A stretch of DNA of 64,000 bases from positions 62,001 to 126,000 of the forward strand of contig NZ_PEND01000006.1 in assembly GCF_002844195.1 (NCBI RefSeq), read 5' to 3'. Under the pieces are notes generated by a model. The model was not told the origin of the DNA. It was given only the letters and a program-made list of their open reading frames with translations, and did not search any database. The DNA comes from Halegenticoccus soli. GTDB taxonomy: Archaea; Halobacteriota; Halobacteria; Halobacteriales; Haloferacaceae. Both the position numbers and the translations under genes were made by a program. Positions 1 to 64,000 of the stretch are shown piece by piece. Within the stretch, counting starts at the first letter, position 1, and every line of letters starts with the position of its first letter.

Positions 1-1416
1 CTCGGCGACGGCGCCTCCGCCTTCGTGGACTTCCTCGCCGACGCCGACCAGTCGCTCTGGCAGTTCTGCCCGCTCGGGCCGACCTCGCCGGCGCACGGCA
101 ACTCCCCGTACCAGTCGTACTCCGCGTTCGCCGGCAACCCTCTGCTCGTGAGCCTCGACCGCCTCGTCGAACGCGGGTGGCTGACCGACGACGACTTCCA
201 ACCGGTGCCCGACTTCGACCCGCACGAGACCGAGTACGGGCGCGTCGCCGAGTACAAGCTTCCCCTGCTCCGGACGGCGTTCGAACGGTTCGAGGAGTCG
301 GCGACCGGCGGCGAGCGCTCCGCGTTCGACGCCTTCCGCGAGCGGGAGGGCGACTGGCTCGCCGACTACGCGCTGTTCATGGCGCTGAAGGGGGAGTTCG
401 ACGGCGCGCTCTGGACGGAGTGGCCCTCCGAGGTGAAGACGCGGGAGGCGACTGAGCGCTACCGCGACGACCTGGCCGAGGAGATCCGCTTCCGCGAGTT
501 CGTCCAGTTCGTCTTCGACGGCCAGTGGCGCGACCTCCGCGAGTACGCCCGCGACCGCGGGGTCGGCCTCGTCGGCGACCTGCCCATCTACGTCGCGCTC
601 GACAGCGCGGACGTGTGGGCCTCGCCGGAGGCGTTTCTCCTCGACGACGACAACGAGCCGGCGGCCGTCGCGGGCGTGCCGCCGAACGCGGGCGACGGCG
701 GCCAGCGGTGGGGGAATCCGCTGTACGACTGGGACCGCCTCCGCGAGACCGGTTACGAGTGGTGGCTCGCGCGCCTCTCGCGGCTGTTCGACCTCGTCGA
801 CGTCACCCGCATCGACCACTTCAAGGCGTTCGACGAGTACTGGGCGATCCCCGCCGACGCCGACGACCCCGCGGCCGGCGAGTGGCGCGACGCGCCGGGG
901 GACGACTTCTTCGAGACCGTCGAGCGCGAGCTCGGCGACCTCCCGTTCGTGGTCGAGGACCTGGGCTTCATCGACCAGTCGCTCGTGGACCTGCGCGACC
1001 GCTTCGACTTCCCCGGGATGAAGGTGCCGCACTACGCCGACTGGTGCCGCGCGGGCGACCCGAACCAGCCGATGCACTACCCCGAGAACAGCGTCGCCTA
1101 CTCCGCCACCCACGACACGAACACCACCGTCGGCTACTACCGGAACCTGCCGGACGACCAGCGGGACTGCCTGCACTACAACCTCGGCATCGACGGCGGC
1201 GACGACATCCACTGGTCGATGATCGAGGCGGTGTGGAACTCCGAGGCCGTGATCGCGTTCGCGCCGATGCAGGACCTGCTCGGCCTCGACGAACACGCCC
1301 GGTTCAACGCGCCGGGCACCGCGGAGGGCAACTGGCGCTGGCGCTGCACCCGCGAGGGGTTCGATCCCGGGGTGGCGGACCACCTCGCGATGCTGACCGA
1401 CATCCACATCCGATGA
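1..1416 (+). CDS. malQ: 4-alpha-glucanotransferase (amylomaltase), 5' end outside window
   Basis: GH77 disproportionating enzyme that transfers alpha-1,4-glucan segments, so it takes part in cytoplasmic maltodextrin or glycogen metabolism. The frame is open from base 1 and the residues before the first possible start (GTG at 25) match the family, so the true start lies upstream; about 471 residues are visible. Family signatures in order: GNSPYQSYSAFAGNPLL near residue 35, GDLPIYVALDSADVWA (about 190), RIDHFKAF carrying the nucleophile Asp (about 270), VVEDLG carrying the acid/base Glu (about 318), and SATHDTNTT (about 370). The stop is followed by a 75-base gap to a convergent gene. Confidence 0.95.
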   Translation, partial: LGDGASAFVDFLADADQSLWQFCPLGPTSPAHGNSPYQSYSAFAGNPLLVSLDRLVERGWLTDDDFQPVPDFDPHETEYGRVAEYKLPLLRTAFERFEESATGGERSAFDAFREREGDWLADYALFMALKGEFDGALWTEWPSEVKTREATERYRDDLAEEIRFREFVQFVFDGQWRDLREYARDRGVGLVGDLPIYVALDSADVWASPEAFLLDDDNEPAAVAGVPPNAGDGGQRWGNPLYDWDRLRETGYEWWLARLSRLFDLVDVTRIDHFKAFDEYWAIPADADDPAAGEWRDAPGDDFFETVERELGDLPFVVEDLGFIDQSLVDLRDRFDFPGMKVPHYADWCRAGDPNQPMHYPENSVAYSATHDTNTTVGYYRNLPDDQRDCLHYNLGIDGGDDIHWSMIEAVWNSEAVIAFAPMQDLLGLDEHARFNAPGTAEGNWRWRCTREGFDPGVADHLAMLTDIHIR

Positions 1417-1491
1417 GCGACTGTCGACCGACCGCTCGCCCCCGATCAGTCTCGTCCCGCCCGCCTCACTCCATCACGCCGCCACCCGCGT

Positions 1492-2562
1492 TCACTCCGT
1501 TCCCGTCGGCCTGACGCCGCCGATCCGCGAGGAGAGGTACAGCGAACAGACGCCGCCGACGAGGACGACGCACCAGTAGGTGGCGACCCGGTACAGGAGC
1601 ACCGCGGCGGCGACCGCGTCGACGGCCGCGCCGGTCAGGAGCACGATGACGGCCGCCGCACCGACCTCGGTGCCGCCGAGGCCGCCGGGAGTCGGCAGGA
1701 GCGTCGCCAGGCCGGCGAGGGGGACGACGAAGAGCGACAGCGCGAGCGCCGGGCGGTGGTCGACCGCGAGGAATCCGAAGTGCAGCGGGAGGGCGAAAAG
1801 CGCCCAGCCGCAGAGCGCGAGCCCCGCCGCCTGGGCGACGATCCGCCGGTCCGCGGTCGCGCGTTCGAACGCCTCGAAGAAGCCGTCGAGCCCGCGGTCG
1901 ACGGCGTCCGGGGCGAGCCGTCGCCGGGCGCGGGGGACGAGTCGGCCGACGCTCACCCGGCCGACGGCCGCGACTCCGTGCGCGGCGTGCCTGAGCGCCG
2001 ATCGCCGGCGGAGCAGACAGCCGACGAGGGCGGCGGCGACGGCGAGCACCGCCGCGAGGCCGAGCGCGAGGGCCCCGACCCCGGCCGACGCCCCCGCGGT
2101 CAGGACGAACCAGACGAAGCCGACGGCGGCGACGACCAGCGACGCGAGGAAGATCACGAGTTCGCTGGCCGTCACGGAGGCGAACGTCCGCCGGTAGTCG
2201 AGCCCCAGATCCTCGGAGAGCACGTAGGCCAGAAGCGGCACGCCGCCGGCGTGACCGAACGGCAGCACCTGCTTCGCGAACGTTCCGGCGAGGTAGCCGA
2301 CGCGGACCCTTCCTGCGGGCACCTCCTCGACCGTCCGGAGGAAAAGAACGGTGACGCCGCTCCAGGCGAACTGCGCCAGTAGACTCGCGAGCAGCGCGAC
2401 CCCGAGCAACCGCAGGTCCGCCGCCGCGAGTTCCGACGCGACCGCGTCCCAGTCGAAGCCGGCGACGGCGGCGACGGCGACGAGCGCCGCGACGATTCCG
2501 AAGCCGAACGCGATCCGTCGGCCCGCGGCTGACCCGGACTCGTTCGCGTAGCCGGCGCTCAT
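1492..2562 (-). CDS. Lysylphosphatidylglycerol synthase TM-region / YbhN-like (UPF0104) membrane protein
   Basis: Integral membrane protein of 356 residues with about eight hydrophobic helices. It resembles the flippase-like domain of MprF and the C-terminal half of haloarchaeal AglD. Family marks are an FAKQVLPFGHAGG-type loop near residues 95-107 and PTPGGLGGTEVGAA near 290-303. A role in lipid or glycolipid flipping is inferred from the family only. It is monocistronic and its upstream region carries a perfect inverted repeat (2591-2613). A soluble synthase domain is absent, so it is not an aminoacyl-PG synthase. Confidence 0.85.
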   Translation of the reverse strand: MSAGYANESGSAAGRRIAFGFGIVAALVAVAAVAGFDWDAVASELAAADLRLLGVALLASLLAQFAWSGVTVLFLRTVEEVPAGRVRVGYLAGTFAKQVLPFGHAGGVPLLAYVLSEDLGLDYRRTFASVTASELVIFLASLVVAAVGFVWFVLTAGASAGVGALALGLAAVLAVAAALVGCLLRRRSALRHAAHGVAAVGRVSVGRLVPRARRRLAPDAVDRGLDGFFEAFERATADRRIVAQAAGLALCGWALFALPLHFGFLAVDHRPALALSLFVVPLAGLATLLPTPGGLGGTEVGAAAVIVLLTGAAVDAVAAAVLLYRVATYWCVVLVGGVCSLYLSSRIGGVRPTGTE

Positions 2563-2590
2563 ACGCGGTCAGAACTCATCAAAACTGATT

Positions 2591-2613
2591 AACGTTTCGT
2601 TAAGTGAAACGTT
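2591..2613. promoter_or_regulatory. Perfect inverted repeat AACGTTTC-N7-GAAACGTT upstream of the flippase-like gene
   Basis: Eight-base arms match without error around the spacer GTTAAGT. It lies 29-51 bases before the start at 2562 on the minus strand, that is at or just upstream of the expected TATA position, so it fits a repressor or activator operator. No partner regulator lies beside it. Confidence 0.5.
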
Positions 2614-2739
2614 TTCCCACCGCGTCCGACCGGACGACGCGCCGCGCACCGTCTCCCGCCAGTCGGACGCCCCTGCGATCCGTCACCGATTGGTACCGAA
2701 TGGCAAGGGTCAAACCCGTTCCGCCCGCAACGGCCGGGT

Positions 2740-4029
2740 ATGCACGTCGACGCCGACCGCCTGCGGGCGGACATCGAGTCGAACGCGGAGTTCGGAGCGA
2801 TCGAGACGGACGAGGGCCGGGGACGGACGGTCCTTGCGGGAACCGACGCGAACCGCCGGGCGCGCGAGTACTTCGTCGACCGGCTCCGCGACGCCGGCCT
2901 CTCCGCGACCGTGGACGCGGTCGGCAACGTCGCCGGCACCTGGACGCCGGCGAGCGCGGACCCGTCCGCCGCGCCGGTCGCGGCCGGGAGCCACCTCGAT
3001 TCGGTTCCCGAGGGCGGCGTCTTCGACGGCCCGCTCGGCGTCTACGCCGCGCTGGAGAGCGTTCGGGCCGCGCAGGAGGCGGGGCTCGAACCGGAGCGGC
3101 CGATCTCGGTCGTGTGTTTCACCGAGGAGGAGGGGCAGCGCTTCTCGAACGGGCTGCTCGGCTCGTCGGTCGCCGCGGGCGACCGGACGGCCGAGGAGGC
3201 GCTCGCGCTCGAAGACGACAAGGGAGTCACCCTCGACGCCGCGCTCTCCGACATCGGCTTTCGCGGGGAAGGGGTGCTCGACGCCGCCGAGTGGGACGCC
3301 TGGTTCGAACTCCACGTCGAGCAGGACACGCGGCTGGAACGCGCGGGGGCGGCCGAATCCGCCTCGGTCGCCGGGACGGACTGCCCCGTGGGCGTGGTGA
3401 CGACCATCACGGGCATCACCCACTGCGAGGTGACGATCCGCGGCGAGGCGAACCACGCGGGCGCGACGCCAATGGGCGAGCGGACCGACGCGCTGGCCGC
3501 CGCGAGCGAGTTCGTCCTCGACGTGGAGGCCGCCGCGGAGGACGTCGTCCGCGACTCCAGCGAGACGGCCGTCGCCACCGTCGGATCGCTCTCCGTCCGG
3601 CCGAACGCGACGAACGTCGTCCCCGGTGCCGTCGAGATGGGCGTCGACGTCCGCGACGTGGCGTACGAGTCGATGCAGACGCTCGTCGAGGCGGCCCGCG
3701 CGAGCCTCGGCCTGCTCGAACGCGAGCGCGGCGTCGAAACCGAGTTCTCGCGGCCGTTCGACCTCGAACCGACGCCCATGAGCGAACGACTCCGCCGGGC
3801 CGCACACCGCGCCGGGGAGGAGGCGGGCATCGAGACGGTGGACCTCCACTCGGGGGCGGCCCACGACACGATGCACGTCGCGAGCGCGACCGACGCCGCG
3901 CTGCTTTTCGCCCCGTCGCGGGACGGAATCTCGCACAACCCTCGCGAGTGGACCGACTGGGGCGACTGCGCGACCGCGACGCGGGTGCTGGCCGGCGCGC
4001 TGGCCGACGCGGCGGGGGCGGTCCAGTAG
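2740..4029 (+). CDS. Zn-dependent M20-family amidase (hydantoinase/carbamoylase type)
   Basis: Cytoplasmic metallo-amidohydrolase of 429 residues, in the family of N-carbamoyl-L-amino-acid hydrolases, beta-ureidopropionases and allantoate amidohydrolases. Metal-site motifs are visible: GSHLDSVPEGG (about 86-96), DGPLGVYAALE with the bridging Asp, CFTEEEGQRF with the catalytic Glu pair (about 127-136), ELHVEQ with a His ligand, and a late SGAAHDTMH. The dimerisation domain sits between about 215 and 330. The substrate cannot be told from sequence, and no pyrimidine or allantoin genes adjoin it. Confidence 0.9.
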   Translation: MHVDADRLRADIESNAEFGAIETDEGRGRTVLAGTDANRRAREYFVDRLRDAGLSATVDAVGNVAGTWTPASADPSAAPVAAGSHLDSVPEGGVFDGPLGVYAALESVRAAQEAGLEPERPISVVCFTEEEGQRFSNGLLGSSVAAGDRTAEEALALEDDKGVTLDAALSDIGFRGEGVLDAAEWDAWFELHVEQDTRLERAGAAESASVAGTDCPVGVVTTITGITHCEVTIRGEANHAGATPMGERTDALAAASEFVLDVEAAAEDVVRDSSETAVATVGSLSVRPNATNVVPGAVEMGVDVRDVAYESMQTLVEAARASLGLLERERGVETEFSRPFDLEPTPMSERLRRAAHRAGEEAGIETVDLHSGAAHDTMHVASATDAALLFAPSRDGISHNPREWTDWGDCATATRVLAGALADAAGAVQ

Positions 4030-4066
4030 GCGGGAGCTGCTCCGTAGGTTTCGCTCGAAAAAGCCG

Positions 4067-4348
4067 TCAGAAGGACAGTTCGTCGAAGTCGTGCGGGTTG
4101 GCCGCGCGGTCGTCGTAGAACTTCCGGCCGACGTAGGCGTCGGTCACGTGACAGAGGAGCGCCTCGTAGACGCCCTCGGGCGACCGAAACGTCGTCGCGT
4201 CGCACCGTTCGAGGACTTCGCCGATGGTCTCGGAGTCGCCGGTGGGCGACTCGATGGTCCGGTCTCCGAGCTCCGCGTCGAGCCGCTCGGCGCTGATCGG
4301 AAAGTCGAACGTCCGGTCGACTATCCGGTACGTTTCGCTGAGGCGCAT
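4067..4348 (-). CDS. DUF5789-type small haloarchaeal protein
   Basis: A 93-residue acidic protein starting MRLSETYRIVDRTFDFP. It resembles the DUF5789 family common in haloarchaea, whose function is unknown. An upstream in-frame extension to 4624 looks unlike protein (Arg/Pro-rich), so the ATG at 4348 was chosen. It is convergent with the amidase. No metal-binding or catalytic motif is seen. Confidence 0.75.
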   Translation of the reverse strand: MRLSETYRIVDRTFDFPISAERLDAELGDRTIESPTGDSETIGEVLERCDATTFRSPEGVYEALLCHVTDAYVGRKFYDDRAANPHDFDELSF

Positions 4349-4628
4349 CGCTCCCCGCTTCGCCGACCGGGGGAAAAGCGGCTCTGACCGAACCGTCGAA
4401 AGCGGCGGACTGCGGCGGGGTGAAGGCACTTCAACGACCTTGAACGCCGCCGCTGGACCGCTTCCGCGACGATCTTTCACCACCGAGACAGCAGCGGCTC
4501 CGCCCGGCCCGGGCCGCGCCGCCGATCCCGACCACGCGGTCGCGCTTCGGAATCCACGCGGGTCCGGCCGAGCCGGCCGTCGATCCGTATCGAAAGCAGG
4601 AAAGCCGCCCGGGCCGTCGGTCACGACG

Positions 4629-5543
4629 ATGGAAACCGGCGCGATTCCGCTCTCCGACCTCCACGGGCCGTTCGACCTCCAGGCGACCCTCGAAAGCGGC
4701 CAGTCGTACCTCTGGGATCGGGCCGACGGGCGGATGTACGAGCGGACAGACGCCCACGGCGGCGACGCCTGGTACGAGACGGTCGTCCCGCCGATCGAGG
4801 GCGTGACGGAGCGCCGCGAGGTCGTCCGCGTCCGCCAGGCGGACGGCGCGCTGGAGTGGGAATCGACGACAGACGCCGTCCCCCTCCTGACGCACCTGCT
4901 CCGGCTCGACGACGACCTCGACGCGATCGCCGACGCGGCCCCGGACGACCCGCTGCTCGACCGCGCCTACGAGGCCTACCGCGGGATGCGGCTCGTGCGC
5001 GACCCGCCGTTTCCCTGCCTCGTATCGTTCATCTGCTCGGCGCAGATGCGCGTGTCGCGCATCCACGGGATGCAACTCGCGCTCGCGCGGACGTTCGGCG
5101 ACGCGCTCCCCGTCGACGGCCGCGAGTTCCGCGCCTTCCCGACGCCCGAACAGCTCGCGGCTCGGACCGAAGCCGAACTGCGGGACATCCGCCTCGGCTA
5201 CCGCGCGCCGTACGTCCGGCGAACGGCGGAGATGGTCGCCGCCGGCGAGGCCGACCCGGCGGCCGCCGCGACGCTCCCCTACGAGGAGGCCCGCGAGTAC
5301 CTGACGCGGTTCGTCGGCGTCGGCGACAAGGTGGCCGACTGCGTCCTCCTGTTCTCGCTGGGATTCCTCGAAGCCGTCCCGCTCGACACGTGGATCAAAA
5401 GCGCCATCGCAGACCACTACCCGGACTGCGACCGGGGCGGATACGACGCGACGTCGCGGGCCATCCGTGACCGGCTCGGCGGCCGCTACGCGGGCTACGC
5501 GCAGACGTACCTGTTTCACTACCTCCGGTCCCGCGGGGCGTGA
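4629..5543 (+). CDS. ogg: 8-oxoguanine DNA glycosylase-like HhH-GPD protein
   Basis: Base-excision repair glycosylase/AP-lyase of 304 residues. The N-terminal part (about 1-105, starting LHGPFDLQATLESGQSYLW) matches the OGG N-terminal fold. The HhH-GPD core follows: a helix-hairpin-helix with FVGVGDKVADC (about 228-238), which carries the Lys expected to be the Schiff-base nucleophile, and AVPLDTWIK with the catalytic Asp. There is no C-terminal iron-sulfur Cys cluster, which argues against EndoIII/MutY. The in-frame extension upstream of 4629 is Arg/Pro-rich and judged non-coding. Excision of 8-oxoG is inferred from the family. Confidence 0.88.
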   Translation: METGAIPLSDLHGPFDLQATLESGQSYLWDRADGRMYERTDAHGGDAWYETVVPPIEGVTERREVVRVRQADGALEWESTTDAVPLLTHLLRLDDDLDAIADAAPDDPLLDRAYEAYRGMRLVRDPPFPCLVSFICSAQMRVSRIHGMQLALARTFGDALPVDGREFRAFPTPEQLAARTEAELRDIRLGYRAPYVRRTAEMVAAGEADPAAAATLPYEEAREYLTRFVGVGDKVADCVLLFSLGFLEAVPLDTWIKSAIADHYPDCDRGGYDATSRAIRDRLGGRYAGYAQTYLFHYLRSRGA

Positions 5544-5640
5544 TTCCGGGTTTATATCGTCGAGATCGACGGTTTATTTCTTCCCACCCGGGGTATTCAG
5601 GCGAAGGTTCATACAGCCTCGTAAACAACTACCGTCCACC

Positions 5641-6093
5641 ATGGATTGCAGAGTCGTCGTGGAGGCGGCGGTTCCCGTGTACGACGTGGAGACGGCGGAC
5701 GAGGCGGTTCGGATCGCCATCTCGAAGACGGGTGAGATGCTCAATCCGGATCTCAACTACGTCGAGATCAACATGGGGTCTCGCACGTCTCCGTCCGGCG
5801 ACGAGCTTCCGCCGGCGTTCATCGCCGCGGACGAGGCGCTCGTCGCGCTGGAGCTCGAGATGACCGTGTTCAACGTCGAGCGGGAGGAGCACGCGAGCCG
5901 AATCGCGCGCAAGGAGATCGGCCAGCGCCTCGAAAACATTCCGCTCAAAGTCCTCTCCGTCACGGTGATCCCCGACGACGACTCCGACGAGCCGGAGGAG
6001 GCGGAAACGGACACCGAAACCGACGGAGAAGGGCCCGGCGGCGAGAACGATCTCCTCCCCGAGTTCGAGGAGATGGTCGAAGAAGAGGGGTGA
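5641..6093 (+). CDS. DUF555 (UPF0212) family protein
   Basis: A 150-residue archaeal conserved protein starting MDCRVVVEAAVPVYDVE. The core (about 1-112) is followed by a Glu/Asp-rich tail typical of haloarchaea. Function is unknown in the family. The ATG at 5641 is preceded by AT-rich TATA-like stretches at 5550-5557 and 5571-5579, which give a leader of about 40 bases. An in-frame extension upstream overlaps the glycosylase 3' end and is not protein-like. Confidence 0.85.
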   Translation: MDCRVVVEAAVPVYDVETADEAVRIAISKTGEMLNPDLNYVEINMGSRTSPSGDELPPAFIAADEALVALELEMTVFNVEREEHASRIARKEIGQRLENIPLKVLSVTVIPDDDSDEPEEAETDTETDGEGPGGENDLLPEFEEMVEEEG

Positions 6094-6144
6094 GAGCCGC
6101 CGCTGGGGGCGGTGTGAGTTCGGGAGGAGACTAGTATAGTTCGC

Positions 6145-6381
6145 TCAGTCGGCCTTCGGAGCGAGCGCTTCCGATTCGACGGCTTCCATCGAGGAGGTGA
6201 TTCCGCGAGCGAGTTCGAAAACAGCAGCCTTGTGGTCGGTCTTGGACTTGTGAATGGATGTCGGTCGGACGCCGAGTTCCTCGTACTCGGTCAGGTCGAG
6301 TTCGCGCCCGTCCCACATTTCACACTGTTTCTGTACCTCTGCAAGCAGGCCGTGAAGGTGAATGAGCTCCTGCTTCTTCAT
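6145..6381 (-). CDS. UPF0058 family protein
   Basis: A 78-residue protein starting MKKQELIHLHGLL and containing GVRPTSIHKSKTDHKAAVF, diagnostic of the archaeal UPF0058 family, whose function is unknown. The conserved His residues suggest metal or nucleic-acid binding, but this is inference. ATG at 6381 was preferred over a GTG nine bases upstream because family members begin MKKQE. A TATA-like ATAATATAA lies about 30 bases before the start, implying a leaderless mRNA. Confidence 0.85.
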   Translation of the reverse strand: MKKQELIHLHGLLAEVQKQCEMWDGRELDLTEYEELGVRPTSIHKSKTDHKAAVFELARGITSSMEAVESEALAPKAD

Positions 6382-6531
6382 GAGCAACACATGCTTACAA
6401 CTGGAGGGTTATATTATTATCTTGAGTCCCGTTAACACACTTCTGGCCGCATGAACCTTCGCACGGTTGATTTCGCCGAAATCGGCCGACGGGTATGAAC
6501 GTTTTAGTTCGCCGTTACCGTTGCGTTAGAC

Positions 6532-6939
6532 ATGGATTACGAGGACCAGCTCGACCGCGGACTGTCCGAGACGCCGGAGATCGAAGAGATCGCCGACCGG
6601 TTCGACGTTCCGGACCCGTCCGTCCGAACCGAGGGGAACGCCACCGTCTACGAGAACTTCCAGGACACCGTCGACAGCGTGGGCCGCGACGAGGCGCACG
6701 TGCTGAAGTTCCTCCAGTCCGAACTCGGCACGAGCGCGCAGATCGACGAGCGCGGGCGGGCGCGGCTCACCGGCGACTTCAAGCCCGCCCGCATCGCGGC
6801 CGCCATCGACGCCTACGTCGACGGCTTCGTGCGCTGCTCGGAGTGCGGACTGCCGGACACGCGCCTCGTCAAAGAACGGGGGACGACCGTGCTCAAGTGC
6901 GACGCCTGCGGGGCGCTGTCGTCGGTTCCGGACCTCTGA
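6532..6939 (+). CDS. eif2b: Translation initiation factor aIF2 subunit beta
   Basis: Beta subunit of the archaeal aIF2 complex that brings Met-tRNAi to the ribosome. It has 135 residues, the normal archaeal length. The N-terminal helix (about 1-25) is the gamma-binding segment. The central alpha/beta domain includes LKFLQSELGTSAQID (about 61-75) and RLTGDFKP. The C-terminal zinc ribbon has CSECGLPDT and CDACG (about 101-127). GTTTTAG at 6501-6507 lies about 28 bases before the ATG, so the mRNA is probably leaderless. Confidence 0.95.
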   Translation: MDYEDQLDRGLSETPEIEEIADRFDVPDPSVRTEGNATVYENFQDTVDSVGRDEAHVLKFLQSELGTSAQIDERGRARLTGDFKPARIAAAIDAYVDGFVRCSECGLPDTRLVKERGTTVLKCDACGALSSVPDL

Positions 6940-6954
6940 TCCGGAGGGTTCCGG

Positions 6955-7134
6955 TCACTCGAACTGCCGGACGATTTCGAGATCGCGTTCGGTCCGCATG
7001 AACTCGGTCAGCCGACGCGTCGCGTGACAGCTCGGACAGCTGAAGTTCCGGCGAGTCGCCGGGAGGTCGGACGGATTCGCTTCCCACTCTTTCCCGCACT
7101 CGGGGCACAACAGACGGACGAACGCCTCGACCAT
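6955..7134 (-). CDS. Small zinc-ribbon protein, conserved in haloarchaea
   Basis: A 59-residue protein (MVEAFVRLLCPECGKEWE at the N-terminus). Two CxxC knuckles, CPEC (about 10-13) and CPSC (about 33-36), form a likely rubredoxin-like zinc ribbon, followed by a charged helix. It is convergent with aIF2-beta and leaves only 15 bases between stops. Reading is unambiguous: the frame has haloarchaeal codon bias and ends in TGA. Function is unknown; a nucleic-acid or chaperone adaptor role would be a guess. Confidence 0.75.
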   Translation of the reverse strand: MVEAFVRLLCPECGKEWEANPSDLPATRRNFSCPSCHATRRLTEFMRTERDLEIVRQFE

Positions 7135-7211
7135 GGTCCCGACTGTCGCCCCCTATCTCAATAAAAGTTGTTGCGAAATTCGCCGCCCTCGCGGGCGGGA
7201 GCCGTTCGACT

Positions 7212-8183
7212 TCACGCGAACAGGCCGAGTTCCTCGGCCTCGAGGAGCTCCTTGTACCGGTTGCGGATGGTGACCTCGCTGATGTTGGCGACGTCGGAGA
7301 CCTCGCTCTGGGTCACCTTCTCGTTGGTGAGCAGCGACGCCGCGTACACCGCGGCCGCCGCCAGTCCCACCGGGCTCTTCCCGCTGTGGATTCCCGCCTC
7401 CTTCGCCGTCTTCAGCAGCTGCCGCGCCCGCCGCTCGGTCTCGTCCGAGAGGTCGAGGTCCGAGGCGAACCGCGGGACGTACTGCTCGGGGTCCGCCGGC
7501 TGGATCTCGAGCTTCAGCTCGCGGACGACGTAGCGGTACGTCCGGGTGAGCTCCATCTTGTCCACCCGCGAGACGCTGGCAATCTCGTCGAGGCTGCGGG
7601 GAGTGCCGGCCTGCCGGGCCGCCGCGTACAGCGACGCGGTGGCGACGCCCTCGATCGACCGACCCGGGAGGAGGTCCTCGCTCAGCGCGCGGCGGTAGAT
7701 CACCGAGGCGGTCTCGCGGACGGTCTCCGGCAGACCGAGCGCGGAGGCCATGCGGTCGATCTCGCCGAGCGCCTGCTTCAGGTTGCGCTCCTTGGAGTCG
7801 CGCGTGCGGAACCGCTCGTTCCACGTGCGCAGCCGCTGCATCTGCTGGCGCTGGCGGGAGCTGAGCGCCTTGCCGTAGGCGTCCTTGTCCTGCCAGCCGA
7901 TGTTGGTCGACAGGCCCTTGTCGTGCATCATCTTGGTCGTGGGCGCGCCGACCCGGGACTTGGCGTCCCGCTCTTCGCCGTCGAACGCGCGCCACTCGGG
8001 GCCGCGGTCGACCGAATCCTCCTCGACGACGAGTCCGCAGTCCTGGCAGACGGTCTCGCCGTGCTCCTCGTCGGTGACGAGCCGTCCGCCGCACTCGGGG
8101 CACGTCCGGACGGACTCGCGGGCTTCTCGCTCGCGCTCCTGCTCGCTACCGCTGGTGTACGTGCGGATTGTAGTATCGCTCAT
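7212..8183 (-). CDS. tfb: Transcription initiation factor IIB
   Basis: General transcription factor that bridges TBP-TATA and RNA polymerase. It has 323 residues. The N-terminal zinc ribbon is CPECGGRL/CQDCGLVV (about 28-49). The B-reader/linker contains RGPEWRAFDGEE and GAPTTKMMHDKGLSTNIGW. Two cyclin repeats follow (about 125-215 and 220-315); the second ends with SEVTIRNRYKEL, the BRE-contacting helix-turn-helix. Haloarchaea carry several TFB paralogues, so which regulon it serves is not visible. A TATA-like element at 8278-8285 gives an unusually long leader of about 70 bases. Confidence 0.96.
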   Translation of the reverse strand: MSDTTIRTYTSGSEQEREREARESVRTCPECGGRLVTDEEHGETVCQDCGLVVEEDSVDRGPEWRAFDGEERDAKSRVGAPTTKMMHDKGLSTNIGWQDKDAYGKALSSRQRQQMQRLRTWNERFRTRDSKERNLKQALGEIDRMASALGLPETVRETASVIYRRALSEDLLPGRSIEGVATASLYAAARQAGTPRSLDEIASVSRVDKMELTRTYRYVVRELKLEIQPADPEQYVPRFASDLDLSDETERRARQLLKTAKEAGIHSGKSPVGLAAAAVYAASLLTNEKVTQSEVSDVANISEVTIRNRYKELLEAEELGLFA

Positions 8184-8277
8184 GGTGTGTGTGTGGCGGA
8201 CGGGGACCTCACCGGGCGAGAGAAACGAGAGAAAATCCGGCGGGGCGCGTCCTTACACGTAGTAAAGGGCCGAAAAG

Positions 8278-8285
8278 TATATAAA
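8278..8285 (-). promoter_or_regulatory. TATA box candidate of tfb
   Basis: TATATAAA (TTTATATA on the minus strand) lies about 95 bases before the TFB start codon. Initiation about 27 bases downstream would give a leader of about 70 bases. A weaker second element near 8262 is possible. Confidence 0.45.
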
Positions 8286-8415
8286 TGTTTCGCAGGCGTA
8301 TGGTGCGGAAACCGACCGACAGCGACCCGATCGCCGCCTCGAACGCCTCACCTCCGTCGAACGTTCTCAGAACTGTCACGGTTCTTAACGCTTTCGTCCG
8401 GCTCGTCGGAACCGC

Positions 8416-9381
8416 TCACAGCCAGCCTTCGCGCCGGAAGTACGAGAGCATGATGAGCGCCACGGTCGCCATTCCCAGCATCACCGCCGGGTAGCCGAAC
8501 TCCCACCCCAGTTCGGGCATGTTGTAGGAGCTCCCGCCGAAGTTCATCCCGTACACCCCGACGACGAACGTCAGTGGAAGGATCACCGTCGCCACGACGG
8601 TCAGCCGCTTCATCACCTCGTTCGTCGACTGCGACAGCGTGTTGAGGTAGATGTCGCGCGCGCCGCGAGCGAGGTCACGGTACGTCTCGGTGAGGTCGAC
8701 GAGCTGGACGAGGTGGTCGTACACGTCGCGGTAGTACTTCTCGGTCGGTTCGCGGATCTCGTCGGGGTCGCCGCGGGCGAGCACGGCGACCGCCTCGCGC
8801 GTCGGCCACAGGAGCTTGCGGACCGAGAGGAGGTCGCGGCGGACGGCGTTCAGCCCCTCCAGCACCGAGGGATCGGGGCTGCCGAGGACGCCGTCTTCGA
8901 TCCCCTCTATGGTCTCTTCGATCTCGTCGAGGAGGTCGAAGTAGTCGTCGACGATCCGATCGAGCACGCGGTAGGCGGTGAAGTCGGGGCCGTACCGGAG
9001 GAGGCGGTCGTCGCTCTCGGCCGCCCGCCAGACGCGATCGACGGCCGGCGTCTCGCCCGTCGAGAGGGTCACGAGCCAGTCCGAACCGACGAACAGGCCG
9101 ACGGACTCCGTCCGGATCTCGTCCCGGAACGCCGTGTCGCCGCCGCGGAGCGTCGCGGTCTTCACGAGCACGAAGAGGTGGGTCGGGTAGTCCTCGGTCT
9201 TCGGCCTGACGCCGTTCTGGACGTCTTCGACCGACAGCGGGTGGATGCCGAACGCGTCCGCCACGTCGCCGAGGTCGCCGCCCGTCGCCCGAACCCACGT
9301 CGTCCCTCTCGCGGCCCGCGCCCGCTCGAGATCCGAGTAGGTCGTGATCCCGTCCGCGTCGTACACGACGGCGGAGATCAC
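8416..9381 (-). CDS. corA: CorA-type magnesium/divalent-cation channel
   Basis: Homopentameric inner-membrane Mg2+ channel of 321 residues. The long acidic cytosolic domain (about 1-255) is followed by two C-terminal helices (about 262-282 and 297-315). The signature GMN motif occurs as VYGMNFGG at the end of the first helix, and the loop SYNMPEL follows. The start is GTG, which overlaps the stop of the upstream small membrane gene in a GTGA arrangement, so the two are translationally coupled. Confidence 0.93.
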   Translation of the reverse strand: MISAVVYDADGITTYSDLERARAARGTTWVRATGGDLGDVADAFGIHPLSVEDVQNGVRPKTEDYPTHLFVLVKTATLRGGDTAFRDEIRTESVGLFVGSDWLVTLSTGETPAVDRVWRAAESDDRLLRYGPDFTAYRVLDRIVDDYFDLLDEIEETIEGIEDGVLGSPDPSVLEGLNAVRRDLLSVRKLLWPTREAVAVLARGDPDEIREPTEKYYRDVYDHLVQLVDLTETYRDLARGARDIYLNTLSQSTNEVMKRLTVVATVILPLTFVVGVYGMNFGGSSYNMPELGWEFGYPAVMLGMATVALIMLSYFRREGWL

Positions 9382-9551
9382 GGCCCGTCGACACCCCCGA
9401 TCTCGCCGTACCCGACCGCGATCAGCGTGATTCCGACCATCGCTCCCGTGACCGAGAACGCCCGTCCGGGATACGCCGCGACGACGCCGACGGCGTAGCC
9501 GGCGAGGCTCGCCGCCGTCAGCCCGACACCCGCCGCGAGCGTGCGCGCCAT
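9378..9551 (-). CDS. Small two-helix membrane protein upstream of corA
   Basis: A 57-residue protein starting MARTLAAGVGLTAASLAGYA, with two hydrophobic segments (about 4-26 and 31-50) and a short polar tail. Its stop overlaps the corA GTG start by four bases, so both are read from one mRNA. No family was recognised. The coupling suggests an accessory subunit or an assembly partner of CorA, but this is inference. Confidence 0.6.
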   Translation of the reverse strand: MARTLAAGVGLTAASLAGYAVGVVAAYPGRAFSVTGAMVGITLIAVGYGEIGGVDGP

Positions 9552-9601
9552 ACCTCCGGGCTTGCGTCCGGGCGGCAAAAGCGTTGCCCGCGGTCCCGAG
9601 G

Positions 9602-10240
9602 TCAGGCGGGGTGTTCGATCGCCTCGGCCATGGCGACGACGTTCGCCTCCTCGTCGAACCGCCGGGGGTAGACGGCCATCGGGACGACGAAGTCGCCGTC
9701 GCGGGCCTTGGCGACGTGGACGTACACGTCGATCTGCCGCCCCTTGAACGTCGCCTTCGCCTCGTACTTCGTCATGGTCATCTCGTCGCCCAGGACGGTG
9801 ATCGACCGCGAGCCGACCTCCCTCGGATCGCTGATGCCCTCGTAGTTGCTCGCGAGCAGGTTCACCAGCCGGTCGTTGTCGTAGTCGTCGATGGGGTTGA
9901 ACGTCTGCCCCAGCACCTCGACCGGCGGGCTGGCGATGACGGCGAACACGCCGAGCTTCGCCCCGCCGAGTATCGGCAGGCTCAGCCGCTTCTCGTAGGT
10001 GGCGATCTCGTTCGTCACCTCGACCCTCCGCGACTGCCCGGCGGCCGAAAACTCCCGCTCGATCGTCTGGGACTTCGCGTCCGTCAGCTCGTACCCGGCG
10101 TCCGACGCGACGGACTGCGCCGTCTTCGCCGGTTCGGCCGCGAACGTGAGCGGTTCCCTCCCGGTCACGAAGCCGAGACAGCCGCCTCCCAGTGCCAGCG
10201 CGGCGAGCGCGCCCGCCGCCACACGTCTGCGCGTGTACAT
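9602..10240 (-). CDS. DUF6517 haloarchaeal lipoprotein
   Basis: An exported protein of 212 residues. The N-terminus has RRR at 4-6, a hydrophobic stretch and a lipobox ending at Cys21 (LGGGC), which fits a Tat-exported lipoprotein. The body matches the haloarchaeal DUF6517 family, for example the NYEGISDPREVGSRSI region. Function is unknown. It ends in IEHPA, 50 bases before the next gene on the same strand. Confidence 0.8.
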   Translation of the reverse strand: MYTRRRVAAGALAALALGGGCLGFVTGREPLTFAAEPAKTAQSVASDAGYELTDAKSQTIEREFSAAGQSRRVEVTNEIATYEKRLSLPILGGAKLGVFAVIASPPVEVLGQTFNPIDDYDNDRLVNLLASNYEGISDPREVGSRSITVLGDEMTMTKYEAKATFKGRQIDVYVHVAKARDGDFVVPMAVYPRRFDEEANVVAMAEAIEHPA

Positions 10241-10367
10241 CTCTCTGGCATTTTAACTCGTCCGGCATAAGCTATGTGGCTGAAAGTCCGGTTATCCGTA
10301 TTTTCTGGTTCCGGCTGCAATTGTCGCAGAATAAACGTTTCTCTCCGTCCGCCGCGAGCGACGGTCG

Positions 10368-11291
10368 TCAGCGACCCCGCCACTCGGGATCTCGATCCTC
10401 CAGGAAGGCGTCGATGCCCTCGTTCTTGTCCGCCGTCGCGAACAGCCCGACGAACAGCTCGCGCTCGTAGTCGAGTCCGGCGTCCAGATCCAGCCGGGAG
10501 GCCGCTTTCACCGCCTCCTTCGCCCGCCGGAGCGCGACCGGGCTCTTCGACGCCATCCTCCCGGCGAGCTCGTTCACCCGCGCGTCCAGCTCCCCGGCCG
10601 GCAGCGCCTCCTCGACGAGGCCGATTTCGGCCGCCTCGGCCGCGTCGATCAGCTCGCCGGAGAGCACGAGCCGCATCGCCTGCCCGGGGCCGACGAGCCG
10701 CGTCAGGCGCTGGGTTCCGCCGCCGCCGGGGATCAGTCCGAGGTTGATCTCCGGCTGTCCGAGCTTCGCGTCCTCGCGGGCGATCCGCACGTCGCACGCC
10801 TGCGCGAGTTCGCAGCCGCCGCCGAGCGCGTGGCCGTTGATCCGCGCGACGACCGGCTTCGGGCAGTCGGCGATCGCCTCGTACACGCGCGGGCGCTCGC
10901 TCGCCTCGCGCTGCTCGACGACGCCGCGCTCCCTGAGCTCGGTTACGTCCGCCCCCGCGACGAACGCCCGCGCCTCGTCCGATCCCGTGAGGACGACGAC
11001 CCGGACGCCGTCGTCGTCGGCGACGGCCGCGAAGGCGGCTTTCAGCTCCCGCCGGACCGCCGCGTTCATGGCGTTTCGCGCGTCCGGACGGTCGATGGTG
11101 ACGGTCGCCACCCCCTCGCCGCGCCCGCCGACCTCCGCGCGGACGTGCTCGCAGTCGGCGACGGCGGCGACGACGCTCGCTCCCCCCGCTCCGCCGTCTC
11201 CCGTTGCTCCATCCGCTCCCCCCGCCCCGCCGTCTCCGCCCGCTCCGTCTTCTCCCCCCGCTTCGTCCGCTCCGTTCTCCCCGTCAGTCAT
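10368..11291 (-). CDS. Enoyl-CoA hydratase (crotonase family) with Gly/Asp-rich N-terminal extension
   Basis: Hydratase of the beta-oxidation type, 307 residues. The crotonase core runs from about residue 50. The oxyanion-hole segment FVAGADVTEL is near 120. Both catalytic Glu residues are present: one in GGGCELAQACD and one in GQPEINLGLIPGGGG. This fits a true syn-hydratase. Residues 2-40 form a Gly/Ala/Asp-rich, probably disordered extension encoded by GC-rich repeats. The ATG overlaps the 3' end of the dehydrogenase gene by eight bases, so the two form an operon for successive beta-oxidation steps (PaaF/PaaH-like roles are possible). Confidence 0.9.
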   Translation of the reverse strand: MTDGENGADEAGGEDGAGGDGGAGGADGATGDGGAGGASVVAAVADCEHVRAEVGGRGEGVATVTIDRPDARNAMNAAVRRELKAAFAAVADDDGVRVVVLTGSDEARAFVAGADVTELRERGVVEQREASERPRVYEAIADCPKPVVARINGHALGGGCELAQACDVRIAREDAKLGQPEINLGLIPGGGGTQRLTRLVGPGQAMRLVLSGELIDAAEAAEIGLVEEALPAGELDARVNELAGRMASKSPVALRRAKEAVKAASRLDLDAGLDYERELFVGLFATADKNEGIDAFLEDRDPEWRGR

Positions 11292-12165
11292 GGTCCTCCC
11301 CGCTCACGCCGACGATCTCGCCGTCCTCCCACACGTAGAACCCCTCGCCGGTCTTCTTGCCCAGCTTCCCGGCGCGCACCTTGTTCCGGAGGATCGTCGG
11401 CGGGCGGAACCGCTCGCCGAGCTCCTCACGGAGGTGTTCGAGGATGCCGAGCCGCACGTCCAGCCCGACCACGTCGCCGAGCTCGATCGGGCCCATCGGG
11501 TGGTTGTAGCCCAGCTCCATCGCCGCGTCGATGTCGCGCGGGTCGGCGACGCCCTCTTCGACCATCCGCATGGCCTCGACGCCGACCGCGACGCCCAGTC
11601 GGGAGGTGGCGAACCCCGGCGCGTCCCTCACGACGACGGCCGTCTTGCCGATCCCGCCGACGAACTCCTCGGCGAACGCCCGCGTCTCGGCCGACGTCTG
11701 CTCGGCGAGGACGACCTCGACCAGCGCCATGATGTGGACGGGGTTGAAAAAGTGCAGACCGACCGCCCGCGACGGGTCCGAGAGCGCGCTGGCGATCCCC
11801 GTCACGGAGATCGATGAGGTGTTCGTCGCGACGACCGCGTCGTCGGGCACGTGCTCCTCCGCCTCGCCGAGCACCGTCCGCTTCAGCTCCTCGTCCTCCG
11901 GGACGGCCTCGATCAGGAGGTCGGCGTCCCCGGCGGCCGCGGCGAGGTCCGTCGTGCCCTCGATCCGGTCGATCGCCCCCTGTGCTTCCTCGGCGGTGAA
12001 CTTCCCCCGCTCGACCCCGCCTTCGAGGTTCGACTCGATCTGGGTCAACCCCTCCTCGACGATCTCCTCGTCGACGTCGCGGAGCGCGACGTCGTGGCCG
12101 GCCATCGCGCTCACCTGGGCGATGCCGTGACCCATCGTCCCCGCGCCAAGTACACAGACGTTCAT
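11284..12165 (-). CDS. hbd: 3-hydroxyacyl-CoA dehydrogenase
   Basis: NAD-dependent short-chain (3S)-hydroxyacyl-CoA dehydrogenase of 293 residues, the usual length. The Rossmann motif GAGTMGHGIAQ is at 7-17. The second part has NTSSISVT, then HFFNPVHIM with the catalytic His (about 138-146), and the C-terminal helical domain with GYNHPMGPIELGDVVGLD. It is the first gene of the operon with the crotonase. The TATA-like ATTTAA at 12190-12197 is about 28 bases before the ATG, so the mRNA is leaderless. Confidence 0.94.
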   Translation of the reverse strand: MNVCVLGAGTMGHGIAQVSAMAGHDVALRDVDEEIVEEGLTQIESNLEGGVERGKFTAEEAQGAIDRIEGTTDLAAAAGDADLLIEAVPEDEELKRTVLGEAEEHVPDDAVVATNTSSISVTGIASALSDPSRAVGLHFFNPVHIMALVEVVLAEQTSAETRAFAEEFVGGIGKTAVVVRDAPGFATSRLGVAVGVEAMRMVEEGVADPRDIDAAMELGYNHPMGPIELGDVVGLDVRLGILEHLREELGERFRPPTILRNKVRAGKLGKKTGEGFYVWEDGEIVGVSGEDHD

Positions 12166-12189
12166 GAGGGACGCCGCGACCGGGAGCCG

Positions 12190-12197
12190 ATTAAATC
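12190..12197 (-). promoter_or_regulatory. TATA box candidate of the hbd-crotonase operon
   Basis: GATTTAAT on the minus strand is centred about 28 bases before the hbd ATG (12165), the spacing expected for leaderless haloarchaeal transcripts. Confidence 0.55.
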
Positions 12198-12283
12198 ATT
12201 CCCTCTCGGAAGGAACCGCGCGTGAACCACCTCCGGACGGCCCCCAGCGTTACGGGTCGTCGGTTCGAACGTGCGGACCGTCC

Positions 12284-12526
12284 ATGGCAGACAAAACGCT
12301 CTCCGAGGAGAAGGTCACGGGGGAGGAGGCGGCCGACCGGCTCGAACGGCTGGCGGCGGCGCTTCGGGACGGCGACGGCGACTTCGACGTGCGGGTCGGC
12401 AACAAGACCGTCACGCTGAACCCGCCGGCGGAGGTGGGGATGGAGGTCGGCGTCCGCGAGCGCTCGTCGCTCCTCCGCGGCAGCCGCGAGTCCGTCACCG
12501 TCACGCTCGACTGGAAGCCGGAGTAA
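12284..12526 (+). CDS. Amphi-Trp domain protein
   Basis: An 80-residue protein with an N-terminal helix (EEKVTGEEAADRLERLAAAL) and a beta-rich C-terminal half ending VTVTLDWKPE, the pattern of the small amphi-Trp family seen in haloarchaea. Function is unknown. It is transcribed alone, and its stop is followed at once by a hairpin and short T-run. Confidence 0.8.
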   Translation: MADKTLSEEKVTGEEAADRLERLAAALRDGDGDFDVRVGNKTVTLNPPAEVGMEVGVRERSSLLRGSRESVTVTLDWKPE

Positions 12527-12529
12527 GCC

Positions 12530-12553
12530 ACCCGCGACGTCGGTCGCGGGTTT
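12530..12553 (+). terminator. Hairpin terminator candidate after the amphi-Trp gene
   Basis: Perfect nine-base stem ACCCGCGAC/GTCGCGGGT with a four-base loop, followed by TTT. It lies four bases after the stop codon, between two convergent genes. Confidence 0.5.
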
Positions 12554-12593
12554 CCGCCTCGAATCCGTGCGATCGTCCGGCGAGTGCGGTCCG

Positions 12594-14045
12594 TCAGCGG
12601 ACGGGCCGAACCTTGCTCCCGTACCGCGTCACGCCCTCCTGCGTGTAGACCCGCCTGACCACCGCCTCGACCGGGTCGCCCGCGCGGACGTCGCCCGGCT
12701 CGGCGTCCGTCACCTGCATCGGGACGCTCGCCGTCTCGCCTCCGAGTTCGAACGAGACGACGGCGACGGCGAACTCGCCGCCCCGCGCGCCCTGCTGTGC
12801 GAACTCCGGCGGCGCGCCGCCGGGCGAGACGGTCGTGGCGGTCTCGACGGTCCCCCCCCGCGGGAGTTCGACGCGCTCGAACGCCGAGAGCGCGTGGCAG
12901 TTCGGACACGCTCCCTCCGGCGGGAAGGCGAGCGCCCCGCACTCGGGGCAGCGGCCCGCGACGAGCCGGTAGCGCGCCTCGCGGGTCCGCCGCCACGACG
13001 GCACGGAGACGGCCGCCCCGCCCCCGGCCGGCGGGCCGCCGCCGATCTCGCCGCGCAGGCGCAGGTACTCGGCGTAGCTCACGTCCTCGCGGCCGTCGAG
13101 CGCGAGGTCGACCGCCGGTGGATCGCCCCCGAACAGGAGCGCGTCGGCGCCCGAACCGCTCCCGTAGCCGACGACGAGCGTCCGCTCGCGGCCCCCCGCG
13201 AGCGCCCGGACGAACGAGAGCAGCGGGCTCGCCGCGCCGGTGTCGCCGAGGTCGTGGACCGTGGCGACGTCCCGAACCGCCCCGGCGTCGACGCCGAGCG
13301 CCTTCGCGGCGCGGTAGGGGAGCGTCCCGTCGGGCGCTTGCAGCGCCAGCGCGCCCGCCGCCGGGTCCTCCAGCCCGCCGACCGCTCCGGCGACGGTTTC
13401 CGCGAACGCGCGCCGGTCGTAGGCGGTGACGCCGAGCCCCTCGACGTCCTCGCTCCCCGCCTCGCGGAAGCGAGTCCCCGGGTAGTCGACGCCGTACTCG
13501 GCCCGTTCGCGGAGCTTCGTCGGCCCGTCGTCGGTCAGGACGAGCGCCGCCGCGCCCGCGCCGGCCGCGTGGCCCTCGGGGCTGTCGGGGGCTCCGCGGG
13601 GACAGTCGGCGGCGACCACGACCGCCGGGAACCCGCCGGCGTCGACCGCTGCGGAGAGCGCCTGCGTGCCGGCGCGGGTGCTCCCGGCGAGGAACCGGCG
13701 GGTCGCCGTCGCGGGCGCGCCGAGGAACTCGCCGAGCCGCGGCGTCGGATCCTCCTCCGCGAGCGGCGGGGTGCTCGTCCCGAACGCGAGCGTTCTGATC
13801 TCGCCCGCGTTGACTCCGGCGGCGGAGAGCGCCCGCCGAGCCGCCTCCGCCGCCATCGTCAGGCCGTCCTCGTCCGCGCCCCCGACGGCCTTCGAGCGGA
13901 TCCCCGACGCCTCGAACCGCCCCCACGCCTCGCGGATCGCCTCCGCGTCGATCCTGTACCGGGGCGCGTACGCGGCGGCGGCGGCGACGCCGGCCCGCGG
14001 CGTTCTCGCCGCGCCCGAACCGCCGTCCGCTCCCGGGGCGCTCAC
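12594..14045 (-). CDS. HMG-CoA synthase-fold protein fused to C-terminal DUF35 zinc ribbon/OB-fold
   Basis: A 483-residue two-part protein. Residues about 18-345 follow archaeal HMG-CoA synthase along their length (YAPRYRID, TSTPPLAEEDPT, GSGSGADALLF). Against the remembered methanogen enzyme, the catalytic Cys of EFACKAGT falls on Ala (FLAGSTRAG) and the His of FHQPNG falls on Leu (ALQAPDG), so condensation chemistry looks lost. Residues about 360-483 are a DUF35 acyl-CoA-binding module with zinc ribbon CPECG/CPNC and an OB-fold ending YTQEGVTRYGSKV. Its ATG overlaps the thiolase stop. A scaffold or non-decarboxylating partner role is inferred. Confidence 0.8.
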   Translation of the reverse strand: MSAPGADGGSGAARTPRAGVAAAAAYAPRYRIDAEAIREAWGRFEASGIRSKAVGGADEDGLTMAAEAARRALSAAGVNAGEIRTLAFGTSTPPLAEEDPTPRLGEFLGAPATATRRFLAGSTRAGTQALSAAVDAGGFPAVVVAADCPRGAPDSPEGHAAGAGAAALVLTDDGPTKLRERAEYGVDYPGTRFREAGSEDVEGLGVTAYDRRAFAETVAGAVGGLEDPAAGALALQAPDGTLPYRAAKALGVDAGAVRDVATVHDLGDTGAASPLLSFVRALAGGRERTLVVGYGSGSGADALLFGGDPPAVDLALDGREDVSYAEYLRLRGEIGGGPPAGGGAAVSVPSWRRTREARYRLVAGRCPECGALAFPPEGACPNCHALSAFERVELPRGGTVETATTVSPGGAPPEFAQQGARGGEFAVAVVSFELGGETASVPMQVTDAEPGDVRAGDPVEAVVRRVYTQEGVTRYGSKVRPVR

Positions 14046-15241
14046 GCGCCCACCCCCCGGCCGTCAGCGCCGGCCGGATCCGCGCCCTCTGCCTCGAAGA
14101 CGTGAACGACGGCCGCGCCGCCGCTGCCGCCGACGTTGTGGGTCAGGCCGCGCCGCGGGTCGGAAAGCTGCCGGTCGCCCGCGCCGCCGGTGAGCTGTTT
14201 GAACGCCTCGACGGCCTGTCCGGCCCCCGTCGCGCCGATCGGGTGGCCCTTCGACTTCAGCCCGCCGGAGGTGTTGACCGGAAGACGCCCGTCGGGGTCG
14301 GTCGCGCCCGAGTCGATCAGGGCCGCGGCCTCGCCCCGCCCGCAGAACCCGAGATCCTCGTACGCGAGCAGCTCCGCGATGGCGAAGCAGTCGTGCACCT
14401 CCGCGAAGTCGAGGTCGTCCGGCCCGACGCCGGCAATCTCGTAGGCCGCGGCGGCCGCCCGCTTCGAGGCGGGGATCGACGTGTAGGTGTCGCGCTGGAA
14501 CAGCCCGACCCGATCGCTCGCCGCGCCGACACCGGCGATCCGGACGCGGTCGTCGAACGACGCGGCGACCTCCTCGCTCGCGACGAAGACCGCCGCCGCG
14601 CCATCGGTCGTGGGACAACAGTGATACAGCGTGAGCGGGTCCGCGACGACCGGCGCGGACTCGGCGTCCTCCAGCGAGCAGGTGAACCGGAGGTGCGCGC
14701 GGGGGTTCTTCGCCCCGTTCGCGTGATTCTTGACGGCGACTCGCGAGAGGGACTCGCGCTCGACGCCGTACTCACGCATGTAGGCGTCGGCCATCTGGGC
14801 GTACACCCCGGAAAAGGTCGTTCCGGCCATGCGCTCCCACTCGGTCTCGCCGCTGACGCCGAGCCAGTACCTCGTCGCCTCGCTCGACGCGTCGGTCATC
14901 ACCTCGAACCCCCCGGCGAGGGTGAGGTCTACCATCCCGCTCTTCACCGCCATCACCGCCGACCGGAGGGCGTACCCGCTCGCGGCGCAGGCGTTCTCGA
15001 CCCGCGTGCACGGAACCCCGTGGAGGCCGACGTGCTCCGTGACCGCCGGTCCGGGGAGTCCGAGCTGCCGCCCGCCGACGCCGAGCGTCCCGACGTACGC
15101 CTCGTCAACGTCGCCCGGGTCGACGCCGCCGGCGCTCCCCTCCGCGGCCTCGTACGCCGCCCGGAACAGCGACCGGTAGCTCTCCTCGGGGAACGCGCCG
15201 AAATCCGACTGGCCCGCGCCCACGAGATACGCGTCACTCAT
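14042..15241 (-). CDS. SCP2-type thiolase (acetyl-CoA acetyltransferase family)
   Basis: A 399-residue thiolase of the archaeal/SCP-x branch. The nucleophilic Cys is in ENACAASGYALRSA (about 88-101). The other active-site motifs are EVHDCFAIAELL (about 283-294), GGLKSKGHPIGATG (about 335-348) and NVGGSGGA near the end. In methanogens such a thiolase works in a complex with a separate DUF35 protein and HMG-CoA synthase; here the DUF35 is carried by the overlapping downstream gene. ATG at 15241 was chosen because family members begin here; the 31-residue upstream extension is dissimilar. GTATATC about 30 bases upstream implies a leaderless mRNA. Confidence 0.9.
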   Translation of the reverse strand: MSDAYLVGAGQSDFGAFPEESYRSLFRAAYEAAEGSAGGVDPGDVDEAYVGTLGVGGRQLGLPGPAVTEHVGLHGVPCTRVENACAASGYALRSAVMAVKSGMVDLTLAGGFEVMTDASSEATRYWLGVSGETEWERMAGTTFSGVYAQMADAYMREYGVERESLSRVAVKNHANGAKNPRAHLRFTCSLEDAESAPVVADPLTLYHCCPTTDGAAAVFVASEEVAASFDDRVRIAGVGAASDRVGLFQRDTYTSIPASKRAAAAAYEIAGVGPDDLDFAEVHDCFAIAELLAYEDLGFCGRGEAAALIDSGATDPDGRLPVNTSGGLKSKGHPIGATGAGQAVEAFKQLTGGAGDRQLSDPRRGLTHNVGGSGGAAVVHVFEAEGADPAGADGRGVGA

Positions 15242-15352
15242 GATCGAACGATACGGGTCGATCGTGATATACCCCGCGGTGGCGGAACGCCCGTCCGCGC
15301 CGTAGAGGGGCTGCTCGGTCCCGGCAGCGCGCACGCCGACCGCCGGTCGGAT

Positions 15353-15754
15353 TCAGGCCACCGATTCCGACGTTCGATCCGAGCCGTCCCCCCGTTCCGC
15401 GGCGTCCCGCCGCTCATTCTCGGCGCGGATGCGCCGGCCGCTGTAGAGGTAGTACGCCGGCGCGGCGAACGGGAGTCCGAACGCCGCGCCGAACCAGAGG
15501 TGCCGCGTGTACCCCCACTCCAGGCCCTGCCGCCGGAGCGCCTTGATGTCCGCGCGGACGAGCCCCGCGAAGAAGAGGTGGGTGACGAGGAGGACGGCGA
15601 GCGCCGCGTCGATGCCGAACGGAAGCACGACGAGCAGGATGACGCCGCCGAGCGCCCAGACGACCGGCAGAATCGGTCGGTACGGTCCCCTCACGCGCGG
15701 CCGTCGCCTCGACCGCTCGACCTGCGTTCCGCGCCGATAGCCGTCCGCGCTCAT
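15353..15754 (-). CDS. Haloarchaeal small membrane protein
   Basis: A 133-residue protein with a basic N-terminus (MSADGYRRGTQVERSRRRPR), three or so hydrophobic segments (about 29-47, 50-66 and 92-110) and a charged C-terminal tail. No family name was recognised. The ATG at 15754 was chosen because the upstream extension overlaps the divergent cold-shock gene's promoter. Confidence 0.6.
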   Translation of the reverse strand: MSADGYRRGTQVERSRRRPRVRGPYRPILPVVWALGGVILLVVLPFGIDAALAVLLVTHLFFAGLVRADIKALRRQGLEWGYTRHLWFGAAFGLPFAAPAYYLYSGRRIRAENERRDAAERGDGSDRTSESVA

Positions 15755-15825
15755 GTTCGGAGTACGCCCGCGCCCGTTCAAAAAGCGTTCGTCCGACGTT
15801 CGGTCCCGGAATAACAAACCCACAT

Positions 15826-15834
15826 CTATATACG
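15826..15834 (+). promoter_or_regulatory. TATA box candidate of the cold-shock gene
   Basis: TCTATATAC, a near-consensus archaeal TATA box in an otherwise GC-rich stretch. Initiation about 27 bases downstream would leave a leader of roughly 14 bases before the ATG at 15870. Confidence 0.6.
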
Positions 15835-15869
15835 TCTCAGGACCGGAGTCGGTATCGGAGTTATTGCGA

Positions 15870-16064
15870 ATGGCAAAAGGTACTGTCGCTTTCTTCAACG
15901 ACACTGGCGGTTACGGATTCATCGAAACTGAGGACGCGGACGAGGACGTGTTCTTCCACATGGAAGACGTCGGCGGCCCGGACCTCGAAGAGGGTCAGGA
16001 GGTCGAGTTCGACATCGAACAGGCCGACAAGGGCCCGCGCGCGAAGAACCTCCAGCGGCTGTAA
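15870..16064 (+). CDS. cspA: Cold-shock domain protein
   Basis: A 64-residue single-domain CSP that binds single-stranded RNA/DNA as an RNA chaperone. RNP1-like GYGFIET (about 14-20) and RNP2-like DVFFHMED (about 27-34) are intact, though the usual basic surface is more acidic, as in halophiles. It starts MAKGTVAFFNDTGGYGF. The stop is followed by the T-rich tract TTTTCAGTATTT (16081-16092), a plausible archaeal terminator. Confidence 0.95.
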   Translation: MAKGTVAFFNDTGGYGFIETEDADEDVFFHMEDVGGPDLEEGQEVEFDIEQADKGPRAKNLQRL

Positions 16065-16117
16065 CGGCGTACGGAAACGGTTTTCAGTATTTCACCCCCG
16101 GACAGCGGCGGCTCCGC

Positions 16118-16597
16118 TCACCCGAGCCGCTTGACCTCGATCTCGTGCGGCCCCCCGGGCGCGTCGACGACGATCGACCCGACGACGTGCGACCGCACCG
16201 CCGCGCGCCACCGCTCGACAGCCTCGACGTGGCGCGCGCGGTGCTCCTCGGTCGAGTACCCCTCCTCGGCTTCGAGCCGATCCTCGGTCTCGTCCACCTC
16301 CGGGTACCGCGGCGCGTCGTCGTCGACGAGCCGTCGCGGGTCGAGGTGGATCGGATCGACGTCGCCGTCGTAGCCGCCCTCGCCGCCGGCGACGTGGAGT
16401 CGCGCGCGCATCCGGCCGTAGAAGGGCGGCGTGATCCGGAGGACGACCGGCCGGCCGCTCCGCTCGACCGCTTCGAGCGCGGTCACCACGTCGTCGACCG
16501 TCACGGCGATGGACCTGATCGCACTCGGGTCGGAACCCTCCCCGTCGGGCCTCCCTCGTCGCTCCGACGGCCCGGACCGACGCGTCGGTTCCGTCAC
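16118..16597 (-). CDS. Conserved haloarchaeal protein of unknown function
   Basis: A 159-residue protein whose core starts at IRSIAVTVDDVVTALEAVE and contains ITPPFYGRMRARLHVAGG. This pattern recurs in haloarchaeal hypothetical proteins (probably the DUF8009 group, from memory). No membrane segment, metal site or catalytic motif is evident. The GTG at 16597 was preferred because the upstream extension would overlap the next small gene; a GTG within AVTVDDV is the alternative. Confidence 0.65.
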   Translation of the reverse strand: MTEPTRRSGPSERRGRPDGEGSDPSAIRSIAVTVDDVVTALEAVERSGRPVVLRITPPFYGRMRARLHVAGGEGGYDGDVDPIHLDPRRLVDDDAPRYPEVDETEDRLEAEEGYSTEEHRARHVEAVERWRAAVRSHVVGSIVVDAPGGPHEIEVKRLG

Positions 16598-16607
16598 GGT
16601 TCGGTAC

Positions 16608-16724
16608 TCACCAGCCGACCGCCGATCGCAAGACGCCGCCGCATTCGGGGCAGGCGGCGCGGTACTCACCGGAACTCACCCGCCGATCGCACTCTCGACA
16701 GACGTAGAGAACCCGTTCAGCCAT
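16608..16724 (-). CDS. Rubrerythrin-like small zinc-ribbon protein
   Basis: A 38-residue protein, MAERVLYVCRECDRRV at the N-terminus, with two CxxC knuckles (CREC and CPEC, about 9-12 and 26-29). It matches the tiny haloarchaeal rubrerythrin-like domain proteins. Its stop lies ten bases before the start of the next minus-strand gene, so they probably share an mRNA. CATTTAA about 29 bases upstream (16750-16756) suggests a leaderless transcript. Function is unknown. Confidence 0.7.
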   Translation of the reverse strand: MAERVLYVCRECDRRVSSGEYRAACPECGGVLRSAVGW

Positions 16725-16821
16725 CGGCGACTGTTCGGCCGGGGCAGTGTTAAATGTTACCGCGTATCTCTCGGAGCGGATAGTACACAAATATTTATCA
16801 CCGTTGTCTGAAGGAGAGCAC

Positions 16822-17280
16822 ATGGCGTACAGCTACGAGCCGCACTACTTCGAGGATTTCGAGGTCGGACAGGAGTTTCAGAGCGTCGGGCGGACGGTGA
16901 CGGAGGCGGACTTCGTCATGCACTCCGCCTTCTCGGGCGACTGGACCGAACTACACACCAACCGGCACTACGCCGAGGACGAGTACTTCGGCGAGCGGGT
17001 CGCCCACGGGCCGATGACGTTCGTCCTGGCGACCGGCTTCGTCTACCGCTGCGGGTTCCTCGAACGGACGGTTCTGGCCTTCCTCGGCATGAACTACATG
17101 GACATCCCCGCGCCCGTGCGGACGGGCGACACCATCTCGCTCCGGATGGAGGTCACGGAGACGAAGCCGTTCTCCAGCCGCGACGACGCCGGGCTCGTCG
17201 TCATCGACACGGAGATGACGCGGCAGGACGGCGAGGTCGTGTTCGCGGGCGACATGAAGTTCATGATAAAGCGGAAGTAG
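16822..17280 (+). CDS. MaoC-family (R)-hydratase/dehydratase
   Basis: Single hot-dog-fold MaoC protein of 152 residues. The hydratase-2 region is FSGDWTELHTNRHYA (about 32-46), with the catalytic Asp and His, followed by VAHGPM. It probably hydrates an enoyl-CoA; the substrate is not visible. A strong ribosome-binding site, AGGAGAG (16812-16818), is placed well for ATG 16822, yet TATTTA at 16792-16797 sits at the spacing for a leaderless start, so the transcript start is uncertain. It could also supply an acyl-CoA step near the phenylacetate genes. Confidence 0.88.
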   Translation: MAYSYEPHYFEDFEVGQEFQSVGRTVTEADFVMHSAFSGDWTELHTNRHYAEDEYFGERVAHGPMTFVLATGFVYRCGFLERTVLAFLGMNYMDIPAPVRTGDTISLRMEVTETKPFSSRDDAGLVVIDTEMTRQDGEVVFAGDMKFMIKRK

Positions 17281-17457
17281 CGCAGCCGCCGAGCGAGCTT
17301 CTTCGAGGACACCCGCCCCGAACGTTTCGGGTGAGATCAGTCGGCGTACGGGGTTGTCACTCGCCGTGGCTCTGACCGCGCTCTCAGAAGAAGGCGTCGG
17401 GGACGCGCCGGTCGGCGACTTCCAGGAAATCGAGTTCGCGCGGGTGATTCGCGCCGG

Positions 17458-18546
17458 TCAGCTCTCGTCGCGCTCACCTCCCGCTCTCTTCGCGTCCCGC
17501 TCGACGGGCCACTTGAGCCGCACCTCCTGCACGCGCCTGCCGTCCTCCGTGTACGACCGCTCCGTCACGTCGAGCCGACCGGTCTCGGGCATCGGCGCTC
17601 GTCCGTCCGTCCCGCCGGCCGTCATCGGTCGAATCCCCTCGTACCGCCCGGTGAGGTCCTGCCTGAGCCGCCGGAGGTAGACCGCGCCCTCGTCGCGGTC
17701 CATGCGCGCTTCGCGGAGCGCCTCGCCGTCCGCCGCCCCGTCGGCCCCGCCCGTCGCGGCGGTGGCGTGCCCCTGGAGGACGGCGTTCACGACGGCCCCG
17801 ACGAGGAGCACCAGCCCGCTCAGGTAGAGCCAGGTGAGGAGGACGACGATGCCGCCGAGGATGTCGGACGGGTTCGTCCTGCCGGTGTATTCGAGGTAGG
17901 CCTGGAACAGCCCCTGCAGGACCGCCCAGCCGACCGCGGCCAAGACGACGCCGGGGACGACCTCGCGGGGGGAGAGATCGACGTCGGGGAACACGTAGTA
18001 CAGCGGGAAGAACGCGACGCTGAGCCCGAACACGAGGAGGAGCGGGTTGAGCCAGTCGAGAAACGGCAGCGACTGAAACGCCGCGAACGCCGCGCTGGCG
18101 ACGACGATGGCCGCGATGGCGACGGTGAGCGCGACCAGGACGACGAGCCCGTCCCGGAGCTGGTCGGTCAACGCGTTGTCGGCGTCCGACTCGTAGATCT
18201 CCGAGAAGGCCGTGTCGAGGCCGCGGAAGATCTTCAGCGTCCCCCAGACGAGCACGACGAGGCCGATGACCGAAACGCCGGTCTGTCCGCGGTTGCCCCG
18301 CAGCGCGCTGTCGACGAAACCGCCCACCGCGGGGGTAAGGTACTGCTTCGCGAGCGCGGCGACCTGGGATTCCATCTGTCCGCTGCCGAGCAGCGACACG
18401 ACCAGCACCAGGAGCACGATCAGCGGCGCGAGCGAAACGAACGCGTTGTAGGCGATGCTCCCGGCCATGAACGTCACGTTCTTGGCCCTGAACTCCGCCA
18501 GCACGTTCTTCCCGACCCCCGCCGCGCGCGAGACGGAACCGAGCAT
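17458..18546 (-). CDS. YihY/BrkB-family membrane protein
   Basis: A 362-residue integral membrane protein with six hydrophobic helices between about 30 and 265, including MAGSIAYNAFVSLAPLIVLL near the N-terminus and WLYLSGLVLLVGAVVNAVL near 245. These are hallmarks of the YihY/virulence-factor BrkB family, once wrongly called RNase BN. The C-terminal 90 residues are charged and cytosolic. The ATG at 18546 was chosen over an in-frame TTG nine codons upstream. Transport function is unproven in the family. Confidence 0.88.
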   Translation of the reverse strand: MLGSVSRAAGVGKNVLAEFRAKNVTFMAGSIAYNAFVSLAPLIVLLVLVVSLLGSGQMESQVAALAKQYLTPAVGGFVDSALRGNRGQTGVSVIGLVVLVWGTLKIFRGLDTAFSEIYESDADNALTDQLRDGLVVLVALTVAIAAIVVASAAFAAFQSLPFLDWLNPLLLVFGLSVAFFPLYYVFPDVDLSPREVVPGVVLAAVGWAVLQGLFQAYLEYTGRTNPSDILGGIVVLLTWLYLSGLVLLVGAVVNAVLQGHATAATGGADGAADGEALREARMDRDEGAVYLRRLRQDLTGRYEGIRPMTAGGTDGRAPMPETGRLDVTERSYTEDGRRVQEVRLKWPVERDAKRAGGERDES

Positions 18547-18671
18547 ACCCCGACGTGCGGCCGCCACGGACAAAACCGGGACGGCCGACGCGACGGCGGT
18601 GGCGCGCTCCGCACCCGGTCGCCGTCGCCGGGGGTCCGGGAACGATCGATCCGCGGGCGGGTGGGCCGGAA

Positions 18672-18678
18672 CTTTAAT
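18672..18678 (+). promoter_or_regulatory. TATA box candidate of the PaaG-like gene
   Basis: CTTTAAT centred about 27 bases before the ATG at 18702, consistent with a leaderless transcript. Confidence 0.5.
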
Positions 18679-18701
18679 TCGACTCGCGTCGAGGTCGGAC
18701 C

Positions 18702-19463
18702 ATGCGAATCACCGACGACGACGGCGTTCGGACGATCACCTTCGACCGACCGGACGCGATGAACGCGATGACCGCCGACATCGCGGCCGAACTGGCGGAC
18801 GAGATCGAGGCGCTCGACCCGGCCGAGCGCGACGCGTGCGTGCTGACCGGCGAGGGGCGCGCGTTCTCGGCCGGCGGCGACGTGCAGGCGATGGCCGAGC
18901 GGGACCGATCGAGCCGCGAGGACTACGAGATGATGCGCTCGACGTTCGGCCGGGCCGCCGAGGCGGCGATCGGGTCGGCGGTGCCGATCGTCGCCAAGGT
19001 GAACGGCGACGCGGTGGGCGCCGGGCTGGCGCTGACGGCGGTGTCGGACTTCGCCTACGCGGCCGAGTCCGCCCGGTTCGGCGCGGCGTTCGTCAGGGTC
19101 GGCCTCGTCCCCGACACGGGCGGGACGTTCCTGCTCCCGCAGCTCGTCGGCATGCGCGCCGCGAAGGATCTCGCCATCACCGGGCGGCTGGTCGGCGCGG
19201 AGGAGGCCGCCGAGCTCGGGCTGGTGAACCGCGTCGCGCCGGACGAGGACCTCGACGACGCCGTCGGGGAGCTGCTGGAGACGCTCCGAAACCGCCCGAC
19301 GCGCACGATCGGGCTCATCAAGGAGGCGCTGCACGGGAACGCGGGTCGCGGCTTCCGGGACGCGCTCGACTACGAGTGCATGCTCCAGGCGCAGGCGTAC
19401 GACACCCCCGAGCACGAGGAGGGCGTCTCCGCGTTCCTCGAAAAGCGGAAGCCGGAGTTCTAG
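18702..19463 (+). CDS. Crotonase-family isomerase, PaaG-like (1,2-epoxyphenylacetyl-CoA isomerase type)
   Basis: A 253-residue crotonase fold protein. Unlike the hydratase at 10.4-11.3 kb, the two hydratase Glu residues are missing (GAGLALTAVSD, GAAFVRVG), while GLVPDTGGTFLLPQLVG keeps the Asp that is catalytic in PaaG. PaaG turns the epoxide made by PaaABC into the oxepin-CoA. The C-terminal EEGVSAFLEKRKPEF also matches PaaG. It lies 8.5 kb before paaA and is transcribed alone. General isomerases of this family share the Asp, so the exact substrate is inferred. Confidence 0.82.
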   Translation: MRITDDDGVRTITFDRPDAMNAMTADIAAELADEIEALDPAERDACVLTGEGRAFSAGGDVQAMAERDRSSREDYEMMRSTFGRAAEAAIGSAVPIVAKVNGDAVGAGLALTAVSDFAYAAESARFGAAFVRVGLVPDTGGTFLLPQLVGMRAAKDLAITGRLVGAEEAAELGLVNRVAPDEDLDDAVGELLETLRNRPTRTIGLIKEALHGNAGRGFRDALDYECMLQAQAYDTPEHEEGVSAFLEKRKPEF

Positions 19464-19506
19464 CGGCCGAACGCGGAGTCCGAACGCGCCGCCCGCGCCC
19501 GGCGGT

Positions 19507-19616
19507 TTACGGATCGACGACCGCCGGCCGCTCACAGACCGAGGGTGCCGAGGCCCGCGGATCGTGGTCACTCACGCTTCACGGATCGAGGGGGTCCGCC
19601 GCCTCACAGGTCGAGG
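19507..19616. repeat. Degenerate copies of the amidohydrolase 3' end
   Basis: The motif TCACAGGTCGAGG at 19604-19616 encodes the last codons and stop of the minus-strand amidohydrolase. Related 13-mers recur downstream of it at 19579-19591 and 19532-19544 (11 of 13 identical each) and at 19507-19519 (9 of 13), at spacings of 25, 47 and 25 bases. The copies fill the convergent gap after the PaaG-like gene. Confidence 0.45.
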
Positions 19617-20482
19617 AACGCCTCGGCGTTCTCCCACAGCAGCTTCCGCTGGGTCTCCTCGTCGTAGTCGGTGTACTCCGCGAACTGCTCCAGCCACCGA
19701 CCCGGTCGGATCATCGGGTAGTCGGTGCCGAACATCACCTTGTCGCGGAGGACCGTCCCCGCGTAGTGGAGCACCTGCTCGTCGATGTACTTCGGAAGCC
19801 AGCCCGACAGGTCCATGTAGACGTTCCCCTTCTGCTGGCAGATCGCAAGCTGCTCTCTCTCCCACGGGAACGCCGGGTGGGCGATGAGGATCCGCAGGTC
19901 GGGGTGCTCGGCGGCCACGTCGTCGATCAGCATCGGATTACCGTGCTTGACGCGCAGGCCGCGCCCGCCGGGGCTGCCCGCGCCGAGCGTCGAGTTCCCG
20001 CCGTGGAAGATCACCGGGACGCCGAGCCCCTCGATGGCGTTCCACAGCTCGTCGTGTCGCGGCGAACTCGGATCGAACCCCTGGGCGATCTGCTGGAACT
20101 TGAACCCGGAGAGGTCGAGGTCCTCGACGCAGCGTTCGGCCTCCTCGACGCAGTCGCCCTTCAGCGGATCCACGCTCCCGAACCCGACGAAGAAGTCGGG
20201 GTGTTCGTCGCGCACCTCCGCGACGTAGTCGTTCGGGACCGGCGGGTTGCCGGTGTTCGTCTCGGCGTCCCAGCCGAGGAGGACGGCGCGGGCGACGCCG
20301 GCCTCGCGGTACTCCGCCAGCATCTCCTCGTAGTCCCACGTCTCCATCTCCGCGCCGAACTTCCGGGCGGCGTCCCGCATCATCTCCCCGCCGGCGTCGT
20401 GGAGGAACTCGCTCGTCGGCTGGTGGGCGTGGGTGTCGATCGCGCGGGGGCCGTCCTCGGCGGCGAGGGCTTCGGGGAGCAT
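19604..20482 (-). CDS. Amidohydrolase-family (ACMSD-like) protein
   Basis: A 293-residue TIM-barrel metal-dependent hydrolase or decarboxylase of the amidohydrolase-2 group. Visible metal-site motifs are IDTHAHQP (about 16-23), HGG in the middle (about 170), AHPAFPW (about 218) and the late Asp in FGTDYPM (about 262). ACMSD, gamma-resorcylate decarboxylase and related enzymes share this pattern, so decarboxylation of an aromatic acid is plausible. ATG 20482 was chosen; an upstream GTG-type extension is low-complexity. It is followed on the same strand by the CaiB gene 108 bases upstream. Confidence 0.85.
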   Translation of the reverse strand: MLPEALAAEDGPRAIDTHAHQPTSEFLHDAGGEMMRDAARKFGAEMETWDYEEMLAEYREAGVARAVLLGWDAETNTGNPPVPNDYVAEVRDEHPDFFVGFGSVDPLKGDCVEEAERCVEDLDLSGFKFQQIAQGFDPSSPRHDELWNAIEGLGVPVIFHGGNSTLGAGSPGGRGLRVKHGNPMLIDDVAAEHPDLRILIAHPAFPWEREQLAICQQKGNVYMDLSGWLPKYIDEQVLHYAGTVLRDKVMFGTDYPMIRPGRWLEQFAEYTDYDEETQRKLLWENAEAFLDL

Positions 20483-20590
20483 GTCGAGTATCTCGGCCGG
20501 GAACGACAAAAACGTAGCCGCCGGGGGTGTCGTGATCGCCGTCGCGGGCGACGGCACCGGCCGCGACCCGCAGACGACGCCGTTCGCGTC

Positions 20591-21817
20591 TCAGATGACG
20601 CCGTCCTCGCGCAGCCGTTCGATCTCTTCGGCCGCGTAGCCGCGCTCGCGGAGGACCGCCTCGGTGTGCTCGCCGAGCAGCGGCGGGTGCCGGCGGATCG
20701 TGGCGGGCGTCCGCGAGAAGAACATCGGGCTGCCGGGCATCCGCACCTCCCCCGCGGTCGGATGATCGACCGTCCGGAGCATCCCCCGCGCCTCGACCTG
20801 CGGGTGCGAGAAGACGGCCTCCATGTCCTTCACGTCGCTGGCGGGGACGCCGTGGTCCTCCAGCGCGTCGAGCGCCTCCGCCGTGTCCATGTCGGCCAGG
20901 ATCGGCTCGACGATCCGGTCCAGGGCGTCCCGGTTCTCGACGCGGTCGGCGTTGGTCGCGAAGCGCTCGTCGTCGGCGAGGTCCTCGCGGCCGAGCGCCG
21001 CGCAGAAGCGCGGCCAGATGTTCTCCGAGGAGACCGCGACCACGACGTACCCGTCGGCCGTCTCGTACGCCTGGTAGGGGGCGATCGTCGGGTGCTTGCT
21101 CCCCATCCGGCCGGGCGACTCGCCGGTCGCGAAGTAGTACGAGGCCATGTACGTCATCCACGCGACCTGCCCGTCGAACAGGCTCACGTCGACCTTCTGG
21201 CCGGTCCCGTCGCCCAGCTCCCGCTCGAACAGCGCCGCGAGGATCGCCTGCGTCGCGTACATCCCCGCGCCGATGTCCGCGAGGGCGACGCCGACCCGGA
21301 CCGGCGGACCGCCCTGCTCGCCGGTGATGCTCATCAGCCCGCCCTCGGCCTGCATCATCACGTCGTAGGCGGGGCGGTCCTTCGCGGGACCCCACTCGCC
21401 GTACCCCGAGATCGCGCAGTAGACGATGCCGGGGTTCTCCCCCCGGAGGTGCTCGTAGTCGAGTTCCCACTCGGCCATCTTCCCGACGCGGAAGTTGTGC
21501 ACGAGGACGTCCGCCTCGCGCGCGAGGTCGCGGAACACCTCGCGCCCCTCCTCCGAGGCCAGGTTCAGCGTGACGGAGCGCTTGTTCCGGTTGACGCTGA
21601 CGTAGTAGGCGCTCTCGCCGGAGTCGCCGTAGGTGGGCGGGTGCCAGCCGCGGGTCTGATCGCCGACGCCCGGTCGTTCGACCTTGATCACCTCCGCGCC
21701 GAGGTCGCCCAGTTGCATCGTGCAGAACGGTCCGACGAGCACGCGGGACGCGTCGAGAACCGTCACCCCCGACAGCGGCCCCGACTCGCCGGACGGCTCG
21801 CGGGCTTCGCCGACCAT
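20591..21817 (-). CDS. CaiB/BaiF-family (class III) CoA-transferase
   Basis: A 408-residue CoA-transferase that moves CoA between carboxylic acids. The N-terminal nucleotide-like fold has VLVGPFCTMQLGDLGAEVIK, and the catalytic Asp is present in RPAYDVMMQAEGG (about 163-175). The C-terminal linker and PPLLGEHTEAVL are typical. It is divergent from the TAXI-TRAP operon across 258 bases and followed by the amidohydrolase, so it may activate the acid imported by that transporter (inference). Confidence 0.9.
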   Translation of the reverse strand: MVGEAREPSGESGPLSGVTVLDASRVLVGPFCTMQLGDLGAEVIKVERPGVGDQTRGWHPPTYGDSGESAYYVSVNRNKRSVTLNLASEEGREVFRDLAREADVLVHNFRVGKMAEWELDYEHLRGENPGIVYCAISGYGEWGPAKDRPAYDVMMQAEGGLMSITGEQGGPPVRVGVALADIGAGMYATQAILAALFERELGDGTGQKVDVSLFDGQVAWMTYMASYYFATGESPGRMGSKHPTIAPYQAYETADGYVVVAVSSENIWPRFCAALGREDLADDERFATNADRVENRDALDRIVEPILADMDTAEALDALEDHGVPASDVKDMEAVFSHPQVEARGMLRTVDHPTAGEVRMPGSPMFFSRTPATIRRHPPLLGEHTEAVLRERGYAAEEIERLREDGVI

Positions 21818-22023
21818 TATCCGAGGCGGGCGGGACGCCGTGTGCGCCGCGCTCCGTCGCCGCCGTCGTCGCGCGATCCGTTGCGATCGAACATGCGGTT
21901 TTCTCCGAAGTAGCGCCGCATAACGTTTCGCCCTCCGGAAGGATCGAAGCGCGCTCGCTCCGGACGGTCGATCCCGCGGGATCTCTCGACGCGTCGAGGG
22001 GGAAATTCTATTCGCACTTACAG

Positions 22024-22066
22024 TATTTAATCCCGTATTCAATATCCTTATCAACAATGATTGATA
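22024..22066 (+). promoter_or_regulatory. Promoter and inverted repeat of the TAXI-TRAP operon
   Basis: TATTTAA (22024-22030) is a TATA box candidate. About 19 bases further, at the expected transcript start, is the inverted repeat TATCAA-N6-TTGATA (22049-22066). The region is clearly AT-rich for this genome. A GGAG at 22068-22071 precedes the ATG at 22076. Confidence 0.5.
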
Positions 22067-22075
22067 CGGAGTGGT

Positions 22076-23083
22076 ATGGCGCGTGAAAGTGGCACACGGA
22101 GCATGGACAGGCGTGCGTTCGCGAAGGCGACGGGTGCGGCCGCGCTCGCCGGGCTGGCGGGCTGCGCAGGCGGCCCCGCCGGCGCGGGCGGCGACGGCGA
22201 CGGCGGCGGTGGCGGCGGGCCCACCTTCGTCACCATCGGAACCGGCGGGACGGGGGGCGTCTACTACCCGCTCGGCGGCGGGATGGCGGACATCCTCAAC
22301 AAGAACCTCGACGGGGTCGAGGCGTCCGCCGAGTCCACCGGCGCGAGCGTCGAGAACTGCCGGCTCGTCGCAAACGAGGAGATGACGATGGCGCTGGCGC
22401 TCGGCAACTCCGTCCTGCTCGCGGTCAACGGCGAGGGGGACTTCGACGAGGCGCTGCCGCTGTCGGCGGCGTTCGGCGCGTACCAGAACGCGACGCAGGT
22501 CGTCACGCTGCGGAACAAGGACATCGAGTCGATCGCCGACCTGAAGGGAAAGCGCGTGAGCGTCGGCGCGCCCGGCAGCGGGACGGAGGTCATCGCCGAG
22601 GAGCTGCTCAACTTCTACGACATCACCTACGACGACATCGACGAGCAGCGCCTCTCGTTCAGCGAGACGGCGAGCGCCCTGCAGGACGGCCAGATCGACG
22701 CCGGCTTCTGGAGCGTCGCCTACCCGGCGTCGTCGATTCAGGACCTCGCCAGCCAGCGGAACATCCGGCTGATCGACTTCCCCGACGACGAACTCGGCGA
22801 GATCACGAGCCAGTTCGACTACTACGTGAAGGGGACCGTCCCCGGCGGGACGTACAAGGGGCAGGACGAGGACGTGAACGTCCCGGCCGTGACGAACACG
22901 ATGATCGTCCGGGAGGACATGGACGAGGACCTGCTCTATCGTGTCGTCGAGGCGATCTACGGGAACCTGGATCAGCTCGCGGAGGTCCACCCGGCGGCGA
23001 ACCAGTTCGAAGGTGCCGCCCGCGCCGCGCCGATCGACCTGCACCCCGGCGCGAAGAAGTACTTCGACGAGGCGGGCCTGTAG
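22076..23083 (+). CDS. TAXI-family TRAP transporter substrate-binding lipoprotein
   Basis: A 335-residue exported binding protein for a TRAP transporter of the TAXI type. The N-terminus has a twin-arginine motif (RRAFAK, from residue 12) and a lipobox ending at Cys30 (LAGC), so it is a Tat lipoprotein facing the outside. A Gly/Asp-rich linker leads to the mature domain with IGTGGTGGVYYPLGG (about 52-66), the family signature. GGAG four bases upstream supports ATG 22076; the ATG at 22103 is the alternative. It is the first gene of an operon with DUF1850 and the permease. The ligand is unknown, usually a dicarboxylate or an amino acid. Confidence 0.92.
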   Translation: MARESGTRSMDRRAFAKATGAAALAGLAGCAGGPAGAGGDGDGGGGGGPTFVTIGTGGTGGVYYPLGGGMADILNKNLDGVEASAESTGASVENCRLVANEEMTMALALGNSVLLAVNGEGDFDEALPLSAAFGAYQNATQVVTLRNKDIESIADLKGKRVSVGAPGSGTEVIAEELLNFYDITYDDIDEQRLSFSETASALQDGQIDAGFWSVAYPASSIQDLASQRNIRLIDFPDDELGEITSQFDYYVKGTVPGGTYKGQDEDVNVPAVTNTMIVREDMDEDLLYRVVEAIYGNLDQLAEVHPAANQFEGAARAAPIDLHPGAKKYFDEAGL

Positions 23084-23090
23084 GGTCGAG

Positions 23091-23582
23091 ATGCGCCGAC
23101 GCCGGATCGCCGCGGCCGTCGTCGCGCTCTCGCTCCTCGCGGGGGGGATCGCGGACGCGACCGTCCTGCTGCTGCAGGATCCCCGGACCGGCGAGACGCT
23201 CGGCGTCGAACGGGTCGGGGAGGGCGACCGGTTCGCGATCCACTACGTCCACTCGTTCGATAAGACGCCGATCCGCGAGGTGTACGAGGTCCGCGGAGCG
23301 ACGATCGTGCAGATCCGCGAGGAGTACCGGTACCACGCGATCGGCCTCGAATACACGGAGGGGAACCAGACCCGCGAGGGGAACTTCACCGTGCTGCGCA
23401 TGGAGCGACGGTTCGACGCGTTCACCGTCCGCGTGGCGAGGTACACCAACCAGACGCTCGTCCTCGACGGGGAGAGACGCCCGCTGCCGGCGTACACGGA
23501 CCGCTGGAACTCGATCCGGTTTTCGGTCCGCCGCGTGAGCTACCTCGATTACCTCAGATTGCGGCTGGAGACACACCTATGA
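23091..23582 (+). CDS. DUF1850 protein of the TAXI-TRAP operon
   Basis: A 163-residue protein with an N-terminal signal anchor (about 4-24) and a beta-rich extracytoplasmic domain with HYVHSFDKTPIREVYEV, the DUF1850 hallmark. DUF1850 genes habitually sit between TAXI binding protein and permease genes, and an accessory role in uptake is inferred from that. The gene starts eight bases after the binding-protein stop and overlaps the permease by four bases (ATGA). Confidence 0.88.
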   Translation: MRRRRIAAAVVALSLLAGGIADATVLLLQDPRTGETLGVERVGEGDRFAIHYVHSFDKTPIREVYEVRGATIVQIREEYRYHAIGLEYTEGNQTREGNFTVLRMERRFDAFTVRVARYTNQTLVLDGERRPLPAYTDRWNSIRFSVRRVSYLDYLRLRLETHL

Positions 23583-25564
23583 CCGACACGACACAAACCG
23601 ACTACGAACTGCAAGACGCGGAGGATAAACCGGGAAGAACGCTGCGCGGCCGAACGCGGCTGATCGCGCTCGCCGTCGCGGTCGTCGCGGGGGCGTACCA
23701 CATCTACGTGGCGGGGTTCGGGAGCCCCGGCGCGTTCGTCAACCGCCCGCTGCACCTGGCCGCGATAGCCGTGCTGGCCCTCCTGTACTTTCCGGCGCGC
23801 GAGGCGGATCGGGACCGCGTCCCCTGGTACGACTGGGCGCTGATCGGGATCGGCGTTCCGAGCGTCCTGTACCTCACGTACGCCGTCCGATACGGCGGGC
23901 TCGCGCAGCGCTCGGGCGACCCGCTCGCGATCGACCTGGTGTTCGGCGGCATTGCGATCCTGCTCGTGCTCGAAGTCACCCGTCGGGCGACGGGGCGGGC
24001 GCTACCGATCATCGGCCTGGCGTTCCTCCTGTACGCCTACTACGGGCGGCTGATGCCGGGGCCGCTCATCCACCGTGGCTACACGATCGAGCGGATCGTC
24101 GCGCACACCTACCTGACGACGGAGGGAATCTTCGGCATTCCGCTCGGCGTCAGCGCGACGTTCGTCGTCGTGTTCATCATCCTCGGGGCGTTCCTCGAAG
24201 CGACCGGCATCGGCGACTGGTTCATCGACCTCGCGTACGGCGCGACCGGCCGGAGCACCGGCGGGCCGGCGAAGACCGCCGTGCTGTCGAGCGGATTCCT
24301 GGCGAGTCTCAACGGGAGCGCCGTCGCCAACGCCGCGACGACGGGCGCGTTCACCATCCCGCTCATGAAGCGAACCGGGTTCAGGGACCGGTACGCGGCG
24401 GCCGTCGAGGCGGCCGCGTCGAGCGGCGGGCAGATCATGCCGCCGGTGATGGGCGCGGGGGCGTTCATCATGTCGGCGTGGACCGGGATCAGCTACGTCA
24501 CGATCATCGCGGCGGCGGCGGTTCCGGCGCTCCTGTACTTCCTGAGCGTCGGCGCGGCCGTCCACTTCCGCGCGAAGCGGGAGGGGCTGGAGGGGCTCAG
24601 CCGATCCGAACTCCCGGACCCGCGGCACCTGCTCGGGACCGGCGCGCACTACCTGCTCCCGATCGTCGCGCTCGTCGCCATGCTCGTCCTCGGCTACTCG
24701 GCGATGTTCGCCGCGTTCGTCGCCATCGCGCTGACGGCCGTCGTCTCGATCCCGCTCGGGGCCGCGCGGACCTTCGTACGGGCGCTGACGGAAGGGGACG
24801 CCGAAACCGCGTCGCGGCTCGCGCGCGCTGCCGCGATGACGGCCGTCGACGCGCTCGACCGCGGAATGCGCATGACCGTCGTCGTCGCGGCCGCGTGCGC
24901 GACGGCCGGTATCGTCGTCGGCATGGTGACGCTGACGGGACTGGGTCTGGAGTTCAGTTCGCTCATCGAGTCGGCGTCCGGCGGCGTCCTCCTCGTCGCG
25001 CTCGCGCTGACGATGCTGACCTCGATCGTCCTCGGGATGGGGCTGCCGACGACGGCCGCCTACGTCGTGCTCGCCGCGCTCGGCGCGCCGGCCCTCGTCG
25101 GCCTCGGCGTCGAGACGCTCGCGGCGCACCTGTTCATCTTCTACTTCGGCATCATCAGCGCCATCACGCCGCCGATCATGCTGGCGGTGTTCACGACGAG
25201 CAGCATCGCCGAGTCGGACCCGTGGAAGACCGGCCTGACGGCGGTGAACCTCGCGGCCGCGGGCTTTCTCGTGCCCTACCTGTTCGTGTTCGGGCCGGAG
25301 CTGCTCCTCATCGGCTCGCCGACGGACATCGCCGTCGGCGTCGGCACCGCGCTGATCGGCGTCGTGGCCCTCTCGGGGGGAACGCAGGGGTACCTCTACG
25401 CCCCGACGCACGTCGTCGAACGGTTCATCCTCGTCGCCGGCGCGGTGGTCCTCATCGCGCCCGGAGTGACGACGGATCTGATCGGGCTCGGACTCATCGC
25501 CGTCGTGTTCCTCCGGCAGTACGTGACCGGAAAGCGGGGGATCGCGGCGACGCCCGCGAACTGA
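23579..25564 (+). CDS. TAXI-type TRAP transporter fused permease (DctQM)
   Basis: A 661-residue permease in which the small (four-helix) and large (about 12-helix) TRAP subunits are fused, as usual for TAXI systems. Marks are SLNGSAVANAATTGAFTIPL (about 241-260), SSGGQIMPPVMGAGAFIMSA, LGMGLPTTAAYVVLAALG and FYFGIISAITPPIM. The first 25 residues are polar and acidic. It would use an ion gradient, most probably Na+, to bring in the acid captured by the upstream lipoprotein. It overlaps the DUF1850 gene (ATGA). Confidence 0.94.
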   Translation: MTDTTQTDYELQDAEDKPGRTLRGRTRLIALAVAVVAGAYHIYVAGFGSPGAFVNRPLHLAAIAVLALLYFPAREADRDRVPWYDWALIGIGVPSVLYLTYAVRYGGLAQRSGDPLAIDLVFGGIAILLVLEVTRRATGRALPIIGLAFLLYAYYGRLMPGPLIHRGYTIERIVAHTYLTTEGIFGIPLGVSATFVVVFIILGAFLEATGIGDWFIDLAYGATGRSTGGPAKTAVLSSGFLASLNGSAVANAATTGAFTIPLMKRTGFRDRYAAAVEAAASSGGQIMPPVMGAGAFIMSAWTGISYVTIIAAAAVPALLYFLSVGAAVHFRAKREGLEGLSRSELPDPRHLLGTGAHYLLPIVALVAMLVLGYSAMFAAFVAIALTAVVSIPLGAARTFVRALTEGDAETASRLARAAAMTAVDALDRGMRMTVVVAAACATAGIVVGMVTLTGLGLEFSSLIESASGGVLLVALALTMLTSIVLGMGLPTTAAYVVLAALGAPALVGLGVETLAAHLFIFYFGIISAITPPIMLAVFTTSSIAESDPWKTGLTAVNLAAAGFLVPYLFVFGPELLLIGSPTDIAVGVGTALIGVVALSGGTQGYLYAPTHVVERFILVAGAVVLIAPGVTTDLIGLGLIAVVFLRQYVTGKRGIAATPAN

Positions 25565-25790
25565 GCGGTCGACCGGTTTCGGGTCCTCCCGAGACGATCG
25601 GTCCCCCGCCGTACTGTCCGAACCGGAGACCCGTTCGACGCCCGTACTCTCCGGCTTCGGTGGCGGAATTCTCCTTGGACGCGCTACCTGTTTAGGGAGG
25701 CCCGGGAAACTCGGAGACGATCGAGGCAATGGTTCGACAACGGTCCGACGACGCGGCCGTAGGTAGCCGCGAAAGACCTACTCGCACGTC

Positions 25791-26126
25791 ATGACGTCAC
25801 CGACCCGAGACAGGAGCGGCGGCGGGCGCTACTCGTCGACGTATCTGGCCTCCTTCGACCCCTCGAAGGAGTACGAACCCTCGCTCGCCGTTCTGCGCGC
25901 GATCGCGGACCTCACCGGGACGAGCATCGAAGAGTTACCCTGCATAGACGACGCCGTCGACTCGGACGCGCTCAACGCGCTGTTTTCGGCCAGCGGAACC
26001 GAGGACTTCACCGGATCGCTCACGTTCCGGTGCTGCGGATTCGACGTAACGGCGACCAGCGACGGCGACCTCACGCTCTCGTCCCGGGACCGCGACTCGT
26101 CCCGGGAACGCCGACGGGGCGACTGA
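25791..26126 (+). CDS. HalOD1 output-domain protein
   Basis: A 111-residue protein consisting almost wholly of one HalOD1 domain, the haloarchaeal output module often attached to receiver or PAS domains. Marks are LAVLRAIADLTGTSIEELP (about 33-51), VDSDALNALF (about 57-66) and SLTFRCCGFDVTATSDGDL. The C-terminal 15 residues are Arg/Asp-rich. It probably acts in gene regulation, with unknown partner. No sensor kinase lies nearby. Confidence 0.8.
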   Translation: MTSPTRDRSGGGRYSSTYLASFDPSKEYEPSLAVLRAIADLTGTSIEELPCIDDAVDSDALNALFSASGTEDFTGSLTFRCCGFDVTATSDGDLTLSSRDRDSSRERRRGD

Positions 26127-26473
26127 CCGGCGCAAAAAACGGGCGAAAAGGAGCGCAGAGCGTCTCGAGCGGGGTATCCGAGGACGCAGCCGAAGACGAG
26201 GTACAGCGGGACCGCGCCCGCGACGAGGGAGGCACCGAGCGCGAACGGGGTGACCGCGGGTCGGGGTGACCGCGGGTCGCTCCGAACCGTCGCCGAACGC
26301 GGCGACGAAGGCGGAGGGTAACGCGACTGCGTCGGGGCGTCGACGGCCACCGATGCCTGCCGTCGTCGCCCGAAACGGCTCCGCCGTTTCGCGATCACGA
26401 GAGACGCGCGTCACGCGTACTCGGCTTCCGCGCGCTCTGGACGCGCTTTCGCACCGCGAAGTAGCGGTGACGC
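26127..26473. other. Gene-free 347 bases with a possible membrane-peptide remnant
   Basis: No complete gene is supported. On the minus strand, 26174-26248 encodes a strongly hydrophobic stretch (PFALGASLVAGAVPLYLVFG and on to CVLGY), unlike the Arg/Ser-rich flanks of the same frame. There is no plausible start codon directly before it, so it may be the remnant of a small membrane-protein gene. A short direct repeat GGTGACCGCGGGTCG lies beside it. Confidence 0.35.
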
Positions 26474-27112
26474 TCAAACGAACACTTGCGCGAACAGCCC
26501 CGACTGCCCGCGACGCAGACGCTCTAAAAACGCCGTCTTGCTGATTCCCAGCTCGGACGCCACCTCGGCCGCCGTCGCACCGCGCGGGACCGAGAAGTAC
26601 CCCATCTCCAGCGCCGCCCGCAGCGCCTCCTCCTGCGCGGGCGTCACGTTCCACCGCCCGGCGGCCGCCTTTTCGCCCTCCGGCCCCAGCGGGTACAGGC
26701 GCTCCAGCCTGACGCCGACGGCCTCGCCGGCCGCTTCGAGCACGCCCTGGAGCACGTCGTACCCGACGACCGCGCCGGTGTGGCGCTCGACGCCGTCGCG
26801 GTAGGTCAGCGTCTCGGCCATGAACCCGACGTTCGTCAGCTCGTGGACGACGCACGGGCGCTTCGACAGGCAGCGGTAGACGTCCCGCCCGTCCGCGGCC
26901 GAGCGGTGGAGGTAGCGGAGGCGCCCGTCGGCGTCGAGCGCCGCCGCGAGATCGTCGCTCTCGGGCGCGGTGAACCGGAGGAGCGCGTAGCCGTCGTCGC
27001 GGAGCTGCGGCGGTTCGCACTCGACCGCGACGCCCGCCTCCCGCGAGGCGACCGCGAGCGGGCAATCGTCGCCCGTCACCCGGAATTCGACGACGAGACA
27101 CTCGTCGATCAT
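26474..27112 (-). CDS. BAT-type HTH_10 transcriptional regulator, divergent from paaA
   Basis: A 212-residue regulator of the bacterio-opsin activator group. The N-terminal half (about 1-140) is a beta-rich sensory domain starting MIDECLVVEFRVTGDDC. The C-terminal HTH_10 domain has TPAQEEALRAALEMGYFSVPRG and ATAAEVASELGISKTAFLERLRRG, the recognition region. It faces the paa operon over an 84-base gap, so it is the prime candidate for its phenylacetate-responsive regulator. The ATG at 27112 overlaps a near-perfect Shine-Dalgarno sequence, GGAGGTGATG, while a TATA element at 27136-27143 would make it leaderless. Confidence 0.88.
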   Translation of the reverse strand: MIDECLVVEFRVTGDDCPLAVASREAGVAVECEPPQLRDDGYALLRFTAPESDDLAAALDADGRLRYLHRSAADGRDVYRCLSKRPCVVHELTNVGFMAETLTYRDGVERHTGAVVGYDVLQGVLEAAGEAVGVRLERLYPLGPEGEKAAAGRWNVTPAQEEALRAALEMGYFSVPRGATAAEVASELGISKTAFLERLRRGQSGLFAQVFV

Positions 27113-27135
27113 CACCTCCCTCACGTCGCGAACAG

Positions 27136-27143
27136 TATATAAA
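27136..27143. promoter_or_regulatory. TATA element between the BAT-type regulator and paaA
   Basis: TATATAAA. On the minus strand it is centred about 27 bases before the regulator start (27112). On the plus strand it would start transcription near 27167, giving paaA a leader of about 30 bases. One element may serve both genes. Confidence 0.5.
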
Positions 27144-27196
27144 TGCATTCCATGGACGGGCCAATCGGTATGCGGACGTATTTGTAACTATCTTCC

Positions 27197-28141
27197 ATGG
27201 ACCTCGACACCGTCAAGACGGAGGCCGGACCGAGGCGGTTCAGCCCCAAGGACGACATGCCCGAGGAGTACCGCAAGGCGGCAACGCGGATGATCCAGTT
27301 CCACGCGAACTCGGAGGTGATGGGCGGGTACCTGGAGAAGCCGTTCATCCGGCAGGCGCCGAGCCTCGATCGCAAACTCGCGTTCAGCGCCAAGGTGCAG
27401 GACGAGATCGGCCACGCGCAGCTCCTGTACCGGGCGGCCGAGACGCTCGGCGTGAAGACGCGCGACGAGATGCTCGACGAGCTCGCGGCGGGCGAGGGGA
27501 AGTTCCTCAACTGCTTTCACTACCCGATGACCGACTGGGTCGAGACGCCGATGATCGCCTTCTTCGTCGACGGCGCGGCGATGCGCCGGCAGGCGACGCT
27601 GAAGAGCACGAGCTGGCAGCCCTACGCCCACGCGATGGACAAGGTCTGCTTCGAGGAGGGGTTCCACGTCAAGCACGGCGAGGACATCCTCCGCGAACTC
27701 ATGTCCGGCCCGAAGGCGACGCGCGAGCGCGTCCAGGAGGCCTTCGAGGAGTGGTGGCCGCGCATCCTCCAGTTCTTCGGCCCGGTGAACGAGCAGAGCA
27801 CCCACCACGGGTTCGCCTCGGAGGTGGGGCTGAAGACGATGGCCAACGACGAACTCCGGCAGGCGTTCCTCAACGCCTACATCCCGAAGGCCGAGAAGTA
27901 CGGCCTCGAAATCCCCGACGAGCCGCGGCTCATCTACCACGAGGACGAGGGCCGCTACGAGGTCGTCGAGGAGGACCTCGACTGGGACGAGTTCTGGACC
28001 GTCGCGAAGAACGACTACGAGGGCAGCGACGAGCAGATCGGCTCCCGTCGGCGGCGCCAGGAGGCCGTCGAGTGGGTCCGGAACGCCATGGACAGCTGGG
28101 AGAGCGCGAGCGCGGGCGCGGCCCCGCAGGCGGCCGATTGA
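27197..28141 (+). CDS. paaA: 1,2-phenylacetyl-CoA epoxidase, catalytic subunit PaaA
   Basis: Di-iron monooxygenase subunit of 314 residues that epoxidises the ring of phenylacetyl-CoA. The ferritin-like helices carry the iron ligands: an early Glu, the DEIGH motif with Glu70/His73, and later CFEEGFHVKHGED (about 154-166). The basic YRKAATRMIQFHANSE segment near the N-terminus is typical. It is the first gene of paaABCD and works as a heterocomplex with PaaB and PaaC. Length equals bacterial PaaA. Confidence 0.97.
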   Translation: MDLDTVKTEAGPRRFSPKDDMPEEYRKAATRMIQFHANSEVMGGYLEKPFIRQAPSLDRKLAFSAKVQDEIGHAQLLYRAAETLGVKTRDEMLDELAAGEGKFLNCFHYPMTDWVETPMIAFFVDGAAMRRQATLKSTSWQPYAHAMDKVCFEEGFHVKHGEDILRELMSGPKATRERVQEAFEEWWPRILQFFGPVNEQSTHHGFASEVGLKTMANDELRQAFLNAYIPKAEKYGLEIPDEPRLIYHEDEGRYEVVEEDLDWDEFWTVAKNDYEGSDEQIGSRRRRQEAVEWVRNAMDSWESASAGAAPQAAD

Positions 28142-28143
28142 TC

Positions 28144-28470
28144 ATGATCTGGGAAGTGTTCAGACAGGAGAAGGCGGGCGGCTACCACACGCACTGCGGC
28201 AACGTCCACGCCCCCGACCGGGAGATGGCGGAGCTGTTCGCGCAGATCCAGCACGGGCGGCGGATGAAGACCCACAGCCTGTGGGTCGTCCCGCAGGGCG
28301 AGATCAGCGAGGTCGACGACGAGCGGGCCCACTTCGGCGGGACGACCGACAAGGCGTACCGCTGGGCGATGACGTACAACCGCGTGGACGGGAGCTTCGC
28401 CCGCGAGGTCGCCGAGTCGGAGGCCGAACAGCGCGAGGCCGCGCGGAAGCGCAAGGAGGCGCAGTCGTGA
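28144..28470 (+). CDS. paaB: 1,2-phenylacetyl-CoA epoxidase subunit PaaB
   Basis: Small 108-residue subunit that joins PaaAC dimers in the epoxidase. MIWEVFRQEKAGGYHTHCGN at the N-terminus and SLWVVPQGEI in the middle match PaaB. The C-terminal 25 residues are a charged helix, extended relative to bacterial forms. The ATG lies two bases after the paaA stop, and its own stop overlaps the paaC GTG start. Confidence 0.95.
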   Translation: MIWEVFRQEKAGGYHTHCGNVHAPDREMAELFAQIQHGRRMKTHSLWVVPQGEISEVDDERAHFGGTTDKAYRWAMTYNRVDGSFAREVAESEAEQREAARKRKEAQS

Positions 28471-29294
28471 CGTCGACGCTGGGCCCCGACGACCTCGGCG
28501 ACCGCGAGCGCGGGGCGGTCGAGGAGCTCCTGTTCCGGCTGGCGGACGACGAGTTCGTCGCCGCCGAGCGGTACACCGAGTGGCAGATCTACGCGCCGTC
28601 GCTCGAATCTGACCTCGCGCTCGCCAACATCGCGCAGGACGAACTCGGCCACGCCCGGCTCTGGTACGACCTGCTCCAGGAGTTCGGGTACGCCGAGCCG
28701 GACCTCGTCTGGGAGCGCGACCCCGCGGAGTGGACGCACTCGACGCTCGTCGAACTCCCCTTCGAGGAGGGCGACTGGGCGGACGTGATCGTCCGGAGCT
28801 ACCTGTACGACACGGCCGAACACCTCCGACTGGAGGCGCTCGTGGGCACGAGCTACGCGCCCATCGCCGACCGGGTCGGCAAGGCGATCGCGGAGGAGAA
28901 CTACCACCGCGAGCACGCCCAGAGCTGGCTGGAGCGGCTGGCCGGGGATCCCGGATCCGAGAGCCACGAGCGCGTCCAGGCCGCGCTCGACCGGCTGTTC
29001 CCCCACGCGCTGACGCTGTTCGAGCCTGGACCGCGCGAGGACGACGTCGTCGACCTCGGGTTCCGGACCGAGACGCTCGACGACCTCCGGACGGAGTGGT
29101 TCGAGATCGCGATCCCGTACCTCGAGTCGCTCGACCTCGACGTGCCGGACCCCGAGGAGACGGCGCTTCCCGAGCCGGTGGGTCGCGACGGCACCCACAC
29201 CGACGCGTGGTTCGAGCTGTACGAGGAGTTCACGCACACGTACGAGGACCTCGGGAGGCCCGAACCGATCCGGCTCCGGGGTGAGGGCGCGTGA
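28467..29294 (+). CDS. paaC: 1,2-phenylacetyl-CoA epoxidase structural subunit PaaC
   Basis: A 275-residue ferritin-like partner of PaaA, needed for stability and CoA substrate binding. LANIAQDELGHARLWYDLL (about 52-70) and IAEENYHREHAQSW (about 139-152) match PaaC. The start is the GTG that overlaps the paaB stop (GTGA), and the stop overlaps the paaD start in the same way, so the whole operon is translationally coupled. Confidence 0.95.
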   Translation: MTSTLGPDDLGDRERGAVEELLFRLADDEFVAAERYTEWQIYAPSLESDLALANIAQDELGHARLWYDLLQEFGYAEPDLVWERDPAEWTHSTLVELPFEEGDWADVIVRSYLYDTAEHLRLEALVGTSYAPIADRVGKAIAEENYHREHAQSWLERLAGDPGSESHERVQAALDRLFPHALTLFEPGPREDDVVDLGFRTETLDDLRTEWFEIAIPYLESLDLDVPDPEETALPEPVGRDGTHTDAWFELYEEFTHTYEDLGRPEPIRLRGEGA

Positions 29295-29743
29295 GCGCCG
29301 ACGACGAGGTCGGGTTCGAGCCCGCGCCCGACTCTGAGGCGTGCGCCTACACGGACTACGCCCGCGGCGACGCCCCCGAGGAGTACCCGAAGACCGGCGA
29401 GGGCGCGACGGGCGCGGAGCGCGAGATCTGGGACGCCCTCTACGAGGTCGAGGACCCCGAGATGCCCGTGAGCGTCGTCGACCTCGGGCTGATCTACGGC
29501 GTGCGCGTCGAGGACGCGGCGGCCGCCGGAGCGGACGGCAAGCGCGCGGTCGTCGAGATGACGCTCACGTACACCGGCTGCCCGGCGCGGGAGATGCTGC
29601 TGAACGACGTCCGGTGCGCCGCGATGACCGCGGGCGACGTCGACGACGCCGACGTCCGCCTCCGCTACTCGCCGCCGTGGAACGTGAACATGGTGACCGA
29701 GCGCGGCCGCGAACGGCTCCGCGACTTCGGCCTGAGCGTGTGA
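29291..29743 (+). CDS. paaD: PaaD, DUF59 (MIP18-type) part
   Basis: Iron-sulfur assembly-related protein needed for phenylacetyl-CoA epoxidase maturation, 150 residues. The DUF59 domain (about 42-145) has VEDPEMPVSVVDLGLIYGV and TYTGCPAREMLL, with the conserved Cys. The N-terminal 40 residues are a haloarchaeal acidic extension. Bacterial PaaD continues into a zinc ribbon in the same chain; here that part is the separate gene two bases downstream. Confidence 0.93.
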   Translation: MSADDEVGFEPAPDSEACAYTDYARGDAPEEYPKTGEGATGAEREIWDALYEVEDPEMPVSVVDLGLIYGVRVEDAAAAGADGKRAVVEMTLTYTGCPAREMLLNDVRCAAMTAGDVDDADVRLRYSPPWNVNMVTERGRERLRDFGLSV

Positions 29744-29745
29744 CC

Positions 29746-29910
29746 ATGCGGTTCGACCCGAGCACCGCGACCGGGGGCGACGCGACCGGCGCGGAGTGCC
29801 CGTACTGCGGCTCGACGAACACCGTCCGCGACCACCCGAAGGGTCCCGGCCTCTGCCGGTCGATGCACTACTGCGAGGACTGCGAGCAGCCCTTCGAGAA
29901 GTTCGGCTGA
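29746..29910 (+). CDS. Separate PaaD-type zinc-ribbon protein
   Basis: A 54-residue protein with CPYCGSTNTVRDHPKGPGLC and YCEDCEQPFEKFG, four to five Cys ligands that match the C-terminal zinc ribbon of bacterial PaaD. It starts two bases after the paaD stop. It is the last gene of the operon. Some databases call such genes paaE, but it is not the flavin/iron-sulfur reductase known by that name in bacteria. Confidence 0.9.
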   Translation: MRFDPSTATGGDATGAECPYCGSTNTVRDHPKGPGLCRSMHYCEDCEQPFEKFG

Positions 29911-30091
29911 TCGGACGCGCCGGACCCGACGGCGAGAGGCGGCGGAGTCGAGGTGGTCACCCGCCGACGGCAATTAGATTGATGCGCGTCTCCCCCGTTT
30001 TCGCGGACATGAGTCCTCGCGGATCGAATGCGGCGGTCGGTGTCGAGCGCGACGGGCGGGAACGCCGGATCCGACTCCCCGACGAGGAGCC

Positions 30092-31519
30092 ATGAGGGTA
30101 CTTCTCGCCCCCGAGGTGTACCGCCCGGACGACCTGAGCGCCAACGGGACCGTCAACGACCTCGTCACCCTGGTCGAGCAGTGGCTCTCCCTCGACGACT
30201 CGCTGCACGTCTACTGGCTGCTCCCGCCCCGCGAGACCGCCGGCTACGGGGCGGGAGACGTGCGCGCGGACCGCGAGCGGGTGACGCTCGTCGAGGCGGA
30301 ACCGTTCATGCACGGCGACGAGCGGGAGTACCTGTTCACCGAGGGAGGGTACAGCCGGGATCAGCTGTACGCCCTCGACCGCCGCATCTTCGACCGGGAC
30401 GCCTACGTCGACGTCGCGATCGACGGCCACCGGACCGGCCGCGCGACGCTCTACAAGTGGCTCCTGGAGGGCTCGGATCACTGGGCCGCGCAGGTCCGTC
30501 CGTTCGACGTGATCGCGGACGTCCACGACCTCCAGCTCCCGTTCAAATACCGGTGGTGCCCGTACCGCAACGACTACCAGTTCCGGATGGAGGTCTGTCG
30601 GGCGCTCTTCGCCGACGGCGTCTGGTTCAAGGCCGGCGTCGACGCCCGCGAGCTCAGAAAGCGCGCGACGGCGTTCCTCCGCCCCGACGCGGTCGAACCG
30701 GCGCTCGCGGACGCGGTGGAGACGGGCAGCCCGGTCGACTTCTCCGCGTACGACGAGACCTACGCCGACCGCCCCGAGTGGCTGCACCTCGCCGGCTCGC
30801 TGTGGGACAAAAAGCGGACGGACCGGCTGATCGGGCTCTCGCGGACGCTCCGCGAGCGGTTCGGAATCCGGACCGTCATGACGAGCATGGAGGAGATTCC
30901 GGACGAGTACGGGGCGCTCGACTGGGTCGAGGCGCACCCGAACGCCGACCGCGAGACCTACGAGCGCGCGCTCGGCCTGGGGGACCTCGCGGTCTGCGCG
31001 AGCGAGTACGAGACGATGGCGCGGACGCCGTTCGAGCAGGCCGCCAGCGGCCAGGTGCTGATCCTGCGGGACGAACCCTGGATCCACGACTGCGTCCCGG
31101 GGGACTACGCGCTCGCCGGGGCGGTCGACGAGCTCGAAACCCTCGCGATCCGGGCGGTCGAACACTGGGACGAGGCGGTGGCGGAGAACCGCCGGCTGGT
31201 CGAACGCGTGACGCGCGTCCGATCCCCGGAACGGGCCGGGAGGGTGACCTACGAGGACCTCGCGCGCCGGGTGGAATCGAAGCTGGAGGCGTTCGATCGG
31301 GGTGAGCTACCCGGGCCCGCCGGGCGACTGTTCGACGACCTGACGGCGGATCGGGTGCGGCTCGACGCGCTTTTCGAACGGAGCGCGTCGTACACCGACG
31401 ACGGCCGACCCGTCACCGAACTGGAGTCGGTAGCCCTCTCCGACCTGGTGTACGCGCTCCGGTCGCTCGGGTACGTGGACGTCGGCAACGCGGGGACGCC
31501 CGTGTTCGAGCGGGCGTGA
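30092..31519 (+). CDS. Glycosyltransferase-like (GT-B) protein
   Basis: A 475-residue protein starting MRVLLAPEVYRPDDLSANGT. The pattern HLAGSLWDKKRTDRLIGLSR (about 229-248) and ASEYETMARTPFEQAASGQV (about 306-325) resembles the donor-binding half of GT-B enzymes, with the second Glu in FEQAASG. The last 60 residues (about 410-475, LSDLVYALRSLGYVDVGN) look like a small winged-helix-type module. Substrates are unknown. It opens a 5-kb stretch with two more glycosyltransferases. Confidence 0.65.
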   Translation: MRVLLAPEVYRPDDLSANGTVNDLVTLVEQWLSLDDSLHVYWLLPPRETAGYGAGDVRADRERVTLVEAEPFMHGDEREYLFTEGGYSRDQLYALDRRIFDRDAYVDVAIDGHRTGRATLYKWLLEGSDHWAAQVRPFDVIADVHDLQLPFKYRWCPYRNDYQFRMEVCRALFADGVWFKAGVDARELRKRATAFLRPDAVEPALADAVETGSPVDFSAYDETYADRPEWLHLAGSLWDKKRTDRLIGLSRTLRERFGIRTVMTSMEEIPDEYGALDWVEAHPNADRETYERALGLGDLAVCASEYETMARTPFEQAASGQVLILRDEPWIHDCVPGDYALAGAVDELETLAIRAVEHWDEAVAENRRLVERVTRVRSPERAGRVTYEDLARRVESKLEAFDRGELPGPAGRLFDDLTADRVRLDALFERSASYTDDGRPVTELESVALSDLVYALRSLGYVDVGNAGTPVFERA

Positions 31520-31610
31520 CCGCGGACCGATAGCGGTCGATCGAAGGCGGCCGACGGGAGATAGATGGGCGGTCGACCGAGTGGGGCCGCGCCCGCCGGG
31601 ATCGCGGGAA

Positions 31611-32423
31611 TCAGACGGCGGTGGCTCCCGCGGCGACGGGGAGCGCGATTCCCGTGACGAACCGCGCGTCGTCGCTGGAGAGCCACATGAACGCCGCGCT
31701 CACGTCCTCGGCCTGGATGATGTCGCCGAGAACGTTGTCGGGGCCCGACTGCTCTGCGATCTCGGCGATGTCGTCGTCGATGGTCTCGACGATGCCGCTC
31801 GTCATCGCCGTGTCCACGGCGCTCGGGCACACCGCGTTCACGGTCACGTCGTGCGGCGCGAGCTCCATCGCCAGCGTCTTCGTGAGCCCGATGACGCCGT
31901 GCTTCGCGGCGGTATAGTGACCCAACCCCGGCGAGGAGGCCATCCCCGCGACGGAGGACGTGTTGACGATCCGGCCGCCCCCGCCGCGCTCGATCATGTG
32001 GCGCCCGACGTGCTTGGCGCACAGCCACATCCCCTTCAGGTTCACGTCGAGCGTCGCGTCCCACGTCGCCTCGTCGAGGTCCATGAGCCCGGACACCGGC
32101 GCGATGCCCGCGTTGTTCGCGAGGATGTCGATCCGGCCGAACTCCGAGAGCGCCTCCTCGACGGCGTACTCGACCTCGGCCTCCTTCGAGACGTCCATCT
32201 TCACCGCGAGGGCGTCTCGCCCCCGCGATTCGACCGCGTCGACGGTTTCTGCGAGCTCCTCCTCCCCCGAGAGCTCGTACTTCGATTCCTCGGTCGTCTC
32301 GCAGATGTCCGTGACGACGACGTCCGCGCCGTTTTCGGCGTACGACACGGCGTGCGAGCGCCCCTGTCCGCGGGCGGCGCCGGTTACGAACGCTACTTTC
32401 CCGTCGAAGTCGTATTGAGCCAT
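31611..32423 (-). CDS. SDR-family oxidoreductase
   Basis: A 270-residue short-chain dehydrogenase/reductase. TGAARGQGRSHAVSYAENGA (about 14-33) is the Gly-rich cofactor motif. NNAGIAP (about 105-111), the catalytic Ser in NTSSVAGM (about 150-157) and YTAAK (about 166-170) complete the site. The RGQGRSHA motif and the insertion after VVVTDIC are typical of the mycofactocin-coupled/carveol dehydrogenase-like subgroup, but no mycofactocin genes are here. A perfect inverted repeat spans its start codon. Confidence 0.9.
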   Translation of the reverse strand: MAQYDFDGKVAFVTGAARGQGRSHAVSYAENGADVVVTDICETTEESKYELSGEEELAETVDAVESRGRDALAVKMDVSKEAEVEYAVEEALSEFGRIDILANNAGIAPVSGLMDLDEATWDATLDVNLKGMWLCAKHVGRHMIERGGGGRIVNTSSVAGMASSPGLGHYTAAKHGVIGLTKTLAMELAPHDVTVNAVCPSAVDTAMTSGIVETIDDDIAEIAEQSGPDNVLGDIIQAEDVSAAFMWLSSDDARFVTGIALPVAAGATAV

Positions 32424-32441
32424 GTAGACACCTCGTCTACA
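32423..32441. promoter_or_regulatory. Inverted repeat TGTAGAC-N5-GTCTACA at the SDR start
   Basis: Seven-base arms match perfectly. The first arm includes the last base of the SDR start codon, so the repeat lies just upstream of and touching the gene start on the minus strand. It could be an operator placed at the transcription start or an mRNA hairpin. Confidence 0.5.
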
Positions 32442-32544
32442 GCCACGGAGAGTGACGGTAAAAGCACTTGACAGGTATATGCAAGCGCACTCGTTTTGCG
32501 GAACCGGCGCGTCGTTTCGCGCGTCGGACGCGACCGTCTCAACC

Positions 32545-33804
32545 ATGCACGTGCTCATCACCGCTCACGACTTCTACCCCGACCCCGGCTCCGGCGGGAC
32601 GGGGCGCTACGTCTTCGAAACCGCGCGCCGGTTCGTCGACCGGGGGCACCGAACGTCGGTGATCACTCGCCGGCGCGGGGACGTTCCCCGCTTCGAAACG
32701 ATCCGCGGTATCGACGTGTACCGGTACGACATTTCCATCGCCGGGGAGTCCGCAACCGACATCCTCCCCCAGCTCCCGGCGGCGTACCGGACCGTCGCGC
32801 ATTACGTCGCCCGCGCCGCCGCGGAACCGATCGACCTGCTCAGTTTCCAGGGACCGGTCACCTCGTTTCTGGTCGACCTGGCCGCCGACGGGTCGATCCC
32901 CCGGACCTGCACGTTCCACAGCCCGTGGCCGACCGAGTACGCGATCAAAACCCGCGACGACTCGTCGCTGTCCCCGCTTCGCCGCCGCGCGAACGTCCGG
33001 CTCCGGGCCGCCGTCGAGCGGCGCGTCGTCGAGAACGCGGACCGCATCGTGACCCTCAGCGAGTTCATGCGCGGGGAACTCGACCGGGTGTACGGGCCGA
33101 CGACCGAAACGACAGTCGTCCCCGGCGGCGTCGACGTCGAGCGGTTCTCGCCGGACGCGGGCCGGTACGACCGGATCGACGCCGACGGCACGGCGTTTCT
33201 GACCGTCCGCCGGCTCAGCGAGCGGATGGGTCACCGTCCGCTTTTGGACGCGTTCGCGCGGATCGCCGAAGAGTTCCCCGACGCGCACCTGTACGTCGCG
33301 GGCGACGGGCCGCTCCGCGACGATCTCGAACGGCGCGCCGCTCGGAACGGAATCGGTGGACGCGTGACGTTCCTCGGGTACGTCCCGGACGAGGATCTCC
33401 CGAGCGCCTACGCGACGGCCGACGTCTTCGTCCTTCCGACGACCGAACTGGAGGGGTTCGGTCTGGCGACCCTCGAAGCGCTCGCGTCGGGGACGCCGGC
33501 CGTCGGCACCCCCGTCGGCGGGACGGTCGAGGTGCTCGGCCCGCTCGCGGAGTCGGGCGACCTGCCGGCGGATCCGCTCGTCGAGGGGACCGCCGCGGAC
33601 GAACTGGCGGCTGGACTCTCGGCCTGGGCCGACCTCTCGGAGGATCGGACGGCGGCCGCCGGGGCGGCGTGTCGTCGGTACGCCCGCGACCGCTACTCGT
33701 GGGAGGCGGTGGCGGACGAACTCGTCGACGAGTACCGGACGGTGATCGACCGGCGAGAACGGCGGCGAGGGTCGGCGCTCGCCGGTCGATCGACGTCCGG
33801 CTAG
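32545..33804 (+). CDS. Glycosyltransferase family 4 protein
   Basis: A 419-residue GT-B enzyme that transfers a sugar from a nucleotide donor. The N-terminal acceptor domain has HDFYPDPGSGGTGRYVFE (about 8-25). The donor domain has FLTVRRLSERMGHRPLLDAF, YVAGDGPLRDDL and the EX7E motif EGFGLATLEALASGTPAV (about 311-328). Cytoplasmic, probably for glycolipid or surface glycan synthesis. ATG 32545 is chosen because the upstream extension reads into the SDR promoter. Confidence 0.92.
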   Translation: MHVLITAHDFYPDPGSGGTGRYVFETARRFVDRGHRTSVITRRRGDVPRFETIRGIDVYRYDISIAGESATDILPQLPAAYRTVAHYVARAAAEPIDLLSFQGPVTSFLVDLAADGSIPRTCTFHSPWPTEYAIKTRDDSSLSPLRRRANVRLRAAVERRVVENADRIVTLSEFMRGELDRVYGPTTETTVVPGGVDVERFSPDAGRYDRIDADGTAFLTVRRLSERMGHRPLLDAFARIAEEFPDAHLYVAGDGPLRDDLERRAARNGIGGRVTFLGYVPDEDLPSAYATADVFVLPTTELEGFGLATLEALASGTPAVGTPVGGTVEVLGPLAESGDLPADPLVEGTAADELAAGLSAWADLSEDRTAAAGAACRRYARDRYSWEAVADELVDEYRTVIDRRERRRGSALAGRSTSG

Positions 33805-33829
33805 GAACGGATCCGCGGTCGGGGTCCGG

Positions 33830-33864
33830 CCACCGTCCGAGCGGCCACCGACCGAGCGGCCACC
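33830..33864. repeat. 15-bp tandem repeat between two glycosyltransferase genes
   Basis: CCACCGTCCGAGCGG (33830-33844) and CCACCGACCGAGCGG (33845-33859) differ by one base; a third partial copy follows. The rest of this convergent gap also has degenerate copies of the neighbour's 3' end: CGGTCGTCGGTTCG and CGGCCGCCGGTTCG resemble CAGTCGTCGGTCCG at 33949. Confidence 0.55.
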
Positions 33865-33947
33865 AGGGGATCGATCGATCACCGGCGATCGACCGCCGGT
33901 CGTCGGTTCGAAACCGATCGGCCGCCGGCCGCCGGTTCGGAACCCCG

Positions 33948-35174
33948 TCAGTCGTCGGTCCGCGTCGTCGCTCGCGCGGCGCGCCTCGTCGCCCCCGTCG
34001 ATCCCGTCGACTCCATCGACAGCCGCTCGCTCGGGCGGGAGAGGGCGTCCTCGACGATCTCCGTCACCTCCGCTTTGAACCGCTCTCGGCCGAACCGCCG
34101 CTCGATCTCCGCCGCGTTCATGCGGAGGTTCCGCTGGAGCGCCGGATCGTCGATCACCCGAACGATCTTTTCGATCGCGTCCGATCGGGACTCGTACAGC
34201 TGTTCGTCCCGGTCGCGCACGATGGCGTGCTGGCCGCCCGTCGACGGCACGAACGGGATCGCGCCGCCGGCCGCGAGTTCCGCGACGGCCATCCCGAAGT
34301 GTTCGTACTCCTTGCCGTGGATGCCGTACTTGTGGGTACAGATCCGCTCGATGAGCTCCGACCGGGGGAGTTCGCCTTCGAGGTAGACGTACTCGCGCTC
34401 GTCCGCGAGCGCCTCGACCTCCGCGTAGTACTCCTCGTCGACGGTGGGTCCGATGACGTGCAGGTGCGTGTCGTACCCGCGCTCCCTCACGCCGTCGACG
34501 ATCCGGATCATCTCGTCGATGCGCTTGCTCCGCTCGATCCGGCCGACGGTGACGAGGCCGTCCTCGCGCTCATCCAGGGGTCGGTTGCTGAACTCGTCGG
34601 TGTCGATCGGCGGGTAGAGGACCCGCGGCCTCGTCCCGTACGCGTCCTCGACGACGTCCGCCGTCCACTCGGAGTTCGCGAGGAGGGTGTTCGTCCGGAT
34701 GTCGCTCCGCGTCACCCCCGCGATGCGGGTGCACACCCGCTCGTAGAAGCTCTCCTCCTCGACGGTCGGGTGGAAGATGTGCTCTCTGTTGTCCAGGCTC
34801 ACCGTCCAGTCGAACGGGAAGTGGATGTACTGGATCGAGTCGGACTCCAATCCGAGCTCGTTTATCGTGCTGAAGAGCAGGTCGTACTCGTCCGCGTGCC
34901 GCCTCGCGTACCGCCCGAGCAGGGCGTTCTGTAGGACGTAGTACCGTATCCCGAACGCCTCGTTGATCGTCGGCGCGATCCACCCGGCTCGTCGGACGGT
35001 CAGGTCGTCCACGTCGGTGTTGAAGTACTCGTTCAGCGCCCCGATGTCCGGGTCCGTGAGCGTGATCAGCGTCACGTCGTGGTCGTCCTGGAGCGCCTCC
35101 AGGACGTTCATACAGACCGCTTCCCCGCCACCCTTCGACATCAGGTCCATGTGGACGACGGCGACTTCTCCCAT
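33948..35174 (-). CDS. Glycosyltransferase family 4 protein
   Basis: A 408-residue GT-B protein starting MGEVAVVHMDLMSKGGGEAV, a typical start of family-4 acceptor domains. The donor half has GLVTVGRIERSKRIDEMIRI, LHVIGPTVDEEY and the EX7E-like EYEHFGMAVAELAAGGAIPF (about 285-304). Upstream in-frame sequence to 35369 is Arg/Ser-rich and includes an AT-rich promoter region, so ATG 35174 was chosen. It faces the GT4 gene at 32.5-33.8 kb across a repeat-filled gap. Confidence 0.88.
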   Translation of the reverse strand: MGEVAVVHMDLMSKGGGEAVCMNVLEALQDDHDVTLITLTDPDIGALNEYFNTDVDDLTVRRAGWIAPTINEAFGIRYYVLQNALLGRYARRHADEYDLLFSTINELGLESDSIQYIHFPFDWTVSLDNREHIFHPTVEEESFYERVCTRIAGVTRSDIRTNTLLANSEWTADVVEDAYGTRPRVLYPPIDTDEFSNRPLDEREDGLVTVGRIERSKRIDEMIRIVDGVRERGYDTHLHVIGPTVDEEYYAEVEALADEREYVYLEGELPRSELIERICTHKYGIHGKEYEHFGMAVAELAAGGAIPFVPSTGGQHAIVRDRDEQLYESRSDAIEKIVRVIDDPALQRNLRMNAAEIERRFGRERFKAEVTEIVEDALSRPSERLSMESTGSTGATRRAARATTRTDD

Positions 35175-35391
35175 GACTAGCGGGAGGTATGAGTAGTAGT
35201 AGAATACTGGTTCTGCCTGTATATTCACGGTATCACCCCCGTATCTGCTGATTTCGGGGCTTTCGACGGGTGTACTACTCCGTCGACGGTGGCGGTGTTC
35301 GTCAGTCGACACTGTCGGTCGACACCGGCCGCCGCCTTCGCTCCCGTCGACCGCGCGTATCGGCCTCACGTGGGCGACGCGAGCGACGGAG

Positions 35392-36561
35392 TCAGAGATC
35401 GAGTCCGAACAGCTCCGCCGCCTGCTCCACGTCCTTGTCCCCGCGGCCGCTCAGGTTCACGACGATCGTGTCGTGTTCGTCGGCGATCTCCTTCGCCAGC
35501 GCGACCGCGTGGCTCGACTCGAGCGCCGGGATGATCCCTTCCGTCTCGCTCAGCGTCCGGAAGGCGCCGAGTGCCTCCTCGTCGGTGACGCCGCGGTACT
35601 CGCAGCGTCCGGCGGCGCGGAACATGGCGTGCTCCGGTCCGACGCCGGGGTAGTCGAGGCCGGCCGAGACGGAGTGGACCTCCACGTCGTCGTCGATGAC
35701 GCGCGTCCGCATCCCGTGGATGACGTCCGCTCTCCCCTTCGCGAGCGGGGCCGCGTGGCGCTTCGAGTCCGCCCCCTCGCCGCCGCCCTCGGCGCCGTAG
35801 AACGTCACGTCGTCGTCGCGGAACGCGTGGAACAGGCCGATCGCGTTCGACCCGCCGCCGACGCAGGCGACGGCCGCGTCGGGCAACCCGCCGGTCTCCT
35901 CGCGGATCTGCTCGCGCGCCTCCTCGCCGATGACGGACTGGAACTCGCGGACCATCCGCGGGAACGGGTCCGGACCGACCGCCGAGCCGACGAGGTAGTG
36001 GGTTTCCTCGACGTTCCCGGCGAAGTCCTCCAGCGCGGCGTCGACGGCGTCCGCGAGGCCCGCCCCGCCCCGGGTCACCTCGTTCACCTCCGCGCCCATG
36101 AGGCGCATCCGGAAGACGTTCATCCGCTGGCGGTTGGCGTCCTTCTTCCCCATGTAGATCTCGGTGTCGAGGTCGAACAGCGCGCCGACCATCGCCGTCG
36201 CGGTGCCGTGCTGGCCCGCCCCCGTCTCGGCGATGAGGCGCGACTTCCCGGCCTTCTTCGCCAGGAGGGCCTGCCCGACCGCGTTGTTGATCTTGTGCGC
36301 GCCGCCGTGAAGCAGGTCCTCGCGCTTGAGGTAGACGTCCGCGCCGTACTCGGCCGACAGCCGCTCGGCGCGGAACAGGGGCGTCGGCCGCCCGGCGTAC
36401 GATTCGAGGACGTCGCGGAACTCGGCCCGGAACTCGGGCGTCCGCGCGACGGTCTCGTACGCCTCGGTCAACCGGTCGAGCGGTTCCTCCATGACTTCGG
36501 GGACGTGCCGGCCCCCGAACTCGCCGAACTGGCCCGGCGTCGCCTCGTCCTGTCGGGTCAT
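35392..36561 (-). CDS. trpB: Tryptophan synthase beta chain (stand-alone)
   Basis: PLP enzyme that joins indole and serine into tryptophan, 389 residues, the usual TrpB1 length. [11 protein letters not shown] starts the protein, the PLP Lys is Lys90 in [12 protein letters not shown], followed by ETGAGQHG, then GGGSNAIG as phosphate-binding loop. Neither trpA nor other trp genes adjoin it. It could be an extra TrpB for indole salvage. ACATATGT at 36583-36590 is about 26 bases before the ATG, so it is leaderless. Confidence 0.94.
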
Positions 36562-36582
36562 GGGTGCACCACGGTCGGTCGG

Positions 36583-36590
36583 ACATATGT
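36583..36590 (-). promoter_or_regulatory. TATA box candidate of trpB
   Basis: ACATATGT, centred about 26 bases before the trpB start codon; it is itself an eight-base palindrome. Confidence 0.45.
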
Positions 36591-36767
36591 GCGTATCGGT
36601 GTCACGGAGTGGGTGTCGGAGTCGCAGACTCGTCGCCAGAGTCGTAAAACTCGCTGTCGGACGCGCTATCATCCGTCCGACGACAGGGCTGTACGTCGAA
36701 TGGTGTTGTGTTCGGCGACGCGTCCCGTCGTTTCGGATCGCCGTCGACGGCGGTCCGAACGGTGCCG

Positions 36768-36773
36768 TTTAAC
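36768..36773 (+). promoter_or_regulatory. TATA box candidate of nop5-flpA
   Basis: TTTAAC centred about 28 bases before the nop5 ATG (36798), fitting a leaderless transcript that covers nop5 and flpA. Confidence 0.5.
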
Positions 36774-36797
36774 CCGCCGGGCGCGCAACCGACGGCC

Positions 36798-37760
36798 ATG
36801 ACGACCGACGCCTGGTTCGCCGGGGTCGCCCCCGGCGACGTCGACGCCGCCGCCGAACGGATCCGGGAGGGGGCGGCGGACGCGCCGGACGACTGGCCCG
36901 CCCGGGCCGTCGAAGCCGGCTTCGCCGCCGACGAGGAGGAGTACTACGCGGCGCTCCGCGAGGCGACCGTCGAAGCCGCGCGGACCGCCGCGGCGGAGCG
37001 CGAGCGGGCCGACGACAGACAGCTCGTTCACGCCGTCAGAGCCATGGACGACGCCGAGCGGACCGCTAACGAGCTCGCCGAGCGCCTCTCGGAGTGGGCC
37101 GGCACGCTGTACCCGGACGCCGGCGCGGGCGTCCCGTACGCGCGGGACCTCGCCGAGGGCGAGCCCGACGGCCCCGTCGAGGAGCGCGTCGTCTCGCTCG
37201 CGCGCCGCGTCGCCGACCTCGCGGACGAGCGCGACGACCTCCGGGCGTTCATCGAGCGTCGCGCCCCGGAGGTCGCGCCGAACCTCAGCGAGATGGCCGG
37301 CCCGGTGCTCGCCGCCCGCCTGATCTCCCTCGCCGGGGGGCTCGACGCGCTGGCGAAGAAGCCGAGCGGGACCGTCCAGGTGCTCGGCGCGGAGGACGCG
37401 CTGTTCGCCCACCTGGCCGGTCGCGCCCCCTCGCCCAAGCACGGGGTGATCTTCACCCACGAGTACGTCCGCGGAACGCGTCCCGAGGACCGCGGCTCTG
37501 CGGCCCGCGCGTTCGCCGGGAAGCTGACGATCGCCGCCCGCGTGGACCGCTACGGCGGCGAGTTCCGACCCGAGATCCACGAGGAACTGCGGGAGCGCAT
37601 GGAGGCGATTCGGGCGCGCGCCGACGCGGCGGGGAGCGACAGGGACGTCAGCCGCGGCGACGGTGAGGGGGACAACGGTCGCGGTAACGGGGATACCGGT
37701 CGCGGTGACGGGGATGCCGATCACGGCGAGTGCGACGCGGATGCGGGTGAGCGCCGATGA
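36798..37760 (+). CDS. nop5: Nop5/Nop56-family box C/D RNP core protein
   Basis: Scaffold of the archaeal box C/D sRNP that guides 2'-O-methylation of rRNA and tRNA; it binds fibrillarin and the L7Ae-RNA complex. It has 320 residues. The N-terminal fibrillarin-binding domain (about 1-75) is reduced, followed by the coiled coil (about 85-160) and the Nop domain with APNLSEMAGPVLAARLISLA (about 161-180) and AKKPSGTVQVLGAEDALFAH. The C-terminal 45 residues are a Gly/Asp/Arg tail built of 21-base repeats. It overlaps flpA by four bases. Confidence 0.94.
   Translation: MTTDAWFAGVAPGDVDAAAERIREGAADAPDDWPARAVEAGFAADEEEYYAALREATVEAARTAAAERERADDRQLVHAVRAMDDAERTANELAERLSEWAGTLYPDAGAGVPYARDLAEGEPDGPVEERVVSLARRVADLADERDDLRAFIERRAPEVAPNLSEMAGPVLAARLISLAGGLDALAKKPSGTVQVLGAEDALFAHLAGRAPSPKHGVIFTHEYVRGTRPEDRGSAARAFAGKLTIAARVDRYGGEFRPEIHEELRERMEAIRARADAAGSDRDVSRGDGEGDNGRGNGDTGRGDGDADHGECDADAGERR
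37677..37718. repeat. In-frame 21-bp repeat in the nop5 tail
   Basis: Two adjacent 21-base units (37677-37697 and 37698-37718) agree at 19 of 21 positions and encode GRGNGDT-GRGDGDA-like heptads. A more diverged unit precedes them at about 37652. They form the disordered C-terminus of Nop5. Confidence 0.7.
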
Positions 37761-38392
37761 GTCCGGCGCTCCCCGAGGGCGTCGAGCGACGCGAGTTCGA
37801 CGGCCGCGAGCGGCTCGCCACGCGCGGCCCGCCGGTGTACGGCGAGCCGACCGAGGGCGGCTGGCGCGTCTGGGACGCGGGCCGGTCGAAGCTCGGCGCG
37901 ATGCTCGAACTCGGGATGGACGCGGACCTCTCGGGCGGCGACGCCGTGCTCTACCTCGGCGCGGCGAGCGGCACGACCGTCAGCCACGTCGCCGACTTCT
38001 GCGGGCCGACGTACGCCGTCGAGTTCGCGCCCCGCCCCGTCCGGGACCTCGTCGGCGTCGCCGAGGACCGCGGGAACCTCTTCCCGCTTCTGAAGGACGC
38101 GCGGCGGCCCGAGACGTACGCGCACGTCGTCGAGTCCGGGCTGGACGCGGTCGTCCAGGACGTGGCCACGCGCGGCCAGGCGCGGGTCGCGACCCGGAAC
38201 GCGCGGTTCCTCCGGGAGGGCGGGCGGCTCCTCGCGGCGATCAAGGCGCGCAGCGAGGACGTGACCGCGGATCCGGAGGACGTGTTCGACGCTGTGACGG
38301 CCGAGCTGAGCGAAGCGTACGAGATCCTCGAAACCGAGCGGCTGGAGCCGTTCCACGACGACCACCTCGGCGTCGTCGCCCGGGTGCGGTAG
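37757..38392 (+). CDS. flpA: Fibrillarin-like rRNA/tRNA 2'-O-methyltransferase
   Basis: SAM-dependent methyltransferase of the box C/D sRNP, 211 residues. SAM motif I is LYLGAASGTTVSHVADF (about 62-78); VEFAPRPVRDL follows, the catalytic Asp lies in VVQDVAT (about 133-139) and the Lys in LAAIKARSED (about 162-171). It acts on target nucleotides chosen by guide RNAs through Nop5, whose gene it overlaps (ATGA). Confidence 0.96.
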   Translation: MSPALPEGVERREFDGRERLATRGPPVYGEPTEGGWRVWDAGRSKLGAMLELGMDADLSGGDAVLYLGAASGTTVSHVADFCGPTYAVEFAPRPVRDLVGVAEDRGNLFPLLKDARRPETYAHVVESGLDAVVQDVATRGQARVATRNARFLREGGRLLAAIKARSEDVTADPEDVFDAVTAELSEAYEILETERLEPFHDDHLGVVARVR

Positions 38393-38533
38393 CCGGCGTA
38401 CGTAGGTCCGCAGAAACCCACCGACAGGTGCGGTAGCGAGCGACGAATCCGGCAGTGAACGCCGGCGGCAGACGGTGCGAAAACGCGAGTGTACGACCCG
38501 GTACTACTTTCCCTCCCTCCGCGTAGTGCGGGT

Positions 38534-39199
38534 ATGGCGTTCACGGACGAACTGGCGGCCGACGCGGAGCCGATCTTCGACGCCATCTACGACCACCCGA
38601 TGGTCCGGGGAATCGGCGACGGGACGCTGGACGAGGAGCCGTTCCGCTACTGGGTGAAACAGGACTACGTCTACCTCGTCGACTACAGCCGGGTGTTCGC
38701 GCTCGGCGCGGCGAAGGCGCCGACGCTCTCCCGGATGGGGACGTTCGCCGAACTGCTCTCGGGGACGGTCAACACCGAGATGGACCTCCACCGGTCGTAC
38801 GCGGCGGAGTTCGACATCGGCGAGGCAGAGCTGGAGGCGACGGAGCCGTCGCCGACGACGCGGGCGTACACCGACTTCCTCGTCAGGACGGCCTCGACCG
38901 GGACCTTTGGCGACCTCGTCGCCGCGCTCCTGCCGTGCATGTGGGGGTTCAACGACACGGGGACGCGGCTCGCGGCCGACGGGCTGCCCGACGACGAGCG
39001 CTACGCCGACTGGATCCGGATGTACGCCGGCGAGGAATTCACGGAACTCACCGAGTGGTGCCTGGAGCTGACGGACGAGGTGGCCGCGGCGTCGACCGAA
39101 GCCGACCGCGAGCGGTACCGCGAGCTGTTCGTCACCTCCGCGCGCTACGAGTACCGGTTCTGGGACACCGCTTGGCGGCGGGAGGGGTGGGAGCTGTGA
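38534..39199 (+). CDS. tenA: TenA-family aminopyrimidine aminohydrolase (thiaminase II), Cys type
   Basis: A 221-residue all-helical TenA protein that salvages the pyrimidine part of degraded thiamine. The catalytic Cys is in AALLPCMWGF (about 132-141), and Asp/Tyr site residues lie in QDYVYLVDYSR (about 43-53). It ends EYRFWDTAWRREGWEL. Its stop overlaps the GTG of a second TenA gene. ATG 38534 was chosen because family members start just before the first helix. Confidence 0.92.
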   Translation: MAFTDELAADAEPIFDAIYDHPMVRGIGDGTLDEEPFRYWVKQDYVYLVDYSRVFALGAAKAPTLSRMGTFAELLSGTVNTEMDLHRSYAAEFDIGEAELEATEPSPTTRAYTDFLVRTASTGTFGDLVAALLPCMWGFNDTGTRLAADGLPDDERYADWIRMYAGEEFTELTEWCLELTDEVAAASTEADRERYRELFVTSARYEYRFWDTAWRREGWEL

Positions 39200-39921
39200 C
39201 CGACGACCGCCCGCCGGAACCGAACGCCGATCGATCCGAGGATTCGGTCGCCACCCGATTCGCGGACGCGGACGCCGACCGCTTCACCGACTGGCTCCGC
39301 GATCGGTCGGAGCCGGACTGGACCGCGGCGACGGAGCACCGATTCGTCCGGGAGCTCGCCGACGGGACGATCGACGACGCCGCGTTCGCGCGCTACTTGG
39401 TCCAGGATTACCTGTTCGTCGAGTCGCTCGCGGGCCTCGTCGGGTACGCGGTCGGGCAGGCCCCGTCGATGGCCGAGAAGGCGCGGCTGGCCGAATTCCT
39501 CGGCACGGTAACCGACGAGGAGAACGACTACTTCGAGCGCTCGTTCGAGGCGCTTGGCGTCCCACCGGAGCGGTACCGCACGCCCGAACCGACCGAGACG
39601 ACCGCCGCGTTCCGCGACCTGCTCGCCGCGGCGGCCCGCGAGGGAGGGTACGCCGAGACGCTGGCCGTGTTCGTTCCCGTCGAGTGGGCGTACCGAACCT
39701 GGGCGGGGGCCGTCGACGCGCCGGACGACCCGTTCTACCTCCGCGAGTGGATCGAACTCCACGACACCCCCGAGTTCGACGGGTTCGTGGCGTGGCTCCG
39801 GGGACAGCTCGACGAGGTCGGCCCGACGCTCGCGCCGCGTCGGCAGGAGCGCGTCGCCGAGCTGTTCGAGCGGGCCGTCCGGCTCGAAGTCGCCTTCTTC
39901 GACTCGGCGTACGAGGAATAG
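39196..39921 (+). CDS. TenA-family protein, Cys-less (TenA_E-like)
   Basis: A 241-residue paralogue of the preceding gene. RYLVQDYLFVESLAGLVGYA (about 72-91) matches the TenA core. At the place of the catalytic Cys it has VFVPVEWAYRTW, with Glu and no Cys, the pattern of TenA_E proteins, some of which hydrolyse formylamino-pyrimidine intermediates in thiamine salvage. The first 30 residues are an acidic extension. GTG start overlapping the upstream TGA shows coupling with tenA. Confidence 0.85.
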   Translation: MTDDRPPEPNADRSEDSVATRFADADADRFTDWLRDRSEPDWTAATEHRFVRELADGTIDDAAFARYLVQDYLFVESLAGLVGYAVGQAPSMAEKARLAEFLGTVTDEENDYFERSFEALGVPPERYRTPEPTETTAAFRDLLAAAAREGGYAETLAVFVPVEWAYRTWAGAVDAPDDPFYLREWIELHDTPEFDGFVAWLRGQLDEVGPTLAPRRQERVAELFERAVRLEVAFFDSAYEE

Positions 39922-39951
39922 CCGCGGATCGCCTCGATCCGGGTCCACGAC

Positions 39952-39959
39952 TTATATAA
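39952..39959 (+). promoter_or_regulatory. TATA box candidate of gshA
   Basis: TTATATAA centred about 28 bases before the gshA ATG (39984); a clear leaderless-type promoter. Confidence 0.6.
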
Positions 39960-39983
39960 CAGGGCATCGCTAACACTGGCGCG

Positions 39984-41093
39984 ATGGAGCTAGGTTCGCG
40001 GGAGTCGTTCACCAGGATGGGCACGCTCGGCGTCGAGGAGGAGTTCTTCATCGTGGACGACGCCGGCCGGCCGACCTCGGGCATCGACGACCTCGTGTAC
40101 GGCGACGAGCCCCCCGAACCCCTCGCCGGGCGGATCGACCACGAACTGTTCGAATTCACGATCGAGACGCAGACGCCGCTCATCGAGCGCCCGGAGGATG
40201 CCCGCGAGGCCGTTCTCTCCGTCCGCGAGGCGCTGGTCGAACACGCCGAGCGACACGGGTACCGCATCGCCGGGGCGGGGCTCCACCCGGCGGCCAAGTG
40301 GCGCGAACTCGAACACGCGCAGAAGCCGCGGTACCGCGCCCAGCTCGACCGCATCCAGTACCCGCAGCACCGGAACACGACCGCCGGCCTGCACGTCCAC
40401 GTCGGCGTTGACGACGCGGAGAAGGCCGTCTGGATCGCCAACGAGCTCCGGTGGTACCTCGCGCCGATGCTCGCGCTCTCGGCCAATTCCCCGTTCTGGA
40501 ACGGGTTCGACACCGGGCTCGCGTCCGCCCGGGCCAAGATCTTCGAGGGGCTCCCCAACACCGGGATGCCGACCGCGTTCGAGGACTTCGAGTCCTACCA
40601 GCGGTTCGAACGCCGGATGGTCGAAACCGGCTCGATAAACGACCGCGGCGAACTCTGGTACGACGTTCGCCCGCACACCGGCCACGGGACCGTCGAGATC
40701 CGAACGCCCGACGGGCAGGCCGACCCGGACGTCGTGCTCGCGTTCGTCGAGTACGTCCACGCCCTGGTGTTAGACCTCGCCGAGCGCTACGTCGACGGCG
40801 TCGCGCCCTCGGCGCGGCGAGCGGACGGCGGGGCCGGAACCGACCTCCGGCGCGAACTCCTCGACGAGAACAAGTGGCGGGCGATGCGCTACGGCCGCGA
40901 GGCGAGCTTCGTCGACCGCGACGGCGAGGGGACGGTCGATCTCGACGAGGTCGTGGAACGCGAGTGCGACCGGCTGGGCGTGACCGGCATCCGCGAGGTG
41001 CTCGACCGCGAGAGCGGCGCAGAGCGGCAGCGACGGATCCTCGAAACCGACGGGCTCGACGCGCTTTGCGAGTCGCTCCTCGTCGAACGCTGA
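39984..41093 (+). CDS. gshA: Glutamate-cysteine ligase, haloarchaeal GshA
   Basis: ATP-dependent ligase making gamma-glutamylcysteine, the main low-molecular-weight thiol of haloarchaea (no GshB step follows). It has 369 residues of the GCS2/carboxylate-amine ligase type. [11 protein letters not shown] (about 14-24) and [14 protein letters not shown] (about 133-146) hold the metal and substrate sites; [19 protein letters not shown] (about 232-250) is another family block. It is monocistronic. Confidence 0.94.
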
Positions 41094-41197
41094 TCCGTTC
41101 GATCCCGATCGGCGCGCCGCGTTCGGGATCTTCGCCGTCGGCGCGCTGACAAGCAAACGTTTTTCCGCGCGCGGTTCTGACCTCCCGCGCAGAACAC

Positions 41198-41803
41198 ATG
41201 CCTGCCGACGACCCGACGGACGATCCGCAGCGGGGTGACGCGCCCGACGAGGAGGCGGCCGACGCCGGCCTCGAAGAGGACGAGACGCAGCGGACCGCCC
41301 GAAAGCGGCTCGAAGAGGGTGCCGACCGCGCGGTCGAGGAGTTCGACCAGAGCGTCGTCGACCTGCTCGCCTGGCTCCTCGACACGGAGACGCGGGCGCG
41401 GATCTACGTCTACCTGCGAAAGCACGAGAACAGCACGAGCGAGGAGGTCGCGGACGGAACGGGCCTCTATCCGAGCACGGTCCGGGAGGCGCTCGCGGAG
41501 CTGCACGACGAGGAGATCGTGACGCGGCGAAAGCGCGAGAACGCCGGGGCGGGCAACAACCCCTTCGAGTACGAGGCGATCGCGCCGAGCGAACTCGTCC
41601 GCGGCGTCGTCGGGCAGATCCAGCGCGAACTCAACACGGTGTTCAACCTCGACCGCCGGCTCGGCGGCGACGACAGCGCCGACGAACCGGTGACGATAAC
41701 CGTCGAGGACACGGACGAGGGGGACGACGAGGCGATCGAGGAGAACGCCACCGAGGAGGACGACGAGAACGCCGATCCGACCGGGGACGGCCCGGGGCGA
41801 TGA
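41198..41803 (+). CDS. Winged-helix transcriptional regulator upstream of coaD
   Basis: A 201-residue acidic protein. A winged helix-turn-helix spans about 48-115 (ETRARIYVYLRKHENSTSEE, then LYPSTVREALAELHDEEIVT). It is flanked by an acidic, probably disordered N-terminus (1-35) and an acidic tail (165-201). A short helix after the wing (ELVRGVVGQIQRELNTVFNL) may dimerise. It precedes coaD by 98 bases on the same strand. Target genes are not known. Confidence 0.8.
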   Translation: MPADDPTDDPQRGDAPDEEAADAGLEEDETQRTARKRLEEGADRAVEEFDQSVVDLLAWLLDTETRARIYVYLRKHENSTSEEVADGTGLYPSTVREALAELHDEEIVTRRKRENAGAGNNPFEYEAIAPSELVRGVVGQIQRELNTVFNLDRRLGGDDSADEPVTITVEDTDEGDDEAIEENATEEDDENADPTGDGPGR

Positions 41804-41901
41804 TCGACCGTCGGTGACCCGCCGGCCCCGCAGAAGCCGCCGCCGGTACCTCGCGGGTATCGAGCCGACCGGTTTAAGTGACGCCGCACCGACGGCGAGG
41901 T

Positions 41902-42390
41902 ATGAACGTCGCGCTGGGCGGGACTTTCGACCCCGTACACGACGGGCACCGCGCGCTTTTCGAGCGGGCGTTCGAACTGGGCGACGTGACGGTCGGGCTC
42001 ACGTCCGACGAACTCGCGCCGAAGACGAGACACGTCGACCGGAAGGTACGCCCGTACGAGGAGCGAAAGCGCGACCTCGTGGCGGAACTCGAAGAACTCG
42101 CCGAGGCGCACGACCGGGAGTTCGAGGTCAGAACGCTGGAGGAGCCGACGGGTATCGCGACCGAGCCGGGGTTCGACGTGCTCATCGTCTCGCCCGAGAC
42201 GAAGCGCGGCGGCGAGGAGGTCAACCGGATCCGCGAGAAGCGCGGGCTCGACCCCCTCCGGATCGAGGTCGTCGAGCACGTGCCCGCCGAGGACGGCGAG
42301 CGCATCTCCTCGACGCGGATCGTCCGCGGCGAGATCGACCGCCACGGGAACCTCACCCCGGAGCGCGAGGGACGGTCCTCGTCCGACTGA
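41902..42390 (+). CDS. coaD: Phosphopantetheine adenylyltransferase, archaeal type
   Basis: Transfers AMP to 4'-phosphopantetheine in coenzyme A synthesis. It has 162 residues of the nucleotidyltransferase superfamily: GGTFDPVHDGH (about 6-16) with the HxGH-like motif and RISSTRIVRGEI (about 135-146) corresponding to ISSTxxR. It ends 16 bases before a convergent gene. The ATG at 41902 is the first matching the family N-terminus. Confidence 0.95.
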   Translation: MNVALGGTFDPVHDGHRALFERAFELGDVTVGLTSDELAPKTRHVDRKVRPYEERKRDLVAELEELAEAHDREFEVRTLEEPTGIATEPGFDVLIVSPETKRGGEEVNRIREKRGLDPLRIEVVEHVPAEDGERISSTRIVRGEIDRHGNLTPEREGRSSSD

Positions 42391-42406
42391 CGCTTTTCGG
42401 AGCCAG

Positions 42407-42715
42407 TCACCAGCTCGGCGGCCGGAACCCGGCGTCTTCGAGGATCTCCTTCCACCGCGACTGGATGCTCAGTCGGGTCACGCCCATCGCGTCGGCGACG
42501 GCCGTCTGCGAGCGCTCCTCGCCGGCGATGAGCGCCCCGGCGTAGAGGCTCGCGGCGGCCGTGGCCGCCTTCGATCGGTCCGAATCGGGGATGTCCGAGA
42601 GGAAGAGGTCGGTCGCGTTCGATCGCGCGTCGGAGCCGAGCCCGAGGCGGTCGCTCGCGCGGTCGATCCGGGTGAGCCACTCCTCGTTGTCGACCCGGTC
42701 GCGGGCCCGATACAT
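42407..42715 (-). CDS. TFB-like protein with a single cyclin repeat
   Basis: A 102-residue protein similar to the last cyclin repeat of TFB: SKAATAAASLYAGALIAGEE (about 48-67), then SQTAVADAMGVTRLSIQSRW (about 69-88), which matches the helix-turn-helix of the second repeat. The zinc ribbon, B-reader and first repeat are absent, and the gene starts normally, with TTTATA about 28 bases upstream. It may modulate TFB or bind BRE-like DNA by itself; this is inference. Confidence 0.82.
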   Translation of the reverse strand: MYRARDRVDNEEWLTRIDRASDRLGLGSDARSNATDLFLSDIPDSDRSKAATAAASLYAGALIAGEERSQTAVADAMGVTRLSIQSRWKEILEDAGFRPPSW

Positions 42716-42740
42716 GGGTGTCGCGTTCGCCTCGAACGCA

Positions 42741-42746
42741 TATAAA
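42741..42746 (-). promoter_or_regulatory. TATA box candidate of the TFB-like gene
   Basis: TTTATA on the minus strand, centred about 28 bases before the start at 42715. For the tRNA on the other strand a separate TTTCTTAC lies at 42778-42785, 27 bases before its 5' end. Confidence 0.55.
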
Positions 42747-42810
42747 CTGTCCAGCCGACGGCGTGGGCTAACGACAGTTTCTTACTCGGCTTGGCTGTAG
42801 TGGGTGGTGC

Positions 42811-42894
42811 GCGTGGGTAGCCAAGCCAGGAAACGGCGCAGCGCTTAGGACGCTGTCCCGTAGGGGTCCGCCGGTTCAAATCCGGTCCCACGCA
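42811..42894 (+). tRNA. tRNA-Leu (anticodon UAG)
   Basis: An 84-base class II tRNA without intron. Acceptor arms GCGTGGG and CCCACGC pair fully, and the discriminator is A. The D region is GCCAAGCCAGGAAACGGC. The anticodon stem CAGCG/CGCTG encloses CTTAGGA, giving anticodon UAG. A long variable arm (around TCCCGTAGGGG) and T arm CCGGTTCAAATCCGG follow. The CCA end is not encoded. Confidence 0.96.
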
Positions 42895-43383
42895 CTACGA
42901 CCTTTTGCGCTGCGGGCTGCCTTCGGCAGCCCTCGGCAAAAGCTCGACCAAAAGCGCCGTCGGAACACCGCTCCGACGAGCCTTCGATCGCTTCGCTCAC
43001 GAAGACACTCCTCGCTCGCTTCACTTCGTTCCGCTCGCTCGTCGGCCCGAACGCCGGTGGCGCTCGGTGAACGGCTTCGCTCGGGTTCTCCGAACCGCTC
43101 GCTCGCCGATGCTCACCGCGCTCGTGACGCTCGCACACTCCGCCGAGCCGACCGTCACGATCGCGGACGCCGGGCGGAGGGCGACGGCGGAGTGAGCGCG
43201 GTGGGCAACCGAAGCACGCTCCGCGTCTGTCAGCGTTGCGGGTGCGGGCGACTGCCCCGAATCCGCTCGTCGAGGGATCGGATCGAGTGAGGCCCGGTCC
43301 CGGTCGATGTTGCGCTCGACGAACGATCCCGCGGGCTTCGACGCGTCGGCGACGCTGGACGCTCGGTGCCCGGCGTTCGACGG
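42895..43383. other. Gene-free 489 bases after tRNA-Leu
   Basis: Nothing with protein-like character was found. The stretch has a small inverted repeat directly after the tRNA (GGGCTGCCTTCGGCAGCCC around 42912-42930), which may terminate it, and many CGCTCGCTTCG-type simple motifs. No second copy of the tRNA 3' end, as an integrated element would leave, was seen. Confidence 0.5.
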
Positions 43384-44178
43384 TCACGCGGCGAACGCGT
43401 CGACGTCGACGCGTTCGGCTTCGCGCTTGTACCGCTCGTAGGTTCGTTCCGCCCACGATACCACGGCCTCGTCGTCGGTTTCGACGAACGCCGGGACGAA
43501 CCCGCGGCCGTCGTTCAGCTCGAACCCGACGGTCCCGTCGTTGAGTCCCAGCGTCACCATGGACGTGTCGCCGTCGTAGAGGTACAGGTCGCCGCCGGCC
43601 CGCATGTACCTGTCGAGGTCCTCCCGCATCGCCGGATCGGCTTTGACCGCGTTCATCGCGTCGAGCGTGTAGATTCCCTCGAAGACCGGTACCCTGCGGA
43701 CCAACTCCGCGACCTCCTGCGTGGCCAGCCGATCGACCGCGGTCACGAGCATCTGAAACCGATCCGTGCACGCGGTCATGAGCTCGACCTCGCGTCGGAT
43801 CGGGGCGATCGTGTCGGCTTGCGTCGGGCGCGTGATCCGCGCGTCCGCGAGGCGGCGGAGGTCGAAGTCGAACTCCTCGATCGGGAGGTACTCGATCACG
43901 CCGCGCAACCGGTCCGCGGAACGCATTCGGTCGTAGAGCCGTACGAACTCCTCCGCGACGAACCGTCCGAGCGGGGTCAACGCGTAGTCGTTCCCGTCTC
44001 TCGCGATCCACCCCCGCTCCCCGAACGATCGCAAGAGGCGGCTGATCGTCGCCGACGACGCCCCGGTCGCAGTCCGCAGGTCGACCTGCGTCCGCGGTTC
44101 CTCCATCAACTCTTCGAGCGCGCTGACCCGGTGCTCCGAGTCCGCAAGGAACCGGATGTCCTCCAGCGCGGGGGCCAT
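43384..44178 (-). CDS. HTH regulator with FilR1-type C-terminal domain
   Basis: A 264-residue regulator. The N-terminal winged helix (about 8-85) has TQVDLRTATGASSATISRLL and a wing with GWIARDGNDYALTPLG. The C-terminal part (about 120-255), with DGTVGFELNDGRGFVPAF, matches the methanogenesis regulator FilR1 domain, which is common in haloarchaeal HTH proteins. ATG at 44178 was chosen because TAAAGATT at 44203-44210 would start transcription there; ATG 44187 is the alternative. Targets are unknown. Confidence 0.85.
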   Translation of the reverse strand: MAPALEDIRFLADSEHRVSALEELMEEPRTQVDLRTATGASSATISRLLRSFGERGWIARDGNDYALTPLGRFVAEEFVRLYDRMRSADRLRGVIEYLPIEEFDFDLRRLADARITRPTQADTIAPIRREVELMTACTDRFQMLVTAVDRLATQEVAELVRRVPVFEGIYTLDAMNAVKADPAMREDLDRYMRAGGDLYLYDGDTSMVTLGLNDGTVGFELNDGRGFVPAFVETDDEAVVSWAERTYERYKREAERVDVDAFAA

Positions 44179-44529
44179 GATACCCATAGACACGGTTCGG
44201 GCAATCTTTACCGTTGCGGACCGATCCGTAGCCGGGCCGGTGATGCGGGTTTCGGCCGGTGAGCGGATTCAAATTCCGCTCGTCGCCGCGCGGCGGAACG
44301 GCTCGGACGGCTCCGACGCCCCCTGAGCGAACGAGTACTCCTCGACTTTGCGCGTCGCGTCCAGCTACGAGTGGCGTACTCTCTTCGCCGACTGCAACGA
44401 TCTCGATCCCCGCAAAATTTCACTAGATGCCTACACGTCTCCGCGGTCCGTACCGGCTAGCGCCGGGGGACGACACGACGCGCGTGGACGTCCGCCGAAG
44501 CGGAAACGGAGCGAAAGGAGGGAGAAATC
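44179..44529. other. Divergent intergenic region of 351 bases
   Basis: It holds the promoter of the FilR1-type regulator (TAAAGATT on the minus strand at 44203-44210), an AT-rich AAAATTT at 44414-44420, and a Shine-Dalgarno-like GGAG at 44521-44524 before the cupin GTG. No gene is supported in between. Confidence 0.5.
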
Positions 44530-45015
44530 GTGACAGCAGAAACCCGACAACGAGTCGAAAACGCACAGGCGGTAGAGCTCTACCGGTTCGACGGAACCGA
44601 CGTCTGGCAGGAGGGCGACGAGCGCGCCCGCATCCGGGGGTATTTCCCGCTCTCACCGGGCACGCCGAACGCGGGTGACGTCTCCGGCGACGGTCTGATG
44701 ATCGTCTGCATGGAAATCGAGCCCGGGAACTACCTGCCGACGCACCGAGACAGCAACGAGGAACTCCTCCTCGTGACCGCCGGGAGGGTCGAGGCGTCCG
44801 TCGGCGACGAGACGGTCGAACTGTCGGAAGGCGAGTGTACGATCGTCCCCGAGATGGCCCCGCACGGCCTGCGGAACGTCGGCGAGGAGCCCGCGCGAGT
44901 CATCGGGTTCTTCCCCAACGACGAGCTGACGGCCACGTTCGAGGAACCGCTGATGCCCTTCGGATCGGAGGTCGTCTCCGTCGGAGGACACGCCGAGGGG
45001 GAGAACGAGGAGTGA
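44530..45015 (+). CDS. Cupin-domain protein
   Basis: A 161-residue single cupin. GNYLPTHRDSNEELLLVTAG (about 68-87) is cupin motif 1 with the His and Glu metal ligands; CTIVPEMAPHGLRN (about 104-117) is motif 2. Start is GTG, preceded by GGAG at a spacing of five. It probably binds a metal and a small ligand; enzymatic activity is not predictable. It is followed 14 bases later by the SnoaL-like gene, so they form an operon. Confidence 0.85.
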   Translation: MTAETRQRVENAQAVELYRFDGTDVWQEGDERARIRGYFPLSPGTPNAGDVSGDGLMIVCMEIEPGNYLPTHRDSNEELLLVTAGRVEASVGDETVELSEGECTIVPEMAPHGLRNVGEEPARVIGFFPNDELTATFEEPLMPFGSEVVSVGGHAEGENEE

Positions 45016-45029
45016 CCGAGGTGGGTCAG

Positions 45030-45485
45030 ATGAGCGAAACCGCGGCCGACGAAACCACCGCAGAACGGCACAAGGAGAGCTTCCGCCGGCTCATGGCCGA
45101 AACCCACGAGGGGAATCTGGACGTCATCGACGAACTCGTGAGCGAGGGCGTCGTGACCCACGGGTTCTTCGGCATGGACGCGACCGACCGCGAAGGGTAC
45201 AAGGAGTTCTTCGCGAACTTCGGCGCGGCCTTCGGCGATCAGGAGTTCGTCGTCGAAGACCTCATCGCCGAAGGCGACACGCTCGTGGTTCACTTCTCCA
45301 TCAGCGCCGTCCACCGGGGCGAGATTCTCGGGATCGAGCCGACCGGGAAGGAGCTGTCCTGGACCGGAACCGCGATCGACCGGTACGAGGGCGGAAAGAT
45401 CGTCGAGGCGTGGCTCTATCCGAACTACCTGGCGATCCTCGAACGGCTCGACGTGCTTCCCGAGGGCGTGGGCGTAGACGTTTGA
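45030..45485 (+). CDS. SnoaL-like (ester cyclase/polyketide cyclase-type) protein
   Basis: A 151-residue cone-shaped NTF2-like fold protein. SFRRLMAETHEGNLDVIDEL (about 17-36), GYKEFFANFGAAFGDQEFVV and GKIVEAWLYPNYLAIL (about 122-137) match the ester-cyclase family. These proteins often act on small cyclic substrates, but most members are uncharacterised. It pairs with the cupin gene, so the two may work on the same compound. Confidence 0.82.
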   Translation: MSETAADETTAERHKESFRRLMAETHEGNLDVIDELVSEGVVTHGFFGMDATDREGYKEFFANFGAAFGDQEFVVEDLIAEGDTLVVHFSISAVHRGEILGIEPTGKELSWTGTAIDRYEGGKIVEAWLYPNYLAILERLDVLPEGVGVDV

Positions 45486-45621
45486 GCCCGCGGGATCCGA
45501 CCTGACGGCGGTTCGTCGACTCGCTACCGGGCGCGGGGACGCGGGGAACGCGAGCGACGCCCGAGAAGACTCGCGCTCCGAGACGAACCGCCTCGGTTCG
45601 AAGCGACCAGCGGGAGCTCCT

Positions 45622-45651
45622 CGACGGCGAACGACGGTGAGCGACGGCGAG
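45622..45651. repeat. 10-bp tandem repeat near the BAAT-type gene end
   Basis: Three units, CGACGGCGAA, CGACGGTGAG and CGACGGCGAG, lie in the convergent gap between the SnoaL-like and the BAAT-type genes. Confidence 0.5.
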
Positions 45652-45678
45652 AACGAACCCGTCAGTCGGCGCGGTCGG

Positions 45679-47034
45679 TCATCCGCCGAGCGCGCCTTCG
45701 AGGAACGACAGCGTCTCGAACCACGCGTCGGCGTTCGCCCGAGCGTTCGCTTCCCGACTCCCGCCGTACACGTTGTACGCGTCTTTCGCGGTCCCCGCCG
45801 TCGGGAGGTAGGGGAACCGGACGTAGTGACCCGCGCCGTCGTGGCTGTCGTGTCTGTACCCGTGCGGATACCCGCGCGCGTCCAGGCGGTCGACGACCCG
45901 GTCCGACAGGGCCGTCGACGGCCACCGCCGGTCGTCCGTCGCCGACACCAGAAGGATCGGCGCTTCGGCCTCCTCGACGGGGATCGTCGCCGCCGCGAGT
46001 TCGTCGTCGCCGGCGGCCGAGAGCGCCGGCTCGAAATACGGGAGGCCCGGAGTCGGCGGGGTCCCCGGGTCCGCGTCTGCCAGCTCCAGGAACGGGACCG
46101 GGTTGCCGTCGATCGACCACGCGGAGGTGCCCGCCGGCGTCCGTCCGGGGCCGAGTCCCTCCCAGACGATCCCGCTCGGAACCCACCCGACGATCGCGCC
46201 GACGTCGCCGCTTCGGCTTCCCAGAAGCAGAGCCAGCTCACCGCCTCTGGAGAACCCGAAGAGACCGACGTCCGGGCCGGCAACTCGGCTCCGTTCGCGA
46301 AGCCACGTCATCGCCGTTTCGACGTATTCGACCGGCACTTCCACCAGCGCGTCCGGGATCGGCTCGGGATCGCCGAAGTACTGGAGCGTCAGCGTCGCGA
46401 TCCCGCGGGACGCTAACAGTTTTCCCGTCGCCACGTGGGGTCGCCCCCCCGCGCCGTGGAGGTGGACGACCGCCGGCGCGGGCTCGTCGCCCGGCGGCGC
46501 GAAGAACTCCCCGACGATGCCGTCGTGGTCGACCGTTCGCCGCTCGATCGCGGGATCGTACAGCCGGCGCGTCGTCGTCGACTCGGCCACCGTCTCACCG
46601 TCGACCTCGGCGGTGAGGTCGACGTCGTACCCCGCCTCGTCCGGAACGAAGCGCACCTCCGGAGGGAGCGGGCGGTCCGGGTCCGCGTCGGCCGGTCGCA
46701 TCGACCAGAACAGCCCCATCGGATCGACCCCCTCGTAGGTTCCGTCGACCGGGGCTTGCCCGGGAACTGACACCGTTCCGTCGTCACTGACGTCGTAGCG
46801 AGCGCGGGCCTCCCAGTCGGTTCCGTTGCGCGAGCGCGCGGTCGCGCGGACGGTCAGCGCGCTCTGCGGTTCGATCCCCTCGATCCCGATGCGGATCGGT
46901 TCGTCGGTCAACGCGGTTCTCGGCGCCGCGATTGACGCGTCGGCGTCCGCGGCGCAGCCCGCTGCCGAAAGGAGACCGACGCCGCCGAACAGTCGCAGAA
47001 ACTCGCGTTTGTTACACCGACGACGGAGGGTCAT
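45679..47034 (-). CDS. BAAT-type acyl-CoA thioesterase family lipoprotein
   Basis: A 451-residue exported alpha/beta hydrolase. The N-terminus has a KR-containing Tat-like signal (RRRCNKREFLRLF) and a lipobox ending at Cys27 (SAAGC). Residues about 35-165 form the beta-sandwich N-domain of the acyl-CoA thioesterase/BAAT family. The hydrolase domain follows with HLHGAGG, the nucleophile Ser in GFSRGGELA (about 258-266), Asp in ATDDRRW and His in GAGHYVRF. Bacterial and archaeal members lack proven bile-acid activity; hydrolysis of an extracellular ester or thioester is inferred. Confidence 0.85.
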   Translation of the reverse strand: MTLRRRCNKREFLRLFGGVGLLSAAGCAADADASIAAPRTALTDEPIRIGIEGIEPQSALTVRATARSRNGTDWEARARYDVSDDGTVSVPGQAPVDGTYEGVDPMGLFWSMRPADADPDRPLPPEVRFVPDEAGYDVDLTAEVDGETVAESTTTRRLYDPAIERRTVDHDGIVGEFFAPPGDEPAPAVVHLHGAGGRPHVATGKLLASRGIATLTLQYFGDPEPIPDALVEVPVEYVETAMTWLRERSRVAGPDVGLFGFSRGGELALLLGSRSGDVGAIVGWVPSGIVWEGLGPGRTPAGTSAWSIDGNPVPFLELADADPGTPPTPGLPYFEPALSAAGDDELAAATIPVEEAEAPILLVSATDDRRWPSTALSDRVVDRLDARGYPHGYRHDSHDGAGHYVRFPYLPTAGTAKDAYNVYGGSREANARANADAWFETLSFLEGALGG

Positions 47035-47341
47035 ACCTGAGACTAATCCACGCGGTGAAAAAGGTTACTCGCGTGCGCTGGTAACGCGGCAGGTCTCCCG
47101 TTCGGTGCGCGTCTCCCGAGCGCCCGTCTCGCACGCGGCGGGCCGCGAGACGCCCTGATCGCCGGGCGGATGCGTTCTGGACGAGAATGATCGGAAATAG
47201 CTCACTTCCGGCCGATCTGATTCACCCGCTCTCGATTCAACGCCGATCGTTCGCGTATTCAGACACGTCGGGGCCGGGGGCGCAAGACAATCGCATGACG
47301 GCCCGCAAACCTTTTTCCGTCCGGCTGAGTGTTACGTCGCA
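47035..47341. other. Divergent intergenic region of 307 bases
   Basis: No gene is supported. It should contain the promoters of the BAAT-type gene and of dacZ. A weak CTTTTTC at 47311-47317 sits about 28 bases before the dacZ ATG, so dacZ is probably leaderless. Confidence 0.45.
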
Positions 47342-48151
47342 ATGGCGACCCTGACCGAGCTCCTCGACGACCTCGTGGCCGATGTCGACGGCGTGATCCT
47401 GTTCTCTCCGAGCGGGTCGTACTACGAACGCTTCGAGGATGCCGACGAGGATCCGGTCGTCGTCGCCCCGGAGAACGCGGTCGAGGCGGAGACGTTCGTC
47501 GAGCTCCCGCTGGAGTTCGAGAACGTCCGGGATCGGATCCGGTTCGGGATCGAGGGCGCGATGGAGCACGACCTGTTCGAGGAGGGCGACGTCGTCGCCT
47601 GCGCCGTCTCGGTGTTCGGCGGCGACACGGACTCGGTCGTCCGAGTTCGCGTCAGCGAGTCGATGCGGTCCGGGATCTACGACCTGTTCGCGAACTCCCG
47701 GGCCGACCCCAACGTCATCCGCGACGTGTTCGAGGTCGCGATCGAACTCGGAAAGAAGGGCCAGAAGGGCAAGCCGGTCGGGGCGCTGTTCGTCGTCGGG
47801 GACGCCGGCAAGGTGATGAACAAGTCGCGGCCGCTGTCGTACAACCCGTTCGAGAAGTCGCACGTCCACGTCGGCGACCCCATCGTGAACGTGATGCTGA
47901 AGGAGTTCTCGCGGCTCGACGGCGCGTTCGTGGTCTCCGACTCCGGGAAGATCGTCTCCGCGTACCGCTACCTCGAACCCTCGGCAGAGGGCGTCGACAT
48001 CCCGAAGGGGCTCGGGGCGCGGCACATGGCCGGCGGCGCGATCACCCGCGACACGAACGCGACCGCGATCGTGCTCTCCGAGTCGGACGGCCTCGTCCGC
48101 GCGTTCAAAGGCGGCAAACTCATCCTGGAGATCGATCCGGAGGACTACTGA
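47342..48151 (+). CDS. dacZ: Diadenylate cyclase DacZ
   Basis: Makes the second messenger c-di-AMP from two ATP. It has 269 residues with an N-terminal region (about 1-120) and a DisA_N/DAC domain (about 125-265). The catalytic DGA motif is at 193-195 (RLDGAFVVS) and the RHxxA motif at 227-230 (GARHMAGG). In haloarchaea c-di-AMP levels are tied to osmotic balance. The MscS-type gene starts one base after its stop, so the two are cotranscribed. Confidence 0.95.
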   Translation: MATLTELLDDLVADVDGVILFSPSGSYYERFEDADEDPVVVAPENAVEAETFVELPLEFENVRDRIRFGIEGAMEHDLFEEGDVVACAVSVFGGDTDSVVRVRVSESMRSGIYDLFANSRADPNVIRDVFEVAIELGKKGQKGKPVGALFVVGDAGKVMNKSRPLSYNPFEKSHVHVGDPIVNVMLKEFSRLDGAFVVSDSGKIVSAYRYLEPSAEGVDIPKGLGARHMAGGAITRDTNATAIVLSESDGLVRAFKGGKLILEIDPEDY

Positions 48152-48152
48152 C

Positions 48153-48929
48153 ATGGCGCAGATCGAAGCCTACCTGGACGCCGTGCCGGCGCGGTGGTGG
48201 CTCGCGCTGGGCATCCTCCTGCTCGGCGTCCTCCTCGGGTACGTCGTCAACGTCGTGAACAATCGACTCCTCCGCCGGGCGGGCGTCCCGGAGGCCATCG
48301 AGGGGACCGCCTTCGAGCGGATGGCCCGCGACCTCGGCACCTCGACCGTCGCCATCCTCGCGCGGCTCAGCATGTACTTCGTGGTCGTGCTCGCGATCCT
48401 CGTCGCGCTTACCATCGCCGAGATCCGGTACACGGAGGTTTTCTGGAGCCAGGTGGTCGAGTTCATCCCGCAGGTCTTCATCGCGCTTCTCATCCTCATC
48501 ATCGGCGTCGTCGTCGGCGAGAAGGTCGAACTGCTCGTCGCGGAGCGGCTTCGCGGGGTGAAGCTCCCCGAAGTCGGATTCATCCCGGCGCTGGCGAAGT
48601 ACAGCGTCTTTTACGTCTTCGTGCTCATCGCACTGAGCCAGGTCGGCGTCGCGATCCTCGCGCTCGTGGTGCTGCTCGGCGTGTACGCCCTGGGAATCGT
48701 CGTCCTCAGCGCGATCGCCTTCGGCGACATGCTCTCGTCGGGCGCCGCGGGCGTGTACCTCCTCTTGACCCAGCCCTACGGCATCGGCGACGAGGTGAAG
48801 ATGGGCCAGCGCCGCGGCGTCGTCCAAGAGATTGACGTGTTCGTCACCCACGTCGAGAGCGACGGCGACGAGTACATCATCCCGAACAACAAGGTGTTTC
48901 AGGACGGGATCGTCCGGATCCGCCGGTAG
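48153..48929 (+). CDS. MscS-type mechanosensitive channel, membrane part
   Basis: A 258-residue protein with five or so transmembrane helices and the start of the MscS beta domain: AGVYLLLTQPYGIGDEVKMG (about 200-219) followed by RGVVQEIDVFVTHVESDGDE and IIPNNKVF (about 244-251). It ends just after this point, so the large C-terminal vestibule of E. coli MscS is missing. Coupled to dacZ, it fits a role in osmotic relief, possibly under c-di-AMP control (inference). Confidence 0.9.
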   Translation: MAQIEAYLDAVPARWWLALGILLLGVLLGYVVNVVNNRLLRRAGVPEAIEGTAFERMARDLGTSTVAILARLSMYFVVVLAILVALTIAEIRYTEVFWSQVVEFIPQVFIALLILIIGVVVGEKVELLVAERLRGVKLPEVGFIPALAKYSVFYVFVLIALSQVGVAILALVVLLGVYALGIVVLSAIAFGDMLSSGAAGVYLLLTQPYGIGDEVKMGQRRGVVQEIDVFVTHVESDGDEYIIPNNKVFQDGIVRIRR

Positions 48930-48976
48930 GCGATCGTCCGGGTCTACCGATAGGCGGTCGTCCGGTCTACCGATGG
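48906..48976. repeat. Tandem copies of the mscS 3' end beyond the stop codon
   Basis: The last 24 bases of the gene (48906-48929, GIVRIRR plus TAG) are repeated as 48930-48953 (which would read AIVRVYR plus TAG) and 48954-48976 (same pattern with one base lost). Units two and three agree at 21 of 23 positions. Confidence 0.8.
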
Positions 48977-48982
48977 GTGACG

Positions 48983-49540
48983 CTACAGGCGGTCGGACGC
49001 GCCGCCCCCGTCCGCGCGGTCCGCCCCGTCGTCGCGGCGCGTCACTTCGACGGCCGGCACGCCCGCGACGGTCGCCCCCGGCGGTACGTCCTCCGTCACG
49101 AGCGAGTTCGCGGCGACCTGGGCCCCCGCTCCGATCCGAACGCCGGGCAGGACGACAGCGCCCGCGCCGACCATCGCCCGCTCGCCGACGACGACCTCCC
49201 CGGTGCGGTACTCGTCCTGGAGGAACTCGTGGCAGAGCAGCGTCGCGTCGTAGCCGATGATGGCGTCGTCCTCGACGGTGACGAGTTCCGGCCAGAACAC
49301 GTCCGGCGTCGATTCGAGCCCCCACGAGACCCCCCGACCGACCGTCACGCCGATGCGCCGGAGGAGCAGGTTCTTGAGCCGGAGGCTCGGAGCGATCCGC
49401 GCCGCGTTGACGAAGAGGTAGTTCCGCGCGACGACGAGCGGGGATTTCGCCTCCGTCCACGACCACAGCGAGTTCCGCGGTCCGTCGGTTCGGTGGCGGG
49501 AGAGCCTGTCGTGGCGCCTGTCGCGTTTCGCGTCCGTCAC
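48983..49540 (-). CDS. Left-handed beta-helix (hexapeptide-repeat) acyltransferase
   Basis: A 185-residue acyltransferase of the LbH superfamily. Hexapeptide turns run from about residue 85 to 165 (VTVEDDAIIGYDA, VVVGERAMVGAGAVVLPGVR, IGAGAQVAANSLVTEDVPPG). The N-terminal 60 residues form a helical region. It would transfer an acetyl group to a sugar or other acceptor. The 3' end lies close to the repeated mscS tail. Confidence 0.85.
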   Translation of the reverse strand: MTDAKRDRRHDRLSRHRTDGPRNSLWSWTEAKSPLVVARNYLFVNAARIAPSLRLKNLLLRRIGVTVGRGVSWGLESTPDVFWPELVTVEDDAIIGYDATLLCHEFLQDEYRTGEVVVGERAMVGAGAVVLPGVRIGAGAQVAANSLVTEDVPPGATVAGVPAVEVTRRDDGADRADGGGASDRL

Positions 49541-49627
49541 GCCGGACAGTTCCTCGCCCCGCCTCTTAAACAGGGTGGGCCCGCGGTCGGCCCCTCGTGG
49601 ATCCTCACGCGCCCGTGTCGGGGACCA

Positions 49628-50758
49628 TCACACGCTCGTGTCCTGCTCTGCGAACGTCAGCCGCCAGTTCGCCCGATCGGTCAGGAACCGCTCGGCGACC
49701 GCCGCGTTCCACTCGTCGCCGGACGACAGCGAGCGGGCGACGACGGGCGTCGGACTGGTCGCGAACGACAGGGGCGGTTCGTCGTCCCCGAGGAAGCCGA
49801 GGCGCGAGAGCACCGATTCGGGTAGCGTCCCCTCGGCGACGGCGAACACGTCGGTCTCCGGATGGTCGTCGATCAGCGCCGCGAGGAGCCGTTCGAACGC
49901 CGCCGCCTCCCGCTCCGCGCCGGCCATGGGGAGGGCGTCCATGACCTTGGTGACGAGCGCCCTGTCGCTCTCCTCGGTGCAGGCGACGAGGCTCGCAACC
50001 GTCCGGCCGTCCCGCTCGGCCGTGTACGCGGCCGTCTCCCAGTTCGGGTTGGCGAACCGCCAGCGGTAAAACGCCTTCTCGCGCGGCACGTGGAGCGTCT
50101 CCGGCGCGGACAGCGAGTAGAGCGACGCGAATCGATCGGCCGGGATCGACGAGTGACGCCCGACCGTGACGCCGGGATTCCGCCGACCGAGCCGTCCCCG
50201 GTCGCGCATCGTGAGGTAGCCGCGCGTCGCGGCCGAGACCCCCGTTCCGAGTAGTCGGCGGTCGGCACCGAGGAACGCCGACGGGTTCTCGATCCGGTAG
50301 CTCGTCGCGACGGATCCGACCTCCCGCCAGCCGAGCTTCAGGTACGCGGGCTTCGCCTCCGGGTTGGGAAAGTTGAACACGAACGACGGCTCGCCCGCGG
50401 TGTACCGTTCGAGAGCCCGCTCTGTCATCCGGGTCAAAAGCCCGTTGCGCCGGTGGTCCGGGTGAACCATCGCGTCGGCCGGTTGGACGGCGGAGACGGT
50501 CACCTCGCCGACCCGGACGTCGAACGAGATGAACGGCTCGGCGCCGACGAGTTCGCCGCCGCGCTCGGCGACGAACATGCGCACCTCGTCGGTGTACGGA
50601 CCGCCGTACCGCCACTCGAACCACTCCGGCGTCCGAGATTTCTCGAACACGTCCTCGTACAACGAGAGGAACTGTTCTCTGTCCGCCGGCTCGTACTGCC
50701 GGACGACGTACCCGTCGTCGGACTGTAACCGGGGTTCCGCTGATCGCGTTTGGCTCAT
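49628..50758 (-). CDS. Eis-like GNAT N-acetyltransferase
   Basis: A 376-residue double-GNAT protein. The first GNAT domain has AVQPADAMVHPDHRRNGLLT (about 87-106), the acetyl-CoA-binding motif A; the second half has KVMDALPMAGAEREAAAFE and GTLPESVLSRLGFLGDDEP. The overall length and arrangement recall the Eis family. Substrate is unknown. Immediately after the stop a near copy of the gene's last codons appears (49606-49620 versus 49628-49642, 13 of 15 identical). Confidence 0.8.
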   Translation of the reverse strand: MSQTRSAEPRLQSDDGYVVRQYEPADREQFLSLYEDVFEKSRTPEWFEWRYGGPYTDEVRMFVAERGGELVGAEPFISFDVRVGEVTVSAVQPADAMVHPDHRRNGLLTRMTERALERYTAGEPSFVFNFPNPEAKPAYLKLGWREVGSVATSYRIENPSAFLGADRRLLGTGVSAATRGYLTMRDRGRLGRRNPGVTVGRHSSIPADRFASLYSLSAPETLHVPREKAFYRWRFANPNWETAAYTAERDGRTVASLVACTEESDRALVTKVMDALPMAGAEREAAAFERLLAALIDDHPETDVFAVAEGTLPESVLSRLGFLGDDEPPLSFATSPTPVVARSLSSGDEWNAAVAERFLTDRANWRLTFAEQDTSV

Positions 50759-50959
50759 CCCGCGGTACCTTCCGCGGAAGCGATCTTTGTTATATCCGGA
50801 ATACACCGCCTCGGGCGACGTTTCGATCCGGTAGGCCGACCCTTTCGGGCGCTGCTGTCGGCCCCCGGCGGCGGATTCCGGATAAGCTTCGGTTACTGGG
50901 TTCTTCTGACCCCGCCGTATCCGCGTGAGATGACACTCGCCGACGCGGGGTCGGTCGCC

Positions 50960-52243
50960 TCAGCCCCGGAGTTCGTGCACGTGCGCGATCCGCTTTTCGA
51001 GCAGTTCCGCGGTCCCGATGTCGTGACGGACGCGGAGCCCCTCGCCCGCGGCCGAGAGCGCGCCTTCGGCGATCTCCTCGGCGGCGGCGATGCTGTCGGC
51101 CACCCCGACGACCGCGAACGCGCGCGAGGTCGTCGTGTAGAGGCCGTCCGCGCGCTCGTCGACGCTAGCGTAGTACAGGAGCGCGTCCCCGGCGCTCCCT
51201 TCGTCCACGTCTATCTTCGCCCCGGCGTTCGGCTCCTCCGGGTACCCCTCGGGAACGGCGTACTTGCAGACGGTCGCCTCGCCGGCGAATTCGAGTTCCG
51301 GCAGCGGCTCCCCCTCGCGGGCGGCGACGAGCACGTCGAGGAACTGCGTTTCGAGGATCGGGAGGGTGTTCATCGCCTCGGGGTCGCCGAAGCGCGCGTT
51401 GAACTCGACGACTTTCACCCCGTCGGCGGTGAGCATGAACTGCCCGTAGAGGACGCCCTTGTAGTCGGGGAGCGCCTCGACGGTCGCTTCCAGCACCTCG
51501 ACCGCCTCCTCGTAGTCGGCCTCGGTCATGAACGGGAGGTGCGCCGCCGCGTCGCTGTAGCTCCCCATCCCGCCGGTGTTCGGCCCCTCGTCGCCCTCGT
51601 ATGCGCGCTTGTGGTCCTGCACGGCCGGCGTCGCTCGGAGGCCGCCGCCGGCGACGAACGCCTGGACCGTGAACTCCTCGCCGACGAGGCGCTCTTCGAG
51701 CACGACGCGGTCGTAGTCCGACTCCCGGAGGTACGCCTTCGCCTCCTCCCTCGTCACCTGATCGCCGATCACCTTCACGCCCTTGCCCCCGGTGAGCCCC
51801 GCGGGCTTGACCGCGAGGTCGCCGTCGTACTCGTCGACGTACTCGCAGGCGGCCTCGACGTCGTCGAACGTCTCGAAGTCCGGACAGCCCGGAATCCCCT
51901 CGTCGCGCATGAACCGGCGCTGGAACGCCTTGTCCGTCTCGATCCGGGCCTCCGCACTGCGGGGACCGAACGTGTAGACGCCGGCGTCGTCGAGCGCGTC
52001 CGCGACGCCGGCGGCCAGGGCCTTCTCCGGCCCGACCACGGCCAGCGTCGCGCCGACCTCCTCCGCGTACGCGGCGACGCCGTCGGCGTCCGTCTCGTCC
52101 AGCGTCTCGAAGCCCTCCGCCAGTCCGACGATGCCGGGGTTGCGGTTGCTCGCGCACGCGTACAGGTCGCAGCCGGGGACCAGCGCGCGGGCGATCGCGT
52201 GTTCGCGGCCGCCGCCGCCGATCAGGAGCACGGTCTCGGTCAT
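50960..52243 (-). CDS. purD: Phosphoribosylamine-glycine ligase
   Basis: Second enzyme of purine synthesis, making GAR from phosphoribosylamine, glycine and ATP. It has 427 residues. The N-terminal domain has GGGGREHAIA (about 9-18), the ATP-grasp core has KPAGLTGGKGVKVIGD (about 146-161), then NTGGMGSYS and VVEFNARFGDPE (about 292-303). Length is normal. It is monocistronic and leaderless by promoter position; a palindrome overlaps that promoter. Confidence 0.96.
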   Translation of the reverse strand: MTETVLLIGGGGREHAIARALVPGCDLYACASNRNPGIVGLAEGFETLDETDADGVAAYAEEVGATLAVVGPEKALAAGVADALDDAGVYTFGPRSAEARIETDKAFQRRFMRDEGIPGCPDFETFDDVEAACEYVDEYDGDLAVKPAGLTGGKGVKVIGDQVTREEAKAYLRESDYDRVVLEERLVGEEFTVQAFVAGGGLRATPAVQDHKRAYEGDEGPNTGGMGSYSDAAAHLPFMTEADYEEAVEVLEATVEALPDYKGVLYGQFMLTADGVKVVEFNARFGDPEAMNTLPILETQFLDVLVAAREGEPLPELEFAGEATVCKYAVPEGYPEEPNAGAKIDVDEGSAGDALLYYASVDERADGLYTTTSRAFAVVGVADSIAAAEEIAEGALSAAGEGLRVRHDIGTAELLEKRIAHVHELRG

Positions 52244-52270
52244 GGTCGGAGTGGGTACGCATACCGGTGT

Positions 52271-52283
52271 AAAGGTTACCTTT
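52271..52283 (-). promoter_or_regulatory. Palindrome AAAGGT-T-ACCTTT at the purD promoter
   Basis: Six-base arms around a single central base. The palindrome is centred 34 bases before the purD ATG (52243) and overlaps the TATA-like CTTTACA, so a bound protein would block or recruit TFB/TBP. Confidence 0.5.
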
Positions 52284-52455
52284 GATGCAGACGAGATAAT
52301 GCACGATCTTGGGTTCGTCCGTCCGGCGGTCGAGTCGAGAACGCGCGGTTGTCCGCGGTACCGACGACGAGATCACCCGCGGAACCGCGGTGACGAAGAC
52401 GCGGCTGCCCGCGGCGACGGCGGACGTTTTAGGTCCTGGGGCGCGTAGCGCTCGT

Positions 52456-54591
52456 ATGACCGATCCCGCGGGCCGCAACCGACTGAGCGAGGAGGAGAGC
52501 CCGTACCTCCGCCAGCACGCGGACAACCCCGTCCACTGGCAGCCCTGGGACGAGGAGGCGCTCTCGGCTGCGAGAGAGCGCGACGTTCCCATCTTCCTCT
52601 CGATTGGCTACTCGGCGTGCCACTGGTGTCACGTGATGGCGGACGAGAGCTTCGCGGACGACGAGGTGGCCGACGCGCTGAACGAGGACTTCGTCCCGGT
52701 CAAGGTCGACCGCGAGGAGCGCCCCGACCTCGACAGCGTCTATCAGACGATCTGCCAGCTCGTCACCGGCCGCGGCGGCTGGCCGCTGTCCGTCTGGCTG
52801 ACGCCCGAGGGAAAGCCGTTCTACGTCGGGACGTACTTCCCCCGCGAGTCGAGACAGGGGATGCCGGGGTTCCTCGACCTGCTCGAGAACGTCGCCCACT
52901 CGTGGACCGAAGACCGCGAGGAGATCGAAAACAGGGCGGAGCAGTGGACCCGCGCGCTGACCGATCAGCTGGAGGAGACGCCCGAACAGCCCGGCGAAGC
53001 GCCGGGCGGCGAAATTCTCGGGACGGCCGCCCAGGCGGCCCTCCGCAGCGCGGACCGGGAGCACGGCGGGTTCGGACAGGGCGGGCCGAAGTTCCCGCAG
53101 CCGCGGCGCATCGAGGTCCTGCTCCGCGCCTACCAGCGCACGGGCCGCGAGGAGGCGCTCGCGGTCGCCGTCGCCGCCCTCGACGCGATGGCGGACGGCG
53201 GGCTGTACGACCACGTCGGCGGCGGGTTCCACCGGTACGCGACCGACCGCGCGTGGACGGTGCCGCACTTCGAGAAGATGCTGTACGACAACGCGGAGCT
53301 GCCGAGGGCGTACCTCGCCGGGTACCAGGTGACGGGCGACCCCCGGTACGCGCTCGTCGCCCAGGAGACGTTCACGTTCGTGGGGCGGGAACTCACCCAC
53401 CCGGACGGCGGATTTTACAGCACGCTCGACGCCCAGAGCGAGGTGCCGGAGTCGCGGGCCGAAGCGCACCCCCGCGCCGGCGAGGAGGGGGCGTTCTACG
53501 TCTGGACGCCCGAGGAGGTGCGCGAGGTGCTCGACGGGCGCGACGCCGACCTCTTCTGCGACCGGTACGGCGTCGCGGCAGGCGGGAACTTCGAGGGGGG
53601 GACGACCGTCCTCACCGTCTCCGAGAGCGTCCCGGAGCTCGCGGCGGCGTACGACCTCGACGAGTCGTACGTCCGAAAGCGGCTCATGGACGCGCGCGCG
53701 GCCCTGTTCGAGGCGCGCGAGGAGCGCCCGCGGCCGAACCGCGACGAAAAGGTGCTCGCCGGGTGGAACGGGCTGATGATCTCCTCGCTCGCGGCGGGCG
53801 CTCGCGCGCTCGACCCGGACCACGCCGACGCCGCCGCTGACGCCCTGGGTTTCGTGCGCGAGCACCTGTGGGACGGGGCGGAACGCCGGCTCCGCAGGCG
53901 GTTCATGAACGGGGAGGTGAAAGGCGACGGCTACCTGGAGGACTACGCGTTCCTCGCCCGCGGCGCGTTCGACCTCTACCAGGCGACGGGCGAAGTCGAC
54001 CACCTCGCGTTCGCGCTCGACCTCTGTCGCGCCGCAGTCGAGGAGTTCTGGGACGAGGACGCGGGGACGCTGTACTTCACCCCGGAGAGCGGCGAGCGGT
54101 TGGTCACCCGTCCGCAGGAGCCGTACGACCAGTCGACGCCGTCGAGTCTCGGCGTCGCGGTCGATCTCCTGTTCGACCTCGCCCACTTCGCGCCCGACGC
54201 CGGCTTCGAAGCGATCGGCGATCGAGTGCTCCGGACGCACGGCGACCGCATCCGCGCCAGTCCGCTCGAACACGTCTCGCTCGCGCTCGCGGCCAGCGAG
54301 CGGGCCCGCGGTTCGCTCGAACTGACGATCGCGGCCGACGAGATCCCCGCCGAGTGGCGGGAGGCGCTGGCGCGCCGGTACCTTCCGGGCGCCATCGTCG
54401 CCAGGCGACCGCCGACGGACGACGCGCTCTCCCCGTGGCTCGACGCGCTCGACCTGGCCGAAGCACCGCCCATCTGGGCCGGCCGGGAGGCGGAAGACGG
54501 CGATCCGACGGTGTACGCCTGCGAGGCGTTCACCTGCTCGCCGCCGCAGACCGACATCGGCGCGGCGCTCGACTGGGCGGAAGGGAACTGA
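52456..54591 (+). CDS. YyaL/SSP411-type thioredoxin-domain protein (DUF255)
   Basis: A 711-residue protein of the YyaL family. The N-terminal thioredoxin-like domain (about 8-165) starts [20 protein letters not shown] and has the redox pair in [14 protein letters not shown] (about 54-67). The rest is an alpha/alpha toroid, as in N-acylglucosamine 2-epimerases (e.g. [20 protein letters not shown] and [20 protein letters not shown]). The chemistry is unknown. CGTTTTAGG about 27 bases before the ATG implies a leaderless mRNA. Confidence 0.92.
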
Positions 54592-54741
54592 TCGGCCGTC
54601 GAATCTTCGCCTTCCCCGTCTTCTTCTCCCTCTCCGAACCTCGGGGGCGAAAGGATTGAATCGGACGAGGGCGTAGTGACATTCGAACGCATCGACGATT
54701 GTCGAGACGGCCGGGACGCGCCCGGTCGACCTGAAACACGG

Positions 54742-55341
54742 ATGGAGTCGAACGGATCTGTCGGTTGGAACCCCGAGGAACCGCCGCACGAAGCGCGTCT
54801 TCGGCGCGCAAAGCGGGGGCTCTTCGTCCACCCCCCGATCGCGGCGATCCTGTGGCTCCTCGCCGCCGCCGTCTCCGACGTCGCGTCGGGGCGAGTGGGG
54901 TCCGCCCTCGTCACCCTCCTGCTGGTGCTCGCTGTCCTCCAATCGCTCGTCGCGTGCACCGTCGTGGCGAACCTCCTCGACGCCGGCAGGTACGACCCGA
55001 CCTACCGCACGCTACTCGGGGCGATCGGGCTGATAGTCGGACTGTCGCTGCTGACCGCGGGCCTCTACGCGCTGTTTCTCCCCGACATCACGGACGCGTG
55101 GGAGGAGCGCGCCGAGGACCGCGTCGAGCGGTTACGGGAGGACCTGGAGGCGATCGACGCGGCCGCCGACGCCCCGGCGGCGGTCGGCGATCTCCTGCGA
55201 GCGAGGCGGCGGGCTCTCGCGTTCCTCGCGCTCGCCGTCGTCGGTCCAGTCCTCGTAGGCGTCGCGGGCGGGGCGCTCGCCGTCGTCGGGTATCTCCTGC
55301 TCCGGACGGAGCCGCCGGTCGACGGGTGTCCCTCCGAGTGA
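54742..55341 (+). CDS. Four-helix membrane protein of unknown function
   Basis: A 199-residue protein with hydrophobic segments at about 30-48, 52-75, 85-110 and 160-190, and a charged cytosolic loop (about 112-155, DAWEERAEDRVERLREDLEA) that looks like a coiled helix. No family was recognised. ATG 54742 was chosen since the upstream extension is non-hydrophobic and Arg-rich. Confidence 0.6.
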   Translation: MESNGSVGWNPEEPPHEARLRRAKRGLFVHPPIAAILWLLAAAVSDVASGRVGSALVTLLLVLAVLQSLVACTVVANLLDAGRYDPTYRTLLGAIGLIVGLSLLTAGLYALFLPDITDAWEERAEDRVERLREDLEAIDAAADAPAAVGDLLRARRRALAFLALAVVGPVLVGVAGGALAVVGYLLLRTEPPVDGCPSE

Positions 55342-55378
55342 CCGGCTCCGATCGGCGGTCCTGGGCGCTCGACGGCCC

Positions 55379-55762
55379 TCAGGCCGACGCTTCCGCCTCT
55401 TCGAGGCGGTCCGCCAGGTACTCCGCGATCGACACCGGTTCCTCCTCGACGAACCGGGCGAGCTCCTCGCCGTCGCGTTCAACGACGACCGTCGGGATGT
55501 ACTCGACGCCGTACGCCTCGACGCCGGGGCCGACCTTCGAGCCGTCCTCCGCCTTCTCCACCGGGTAGTGTTCGATCCGCTCGTCCGGCACGCCGGCGGC
55601 GTCGAGCGCGGCGGCGAAATCGGGTAACTGCCCGCGGCAGTCCTTACACCAGTCGCCGCCCCAGACTTTGAACACGAGCCCGTCGCCCCCGAGCGCCTCC
55701 ACCGCGTCGCCGTAGGACGCGGCGTCCCACGTCGGGTTGGGTTCCATCGTTTCGAGCCTCAT
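55379..55762 (-). CDS. Thioredoxin-family protein
   Basis: A 127-residue protein with the redox motif CKDC in VWGGDWCKDCRGQLPDF (about 33-49) and the cis-Pro segment VEYIPTVVVERDG (about 85-97). The Lys-Asp pair between the Cys residues differs from the CGPC of classical thioredoxin. It is divergent from the cysteine synthase-like gene, in line with a role in thiol metabolism. Confidence 0.88.
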   Translation of the reverse strand: MRLETMEPNPTWDAASYGDAVEALGGDGLVFKVWGGDWCKDCRGQLPDFAAALDAAGVPDERIEHYPVEKAEDGSKVGPGVEAYGVEYIPTVVVERDGEELARFVEEEPVSIAEYLADRLEEAEASA

Positions 55763-55881
55763 TACCGCGGGGATAGCGGGCGAGGGGTGTTAAGACCCGC
55801 GTTCCCGGCGACGCACCGCGGCCCGTCGCGCCCTGCCCGTGTCGCCAGCGGTTTACGTCAGGACGCCGTACGGACTCGAAA

Positions 55882-56838
55882 ATGGACGCGAACGTTCTGG
55901 ACACCATCGGGTCGCCCCTGGTTCGGGTACGGTCGCCCGAGGGGTCGACCATCGCGGCCAAGCTGGAGTCGAAAAACCCCGGCGGCTCCGCGAAGGACCG
56001 CCCCGCGCTGTACATGATCGAGGCGGCCGAGCGCGCGGGGGCGCTCGAACCGGGCGATCACATCGTCGAGCCGACGAGCGGCAACACCGGCATCGGCATC
56101 GCGATGGTCGGCGCGGCGAAGGGGTACGACGTGACGATCGTCATGCCGTCCTCGAAGTCCCCGGAGCGGCGGCGAATCATGCGGGCGTACGGCGCCGAGA
56201 TCGAGCTCGTCGACGGCACCATCACGGACGCCAAGGAGCGCGCCGACGAGCTGGAAGCCGAGGCGGGGATGACCCAGCTCCGGCAGTTCGAGAACGAGGC
56301 GAACCCCGAGTCGCACTACCGGACGACCGCGGAGGAGATCTTAGCGCAGGTCGACGGCCGGGAGATCGACGCGTTCGTCGCCGGCGTCGGCACGGGCGGC
56401 ACGCTCACGGGGATCGGCAGGCGGCTCCGGGAGGCGTTTCCGGAGGTGGAGATCGTCGGGGTCGAACCGGCCGACAGCGCCGTTCTCTCCGGCGAGGAAC
56501 CGACGGGCGACAGCTTCCAGGGGATGGGGCCGGGGTTCGTCAGCCCGAACCTCGACGTCGACCTGCTCGACGGCGTGGAGACCGTGACGATCGGGGAGGC
56601 CGAGGCCGAGTGCCGCCGCCTCGCCCGCGAGGAGGGGATCCTCGTCGGCCAGTCCAGCGGCGCGGCGAACCTCGCGGCGAAGCGCGTCGCGGAGCGCATC
56701 GCCCGCCCGGAGCTGAACTGCTCCGACGCGGCCGACGGGCTCACCGCGGACGGATCCGGCGACGACTGCCCGCTCGTCGTCACGGTGTTCCCGGACGGCG
56801 GCGAGCGGTACATGTCGACCGGGATGTTCGACCGGTGA
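55882..56838 (+). CDS. Cysteine synthase-family PLP enzyme
   Basis: A 318-residue fold-type II PLP enzyme. The PLP Lys is in ESKNPGGSAKDRPAL (about 29-43), TSGNTGIG (about 64-71) binds the substrate carboxylate, and GTGGTLTG (about 170-177) binds phosphate. It would replace the leaving group of O-acetylserine or a related substrate by sulfide; cystathionine beta-synthase-type specificity cannot be excluded. GGTTTACG about 27 bases upstream implies leaderless start. A 12-base near copy of its 3' end (TCGACCG[C]TGAG) recurs 44 bases later. Confidence 0.9.
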   Translation: MDANVLDTIGSPLVRVRSPEGSTIAAKLESKNPGGSAKDRPALYMIEAAERAGALEPGDHIVEPTSGNTGIGIAMVGAAKGYDVTIVMPSSKSPERRRIMRAYGAEIELVDGTITDAKERADELEAEAGMTQLRQFENEANPESHYRTTAEEILAQVDGREIDAFVAGVGTGGTLTGIGRRLREAFPEVEIVGVEPADSAVLSGEEPTGDSFQGMGPGFVSPNLDVDLLDGVETVTIGEAEAECRRLAREEGILVGQSSGAANLAAKRVAERIARPELNCSDAADGLTADGSGDDCPLVVTVFPDGGERYMSTGMFDR

Positions 56839-56886
56839 GATCGGACGGCGGATCGAAATCCCGACCGCCGCTCGACCGCTGAGCCC

Positions 56887-56981
56887 GTTCTCGGCCGCCG
56901 AATTCCTTCTCGGCCGTCGAACTCCTTCTCGGCCGTCGAACTCCTTCTCGGCCGTCGAACTCCTTCTCGGCCGTCGAACCC
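56887..56981. repeat. 19-bp tandem array next to the DUF5804 gene end
   Basis: Five adjacent 19-base units, consensus CTTCTCGGCCGTCGAACTC (56887-56905, 56906-56924, 56925-56943, 56944-56962, 56963-56981). Units two to four are identical. The consensus matches the DUF5804 gene's own 3' end (stop and last codons, around 56986-57003) at 15 of 18 positions. Confidence 0.9.
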
Positions 56982-56987
56982 GCTCGC

Positions 56988-57440
56988 TCAGCCGCCGAAC
57001 TCCTCTTCGGTCACGCGGACGACGACGGTGTCGTCGACGTCCCGGAGGTCGTAGTCGGGGATCTCCCCGCCGACCCGCGTGAGGAACATCGGTTCGACCA
57101 GCCGGCCGTCGTCGACGCCGTACACCTTCAGCAGGTCGCCCGTCTCGGCCGGGTCGACCTCGCCGTCCCTGATCGCCCTCGCCAGCGGGCGGGAGAGCCA
57201 CTCCCCGTCGCTGACGCTCGGTTCGAGCACGAGCGCGGCGTCGACGAACCGCACGAGGTACCAGTTCAGGTCGTTCAGGAGCGACACCGCCGCGCCGACG
57301 CTGACGGTGTCGACCGCGACGGCGTTCTCGAACGGCTCGCGGAGCTCGTACGTCGAAAGGGCGTCCCTGGAGGTTTCGCGGGAGAACAGTTCGTACCGGA
57401 GGTTCACGTCCGGCTTCCCGACGAGACAGACCCGCGTCAC
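56988..57440 (-). CDS. DUF5804 family protein
   Basis: A 150-residue haloarchaeal conserved protein starting MTRVCLVGKPDVNLRYELFS. VSVGAAVSLLNDLNWYLVRF (about 46-65) and RPLARAIRDGEVDP are strongly typical of DUF5804, function unknown. The start is GTG; GCTTTAC about 28 bases upstream suggests leaderless transcription. The 3' end merges into the 19-bp tandem array. Confidence 0.88.
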   Translation of the reverse strand: MTRVCLVGKPDVNLRYELFSRETSRDALSTYELREPFENAVAVDTVSVGAAVSLLNDLNWYLVRFVDAALVLEPSVSDGEWLSRPLARAIRDGEVDPAETGDLLKVYGVDDGRLVEPMFLTRVGGEIPDYDLRDVDDTVVVRVTEEEFGG

Positions 57441-57582
57441 ACTCGATCGAAGTCGGGGGTCGAGTAAAGCGGTTGCGGTGATCGACGGAGACGAGACGAT
57501 CCCGACGACCGGCTGAAGCGAGATCGCCGAGCAACTCGGGGGGCCGGAGCCGTCCGCGGTCGCCCCCCCGACGGACGGCGAG

Positions 57583-58227
57583 TCAGTCGACGACGAGCGT
57601 GTTCGAGACGAGTTTCTTCGTCCCCCGGCGTATCCGTTCCGAGGCCGCCTGATCCGAGACGCCCAGCCGCTCTGCGACCCCGGAGAGCGTGCTGCGGCGC
57701 GGGACGTCGAAGTACCCGGCCTCGAAAGCCGCCGCCAGCGCCTCCCGCTGGGTGCGGGTGAGCCCGTACCAGGGGAGGGTGTCGGGCGTCGCCGGGTCGT
57801 AGACGCGCTTGACGTCGAGCGGGATGTCGTGGTCGGCGCAGTAGCGCTGAAACCCGCTCAGGTCGGCGTGGTTCTCGAACCGAAGCTCCAGGCGCCACCG
57901 CGCTGCGCTCCCGCGGGCGGAGACGAGCGTCGCGCCGCTGTCGAGGATCGCCCGGACGAGGCTGTTCACCTTCGGGCTCCACTCGATCGAGTAGAGCGTC
58001 CTGTCCTCGAGCGAATCCAGTCGTTTGACCTGGTTCACCAGCGGCTCTGCACGTAGCGTCCGATCCACGTCGTTCCGCCCCTCGCCGTACACCCAAAATA
58101 GCGGCAGAATACTTTCGGACAGGGGTACGATCCGTTCGACTTCGACGTACGTCTCCGGATGCCTCTCTAATACCTTCCCGAGTTCGAAGTTCGACGTCGC
58201 CACTTCGAATTCCAGGATGACGCTCAT
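57583..58227 (-). CDS. BAT-type HTH_10 transcriptional regulator
   Basis: A 214-residue regulator related to bacterio-opsin activator. The N-terminal BAT/GAF-like domain (about 1-150) starts MSVILEFEVATSNFELGKVL. The C-terminal HTH_10 has YGLTRTQREALAAAFEAGYF and STLSGVAERLGVSDQAASER (about 180-199). Targets are unknown. The 14-bp palindrome at 58252-58265 overlaps its own TATA box. Confidence 0.9.
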   Translation of the reverse strand: MSVILEFEVATSNFELGKVLERHPETYVEVERIVPLSESILPLFWVYGEGRNDVDRTLRAEPLVNQVKRLDSLEDRTLYSIEWSPKVNSLVRAILDSGATLVSARGSAARWRLELRFENHADLSGFQRYCADHDIPLDVKRVYDPATPDTLPWYGLTRTQREALAAAFEAGYFDVPRRSTLSGVAERLGVSDQAASERIRRGTKKLVSNTLVVD

Positions 58228-58251
58228 ACGTGAGATGAGCGTCCGGAAGCG

Positions 58252-58265
58252 CATGAATATTCATG
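58252..58265 (-). promoter_or_regulatory. Palindrome CATGAATATTCATG over the BAT-type regulator promoter
   Basis: A perfect 14-base palindrome centred 31 bases before the regulator ATG (58227), so it coincides with the TATA position. It could be an autoregulatory operator. Confidence 0.5.
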
Positions 58266-58285
58266 ATCAACTCGCGCCGCGGCGA

Positions 58286-59488
58286 TCACTCTCCCCCCGC
58301 GATCGGCGCGGACTGACGCCGAAGCTCGTGCAGATCGACCGTCTCCGCCTCGGCCGCGAGCGCCGCCGCCCGCTCGAACAGGTCGGCCGGTTCGGCGGCC
58401 TCGACCGCCGAGAGCGTCGCGTTCGTCTCCGGGTGCGTCGGCGCGACCCGCTCGCAGCCGACGGGCAGCGTCGAGTCGTCGAACGTGCCGATGCGCCGCG
58501 CCGCGTCGGTGATGTCGGTCTTGTCGCGCGTCAGAAGCGGCCGGTGGACCGGCAGCGTCACGGCCGCGTCCGTCACGGCGAGGTTCGGCCCGGTCTGGCT
58601 CGACTTCTGGCCGAGCGACTCGCCCGTGACGATCGAGTGCGCCCCGACCTCGCGCGCGACCTCCTCGGCCGTCCGGAGCATGACGCGCCGCAGCGACAGC
58701 ATCCGGGTGTGGCCGATCTCCGCGGCGAGTTCCCCGACCAGGTCGCCGGCCGGCACGACGCGCAGGACCGCGTCGTAGTTCGGCGCGTACCGGGCGAGCC
58801 GGCACCCGACGGACACGGCCCGCGCCCGGTGGTCCGGACCGCCGTAGTCGCCGAGATCGACGTACACCGGCGCGATCGTACAGCCGCGCTTCATGGCCTC
58901 CCAGGCGGCAACTGGCGAGTCGATGCCGCCGCTGAGGAGCACGACGGCCGTCCCCTGCGAGCCGAGGGGGAGGCCGCCGGGGCCCGGCCGGGTCTCGGTG
59001 AACACGAACGCCTCCTCCTTCCGGCAGTCGACGCCGTAGGTCACGTCCGGATCGTCGAGGTCGACCGGCGCGCCGGAGACCTCCCCGACGACTCGGCCGC
59101 CCTCGCGTTCGATGTCGCCGCTCGCGAACGGGTGGGCGTCCTTCGGACCGGCGCGGCGCGCGCGCACCGCGAAACTGCCGCCGGGGTGCGACTCGGCCGC
59201 CTCGCGGAGCGCCCCGCGGATCGCGTCCAGCGTCGGCGGCCGGGTCGCCGCGGGGCTCGCCGAGACGACGCCGAACGCGTCGGTGGCCGCGTCGAGCGCC
59301 GCGTCGGGCTCGTCGGTGTGGACCAGGAGGCGCGACCACCGGCGCTCGACGGTCCCGTCGACGCCCCGATCCGACAGCAGCGCCTCGATGTTGTCGCGGA
59401 GCCGCCGCTCCATGTCGGTCCGCACCTTGGTGCTCTTCAGGCCGATCTCGCCGTACCGGCAGAGGACGGTGTCCGCTTCGAGGCTCAC
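58286..59488 (-). CDS. thiI: tRNA 4-thiouridine synthase ThiI
   Basis: ATP-dependent sulfur insertion at U8 of tRNA and possibly in thiamine thiazole synthesis. It has 400 residues: an N-terminal ferredoxin-like region (CRYGEIGLKS, about 10-19), THUMP (about 60-165) and a PP-loop ATPase with SGGIDS at 186-191. There is no C-terminal rhodanese domain, as usual in archaea, so the sulfur route differs from E. coli. The GTG at 59488 was chosen because it begins MSLEADTVLCRYGEIGLKS, matching the family. Confidence 0.93.
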   Translation of the reverse strand: MSLEADTVLCRYGEIGLKSTKVRTDMERRLRDNIEALLSDRGVDGTVERRWSRLLVHTDEPDAALDAATDAFGVVSASPAATRPPTLDAIRGALREAAESHPGGSFAVRARRAGPKDAHPFASGDIEREGGRVVGEVSGAPVDLDDPDVTYGVDCRKEEAFVFTETRPGPGGLPLGSQGTAVVLLSGGIDSPVAAWEAMKRGCTIAPVYVDLGDYGGPDHRARAVSVGCRLARYAPNYDAVLRVVPAGDLVGELAAEIGHTRMLSLRRVMLRTAEEVAREVGAHSIVTGESLGQKSSQTGPNLAVTDAAVTLPVHRPLLTRDKTDITDAARRIGTFDDSTLPVGCERVAPTHPETNATLSAVEAAEPADLFERAAALAAEAETVDLHELRRQSAPIAGGE

Positions 59489-59650
59489 TGAGAGACGGTA
59501 CGCCGCCGGGGGGATTAAGGCGCTTCGACCGCCGCGAGGATACTGGTGAGATCCGATTGATCCGGTCGAATCGTCTGCTGGGACGGGCTCAAAAGTCCCC
59601 CACGGCGGCTGATCCGCCCGCAACCGCTCAGTTGAACACTCCCCCCGCGG

Positions 59651-59719
59651 GAGGCCGATCCTCAGAAGGTGGAGAGGCTGATCCTCAGAAGGTGGAGAGG
59701 CCGATCCTCAGAAGGTGGA
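59651..59719. repeat. Three 23-bp tandem copies of the mat 3' end
   Basis: Units at 59651-59673, 59674-59696 and 59697-59719 differ at only one position. The third unit contains the stop (59708-59710) and the last three codons (Ser-Thr-Phe) of the minus-strand mat gene, so the terminal coding bases have been repeated twice beyond the stop. Confidence 0.9.
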
Positions 59720-60913
59720 GATCTCGCCCTCGATCGCCCGCCGGGTGACCGAGGTCACGTTCGCCAGCTCCCGGTCGACGATCGCGCGCACGTCGTCCTC
59801 GACGTCGGCGACGGAGACGCCCTCCTGGGTGACGAGCTGGGCGTCGGCGACGTGCGGCCGGTCGATGGGGCGGCCGATCTGGCTCAGGAGGCGGACCTGG
59901 AGGTCGCGGATGCCGTCGACCTCGGAGACGACCGACTCCGCGATCTCGGTCGAGAGGAGGTTGTAGATCTTCCCGATGTGGTTGACGGGGTTCTTGCCGC
60001 TCGTCGCCTCCATGCTCATCGGGCGATTCGGCGTGATGAGCCCGTTCGCGCGGTTGCCGCGGCCGACGGAGCCGTCGTCGCCCTGCTCCGCGCTCGTGCC
60101 GGTCGTCGTGAGGTAGATCGACCCCTCCTCGTAGTTGTCTGCGGTGTTGACCTCGACGCCGATCTCGCGGTCCGTGTACTCGCGGGCGAGATCCGTCACG
60201 AACTCCCTGACCCGCGCGACGGCGGCGTCGTACTCGTCGAGGTCGTCGACGTACCTGTCGATCATCGCGGCGGCGACCGTGATGTCGATGCGGTCGCCCT
60301 CGCGCTTGCCCATGATCTTCACGTCCGGCCCGAGTTCGGGGTGGTCGGCGGCGAACGTCGTGTTGAGCTCGCGCTCGGCGTTGAGGACGATCCGCTCCGT
60401 CTCTGTCAGCGGCGCGTGGCCGACGCCGAAGCTCGTGTCGTTGGCCATCGGAACGGTCACGTCGTTCTCGCCGAAGACGTCCTGGAGGTCGCCGCTTCCC
60501 TCGCCGAGCTTCACGTCGACCACCACCTCGGTGCCGAACTCCAGCTCCGGGATGTGCGCGTTCAGGTACTCGCGGGCGGCGGCGAGCGCGACCGAGTCGA
60601 CCGGGATCCGCTGGCCCTCGTACTCCTTCGTCGCGCGGCCGACGATGAGCACGTAGATCGGCTCGATGACCTCACCGCCGCCGAACGCCGGGGCCGCCGA
60701 GCCGGCGACCAGCTGCGTCTCGTCGGTGTTGTAGTGGAGAACCTTTCCGACGCGGTCGAGGTAGGTCTGCGAGAGCGCCCGCGAGACGCTCTCGGCGATG
60801 CCGTCGCAGATGGAGTCGGGGTGGCCGATCCCCTTCCGCTCGACGATCTCGACCGCCTGGTCCTCGACCGCGCGCCGGTCGAGTTCCGCGACCTGGATGT
60901 TCCGAGTGGTCAT
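59708..60913 (-). CDS. mat: Archaeal methionine adenosyltransferase
   Basis: Makes S-adenosylmethionine from methionine and ATP; the archaeal form, not homologous over its length with bacterial MetK. It has 401 residues. [20 protein letters not shown] (about 22-41) and [12 protein letters not shown] (about 60-71) match archaeal [20 protein letters not shown] (about 293-309) is another conserved block. The start follows TTATA at 60941-60946 by about 30 bases, so it is leaderless. Downstream lie tandem copies of its own 3' end. Confidence 0.96.
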
Positions 60914-60940
60914 TGTCGAGGTTTCGGCACGGCAGATGCT

Positions 60941-60946
60941 ATAACT
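60941..60946 (-). promoter_or_regulatory. TATA box candidate of mat
   Basis: GTTATA on the minus strand, centred about 30 bases before the mat ATG (60913). Confidence 0.5.
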
Positions 60947-60972
60947 TGCGGAAACCTCCAGCGCGCGTCGAA

Positions 60973-61530
60973 TTACTCGGGGGCATTCTCAGCCGACAAG
61001 AGCCCCAGGTACGAGGTCCGGATCCCCCCGTCGGGATCGAGGCCGAGATCCCGGAGGACGCCGACCGCGCCCTCCCTGACCGCCTCGATCTCCCCCTCCG
61101 TCGCCTCGCGCTCCACCTCGACGAACTCGCCGAGGCCCGCGACGCGGTCGAGGGTCACGGCGTAGCCGTCCAGCGCGTACCGCTCGCGCTCCTTCTCGAC
61201 GACCGCCGCCGGTTCGAAGCCGAGGCCCCCGAGGACGCCCGCCATCGCCTCGTCGTCCGCGACTTCGGTCTCGAACTCCTCGCGCGTCTTCGATTCGGCC
61301 TCCACGAGCGGTCCCTTGTACGTCACCTTCGCCGTCGTCTCCCCCGCTCCGTCGAGCTCCTCCTCCCGTCGGATCCGGAGCGCCTCGTCCGTCTCGGCGA
61401 AGTTCCGGTGGGGCGCGTCGTAGTACGTGTCCCGCTGGACGACCGCGCCGACTCGCTCCGCGCCCCGCTCGACCAGGCGGCGGCGAACCGCGTCGCGATC
61501 GGCGCGAACCTTGAGTTCGACTTCGTACAT
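60973..61530 (-). CDS. CYTH-domain protein (CyaB/thiamine-triphosphatase type)
   Basis: A 185-residue triphosphate tunnel enzyme. The hallmark ExExK is present as Glu3, Glu5 and Lys7 (MYEVELKV). Later sites are RIRREEELDG (about 51-60), KVTYKGPLVE and YALDGYAVTLDRVAGLGEFV (about 122-141). It binds a triphosphate and Mg2+; the family includes class IV adenylate cyclases and inorganic or thiamine triphosphatases, and the substrate here is open. ATG 61530 was chosen because ExExK must be at the very start. Confidence 0.9.
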   Translation of the reverse strand: MYEVELKVRADRDAVRRRLVERGAERVGAVVQRDTYYDAPHRNFAETDEALRIRREEELDGAGETTAKVTYKGPLVEAESKTREEFETEVADDEAMAGVLGGLGFEPAAVVEKERERYALDGYAVTLDRVAGLGEFVEVEREATEGEIEAVREGAVGVLRDLGLDPDGGIRTSYLGLLSAENAPE

Positions 61531-61715
61531 GGGCGGCGAATCGGGCGACGCGGGCAAAAGCCGTCCGCTTCCCGCGGCTGCCCGTGTGGAAACGCCCGCC
61601 GCGAGGCACTTAAACTCCCTACGTGAGATGGAACAACGCTCTTTCTCGACTTCGACCGAGTGTGTACTATGGTAGCGCACAGAACCGAACCGGACCGCCG
61701 TTCGGTCCGCCGACC

Positions 61716-62939
61716 ATGACGGATCGCGCGAAACCCCGGGGCGGTCCGCTCGACGGGCTCCGAGTCGTCGACTTCTCCGGCATGATAAGCGGGGGGTTCG
61801 CCACCTGCCAGCTGGCCGACTTCGGCGCGGACGTGGTGATGGTCGAACACCCCGAGTACCCGGATCCGCTCCGGGAGTGGCCGCCATTCGAAGAGGGCAC
61901 GTCGCTGTGGTGGAAGTCGATCGGCCGCAACAAGCGGTGCGTCACGCTCGACCTCAAGTCCGAGGCGGGGTCGGCGCTGGCGCTCGAACTCGTCTCGGAC
62001 GCCGACGTGGTGTTCGAGAACTTCCGGCCGGGGACGATGGAGCGGTGGGGGCTCGGACCGAACGCCCTGTTCGAGGCGAACCCCGAGGCGATCGTCGTCC
62101 GCCTCTCGGGGTACGGGCAGACCGGCCCGCGCTCCTCGAAGCCCGGGTTCGGCACCGTCGCGGAGGGGATCTCCGGCTGGGCGAGCGTCAACGGCTTCCC
62201 CGACCGCGAGCCCCTCCTGCCGCCGATCAGCCTCGCGGACCTCACCGCGGCGCAGTTCGCCGTGCAGGCGACGATGTTCGCCGTCTACGAGCGCGACCTC
62301 GGCCGCGGCGGCAGCGGCGAGGGACAGGTCGTGGACGTGAGCCTCTACGAGCCGCTGTTCCGGCTGTTCGTCGGCGACGTGGAGGGGTACGACAAGCAGG
62401 GCATCGTCCGCGAGCGGACCGGCAACCGCCACCCGAACGCCGTCCCGCGGAACGTCTACGAGACCGCGGACGGTCACCTGACCCTCTCTGCGTCCTCCCA
62501 GCGCATCTTCGAGAACGTGATGCGCGCCATCGGCCGGCCCGACCTCGTCGACGACCCGCGGTTTTCGACCAACGAGCGGCGCGTCGAGAACGCGGACGAA
62601 CTCGACGCGATCATCGAGGCGTGGACGCGCGAACGGCCGACCGACGAGGCCATCGAAGTCATGGAGGAGAGCGACGCGATCGTCGGGCCGGTGTACGACA
62701 TGGGCGACATCTTCGAGGACGAGCAGTACCGCGCCCGCGGTGACATCGTCGAGGTCGAGGACGACGAGGTCGGTCGCCTCAGGACGGCCGCGCCGATCCC
62801 GAAGTTCTCGCGCACGCCCGGCGCGGTGACCCACGCCGGACCGAGGCACGGACAGCACGACGAGGAAGTGTTCCGCGGCGAACTCGGTCTCGACGCCGAC
62901 GAGTTCGAGCGCCTGCGGGCGGAGGGCGTCGTCCGATGA
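61716..62939 (+). CDS. CaiB/BaiF-family CoA-transferase, PGFG subgroup
   Basis: A 407-residue class III CoA-transferase family protein. The N-terminal FSGMISGGFATCQLADFGAD (about 17-36) and FRPGTMERWGLG (about 104-115) are typical. Where other members have the catalytic Asp (PGYD), it has KPGFGTVAEGISG (about 148-160), seen in a subgroup of the family, so the nucleophile may differ or the reaction may not be a ping-pong transfer. Its stop overlaps the start of the LeuA-family gene (ATGA), so the two should act in one pathway. Confidence 0.88.
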   Translation: MTDRAKPRGGPLDGLRVVDFSGMISGGFATCQLADFGADVVMVEHPEYPDPLREWPPFEEGTSLWWKSIGRNKRCVTLDLKSEAGSALALELVSDADVVFENFRPGTMERWGLGPNALFEANPEAIVVRLSGYGQTGPRSSKPGFGTVAEGISGWASVNGFPDREPLLPPISLADLTAAQFAVQATMFAVYERDLGRGGSGEGQVVDVSLYEPLFRLFVGDVEGYDKQGIVRERTGNRHPNAVPRNVYETADGHLTLSASSQRIFENVMRAIGRPDLVDDPRFSTNERRVENADELDAIIEAWTRERPTDEAIEVMEESDAIVGPVYDMGDIFEDEQYRARGDIVEVEDDEVGRLRTAAPIPKFSRTPGAVTHAGPRHGQHDEEVFRGELGLDADEFERLRAEGVVR

Positions 62940-64000
62940 AGCTGTGCGACGTGACGCTCCGCGAGGGCGACCAGATGCCCGGCCGGTCGTACTCGGTCGA
63001 ACAGAAGGTCGAGGCGGGCCTCGCGCTCGACCGCCTCGGCGTCGACTTCGTCGAGGCCGGCTTCCCGGCGACGGGCGAGAAGGACCGGCGCGCCGTCGCC
63101 GAGCTGGCCGAGGCCGCCGAGGCGGACGTCGCCGCGATCGCCCGGGCGGTGCCGGCCGACGTGGAGGCGGCGCTCGACGCGGGAGTGGACGTGATCTCCG
63201 TGTTCGGACCGGTGTCGTCGCTGCAACTGGAGCACGCCCTCGGGAAGTCGCGCGGGGAGATGCTCGACGCGATGCGCGACGCGGTCGACCTCGCGCTCTC
63301 GGGCGGCGCGCGGGTCCACCTCAGCCTCGTCGACGCGTTCCGAACCGAGCGCCGGCACGTCGTCGACGCCTGCGAGCGGTTCTCCGACGCCGAGTACGTC
63401 GTCCTCGCCGACACCGTGGGCGCGCGGACGCCTCGAACCGCCTCGGGCTTTCTCGACTCGCTCGGCGAGTCGGTCGACCTCGGGCGGATCGGCGTCCACT
63501 TCCACCAGGATCTCGGCGTGGCCACGGCGAACGCGCTCGCGGCGTACGAGGCGGGGGTCGGCAAGGCGGACGTCAGCGTCGCCTCGCTCGGGGAGCGGGC
63601 CGGCAACGCCGCCCTGGAGGAACTCGTCGTCGCGGGAACGGTCGAGTACGGCGAGTCGTTCGGCGTCGATCCGGAGCGCCTCGTCCCGGTCTGCCGGCGG
63701 GTGCTCGAAATCCTGGGGGAGGACGTCGACGCCCGGAAGCCGATCCTGGGCCGGGAGGTCGCAGAACACGAGTCGGGCATCCACACCGCCGCGATGCTGC
63801 GGGAGCCGAGCGTCTTCGAGCCGTTCGACCCCGCCGACTTCGGCGGCGAGCGGCGGCTCGTCTTCGGGGCGGGGACGGGCCGCGGCGGCGCGCGCGGGCT
63901 GCTCGAACGCGCCGGCGTCGAGCCGACCGACCGGCGCGTCGGGTCGCTGCTGTCGGCGCTCGCGGACGAGGGGCCGATGGGGACGGACGAGGCGGTCGCG
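62936..64000 (+). CDS. LeuA/homocitrate-synthase-family condensing enzyme, 3' end outside window
   Basis: First 355 residues of an alpha-isopropylmalate/homocitrate synthase-type enzyme (acyl-CoA plus 2-oxo acid condensation) or a lyase of the same fold. CDVTLREGDQMPG (about 4-16) holds the metal Asp and catalytic Arg; HFHQDLGVATANA (about 189-201) supplies the HxH metal ligands; SLGERAGNAALEEL and HESGIHTAAMLREP (about 277-290) follow. It overlaps the CaiB gene by four bases. Specificity (isopropylmalate, citramalate, homocitrate) is not decided by what is visible, as the regulatory C-terminus is cut off. Confidence 0.88.
   Translation, partial: MKLCDVTLREGDQMPGRSYSVEQKVEAGLALDRLGVDFVEAGFPATGEKDRRAVAELAEAAEADVAAIARAVPADVEAALDAGVDVISVFGPVSSLQLEHALGKSRGEMLDAMRDAVDLALSGGARVHLSLVDAFRTERRHVVDACERFSDAEYVVLADTVGARTPRTASGFLDSLGESVDLGRIGVHFHQDLGVATANALAAYEAGVGKADVSVASLGERAGNAALEELVVAGTVEYGESFGVDPERLVPVCRRVLEILGEDVDARKPILGREVAEHESGIHTAAMLREPSVFEPFDPADFGGERRLVFGAGTGRGGARGLLERAGVEPTDRRVGSLLSALADEGPMGTDEAVA

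Follow-up and report, generated by a model that had tools for sequence, protein, structure and literature searches.

A short tandem repeat abutting the 3' end of a gene raises the question of where its units came from and whether they serve the genes on either side. Such a repeat is found in a window of 64,000 nucleotides taken from the 4.6-Mb draft genome of the haloarchaeon Halegenticoccus soli. It lies between a cysteine-synthase-like gene on the plus strand (55882-56838) and, on the minus strand, a gene for a protein of 150 aa with the DUF5804 domain (PF19120; 56988-57440). The former was assigned by a domain match to PF00291, and its best NCBIfam model, cysKM, scored 324.9 bits, under the cut-off of 344.15. 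With stops at 56838 (plus) and 56988 (minus), the two genes converge, as the first-pass annotation of this DNA had described, and the 149-nt gap between them (56839-56987) holds the array, the copy at the DUF5804 gene end excepted.

Unit alignment and TRF place five head-to-tail units of 19 bp at 56887-56981, with the consensus GAGTTCGACGGCCGAGAAG read on the minus strand. The three inner units (56906-56924, 56925-56943 and 56944-56962) are identical, each agreeing with the consensus at 19/19 positions, while the outer ones have diverged to 18/19 (56963-56981) and, in the unit farthest from DUF5804, 16/19 (56887-56905), which bears out the initial description. The array is bounded towards the cysteine-synthase-like gene by a degenerate sixth unit on the same strand (56868-56886, 12/19), and on the other side by the end of DUF5804, where a gene-end copy at 56984-57002 (minus strand) consists of the last codons and the TGA stop, and is the probable founder of the array. 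The gene's own end had been said to match the consensus; this holds approximately, at 19/23 in a local alignment, but not exactly, as the copy agrees at 14/19 positions with an offset of 2 nt. Likewise, the near-palindromic character given to TCGGCCGTCGA within the units applies exactly to a 6-bp core, CGGCCG, but the remainder is not exactly palindromic.

Non-coding minisatellites consist of head-to-tail tandem units of about 10-60 bp that stand above chance expectation. The array corresponds to this description, with a period of 19 bp and 6.1 copies in a non-coding gap (TRF, 56888-57004, 89% matches) and a score of 174, compared with a best score of 73 when the window was dinucleotide-shuffled 20 times. 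Among the 29 TRF rows of the window it ranks first, followed by an array scoring 135. A search of the genome with up to 3 mismatches located 23 sites, five of them in the array and 18 with 3 mismatches each, and no second array of the unit. Membership of a dispersed repeat family (REP- or MITE-like), which would place copies at many loci, was considered and rejected, the 18 sites outside the array being scattered singles.

Across 170 genomes of the family, with five candidates scored per genome, a full match to the array DNA was found in its own genome only. Weak partial matches in 22 of the 169 others, the best with an E-value of 5.5e-7 and 81% identity over 61 nt, were treated as chance similarity of G+C-rich DNA. 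The exact two-unit pattern had no occurrence in viral contigs, and four records of a plasmid collection (two from Streptomyces and two from Halomicrobium) gave weak partial matches inside annotated genes, which were taken as chance. A search of Rfam over 56500-57500 returned no matches up to an E-value of 1, and thus no known structured RNA.

The proposal that the array arose from the 3' end of DUF5804 is probably correct, given how the units compare with gene ends. When the unit was compared with 538 sampled gene ends of the same genome, the DUF5804 end ranked first, by a narrow margin (score 26, followed by 25 and 24), and when its own repetitive downstream sequence was shuffled for comparison, the DUF5804 end reached a p value of only 0.04. 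The residues EF occur within the last six positions of the protein in 79 of 80 relatives, and the gene end therefore predates the array. In addition, GGCGGC, present at the gene end, is retained in the far unit at 56887-56905, and the inner units have GACGGC in common, a pattern that a later spread of the inner units would produce. The position of the TGA stop is occupied by CGA in the units.

The locus was compared with that of the nearest relative found, Halegenticoccus tardaugens. The DUF5804 proteins of the two species are 89% identical, and the locus (L004) and the only other sampled genome of the genus (G001) were taken as the same genome. In this sister species, the same two genes converge across a stop-to-stop gap of 41 nt that contains no repeat, compared with 149 nt in H. 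soli, and the family-wide search found no match to the array DNA in G001. The array is thus specific to one lineage in a sample of one genome per species. Together with the identity of the inner units, its absence from the sister makes growth by slippage or unequal exchange, as the first-pass annotation had suggested, plausible.

These observations are best accommodated, with a probability of about 80%, by a lineage-specific non-coding minisatellite that began when sequence across the DUF5804 stop was duplicated in tandem and that grew by slippage or unequal exchange. Initially, some 19 bp, including the final codons of DUF5804 and its stop, would have been duplicated. Lying past the first stop, the second copy would then have been free to decay, as in the change from TGA to CGA, and slippage or unequal exchange would have multiplied and homogenised the inner units. 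Such an array may have persisted because the protein is not altered when a stop codon is duplicated in this way, and because a gap between convergent 3' ends should carry no promoter. The founding role of the DUF5804 3' end, the mechanism of copying and the lack of a function are each probable elements of this account. Small stop-spanning repeats of their own were also observed at the DUF5804 stop in 3 of the 80 relatives, namely Natronomonas gomsonensis (L040), Haloprofundus marisrubri (L059) and Halorussus amylolyticus (L013), and at locus L011 an 11-nt word of the DUF5804 end recurs downstream.

A different reading is that the array was kept as a bidirectional terminator for the two converging genes, acting through repeated hairpins of the self-complementary CGGCCG units. 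On both strands, the gap and the array each fold better than their dinucleotide shuffles, with z-scores for the whole gap of -4.46 on the plus strand (0 of 200 shuffles as good) and -2.89 on the minus strand (1 of 200), and for the five units alone of -3.25 and -2.27. Furthermore, a reporter assay described for Haloferax volcanii gave termination of 59% of transcripts for one hairpin sequence (PMC7237163). However, dinucleotide shuffling destroys the repeat. When five copies of a shuffled unit were folded instead, they were as stable as the real five in 145 of 1000 cases on the plus strand and 239 of 1000 on the minus strand. The T stretch is described as the main intergenic termination signal of H. 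volcanii, with the hairpin and the motif AGATC acting more weakly in reporters (PMC7237163). In the gap, T runs reach at most 2 on the plus strand and 3 on the minus strand, short of an archaeal T tract, and no terminator-like site was found in 56500-57500. The missing T run is weak evidence against termination, because just 15% of the 538 sampled gene ends in this genome have a T4 within 100 nt. The sister species, in which the same two genes converge over a gap with no array, also argues against such a function, and a terminator made of the units is very unlikely.

Termination may instead occur in the same gap outside the five units. The motif AGATC is present at 56838-56842, its first base being also the final one of the cysteine-synthase-like stop codon. 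It is reported as a weaker termination motif of H. volcanii, with termination of 11% and 27% in reporter constructs (PMC7237163). A hairpin-forming stretch occupies 56841-56875, past this stop and before the five units. It shares bases with the degenerate sixth unit and lies outside the array proper; the segment 56836-56886 folds with -19.4 kcal/mol on the plus strand and -24.9 kcal/mol on the minus strand. The z-scores of this fold are modest, however, at -2.11 and -1.96, and the published AGATC sites are described as lying in coding regions, downstream of the end site (PMC7237163). Termination from either element is conceivable but rather unlikely. If the gap does terminate transcripts, these two elements would be better candidates than the array units.

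The palindromic core had also raised the possibility that the array serves as a set of binding sites for a DNA-binding protein, for which the repetition of units around CGGCCG is the kind of pattern expected. At 70% G+C, however, CGGCCG is an ordinary 6-mer with 180 occurrences in the window, and a palindrome as long as that of the unit was present in 1182 of 5000 shuffled units. The unit is arrayed nowhere else in the genome and is absent from the locus in the sister species, which leaves this role extremely improbable. As judged from sequence, nothing was found that would point to a function of the array, and both functions put forward in the first-pass annotation lack support.

Arrays that cross a stop codon are not confined to this gene. 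Within the window, a second stop-spanning array of 3.1 copies of a 23-bp unit (59651-59721, minus strand) covers the 3' end of a methionine adenosyltransferase gene (59708-60913), its copies including the TGA, and a third, with a period of about 24 bp and 2.8 copies (48908-48974, plus strand), runs over a gene ending at 48929. Both are likewise missing from the sister species. In a sample of 644 kb of the H. soli genome, 64 non-coding arrays were counted, of which 11 span a stop codon and none spans a start. The corresponding numbers of stop-spanning, start-spanning and all non-coding arrays are 5, 2 and 31 in the sister, 0, 1 and 9 in genome G165, 8, 0 and 21 in G005, and 5, 1 and 29 in flanking sequence from 80 species. 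Arrays across stop codons therefore recur in haloarchaea, and the DUF5804 gene end is not special in this respect. A limited search of the open-licence literature found no report of stop-spanning arrays in haloarchaea. One of the sampled loci (L109, 12671-12814) carries 6.3 copies of a 23-bp unit, six of which repeat the gene end together with its TAG stop.

The recurrence of such arrays raises the further question of whether gene 3' ends have a mechanism of their own, such as breakage linked to transcription or its termination, that seeds them at stop codons. With two more genomes (G103 and G146) added and gaps limited to 600 nt, 30 arrays span stops, 2 span starts and 95 are purely intergenic; without the limit, these numbers are 32, 5 and 169. 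The density of stop-spanning arrays is 1.8 times that of purely intergenic ones (30 in 35,340 available positions versus 95 in 205,410, counted for an assumed unit of 21 nt; p 0.004). In post hoc comparisons, stop-spanning arrays have higher scores (median 87 versus 69, p 0.04), and the three highest-scoring of the 64 non-coding arrays of H. soli all span stops. On the other hand, the excess fell from 2.3-fold to 1.8-fold once G103 and G146 were added, and the individual genomes range from 0 stop-spanning versus 7 intergenic arrays in G165, 1 versus 17 in G146 and 2 versus 10 in G103 to 7 versus 3 in G005. In convergent gaps alone, 14 stop-spanning versus 19 intergenic arrays give a p value of 0.10, and copy numbers do not differ between the two groups (p 0.27, post hoc).

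The distribution of arrays along the gaps was also profiled. Arrays cover 2.4% of positions at the stop itself. Their coverage climbs smoothly from there to the intergenic level, with a broad maximum of 4.8-5.4% between +30 and +50, values of 4.1-5.0% between +60 and +130, and 3.0-3.9% farther out. At starts, coverage is 0.1%, and 4% is attained only about 80 nt upstream. Across all sampled gaps, non-coding arrays are depleted in the 70 nt or so before starts, where promoter and leader are expected. Because coverage rises through the stop without a peak and is depleted near starts, the simplest reading of this profile is tolerance rather than a 3'-end mechanism, with duplications over stops being silent and those near starts being removed. 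Relaxed constraint, together with a conserved first copy, could account for the small excess at stops, and a mechanism specific to 3' ends is accordingly unlikely, by a wide measure. It is also quite doubtful that haloarchaeal gene 3' ends are mild hot spots at which a process tied to transcription ends founds arrays, with that at DUF5804 among its largest products. Some added tendency towards arrays at stops may nonetheless exist.

The counts depend on genes called by a simple codon-usage script rather than an established gene finder, and stretches of which less than 65% was called coding were dropped (11/41 in H. soli, 4/16 in the sister, 6/20 in G165, 7/20 in G005, 6/20 in G103 and 4/20 in G146; none of the 80 short loci). 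In one 20-kb stretch (L120, G000:C3:300001-320000), only 1.9% was called coding, far under the other stretches, perhaps because the DNA there is foreign or degenerate, or because the gene caller failed.

Among known systems, the array most resembles prokaryotic minisatellites and VNTR loci in its non-coding head-to-tail units, identical middle and diverged edges, its restriction to one lineage and a unit that is repeated nowhere else. A survey of prokaryotic satellites places about 40% of them among unique-sequence arrays unrelated to any other (PMC6749651), and the DUF5804 array falls with these. It differs from the short-repeat satellites described there for Halobacteria, which are mainly multiples of three and probably coding (PMC6749651), in having a 19-bp unit in non-coding DNA. 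Borg elements are similar in that partial repeats flank their tandem repeats, but their units are described as perfect, A-enriched and extrachromosomal (PMC9879509), whereas those of the DUF5804 array are G+C-rich and imperfect and lie in a draft genome, on a contig of 359 kb.

The array thus seems to be an ordinary and fairly recent repeat at a convergent gene end, with no dedicated role indicated. Taken alone, it is a neutral-looking repeat that would serve as a strain marker at most. In the haloarchaeal sample studied, it belongs to a wider picture of small arrays that run across stop codons and are kept off starts to about 70 nt upstream. Since arrays cross stops and avoid starts, a repeat that has grown from the end of a gene requires no special explanation.
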